This document shows positions 1 to 13,814 of a stretch of 13,814 nt of DNA, piece by piece; within the stretch, counting starts at the first letter, position 1; every line of letters begins with the position of its first letter. The stretch is from positions 1 through 13,814 of the forward strand of contig CAJWHU010000029.1 of assembly GCA_913041325.1 (NCBI GenBank), in the 5' to 3' direction. The translations under genes were made by a program, and so were the position numbers. The stretch is from an uncultured Fidelibacterota bacterium. Its GTDB lineage: Bacteria; Marinisomatota; Marinisomatia; Marinisomatales; UBA1611. The notes beneath the pieces were generated by a model that searched no databases, was not told where the DNA came from, and saw only the letters and a list, made by a program, of their open reading frames with translations.

Positions 1-554
1 ATACCCCCAGCCATACCTTTAACATAAAGCTTTATTTCGCTAAAGGGCTTACCAAACGTTCTCAATGCCTTTTCTTGGAGCAATAAAACCCCAATATCCG
101 AGGGTAGTGAGTCAAAACCGCAGGAGTGTATAATTTTACATTTATTTTTCTTTGCTAATTTATCATACCTCTCAATGGACTCTCGTATGAATGGAACCTC
201 ACCAGTTAGATCACAGTAATGTGTGCCATTTTCAGCACAGGATTGAACAAGTTGGTGCCCATATTTTAAATATGGACCTACAGTGCTGATTACGACCCGA
301 GCCTTTAGTGTCATCTGGTCAATGGAATTTTTATTGAAACTATCTACAACAATAACTGGAAGATCAAGCATATCGCTAAAGCGATGCTCAAGGGCCAGTT
401 TTAGTTCACCTAACTTGCGTTCGTCTCGAGCTGCGATTGCCCAAGAGAATTGTTTATTTTTAACACCGTAGTGGTCTAGCAAATACTCTACCACTAGTCT
501 GCCTGTGAACCCAGTAGAGCCCATAACCACAAGATCGTATTGAAAACTTTTCAC
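1..554 (-). CDS. Saccharopine dehydrogenase-like (SCCPDH/trans-acting enoyl reductase family) oxidoreductase, 3' end outside window
   Basis: The visible 184 residues are the N-terminal NAD(P)-binding Rossmann part of a saccharopine-dehydrogenase-like oxidoreductase. Seen: a dinucleotide loop GSTGFTG at residues 12-18, right after a hydrophobic beta strand (YDLVVM), then STVGPY at 90-95, DLTGE at 115-119, and CGFDSLPSD at 145-153, which is highly typical of this family. Members are usually around 390-430 residues, so about half is missing past the window edge. The start is taken as GTG at 554: an in-frame TAA lies just upstream and no ATG precedes the Rossmann strand; the next ATG (codon 11) would cut into it. 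No good Shine-Dalgarno sequence is visible. The gene starts 42 nt after the LRR lipoprotein stop with no terminator between, so co-transcription is possible. The substrate cannot be told from sequence. It looks cytosolic, a housekeeping-type gene next to surface-protein genes. Confidence 0.88.
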   Translation of the reverse strand, partial: MKSFQYDLVVMGSTGFTGRLVVEYLLDHYGVKNKQFSWAIAARDERKLGELKLALEHRFSDMLDLPVIVVDSFNKNSIDQMTLKARVVISTVGPYLKYGHQLVQSCAENGTHYCDLTGEVPFIRESIERYDKLAKKNKCKIIHSCGFDSLPSDIGVLLLQEKALRTFGKPFSEIKLYVKGMAGG

Positions 555-596
555 AGAACTATAATTTGATGGTAATAAAGATGAAATTTAAACTGA

Positions 597-2162
597 CTAG
601 TTTTTGAAAGATTCAACATATATTTTCCGCAAAGTCTCTGATTCAAAACACACAGGTAAGGTATTGTTAAATGAATTTTTTGACACATCATAGTAAATGA
701 AATTATCCCAATTAAACCCTGAACCACACATCGCATCATGGTCAATCTCAGTTAAATTGTTTTTGTCAAGTCGAAGGTATCTTAGATTCGAATTATCCAT
801 GAAATAATCGGGGACATAACCGATTAGGTTATTACTAAACAGCCCTAAGTATTTTAAATTTGGAAGTTCTGTAAGATTATTAGGTATACTACCTTCTAAC
901 TTATTTTCAAACAGTGCAAGAGATACTAATGATTTTACATTTCCAATCTCGGTAGGAATAGTTCCACGGATTTTATTTTTACCAAGGCTTAAAAACTCGA
1001 GTTTGCTTAGATCACCAATGTCTCGAGGTATTGTTCCGCTGATATCATTATCCCAGAGGTTTAGATAAACTAGATGCTGAAGGTTTCCAACTGCCTCACT
1101 CAAGTTTCCAGACAATTTGTTAGAGCTTAGGTTCAGGTGTGTTAAATTTTTCAGGCTAAATATCTGGTATGGCAGATGACCAGAAAATTGATTGTTAGAT
1201 AGCCAAATTTCTTCCATATTTTTCAGTCTGTGTATATCTCCCGGTATGACACCTGTTAGCTGATTATCGCTCAGATTAATCACTCTTAAATAACTCATTT
1301 CCCAAAGTTGATCCGGAAGGCCCCCGGTGATAAAATTATTTTGTAGTCTCAATACCTCAAGATTCAATAATTTAAATATCTCCTTTGGAAAATCACCAAA
1401 CAATGATGATGATGATAGATCGAACTCTTTTGTTTCCAATAATGAATAATCCTTCCCCATTATGGTAACAAAATAATCTCCTAGCACTATGTTAGAATAT
1501 GATTCAAGACCCCAATGATCTACAACTCCAATTTGGTAGTAGAATGCCGAATCCATGGGGAGAAAAAATGTTGTATCATCTTTTTCATAAACTTTTTGAG
1601 CAATTTTATTATTGTCCATATCGGGGTTTTTTGATTGATAGATTGTATAATGGTTGAAGTCAATATCCAGATTTTTTTCCCAACGGATGCGAATTGCTTT
1701 ACTGTATTCGATTGGAAAAATTTTTGTAGGTGCAGGTGCCCTAATCTCAAGCTCATGCGTTCCCCTATCGCCAATAGCTACGGAGTCAGCTTTACTTTTG
1801 ACATTTACCCAGAACCAATTCTCAATTCGAGGATCAAAAGAATGTAGCTGAAAGACCGTGTCAGCTATATTTTGAACTATTTCAATTGTATCTATACTAC
1901 CGTCTTTTATCTGTTGAAAAAGCACATACTCCTTAAAATCGGAGGCTGTTGATTGCTTCCAAAGAATAACCATTTTATCTTTGTCATACTTTACCGAAAT
2001 GATTGGTACCTTTTCTGGAGGAGAAGGAGGAATGAACGACGGAGATTTAGTTTCCTGAATTGTAACTCTAGGAGGAGAGGGTTCGGGAGCTGGTGGGCTA
2101 CTGCAGCTCCAAAAAAGACAGATTGGCAGCAAATAATAGTAGAAATAAAAAAAACGGTTCAT
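597..2162 (-). CDS. Lipoprotein with FN3-like domains and plant-type leucine-rich repeats
   Basis: A predicted surface or periplasmic lipoprotein of 521 residues, probably a binding or scaffold protein; no catalytic motif is seen. Numbered from the ATG at 2162: a short basic N-terminus and a Tyr/Leu-rich hydrophobic stretch end at Cys20 in the context LFWSC. That is a relaxed lipobox, followed by a Ser/Pro-rich tether (SSPPAPEPSPP). Two FN3-like domains follow at about 55-135 and 140-230, each opening with a W-x(7-8)-DF-x-x-Y pattern. From about 247 there are ten consecutive 24-residue LRRs of consensus LxLxxNxLxGxIPxxIxxLxxLxx, with no insertion or deletion, then a degenerate eleventh repeat flanked by two cysteines. 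A TTG at 2174 would add four residues in frame (3 nt after the upstream small gene); ATG is preferred because it gives a more usual signal peptide. The ligand is unknown. Confidence 0.88.
   Translation of the reverse strand: MNRFFYFYYYLLPICLFWSCSSPPAPEPSPPRVTIQETKSPSFIPPSPPEKVPIISVKYDKDKMVILWKQSTASDFKEYVLFQQIKDGSIDTIEIVQNIADTVFQLHSFDPRIENWFWVNVKSKADSVAIGDRGTHELEIRAPAPTKIFPIEYSKAIRIRWEKNLDIDFNHYTIYQSKNPDMDNNKIAQKVYEKDDTTFFLPMDSAFYYQIGVVDHWGLESYSNIVLGDYFVTIMGKDYSLLETKEFDLSSSSLFGDFPKEIFKLLNLEVLRLQNNFITGGLPDQLWEMSYLRVINLSDNQLTGVIPGDIHRLKNMEEIWLSNNQFSGHLPYQIFSLKNLTHLNLSSNKLSGNLSEAVGNLQHLVYLNLWDNDISGTIPRDIGDLSKLEFLSLGKNKIRGTIPTEIGNVKSLVSLALFENKLEGSIPNNLTELPNLKYLGLFSNNLIGYVPDYFMDNSNLRYLRLDKNNLTEIDHDAMCGSGFNWDNFIYYDVSKNSFNNTLPVCFESETLRKIYVESFKN
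621..1424 (-). repeat. Array of eleven 24-residue leucine-rich repeats (72-bp coding period)
   Basis: Ten repeats lie in perfect 24-residue register (nucleotides 1424 down to 705). An eleventh follows after a four-residue shift, to about 621. Repeats open with strands such as LRLQNN, INLSDN, LNLSSN, LNLWDN, LSLGKN, LALFEN and LGLFSN, and most carry the L-x-G-x-[ILV]-P turn of the plant-specific LRR class. Two cysteines, in AMCGSG and LPVCF, bracket the last repeat and could form a capping disulfide. The repeats differ at the codon level, which argues against very recent slippage. Confidence 0.85.
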
Positions 2163-2177
2163 TTTGTTTCGCAATTT

Positions 2178-2330
2178 TTACGACTGGATATCTATCTTAT
2201 CCATTTTTTTTTCGATTTCATCAATCTTGAGATGCATTTTTTTGAGTTGTCTAAGTTGTAAGAGATTTAAGATTAGGAGTATAATAATTGCGGTTCGTTG
2301 ACTATCAACAATCCTTCTCACTTTAATCAT
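2178..2330 (-). CDS. Small single-pass membrane protein with amphipathic C-terminal helix, 50 aa
   Basis: I do not recognise this protein. It begins MIKVRRIVDSQR, a basic N-terminus that favours a cytoplasmic N-terminus. A hydrophobic segment, TAIIILLILNLL at about residues 13-24, is probably membrane-spanning though short. It is followed by a Lys/Leu/Ile-rich helix (about 25-47) with a heptad-like hydrophobic pattern, suggesting a short coiled coil. It ends at TAA. Support for it being real: the ATG has a good ribosome binding site (AGGA, 6 nt spacer), the reading frame fits between the terminator of the upstream gene and the LRR lipoprotein start 15 nt downstream, and the protein has a coherent topology. 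It may be the lead gene of the LRR lipoprotein transcript, and the close spacing suggests translational coupling. It could be a small membrane partner of the lipoprotein or just a leader peptide; neither is shown. Confidence 0.65.
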   Translation of the reverse strand: MIKVRRIVDSQRTAIIILLILNLLQLRQLKKMHLKIDEIEKKMDKIDIQS

Positions 2331-2336
2331 AAAATT

Positions 2337-2342
2337 TCCTCG
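2337..2342 (-). promoter_or_regulatory. Ribosome binding site of the 50-aa small gene
   Basis: The minus strand reads CGAGGA, with the AGGA core six bases before the ATG at 2330. It is the clearest Shine-Dalgarno match I noticed in the window; most other genes here have weak or none. It is the main reason for calling the small gene. Confidence 0.55.
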
Positions 2343-2346
2343 TATT

Positions 2347-2376
2347 ATTATCATAAATATATGGACTATAATCCAA
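2347..2376 (-). promoter_or_regulatory. Candidate sigma70-type promoter for the small gene and LRR lipoprotein
   Basis: Minus-strand hexamers TTGGAT (2371-2376) and GATAAT (2347-2352) are separated by 18 bases, between the terminator and the small gene. The predicted start would leave only a very short leader before the ribosome binding site. AT-rich sequence makes chance matches likely, so this is tentative. Confidence 0.25.
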
Positions 2377-2378
2377 TC

Positions 2379-2406
2379 AAAAAACCCCGCTTATAATGCG
2401 AGGTTT
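2379..2406 (-). terminator. Rho-independent terminator of the giant secreted-protein gene
   Basis: On the minus strand an 8-bp stem (AACCTCGC with GCGGGGTT, one G-T wobble) encloses the 7-nt loop ATTATAA and runs into a T tract. It lies 27-54 nt after the stop codon at 2433 and separates that gene from the downstream small-gene/LRR unit. Confidence 0.85.
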
Positions 2407-2432
2407 CCGGGCAAAGAGGTATTAGTGATAAG

Positions 2433-5400
2433 TTATTTTAGAAGTAGCATTTTCTTAACAGAGGTAAAATTATCAGTTTCAACCATGTATAGGTACATCC
2501 CAGCTGATACAGTTTCCCCAGATTGGTTTGTTGCGTCCCAGAAAAAATGCTTTCTTCCAGGCCCCTGCATTCCAAGGTTTATAGTTTTTACAATTTTACC
2601 GCTAATATCGAAGATTCGAAATGTGACATTTGTATTTTCAGGAAGATCAAACTGTATTTTTGTAAACGGATTAAATGGATTCGGATAGTTCTGATATAAA
2701 GCATATTGCTCTGGCAATGGATCAACATCGACTCCTAGAACAGCAGCATCAACTATCTCAGAATATTCGCTGTAATTGCCGGAATTATCTACAGCCAAGA
2801 CTCTGTAGTAATTTGTTGTATTGTACTCAAATTCAAAATCAACATACACCGTATCTAGTAGTAAATGCTCAGTAAACTCTAAGAACTGATTGGTAAATGA
2901 CTTATGCAATAAATAATATTGAAAGTCGTCAGCTGAAATTGGATCCCACGAGATACTGATACCATCCTCCAACACGATTGCTGATAAATTTATTGGTGCA
3001 TCAGGCGAAAGGTTATCAACAGAATAGCCAGCTACCACCTCAGAATGGTATGATCCAGAATTCATTGATGCCACGACTTTGAAAGATGTAATCCCGTTAC
3101 CAGAGACCGTGGAGTCTGTTACAGTTGATACATCGTAGGTGTATGATTGGCTACCGTTCGCAACACCATTGAGAATATTTACCCATGTTGGTTCGGCCTC
3201 TATGGTGTCTGATCTAAAAATGGTGTAAAACTGTCCGGTTACATCGATTTGATCAAAAAATGAACCTTCAAAATCCAGATAAACCTTTCCACCCTCATCA
3301 CCAGGCACATCAGAAACAGATGTAATTTTTGGTTGAAAGAAGCGTGCCTCAAGCTCAAAGGTATCCCTGACTTCAACCTGACCATCGCTTAGAAGAAGTG
3401 GAATAGCATAATAGCCCTCCTCAGGTGCATTTCCCAATAGCCTATATGGTTGGCTATCTATAGCTATCCAATCAGGGTATTCTAACAGATTATCAAAGGT
3501 TATTTCCAGGTCATCTAGATCGACATCAGTTGCATGCAAAATAAAATCGAAGTCAACGCCAACACCAACTAAACTGTAAAGATCAGCAAATTCTGGTGGA
3601 TCGTTTACAGGAAGTATGGTTACAGAAAATTCTTCAACGTCTACCGCCCTTCCCATGTTATCGTTCGCATACACTGTTACAAAGGCAGATCCATTCCAGT
3701 TAAAGTAGGGGTTTATGTGAATGACTCCATCTATCACCTGAGTTGTAACTTCTTCTTCTGATGAGGTTGCTGATAACGTGATATCATCGTTGTCTACGTC
3801 TGATACTATAACCTCCACTTCTGATTCAGTATCCTCTTCCATTGTAATATCCTCAATTTCCTGTATGACGGGTTCGTCATTGACAGGAATTATATTTATC
3901 CTTACGTACCCAGTATCAGAAAGACCATCATATTCTCCATCTGTTGTCCCATCATCCATTAACAGGTAGCTCATACTATCCGGTCCGAAATAGTCTGTAT
4001 TGGGAGCATATGCAAGCATACCAGTATTACGTTCGATGGAAAATGAGCCATGAGTAAAAGGTTCGATTGTAGTAAAGGTAAGTCCCTGGTCATCCTGCTC
4101 CCCATCGAGGAGATCGCCATCATGCGCATCCAAGTATATTTCTAGGAAATTGTCTTCGTCAATGTTGTGAACTTCACTTGCCGCATACGGTTTATCATTT
4201 ACGGGAACCACAGATAGCTCAAAATCAGTTGTAGCCGAGAGATTATTATCTAAGGTTAGTTGCACCTCGATATCAACGCTTCCTGTCCAATTTGGTGCAG
4301 GTATAAGCGTTAAGGTATCCTCTTCGACTAATGCAGAAAGCTGCTCACTACTACTCGATGCATAAAAAACATGCTCATAATCAGCATAGGCCGACTCAAG
4401 AACTACGCTTAGAGTTTCATCCTCCATTACCAAGGCATCCGGGATATCAGCCAAAAAAGCATCTGAGGACACAGATAAAGAGGTATTTAGGTTTATTTCT
4501 GCTTGGTCAGGGTCGTTGCTGTAGATATTTACAGTTGAGCTATACTCACCTGGCTCTAATTCAACCGCCGTGTAATGTAATTTCAGGGTGTCGTATTCAC
4601 CCACTGAAATAGTGCCTGCGTTAGTTGAGCTACTAAACCATGAAGGCGTCTCAAGAGAGATTACTACATAACCATGGCCTTCATTTACTCCGGGTTCATT
4701 TTCTTGGTCCTGAGATGAATTAAATGAGGCACCGCCCCACCCTCCACTGAGATTTGCTCCTGTACGTCCACCACTGTATCCACCTCCGCCGCCACCGTCA
4801 GCATAGCCATCGCTTCCGCCACCACCAAAACCACCATAGCCCGTACCTCCTCCAGAGTAACCTACACCCCCTACGCCTCCATTTATGTACGAGTACGCGA
4901 TAGAACTACCTAGATGCCCTCCAAAAAGACCGTTCCCATAAAACCCTGCTCCAGAGTTACCCTCACCCTGGCCACCGCCTGCAAAGCCACCATATCCTGC
5001 TGCGCCAGTCTCACTGTTGTACGTTTCAACTATAGCATCATAGCCTTGGTAATAAGAGCCTGATCCACCGCCACCACCTGCGATGATAAGTATGGATTCA
5101 TCGTTATTGTGAGGTAGCCTTGTAACAAAAGTTCCACCTCCGCCTCCACCAGCATAACCACCGCCGTAGTTGCTTTCTTGGACACCCATTTGTCCAACAA
5201 GGATGTTTAAAACTTCACCAGCCTGCAATTCAAATTTTCCACTCATGCGACTGCCTAAGCCTGCGGCAATACCATTGTTTGTCACACCTCCACCTTGGGC
5301 ACCAAATACCTCAATGGAATAGAGGCCTGATTGTGGAACGCTCCACTCCTGAATACCACCACTTAATGTTACACCTCCTTCAAGGGTTGTACCAATGTAT

Positions 5401-8090
5401 TCATCGTCGCAATCACTCTGAGCAGGACCCGTGTTGCCAATTGCCCCGCAATTTGTGAATGTGTATGACGTTGAATTTCTTCCAGAGTTCAATGCGCTTA
5501 AGCTCCAGCTTAGGTCTCCTGTGCCGTCATTGCCAATTATGATATCACGCGATGCTGTATCGCCTACAAAAAGATCAACATCCAAAGGTTCATAGGATAA
5601 TGTGATATTTGGACTAGGAATGTTAACAGTTAGAGAAACTGGAACATCCACAGTGGGCTGTTCATAGTCATTGCTAACTATAGAAACATTTCCCTGGTAA
5701 TCACCACCACCTACATTTGCAGCGTTCAAGGTAAGCTGAATTACCGAAGATTCTCCCGCTGGCGTGAGGCCTGATGATTCTGAAAGTGCCATCCACTGAG
5801 GAGATATATCGATCGTATTTAAAAATGCTTCCATTATAACAAGGGTTTGCGCATCATCGATGAAACCTCCGATTGCTCTGGAATATAGCAGATAATATAA
5901 TCGGTCTGAGTTTTCTAACCCAAATACTCTATGGTAGTCATTATCTGTATTAGTAGCAAACTCATGGCTAAGACCCTCGTTTGCCTCAACGATAAACAAA
6001 TGATTAATTGAGGGGTCTCCAGCGTTGAAAACTCTTTTAACAAAGCCATAAAAGGTTTTTCCATTTATATTTGTCTCCAAGACAGACCCGTTCACTGTGC
6101 CACCATTATCAGCACCATTGTTGCCTGTTATTTCAAAAAAAGGAATATTGTTTATATCCGCTACAAAAAGGAATAGGCCATTATATTTTCTGGTGAAATA
6201 GGAGCCTCCCTGTCCAAGGTTATCATTGCTAACAACCAGGCCGTCAGAATAATTTAGTATTACTCCTGATGGGGTAGACAATTGGTTGCCACCATCATAC
6301 ATGTCATTCCCACCATCTATAATACTGTAGCCATTGACTCCATCCGAAAAAAAGTACATGTCTGGAATATTTGATGTTATAGTTTCAAAATTTTGATCTA
6401 TGTCTTGCAAGATTGATTCTAAATTGCCATCCCTATCTCTATCAATTGTACTAAATGATGTTGCGGCTCTAGTTCCCGTATAGGATATCGCATCGAAGCT
6501 AAAAATATTTTCGGCAGTGGGAATATTCACCATCATTACTTGATCATCAGTCTTTAATACAGGGCTTTGGTTGATTTCCGTTCCAAATGTCTCGCTACTG
6601 GCAATGACCATTGAAGAATTGGAATTGGATAAATTTATCTGCCAATCAAGATCTGCATCGCCCTCATTATAAATAGTTATTCCATGTTGAGATATTTCAC
6701 CAAGATACAACTCGTCCTCTATAGAGTTAGGCGATACAGAAATACTTGGTATGAGGGGTAAAGCGGTTTCCTCAACCCAGCTCGCACCGTATATTGTGGC
6801 ATGGTTTGCATTCCCACTGTGGTCATACAAAATCTCTCCCTCGCCTGCATCTGCCGTCCAATACACCAGGAGTCCATCCTCATCGCCATGGTGACCATTG
6901 AACACATCATTTTGGATTTCATTTTGAGTGCGGGCCACATTCCAAATTGAAACTTGGTCTAAAGTGTAATTACCTGGGTTATCTACGTTTCTATTTCTTC
7001 CAAGCTCAATACGATTCCAATCAGTTTCTACCCATTCTACTGTCTCCACTAAATCACCATTGAAGTATGCCCTGGTTGTTTGCCCATCTGCAACTATGGA
7101 TATATGCCCCCATTCTAATGCCAGTGGCGCTATTGTTATAGCTCCGAGCGCAGATTGCATTCGATAATTATCAGATCCATCACAGTCTAGTTGCCAACCA
7201 TTGTTGGAGCCGTCATGAGTATTAAAAATACTTTTCCACCGATTCTGACTCAAGGTGTTTGCTCTGACCCATAAAGAAACAGTATAGGTGCTCATGTTAC
7301 CACTCCAGTCAAGATGTGTGTAATCATCAACACCATCAAAGCTCAGGACATATTCACCATTGTCAGGGTATACACAGCTACCATCATCGGCTGTTGCATC
7401 CTCATTAAAATTTATGGCAAATGGGTCAGTACAACCAGGCGACAGAGGTTCCAAACCAATACGAAAATAGGGATGGAAGCCATTATCATTTACGTTGGGA
7501 TGTTGACCAGCCACACCATTCTTCATTGTTAAAGGTCCAACTACATGGGGCAATCCAGCATCATTAAAATATTCTATGTAAGAACACCAATCGTCAGATC
7601 CGTCTGAAGGAGACCACTCCAAATAATAGTACTCTCCAGCCTCAAAAGAAAAATACTCAGCAAAGAGGAGGTCATTCCACCCCATGTTACCAAAAGCACC
7701 AGGATTGCCCTCAACACTATGTAAAAGTTCATCAATTGCATAAGAGCTGGAACTTTTAAAAATACGAGCTAAATAATTCTTATCATAGAGCTGGGCATAT
7801 ATACCTAATGATGATATAGTGAAATCTTCATTTGCTATAATATGCAGGCCACGGCCAGAGCCAACTCCACCCCCAGTATAGGTACCAACAAGGCTTGGAG
7901 ATTCAAGTACAATGTATGAATCACGATCATTGCTTGATGGCCTACTTTCACTTCGATTTATTTCATTAGTGTGTAACCTTTCAGGATTAATAGGCTCACT
8001 GCCATCTATATATTTTGGATTGAACTGCTCTGCGTGTAAAAAAAATGGTGCAATCAAAAAAAGTTGGAAGATATTAGCGGTTTTATTCAT
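2433..8090 (-). CDS. Giant secreted multidomain surface protein with LamG, ALK/LTK-type glycine-rich and cadherin-like domains and T9SS C-terminal tail
   Basis: This is an 1885-residue extracellular protein, probably an adhesin or structural surface protein; I see no enzyme motif. Order of parts: signal peptide 1-20 (cleavage after FLHA); unassigned beta-rich region 60-215; GCTDPFAINFNEDATADDGSC at 219-239, with two cysteines likely paired; LamG-like domain about 245-440; two copies of an HYDIN/BACON-like Ig-fold domain (about 448-824 and 827-1209), each split by a large insertion; cadherin-like repeats about 1217-1297, 1302-1402 and 1406-1497, each ending in PVNDxP; a further Ig-like cadherin domain about 1500-1585; unassigned 1586-1690; FN3 about 1693-1782; T9SS-type tail 1798-1885. 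The ATG at 8090 gives a good signal peptide. It follows the ROK kinase gene by 106 nt and ends in its own terminator, so it is probably monocistronic. Domain names are from motif recognition, not a profile search. Confidence 0.92.
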   Translation of the reverse strand: MNKTANIFQLFLIAPFFLHAEQFNPKYIDGSEPINPERLHTNEINRSESRPSSNDRDSYIVLESPSLVGTYTGGGVGSGRGLHIIANEDFTISSLGIYAQLYDKNYLARIFKSSSSYAIDELLHSVEGNPGAFGNMGWNDLLFAEYFSFEAGEYYYLEWSPSDGSDDWCSYIEYFNDAGLPHVVGPLTMKNGVAGQHPNVNDNGFHPYFRIGLEPLSPGCTDPFAINFNEDATADDGSCVYPDNGEYVLSFDGVDDYTHLDWSGNMSTYTVSLWVRANTLSQNRWKSIFNTHDGSNNGWQLDCDGSDNYRMQSALGAITIAPLALEWGHISIVADGQTTRAYFNGDLVETVEWVETDWNRIELGRNRNVDNPGNYTLDQVSIWNVARTQNEIQNDVFNGHHGDEDGLLVYWTADAGEGEILYDHSGNANHATIYGASWVEETALPLIPSISVSPNSIEDELYLGEISQHGITIYNEGDADLDWQINLSNSNSSMVIASSETFGTEINQSPVLKTDDQVMMVNIPTAENIFSFDAISYTGTRAATSFSTIDRDRDGNLESILQDIDQNFETITSNIPDMYFFSDGVNGYSIIDGGNDMYDGGNQLSTPSGVILNYSDGLVVSNDNLGQGGSYFTRKYNGLFLFVADINNIPFFEITGNNGADNGGTVNGSVLETNINGKTFYGFVKRVFNAGDPSINHLFIVEANEGLSHEFATNTDNDYHRVFGLENSDRLYYLLYSRAIGGFIDDAQTLVIMEAFLNTIDISPQWMALSESSGLTPAGESSVIQLTLNAANVGGGDYQGNVSIVSNDYEQPTVDVPVSLTVNIPSPNITLSYEPLDVDLFVGDTASRDIIIGNDGTGDLSWSLSALNSGRNSTSYTFTNCGAIGNTGPAQSDCDDEYIGTTLEGGVTLSGGIQEWSVPQSGLYSIEVFGAQGGGVTNNGIAAGLGSRMSGKFELQAGEVLNILVGQMGVQESNYGGGYAGGGGGGTFVTRLPHNNDESILIIAGGGGGSGSYYQGYDAIVETYNSETGAAGYGGFAGGGQGEGNSGAGFYGNGLFGGHLGSSIAYSYINGGVGGVGYSGGGTGYGGFGGGGSDGYADGGGGGGYSGGRTGANLSGGWGGASFNSSQDQENEPGVNEGHGYVVISLETPSWFSSSTNAGTISVGEYDTLKLHYTAVELEPGEYSSTVNIYSNDPDQAEINLNTSLSVSSDAFLADIPDALVMEDETLSVVLESAYADYEHVFYASSSSEQLSALVEEDTLTLIPAPNWTGSVDIEVQLTLDNNLSATTDFELSVVPVNDKPYAASEVHNIDEDNFLEIYLDAHDGDLLDGEQDDQGLTFTTIEPFTHGSFSIERNTGMLAYAPNTDYFGPDSMSYLLMDDGTTDGEYDGLSDTGYVRINIIPVNDEPVIQEIEDITMEEDTESEVEVIVSDVDNDDITLSATSSEEEVTTQVIDGVIHINPYFNWNGSAFVTVYANDNMGRAVDVEEFSVTILPVNDPPEFADLYSLVGVGVDFDFILHATDVDLDDLEITFDNLLEYPDWIAIDSQPYRLLGNAPEEGYYAIPLLLSDGQVEVRDTFELEARFFQPKITSVSDVPGDEGGKVYLDFEGSFFDQIDVTGQFYTIFRSDTIEAEPTWVNILNGVANGSQSYTYDVSTVTDSTVSGNGITSFKVVASMNSGSYHSEVVAGYSVDNLSPDAPINLSAIVLEDGISISWDPISADDFQYYLLHKSFTNQFLEFTEHLLLDTVYVDFEFEYNTTNYYRVLAVDNSGNYSEYSEIVDAAVLGVDVDPLPEQYALYQNYPNPFNPFTKIQFDLPENTNVTFRIFDISGKIVKTINLGMQGPGRKHFFWDATNQSGETVSAGMYLYMVETDNFTSVKKMLLLK
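2436..2699 (-). other. T9SS type A / FlgD-like C-terminal sorting domain (residues 1798-1885 of the giant protein)
   Basis: The last 88 residues start LYQNYPNPFNPFTKIQFDL, continue with VTFRIFDISGKIV and SAGMYLYMV, and end KKMLLLK. This is the typical C-terminal sorting domain of proteins exported through the Bacteroidetes/FCB type IX secretion system. The known role is outer-membrane translocation followed by tail removal and surface attachment or release. No T9SS machinery gene is in the window. Confidence 0.88.
3600..4442 (-). other. Three tandem cadherin-like repeats (residues 1217-1497 of the giant protein)
   Basis: Three consecutive modules of about 80-100 residues each close with PVNDKPY, PVNDEPV or PVNDPPE. 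They contain features such as NIDEDNFL, TMEEDTES and SDVDNDDITLSA. These acidic linkers between beta-sandwich modules resemble the calcium-dependent junctions of bacterial cadherin-like/VCBS domains. Calcium binding is inferred from family resemblance. Confidence 0.75.
4653..5462 (-). other. ALK/LTK-type glycine-rich domain (residues 877-1146 of the giant protein)
   Basis: The segment begins FTNCGAIGNTGPAQSDC and runs through GIQEWSVPQSGLYSIEVFG and AQGGG, then FELQAGEVLNILVGQMG, GGGGGGTFVTR, ILIIAGGGGGSG, many GGG runs, and closes with GHGYVVI. This order (Cys-Gly start, IQEW-VP-G-Y, GAQGG, G-LN-LVGQ, GGGG-TFV, AGGGGG, GYV-I) is the signature of the glycine-rich domain of the animal receptor kinases ALK and LTK, which also occurs in some bacterial secreted proteins. 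It is not a simple low-complexity tract, because non-Gly residues hold a defined pattern. Function here is unknown; ligand or surface binding is inference. Confidence 0.8.
5811..6620 (-). other. Unrecognised ~260-aa inserted module (about residues 491-760 of the giant protein)
   Basis: This module interrupts the first Ig-fold copy. It has distinctive segments: STIDRDRDGNLES (an Asp-rich DxDxDG loop at 550-555), DMYFFSDGVNGYSI, IDGGNDMYDGGNQL, GQGGSYFTRK, ITGNNGADNGGTVNG, and GFVKRVFNAGDPSINHLFIV. The pattern is not that of any enzyme I recognise. The dense Asp/Gly/Asn loops suggest a metal-stabilised extracellular beta-rich fold, which is inference only. Confidence 0.5.
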
Positions 8091-8130
8091 GATGATTTTT
8101 TTGTTCCAAAAAACGATGTTTAAGAAGTTT

Positions 8131-8160
8131 TATATAAGTTTTGCTTCATAATTTACACAA
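8131..8160 (-). promoter_or_regulatory. Candidate promoter of the giant secreted-protein gene
   Basis: In the 106-nt gap after the ROK kinase gene, the minus strand carries TTGTGT (8155-8160) and TATATA (8131-8136), 18 bases apart and about 40 nt before the ATG. The -35 match is weak and the region is AT-rich, so chance is a real alternative. No convincing intrinsic terminator was seen in this gap. Confidence 0.3.
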
Positions 8161-8196
8161 AATGATAGAATATTATTGTTAACTAAATCACTGTGC

Positions 8197-9144
8197 TCAA
8201 TACTCCCAAACTAGCGAGGCTGCTCCAAGTATACCGGCTTTACCTTGTGGGAGACCGGAGGGTAAAAGTCTTACAGTATTTTTTTGACAATCTAATAACT
8301 GTTCCTCCATCGATATTTTTGCATACTTGAGTAAGCGGGTACCAGCATTGCTAAAACCACCGTAAAAGACAAATGCCTCGGGGCTCAGTATGGCTGCTAC
8401 TTGTGCTAAACCAATGCCCAATTTTAGACCCGTGTATTGGTAGATTTTCCTGGCCGTTTTATTTCCTTTGTCATATTCAGAATCTATTATTGCGCCATTG
8501 ATATTTCCGCTATTGAGCTGATTTAAAAGTAAATCTTGCGGGTCATCTTCTAGAAATTCTAAAATGGTATTTTTTACGCCCGTGGCTGACACATAAGATT
8601 CCAAACATCCACGCTTTCCGCATTTGCACATACGTCCATTTGGATCAATAGACACATGTCCCACCTCCCCAGCAAATCCACTGTAACCATACACAAGAGC
8701 TCCTCCGCTAAAAACACCGCTACCTAGACCTGTTCCTAGCGTTATTTCAACAAAATCATCCATGTCTTTTGCAATGCCGTAGTTTTTTTCACCTAACGCT
8801 GCAGCATTAGCATCATTAGTCACAAATGTCTTTTGATTAAAATAATCTCCAAAGGCTGCTTTAATATCAAAACTTTCCCAATCAAGGTTTGGTGGTGAAT
8901 CAATCATACCTGTATTACGATTCGCGTTAGGCGCACCAATACCGATGCCAATCATTTCCATGGATGAATTTTTCACCAAATATTCATTTATAGATTTATA
9001 TAACCTGCCTATTAGATGATCTACAGATTGCGTGCTGTTTGTAGGTATTTCACCTTGCTGATATATTGCCCCTTTTGCATCAATTAGACCGTAAACAGTA
9101 TTTGTACCGCCTATGTCGACACCTAATGCAACCTTATGATCCAT
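8197..9144 (-). CDS. ROK family sugar kinase (glucokinase-like)
   Basis: This is a cytosolic ATP-dependent hexose kinase of the ROK (repressor/ORF/kinase) family, 315 residues, the usual length. Seen: N-terminal phosphate-binding loop GVDIGGTNT (8-16); TNDANAAALGE (109-119) with the predicted catalytic base Asp111; LGTGLGSG (136-143); the ROK signature with sugar-contacting Glu160 and His163 in GEVGH; and the zinc site CKCGKRGC (Cys173, Cys175, Cys180 with His163). There is no N-terminal helix-turn-helix, so it is a kinase and not a NagC/Xyl-type repressor. Glucose is the likely substrate from the ExGH motif, but N-acetylglucosamine, N-acetylmannosamine, mannose or fructose cannot be excluded. 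The ATG is 6 nt after the stop of the PKD-like membrane protein gene, so it is very probably the last gene of that operon. No defect is seen in its active site. Confidence 0.93.
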   Translation of the reverse strand: MDHKVALGVDIGGTNTVYGLIDAKGAIYQQGEIPTNSTQSVDHLIGRLYKSINEYLVKNSSMEMIGIGIGAPNANRNTGMIDSPPNLDWESFDIKAAFGDYFNQKTFVTNDANAAALGEKNYGIAKDMDDFVEITLGTGLGSGVFSGGALVYGYSGFAGEVGHVSIDPNGRMCKCGKRGCLESYVSATGVKNTILEFLEDDPQDLLLNQLNSGNINGAIIDSEYDKGNKTARKIYQYTGLKLGIGLAQVAAILSPEAFVFYGGFSNAGTRLLKYAKISMEEQLLDCQKNTVRLLPSGLPQGKAGILGAASLVWEY

Positions 9145-9150
9145 GATTTG

Positions 9151-9711
9151 TTAGTTTAGACCCGACCCCTGCCGGACTTTCATATCTATCACTGGGGGCA
9201 TGTTTGGCTCGGGCTCGATTACTACAGTTCTTGTCACAACTGCCTCAGATCCATAATCATCTGAAACAGTTAGTTCGAAGGTATATTCACCAGCCTCAGC
9301 CTCAAAACTTACCTTCCCAGAAAATGGATTGGGTCTAATTTCAACAGGTTCACCTGATATCTGTCTCCAAACATATTGCAGTTCATCACCGACATCTGGA
9401 TCAAAAGAGTTTGTTGCATCTAGAATCATAGGATATGTTTTAGTAAGAGGTGAATTATCATGTTCAATCATGACCCTGATTTTCGAGCGTTCGGCGATCG
9501 CCATTTTTTCTAACAAGTCTATTTTCATGGTTTTTTGGATTGACTTTGACTCATCATATCTGGGCTCTTCAACTGTTTCGGTTACAGCCTCATTTAAAAT
9601 TCTATTCTCATAGTTTTTCCATTGATACAGGAGTAAAACAGATGCCAGAATGACAACTGTAGAAAACAACTTACCTATTTTATCGTTTTCGAAATATGAA
9701 TTGAACATCAT
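9151..9711 (-). CDS. Single-pass membrane protein with PKD-like domain
   Basis: A 186-residue protein I cannot assign to a named gene. Residues 1-13 are polar with Lys. A hydrophobic segment at about 14-30 (LFSTVVILASVLLLYQW) is a signal anchor or single membrane span. A charged linker (31-75, probably helical) precedes a PKD/REJ-like beta-sandwich at about 78-166. Its hallmarks are LDATNSFDPDVGDELQYVW (97-115), QISGEP, and GEYTFELTVSDDYGSEA (141-157). A short Pro-containing tail follows. The likely topology is N-terminus in the cytoplasm with the PKD domain in the periplasm. Two ATGs lie in tandem at 9711 and 9708 and either could be the start. It sits 14 nt after the LPP20-like lipoprotein stop and 6 nt before the ROK kinase, so all are probably one transcript. 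PKD domains are usually protein- or glycan-binding; the partner here is unknown. Confidence 0.82.
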   Translation of the reverse strand: MMFNSYFENDKIGKLFSTVVILASVLLLYQWKNYENRILNEAVTETVEEPRYDESKSIQKTMKIDLLEKMAIAERSKIRVMIEHDNSPLTKTYPMILDATNSFDPDVGDELQYVWRQISGEPVEIRPNPFSGKVSFEAEAGEYTFELTVSDDYGSEAVVTRTVVIEPEPNMPPVIDMKVRQGSGLN

Positions 9712-9725
9712 TAATTAAAATTGTT

Positions 9726-11039
9726 TTAATTTACTTTGAATGCTTTGTCTAGTTCAGCATTTAATTGTTGCACCATTTCATCGTATGCTCTCACCCCCGC
9801 AATTTCTTGCGAGTCAAAATCAGCACCTTTTACATCAGTAAAATTGATATTGAAAAACTCTTTATCTGTTGATATTTCTTTGAACCCAACTGAGGTATTG
9901 CCAAAAGTAAAATATGGAAAATTACTTCCCATTCGTCTAGACTTTTTAATGGTATTTGATTCTATTATAATTTTAATATCAGGGTCATCTGAAACAAACT
10001 CTAACCTATCATTCATATATTTTTTAATAGCAGGTTCTATTATTTTATCTTCCAAAACCTTGTTTAAGTTTTTTTCTGTTGAAACAATAAGGGCACGTGC
10101 CGGTAAAACACGGGCAGTAATAGTATTAACAGTAGGATTAATTTTGATTAAACTATTTTTTGTTGCAAAATTTGAAAATAGCGAATCCACATCAACGCTG
10201 TATTCTATCGATAATGATGAAGCAGTAAAGGGAATCAAAATATCATGTTGAACAATGCCATTTGCATCTGAAAAATAGGTAGATGTACCATCCAAAGTTT
10301 TAATTTTTAATGGTAACCCTCTAATGGGTTTTTTCTGGACTTTATCACGCACCGATATTTTAACATATTTACCTCTATCAATAAATGTTTTGAAGCTGCT
10401 ACTCTCAAGCTCAGCACTAAGAAGTAAACGAGAGTTATAATCTTCTATTTTTCTTTTAATTAAGGAATATAAATTATGTCGCTCATTATTGTAAGGTACC
10501 TCTATAGGCTCATCATGAAAAGGTAAAATCTCTTGCCAGGCTTTTTGAATCAGTGAAAAAGAATTTGCTTCCAAATTGTTATCAGCAAGCCTTATATGCT
10601 CCAAGGCGGAGCTGGTGGCATTACGTCGTAAACGCTTCATAGTCTCTCTGTAGGTAGCTTTATGCATTCTTACATAGAAATAATCACCATTTCTTGTGCT
10701 GTGATGACCGATAAACTCCAAATCAGGAAGTAATAAATCAAACCGAGATTTCATTACTGACTCTATCATGTTTTCGATATTACCATTGAGATCTTTTACA
10801 ATGATTTCCATATCAGAAGTAACATTGATCTTTATCTGAGATGCAACCTCGTTGATAGCAAATGTTTTGGAAACCTCTTTAGGGTCTTTATGATCAGATT
10901 TAGAGGCGTAACCGACACCATGGTAATATTCTTTATCAATAGGCATTACTTCAACCCAGTCTGGAGGACCTAAAAAACACCCATAAGCGTTTAATAAAAA
11001 TGCAACGAAAAGACTAAAATGCATTACTTTTGATTTCAT
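9726..11039 (-). CDS. LPP20-like lipoprotein
   Basis: A 437-residue predicted lipoprotein. The signal peptide ends at Cys21 (LLNAYGC). Residues about 27-135 match the LPP20-type fold: PDWVEVMP, HGVGYASKS, then a long helix (FAINEVASQIKINVTSDMEI) and a terminal strand DYFYVRMHK. A helical region follows (about 140-215), then an Ig-like or carboxypeptidase-regulatory-like beta domain (about 223-305, with IRGLPLKIKT and YFSDANGIVQHD). Last is an alpha/beta domain (about 312-437) I do not recognise, containing ARALIVSTEKNLN and AGVRAYDEMVQQLNAELDKAF. LPP20 domains are found in outer-membrane or periplasmic lipoproteins of poorly defined role and resemble the N-terminal domain of flagellar FlgT. 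The ATG is 9 nt after the caspase-like gene stop, so the two are almost surely co-translated. Function is unknown. Confidence 0.82.
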   Translation of the reverse strand: MKSKVMHFSLFVAFLLNAYGCFLGPPDWVEVMPIDKEYYHGVGYASKSDHKDPKEVSKTFAINEVASQIKINVTSDMEIIVKDLNGNIENMIESVMKSRFDLLLPDLEFIGHHSTRNGDYFYVRMHKATYRETMKRLRRNATSSALEHIRLADNNLEANSFSLIQKAWQEILPFHDEPIEVPYNNERHNLYSLIKRKIEDYNSRLLLSAELESSSFKTFIDRGKYVKISVRDKVQKKPIRGLPLKIKTLDGTSTYFSDANGIVQHDILIPFTASSLSIEYSVDVDSLFSNFATKNSLIKINPTVNTITARVLPARALIVSTEKNLNKVLEDKIIEPAIKKYMNDRLEFVSDDPDIKIIIESNTIKKSRRMGSNFPYFTFGNTSVGFKEISTDKEFFNINFTDVKGADFDSQEIAGVRAYDEMVQQLNAELDKAFKVN

Positions 11040-11048
11040 GATTAGCAG

Positions 11049-13814
11049 CTATCGTAGATCAAGGACAATACGTTTAAGATCCATCCCATTAAACTTTGGG
11101 TTCTGCATTATCGTCCCCGGTTGTTTTCTCAGGACTGAAGGAACGGTTTTATATACGTACTCAGTGATTTCACCCAAATCAATAAAACTGTTACCGTCAT
11201 CGGCTGCGCCCGCTAAACCTTTTAGGAGGGTGTATGTAAAGAAACTATGTTTCTTGTCTTCATATATCTGGGATGTTTCTCCATTTGAGCTAGCGCTTAA
11301 GATACAAATTTTATCCGGTAAATCAGGGAAATCCCACATTAATTCTGCAGAATCTTCATAGTTCAAATAAGTTATATCAAGAAAAAGGGTGATTGTTTTT
11401 ATACTACCTAGAACTGAAAGCCTTGATAAGTTGCTGACTAATTCCTCGAGAGGATATTTAGTAATATGCCTGTCATATTTCGCATCTTTTGGAATAAGCA
11501 GCGGTCTACCTTTAACCCACTCTCCATATCCCCGATAATAAATAAAAATATTTATCTCCTCCATATCAGAATACCTCTCAGCTGAGATTATTCTTTTCCT
11601 AAGGTCGCCCTGGTATGGATCAAATATTAATCTAAACTCATCTCCGGTTGGACCTCCATCCATTTGCCATGTTTTTGAGGGTAGCATTTGAAAATCGGAT
11701 AAACCAAAGGCCTGGCTGAAATACTTCCTTACAACATCCCTATCCCTATCAGCATGTTCTAGATTGCCATATTGGCTGTCATCGTAATCTTGGGTACCAA
11801 TTATTACCGCAATACCGTTTGGATTTTTTCTTCCAAGCGGTATCCTTCTATCAACGTCTATCTCACCTATCTCGTCCGGATAATATTCAATATTCTCCAC
11901 CCCAAGATCTTGCACCACTAATGCCTCAGGAGGTCTATAGTTGCGCATAGTTTCTAGATCGATACGTTGTTTTGATATTCGTGCGAGGTAGTCTTTTAGC
12001 TCAACCTCGATGGCAAAATTTTCTTCTGCAGTCATTACAGGTATTTCAATATCTGTGTAATCGCCTGGTTCAAAAGCTGGTAGTGATATTTTTCCTGTAA
12101 AATTAGGCATTGTATAGGTGCGATTTTTTATCACGTTAATCGAAACGGACTCTGTACTGCCCTCTCCTACATTTTGAACTCTTAGTGTTAGATTGACTTT
12201 TTCATTTTTAGGTATGTAGTGGGTACCAAATTCATTAGAAACCGCAAAATCGCCAATAATCATTTTTGGTGGGACCATAGATTTTGTTTCAACCTGAAAA
12301 AAATAGGGCTGATCAAGTCCAATCTCCTCCCTGGATTGCAATTGAAGTTCAAAATCATGTTCCCCCGACAATACCTGGAGCATACCTTGAATCTCAATTC
12401 TGGCAAATTTAATTCTTCCCGCCTTAATCGTATCCAGCGTAAAAGGTTCGCCTACAGTTAAAAACCTGTCTGGGTCTTTTGAAGTGACTGAGGCCACTAC
12501 TTGATGTGCTGGGCTCTGCCCGTCGTTCAGAATGGAAAACTGTAAATAACCACTTTCCTTTGCATCAATAATTCCATTTCCAGATGGTTCATTCAAAACC
12601 ATGTTTTCTACAACAAAATGTGGAGGGTCGAGCACAATGTTACAAGCCGGCAATGAAAAATCACTTTCATCACCATCCATATCAATGGAAGTAACTACAA
12701 AACATACATCCTCAGAAAAGTCTAGGTTTTTTACTGTAAAAGCTGTGGATCTTGACTCTCCTGAATACGATATAGAGTCTTGACTTATTCGCTCATATAT
12801 CATGTAATAATCAGCGCCTTTGACCTCATTCCAATTTAAATGCATACTGGATACATCCGCATTCGCCAAAACACCAAGTGGAGGATTAAGAGGTACTTTT
12901 GTACAATGCTCATTCGACAAATCCGATTCTATATCGTATCTATCTACAGATGAAATTTTATAACAATATGTCTTTCCAGGGGGCATTGGATCAGCAAAGG
13001 TAGTAGCGTTTGAAGATTCTAAAAGCTCATTTTCCCTGTAGAGATTATAGCTAGATGCGCCCGCTACCTCATTCCAAATCAGCGTGATATTTGTTTTGCT
13101 ATTCATTGAAGATAATATAGGAACCTCAACTAACTCATGTGTTTTAGCAAGAATTTCAACAGATGGCCCGCTCTCTGTTTTCAGTGCATCTAAAGCTGAT
13201 ATCTTATAATAATATTCCTCAGAAAATTCTAAGTTATCATCTGTAAATGAAGTTATAAATGGCTTTCCCACTATTTCATCGTTTCTGTAAATAATATAGG
13301 AGCTGGCCCCGGCAACAGGTGACCATTCTAATTTTATGGTATTTTTATAAACAGTATCTTTTATATCTCTGGGTGACTCCGTTGGAGCGCTATCGCAAAA
13401 TTGTTTTGAAATTTCTCCTTTCAGTTCGTAATTACCAGAGGCCTGAATAGAATAGCAATATTCAACTCCTGGGGTTATTTCTTTTTCAAATCTGGTTTCC
13501 TCTCCAACATATACTTTTTTATCATTTTCGTAAATTGTATATAGTTTGGCCTGCTTTATGTCGCGCCATGATAATGTGATGCGAGATGGTTCCGTGGTTG
13601 TTTCGAGGGTCTTAATATTTAGTATGGGATCGAATAATGTTGGTGGCTCATCCCCGAATAGATAACACTCAACTGCTTGTTTTTGCCCATTAAGTGCCAA
13701 CTCTAATGATAAATCAGTGTTCTTATTCTTCCGTGGGTTAATTTTAATGCGCTTTGAACCATCACCCTGATGTTCAACCAGCAGATAATAAAATTTTGGT
13801 TCTACACCCTCGAA
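11049..13814 (-). CDS. Caspase-like (peptidase C14 fold) protein lacking the catalytic His and Cys, with FN3-like N-terminal domains; 5' end outside window
   Basis: The frame is open to the window edge. A TTG at 13700 can be read as a start, but 38 sense codons precede it with no stop, so the true start lies outside. Numbering from that TTG codon: four FN3-like domains (about 40-105, 115-187, 195-270, 280-355), two CARDB-like beta-sandwich domains (about 360-475 and 478-585; the first has GNGIIDAKESGYLQFSI), a linker, then a C14 caspase fold (about 628-870). The fold is well kept: AVIIGTQDYDD, LEHADRDRDVV, LLIPKDA, LSASSNGETS and FFTYTLLKGLAGAADDGN. But the SGHG motif reads RGYG (Tyr725 for His) and the DxCFSG motif reads DITYLN (Thr777 for Cys). 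It is therefore predicted to be proteolytically inactive. It heads a tight cluster with the LPP20-like lipoprotein 9 nt downstream. Confidence 0.87.
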   Translation of the reverse strand, partial: FEGVEPKFYYLLVEHQGDGSKRIKINPRKNKNTDLSLELALNGQKQAVECYLFGDEPPTLFDPILNIKTLETTTEPSRITLSWRDIKQAKLYTIYENDKKVYVGEETRFEKEITPGVEYCYSIQASGNYELKGEISKQFCDSAPTESPRDIKDTVYKNTIKLEWSPVAGASSYIIYRNDEIVGKPFITSFTDDNLEFSEEYYYKISALDALKTESGPSVEILAKTHELVEVPILSSMNSKTNITLIWNEVAGASSYNLYRENELLESSNATTFADPMPPGKTYCYKISSVDRYDIESDLSNEHCTKVPLNPPLGVLANADVSSMHLNWNEVKGADYYMIYERISQDSISYSGESRSTAFTVKNLDFSEDVCFVVTSIDMDGDESDFSLPACNIVLDPPHFVVENMVLNEPSGNGIIDAKESGYLQFSILNDGQSPAHQVVASVTSKDPDRFLTVGEPFTLDTIKAGRIKFARIEIQGMLQVLSGEHDFELQLQSREEIGLDQPYFFQVETKSMVPPKMIIGDFAVSNEFGTHYIPKNEKVNLTLRVQNVGEGSTESVSINVIKNRTYTMPNFTGKISLPAFEPGDYTDIEIPVMTAEENFAIEVELKDYLARISKQRIDLETMRNYRPPEALVVQDLGVENIEYYPDEIGEIDVDRRIPLGRKNPNGIAVIIGTQDYDDSQYGNLEHADRDRDVVRKYFSQAFGLSDFQMLPSKTWQMDGGPTGDEFRLIFDPYQGDLRKRIISAERYSDMEEINIFIYYRGYGEWVKGRPLLIPKDAKYDRHITKYPLEELVSNLSRLSVLGSIKTITLFLDITYLNYEDSAELMWDFPDLPDKICILSASSNGETSQIYEDKKHSFFTYTLLKGLAGAADDGNSFIDLGEITEYVYKTVPSVLRKQPGTIMQNPKFNGMDLKRIVLDLR

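Follow-up and report, generated by a model that had tools for sequence, protein, structure and literature searches.

Can a caspase homologue that has lost both residues of its catalytic pair still serve a function, and is that function one of cleaving or of binding? The question is raised by a gene, referred to here as p990, at one end of the window, that is, the whole 13,814-nucleotide stretch of DNA that was analyzed. A sequence-only reading of this DNA had described the gene product as a pseudo-caspase with an intact C14 fold and both catalytic residues replaced, had argued from the reading frame that the gene is not in decay, and had suggested that the protein binds or senses rather than cleaves. 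The coordinates of p990 and its neighbors are provided in Table 1.

Table 1. Coordinates of p990, its domains and active-site residues, and the neighboring genes in the window.
Feature	Position	Strand	Remarks
Pseudo-caspase gene p990	11049..13814	-	921 codons present; truncated at the 5' end by the window edge
FN3-like repeat region, residues ~60-395, limits approximate	12630..13637	-	PF21910 and PF09294 matches, all-strand model, FN3 chains in Foldseek
CARDB domain, residues 522-598	12021..12251	-	E 8.6e-5, 23.1 bits (cut-off 22.7)
PF00656 caspase domain match, residues 667-896	11127..11816	-	Pfam
Asp 691, aligned with metacaspase specificity-pocket Asp	11742..11744	-	Sequence alignment
RGYG replacing SGHG; Tyr 763 codon (11526-11528) at catalytic His position	11523..11534	-	
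Asp 813, Asp of DITY, kept in relatives	11376..11378	-	
DITY replacing D-x-C-F; Thr 815 codon (11370-11372) at catalytic Cys position	11367..11378	-	
LPP20-domain protein, lipoprotein-like N-terminus by eye	9726..11039	-	E 5.2e-6; 9 bases after p990 stop
PKD-domain protein, N-terminal hydrophobic anchor by eye	9151..9711	-	E 1.2e-8
ROK-family sugar kinase	8197..9144	-	E 1.2e-59; 6 bases after PKD gene
1885-residue protein with Por_Secre_tail	2433..8090	-	Neighbor in a subset of relatives

Fold and active site of p990

The reading frame of p990 is open throughout, from the window edge at position 13814 to the stop at 11049. A near-identical protein (100% identity over the scored part, 99% overall) contains 990 amino acids, and thus the window copy is short of ~70 N-terminal residues. 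In relatives of ~990 residues, such as that of locus L001, an N-terminal CarboxypepD_reg domain is followed by repeats of the FN3-like and CARDB-like types, and the caspase fold lies at the C-terminus. The start of the homologue P0001 looks, by eye, like a signal peptide, and this together with the extracellular-type domains identified by Pfam suggests that p990 is probably secreted. The match of the window protein to the caspase profile PF00656 scores 27.0 bits (E 4.4e-6), which is above the gathering cut-off of 21.4.

Solved structures were reached via a model of the caspase domain and via a profile of His-Cys relatives, since a direct search of the PDB with the sequence of the window's caspase domain gave no match at E ≤ 1. 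The domain model matches PDB entry 3h11, by its title a caspase-8:c-FLIP-L complex, and the caspase-hemoglobinase fold is recovered. Given that the model aligns with caspases as far as residue 282, a p10-like part may be present as well; absence of a p10 domain, by the p10 profile of Klemencic et al. (2019; PMC6426788), is a further mark of pseudo-orthocaspases. The full-length model has a pTM of 0.38, and the top 50 Foldseek matches listed for it are FN3-type and other stalk proteins, which are uninformative with respect to the caspase end.

On the plus strand the window reads ata at 11526-11528 and agt at 11370-11372, corresponding to TAT and ACT in the coding direction. The Tyr codon in RGYG and the Thr codon in DITY, as read earlier, are thus borne out. 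A profile-profile alignment of the p990 domain with 18 His-Cys domains from the same phylum (probability 100, E 7.8e-45) brings RGYG onto AGHG and DITY onto DACF. The remaining histidines and cysteines of the domain, namely His 687, His 783, Cys 837, and His 856, do not make a second pair in the active-site positions. His 856 belongs to a KKH motif, which the 18 His-Cys domains carry in addition to the GHG histidine, and the position of Cys 837 is either Cys or Ser among relatives. With Tyr and Thr in place of the His-Cys pair of an active C14 peptidase, p990 is, judging from its sequence, almost certainly catalytically dead. It corresponds to a pseudo-orthocaspase as defined in PMC6426788, namely a prokaryotic caspase homologue in which one or both of the two residues are replaced. 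The description of an intact C14 fold with both catalytic residues replaced is supported by the PF00656 profile, by the structure model, and by the homologues.

A total of 83 homologous proteins were found. None of the 81 with 51-100% identity across the scored region has the His-Cys pair, and the other two, P0082 and P0083 (27% identity), display GHG and D-x-CF. With the window included (84 rows), the His position is occupied by Tyr in 74, Leu in 6, Phe in 2, and His in 2, and the Cys position by Thr in 75, Ser in 7, and Cys in 2; Tyr, Leu, or Phe at the former and Thr or Ser at the latter are each found in 82 rows. Given that the same loss is seen in 81 of the 83 homologues, its occurrence in the window is not a matter of chance. 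Both catalytic residues are likewise absent from the p990 genes of all 17 related loci.

When the homologues were combined with loci from related genomes and duplicates were removed, a set of 138 rows resulted. The residue pairs in this set are Tyr-Thr (70), His-Cys (23), Glu-Asp (19), Tyr-Ser (7), Leu-Thr (7), Leu-Lys (6), Phe-Thr (2), Leu-Arg (1), Lys-Cys (1), and partial (2, with one position missing). In all, 95 rows are of the p990 kind, the p990, p1600 (the paralogue described below), and His-Cys groups in these counts and in the trees having been assigned by the residue pair itself, which is circular, with homology and locus position providing the independent tests. The most distant p990 proteins by locus, those of L014 and L015, have no PF00656 match of their own at E ≤ 0.001 and were assigned by full-length homology and profile.

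The residues at the dead positions vary in p990 (Tyr, Leu, or Phe at the His position; Thr, Ser, Lys, or Arg at the Cys position), and thus no single new pocket chemistry is conserved. Asp 813, which corresponds to the Asp of the D-x-C motif, is kept in 137 of the 138 rows, the exception being a partial one. At the position of Asp 691, an aspartate is observed in 94 of the 95 p990 rows (the exception again partial) and in all 23 His-Cys rows. According to PMC6426788, two aspartates form the basic-residue specificity pocket of metacaspases, and both acidic residues are kept in p990, their equivalence being judged by sequence alignment only. As the Asp 691 position is Asn in 15 of the 19 Glu-Asp (p1600) rows, the pocket argument is valid for p990 only. 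Gly 764 is invariant in 43 closer sequences and in a wider alignment including L014 and L015. Arg 761 and Trp 766 are invariant in the 43 closer sequences, but are not kept in L014 and L015.

The tandem paralogue and neighboring genes

Directly upstream of p990 lies a paralogue of ~1600 amino acids, p1600, which is present, whole or cut by a contig end, in all 15 loci with a contig long enough; the contigs of L006 and L015 are too short to show it. The window starts inside p990, and p1600 is presumably its upstream neighbor there as well. The PF00656 match of p1600 has an E value of 3.5e-8 in L001, and in L014 there is no match at E ≤ 0.001. In all 16 p1600 genes read by position (those of the 15 loci and of L065), Glu occupies the His position and Asp the Cys position. 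Right after the dead Cys position, a run of at least six lysines is found in 16 of the 19 distinct p1600 rows; L007 has a broken basic run, and two L014/L065-type rows have none. The run reaches up to 17 residues in L001 (6862-7761) and other p1600 loci. In the 11 loci for which its codons were read, both AAA and AAG are used, and the longest stretch of A is 5 to 8. A link between poly-lysine length and p990 pocket type was considered and rejected, none being visible by eye.

In caspases and metacaspases the loop after the Cys position is often a processing loop. It is conceivable, albeit very unlikely, that p990 and p1600 form an obligate extracytoplasmic hetero-complex in which the acidic pocket of p990 docks the poly-lysine loop of p1600, such that an old enzyme-substrate contact would have turned into a permanent joint or sensor. 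The frequency of the Lys run and its mixed codons speak for such docking. Against it, the Lys run and the Leu-Lys form of p990 show no visible co-variation, as can be seen from the two L014/L065-type rows, which lack the run, and from at least one genome, G186, which encodes a Leu-Lys p990 and yet has the p1600 Lys run. The poly-lysine could equally serve as a binder of anionic polymers, which also counts against docking on p990.

Of 18 loci, 10 have the LPP20 gene downstream of p990, 16 the PKD gene, 15 the ROK gene, and 6 the gene for the giant Por_Secre_tail protein, counts that include loci ending early; indeed, the two loci without the PKD gene end before it. In 8 of the 18 loci no LPP20 gene separates the PKD gene from p990, and the LPP20 gene is thus not an obligate neighbor. 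It also occurs near some His-Cys caspases of the phylum (L072 by Pfam, L070 and L071 by BLAST), and thus this neighborhood may be inherited. By Pfam, DUF4384 genes lie beside the His-Cys caspases of L054, L056, L062, and L072; the window shows no such gene next to p990. Upstream of the p990/p1600 pair, DUF3228 is found in 11 and a divergent DUF92 gene in 10 of the 18 loci. Each of the 27 genomes in the family of TMED46 that carry p990 also has the PKD protein. Outside of these, G163 has a fragment of it and five further genomes of the order give weaker matches, with none in G165, the order's p990 genome outside the family. DUF3228 occurs in 27 of the 33 family genomes and is less tied to p990, since G205 carries p990 without DUF3228 and G212 carries DUF3228 without p990. 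The p990, LPP20, PKD, and ROK proteins have zero matches to PADLOC profiles at E ≤ 1.

The 1885-residue protein contains Laminin_G_3, cadherin-like, ALK/LTK glycine-rich, and Por_Secre_tail domains and probably represents a type IX secretion substrate. As to a link to type IX secretion through PorU-like (C25) peptidases, which was considered, no C25 peptidase is among the window's Pfam matches (E ≤ 0.001), nor is one among the 50 structural matches listed for the caspase-domain model, the latter absence being uninformative. Positions 597-2174 (minus strand) encode a 525-residue leucine-rich-repeat protein with a start that is, by eye, lipoprotein-like.

History, selection, and distribution

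The main tree contained 79 of the 138 rows (those of at least 230 residues plus 15 chosen database proteins), of which 36 are p990, 19 p1600, 23 His-Cys, and one Lys-Cys. In it, p990 (100/99) and p1600 (100/100) each form one clade, and the two clades join (100/98) apart from the His-Cys rows, among which the Lys-Cys row is located; the root is a midpoint, such that the tree is unrooted in effect, and the long branches of P0082 and P0083 meet. A second tree of 69 rows was calculated by a "quick" method with SH-aLRT values only, the active-site columns and long rows having been removed along with P0082, P0083, L077, the Lys-Cys row, and eight more database proteins. Again, each group lies on one side of a branch (SH-aLRT 97 for p990, 98 for His-Cys, and 100 for p1600). 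The simplest history suggested by these trees is one loss of the His-Cys pair followed by a tandem duplication giving p990 and p1600. Two separate losses after the duplication provide an alternative, given a tree that is unrooted in effect, but one not favored as the simplest.

The tandem His-Cys caspases of G163 were considered as the ancestral state of the pair and rejected, as the tree puts them in two different His-Cys groups and as the dead pair of G163 itself is probably missing through assembly (see below). Their locus (L054:1565-9507) contains two such genes encoding 936 and 971 residues, followed by a DUF4384 gene, and adjoins the gene for a MATCAP-domain protein. Other His-Cys caspases are accompanied by diversity-generating retroelements (L059:2572-5169 and L058:8071-10570). 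That of L059 is composed of RVT_1, bAvd, and an FGE-sulfatase target, and the template and variable repeats differ at a template A in 28 of 31 positions in L059 and 20 of 20 in L058. A related reverse transcriptase gene lies beside a caspase at L104:9656-10705, as does RVT_1 at L063:444-1505, where a template/variable repeat was looked for and not found. Retroelements of this type near caspase-type effectors have been reported (PMC10907252). The Lys-Cys form is encoded at L067:2225-5074 in genome G004, which also has the dead pair; it is a 949-residue LysM and CARDB protein whose caspase-fold end reads AGKG/DACFTG, the His being replaced by Lys and the Cys kept.

Purifying selection acts on p990 and p1600 in relatives. 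NG86 dN/dS ratios, which are rough in that many dS values exceed 1 and YN00 yielded a value for only 5 of the 20 pairs, are 0.077, 0.070, 0.057, 0.035, and 0.129 for five of eight p990 pairs; in the other three, window versus L001 among them, dS is saturated and there is no value. The corresponding ratios are 0.018, 0.020, 0.101, and 0.054 for p1600 (four pairs), 0.031, 0.110, and 0.061 for His-Cys caspases, 0.060, 0.133, and 0.129 for ROK, and 0.177 and 0.203 for LPP20.

The p990 protein is encoded on 17 genome contigs, 15 of which are named Marinimicrobia or Neomarinimicrobiota, a mostly uncultured group of marine bacteria; by relatedness, the window is assigned to this phylum. In a phylum sample of 199 genomes, 38 match at E ≤ 1e-5, and 16 of these have p990 by E ≤ 1e-50. 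Of the 33 genomes in the TMED46 family, 28 have a match (E ≤ 1e-30); G163 does so by His-Cys caspases only, which leaves p990 in 27. Across the order, 30 of 130 genomes match, G163 and G171 by His-Cys caspases, and thus p990 is present in 28 (27 of the family plus G165). In G163 the downstream genes of the pair reach the contig end, such that the pair is probably missing through an assembly gap. All are MAGs and SAGs, for which completeness was not given. A search with the profile of the 18 His-Cys domains (E ≤ 0.001) of 21 p990-carrying genomes revealed caspase-fold matches outside the pair in four, namely G007 (1), G142 (2), G009 (1), and G004 (1, Lys-Cys), the first three having a full His-Cys caspase. 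In the other 17 there is no other caspase-fold match at this threshold, though incomplete MAGs may hide some.

Proposed role and relation to known systems

The reading favored here, to which as a joint claim a probability of roughly 0.6 is assigned, is that p990 is a secreted, catalytically dead caspase-fold module borne on a stalk made up of repeats of the FN3-like and CARDB-like types. Its ancestors would have been His-Cys caspases like those still found in the phylum; the pair would have been lost once, and tandem duplication would then have produced p990 and p1600, both dead. Acting outside the cytoplasm, in the case of p990 probably at the outer face of the cell membrane, the two would form an envelope complex with the membrane-anchored PKD protein and, where roughly half of the loci are concerned, also with the LPP20 protein. 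The pseudo-active site of p990, with its two pocket aspartates, would bind a basic peptide or partner loop without cutting it. The account builds on what was computed, namely the fold, the His-Cys loss and its spread, and, in relatives, the tandem arrangement and purifying selection. Ligand binding in the old active site is suggested by the retained pair of pocket aspartates and the low dN/dS in relatives. That p990 binds or senses rather than cleaves, as was originally suggested, is the best inference.

That the gene is a decaying pseudogene or the product of assembly errors is virtually certain to be wrong. Nothing favors it beyond the substitutions themselves, and it is opposed by the 921-codon open frame, the 81 homologues with the same loss, the presence of p990 in 27 of 33 family genomes, and the low dN/dS in relatives (the window's own pair being saturated). 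The earlier argument against decay thus stands. It is highly improbable that p990 remains enzymatically active, with a new nucleophile provided by Thr or Ser and assisted by Tyr: although the commonest pairs, Tyr-Thr and Tyr-Ser, both place a hydroxyl at the Cys position, other members have Leu-Thr, Leu-Lys, Leu-Arg, or Phe-Thr, and L014 and L065 lack a Tyr-Thr or Tyr-Ser pair and yet have the same neighbors. A family-wide role therefore cannot need such chemistry.

The possibility that p990 regulates an active caspase of its own cell or serves as its decoy, as c-FLIP-L does for caspase-8, gains from the match to 3h11 and from the His-Cys caspases of the phylum, including those in 3 of the 21 p990 genomes, with G004 adding its Lys-Cys form. 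It is quite unlikely, however, in light of the 17 genomes in which no other caspase-fold match was found at E ≤ 0.001, though incomplete assemblies may conceal some. Rather unlikely, too, is a purely structural or adhesive role at the surface, in which a caspase fold lacking any specific ligand would simply cap the end of the protein in a stable manner. The stalk makes up most of p990, the residues at the dead positions vary, and Arg 761 and Trp 766 are lost in the most distant members; the near-complete retention of Asp 813 and of aspartate at position 691, the invariance of Gly 764, and the low dN/dS of the caspase domain in relatives argue against it.

Pseudo-caspases as a kind are known; in the open-licence literature found, as far as searched, no account was encountered of the present lineage, of the stalk architecture, of two dead paralogues in tandem, or of most of the residue pairs. 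Among the matches listed there, no title concerns caspases of this phylum, and those for Marinimicrobia plus caspase hold nothing on the subject by title and abstract start. The p990 lineage is not known for photosynthesis, and thus a proposed link between dead caspases and photosynthesis is unlikely to be general. The aquatic metacaspase survey PMC4933709 does not name Marinimicrobia or SAR406 in its available part. In a 2012 survey (PMC3501461), the pair was intact in 84% of prokaryotic caspase homologues; where it was replaced, Tyr and Ser were seen most often. In 2019, 858 of 9,994 bacterial orthocaspases were reported to lack one or both residues, 90% of these pseudo-orthocaspases being alphaproteobacterial or cyanobacterial (PMC6426788); p990 adds a lineage beyond these two groups.

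As described in the available part of PMC6426788, pseudo-orthocaspases resemble p990 in their p20 caspase fold, the replaced His-Cys pair with Tyr usual at the His position, the two retained specificity-pocket aspartates, and a presumed role that does not depend on active caspases. The pairs named there are YS, YN, YA, FS, QC, and HA, whereas those observed here are YT, YS, LT, FT, LK, and LR in p990 and ED in p1600; only YS is shared, though the tables of that paper may hold more. Unlike those proteins, p990 belongs to the Neomarinimicrobiota, carries its dead domain at the C-terminus of a stalk, and has a dead paralogue in tandem. SyOC of Synechocystis is likewise a dead bacterial caspase homologue, from another phylum and described without a p10 domain in PMC7889975; its deletion leads to higher oxidative stress tolerance, and thus a dead caspase can have a phenotype. 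The His-Cys caspases of the same phylum (L018, L054, L072, and others) share with p990 the fold and the CARDB repeats (L054 by Pfam, L018 by eye), but keep GHG and DACF[ST]G. In the c-FLIP-L/caspase-8 system, whose role is taken from PMC6426788, a dead caspase-fold paralogue is also paired with a related caspase-fold protein. The partner of c-FLIP-L, however, is an active caspase, whereas here both tandem paralogues are dead. As the loss seems to precede the duplication and a further caspase-fold match is lacking in 17 of 21 genomes, the family provides a clean case for a non-catalytic role of the caspase fold.
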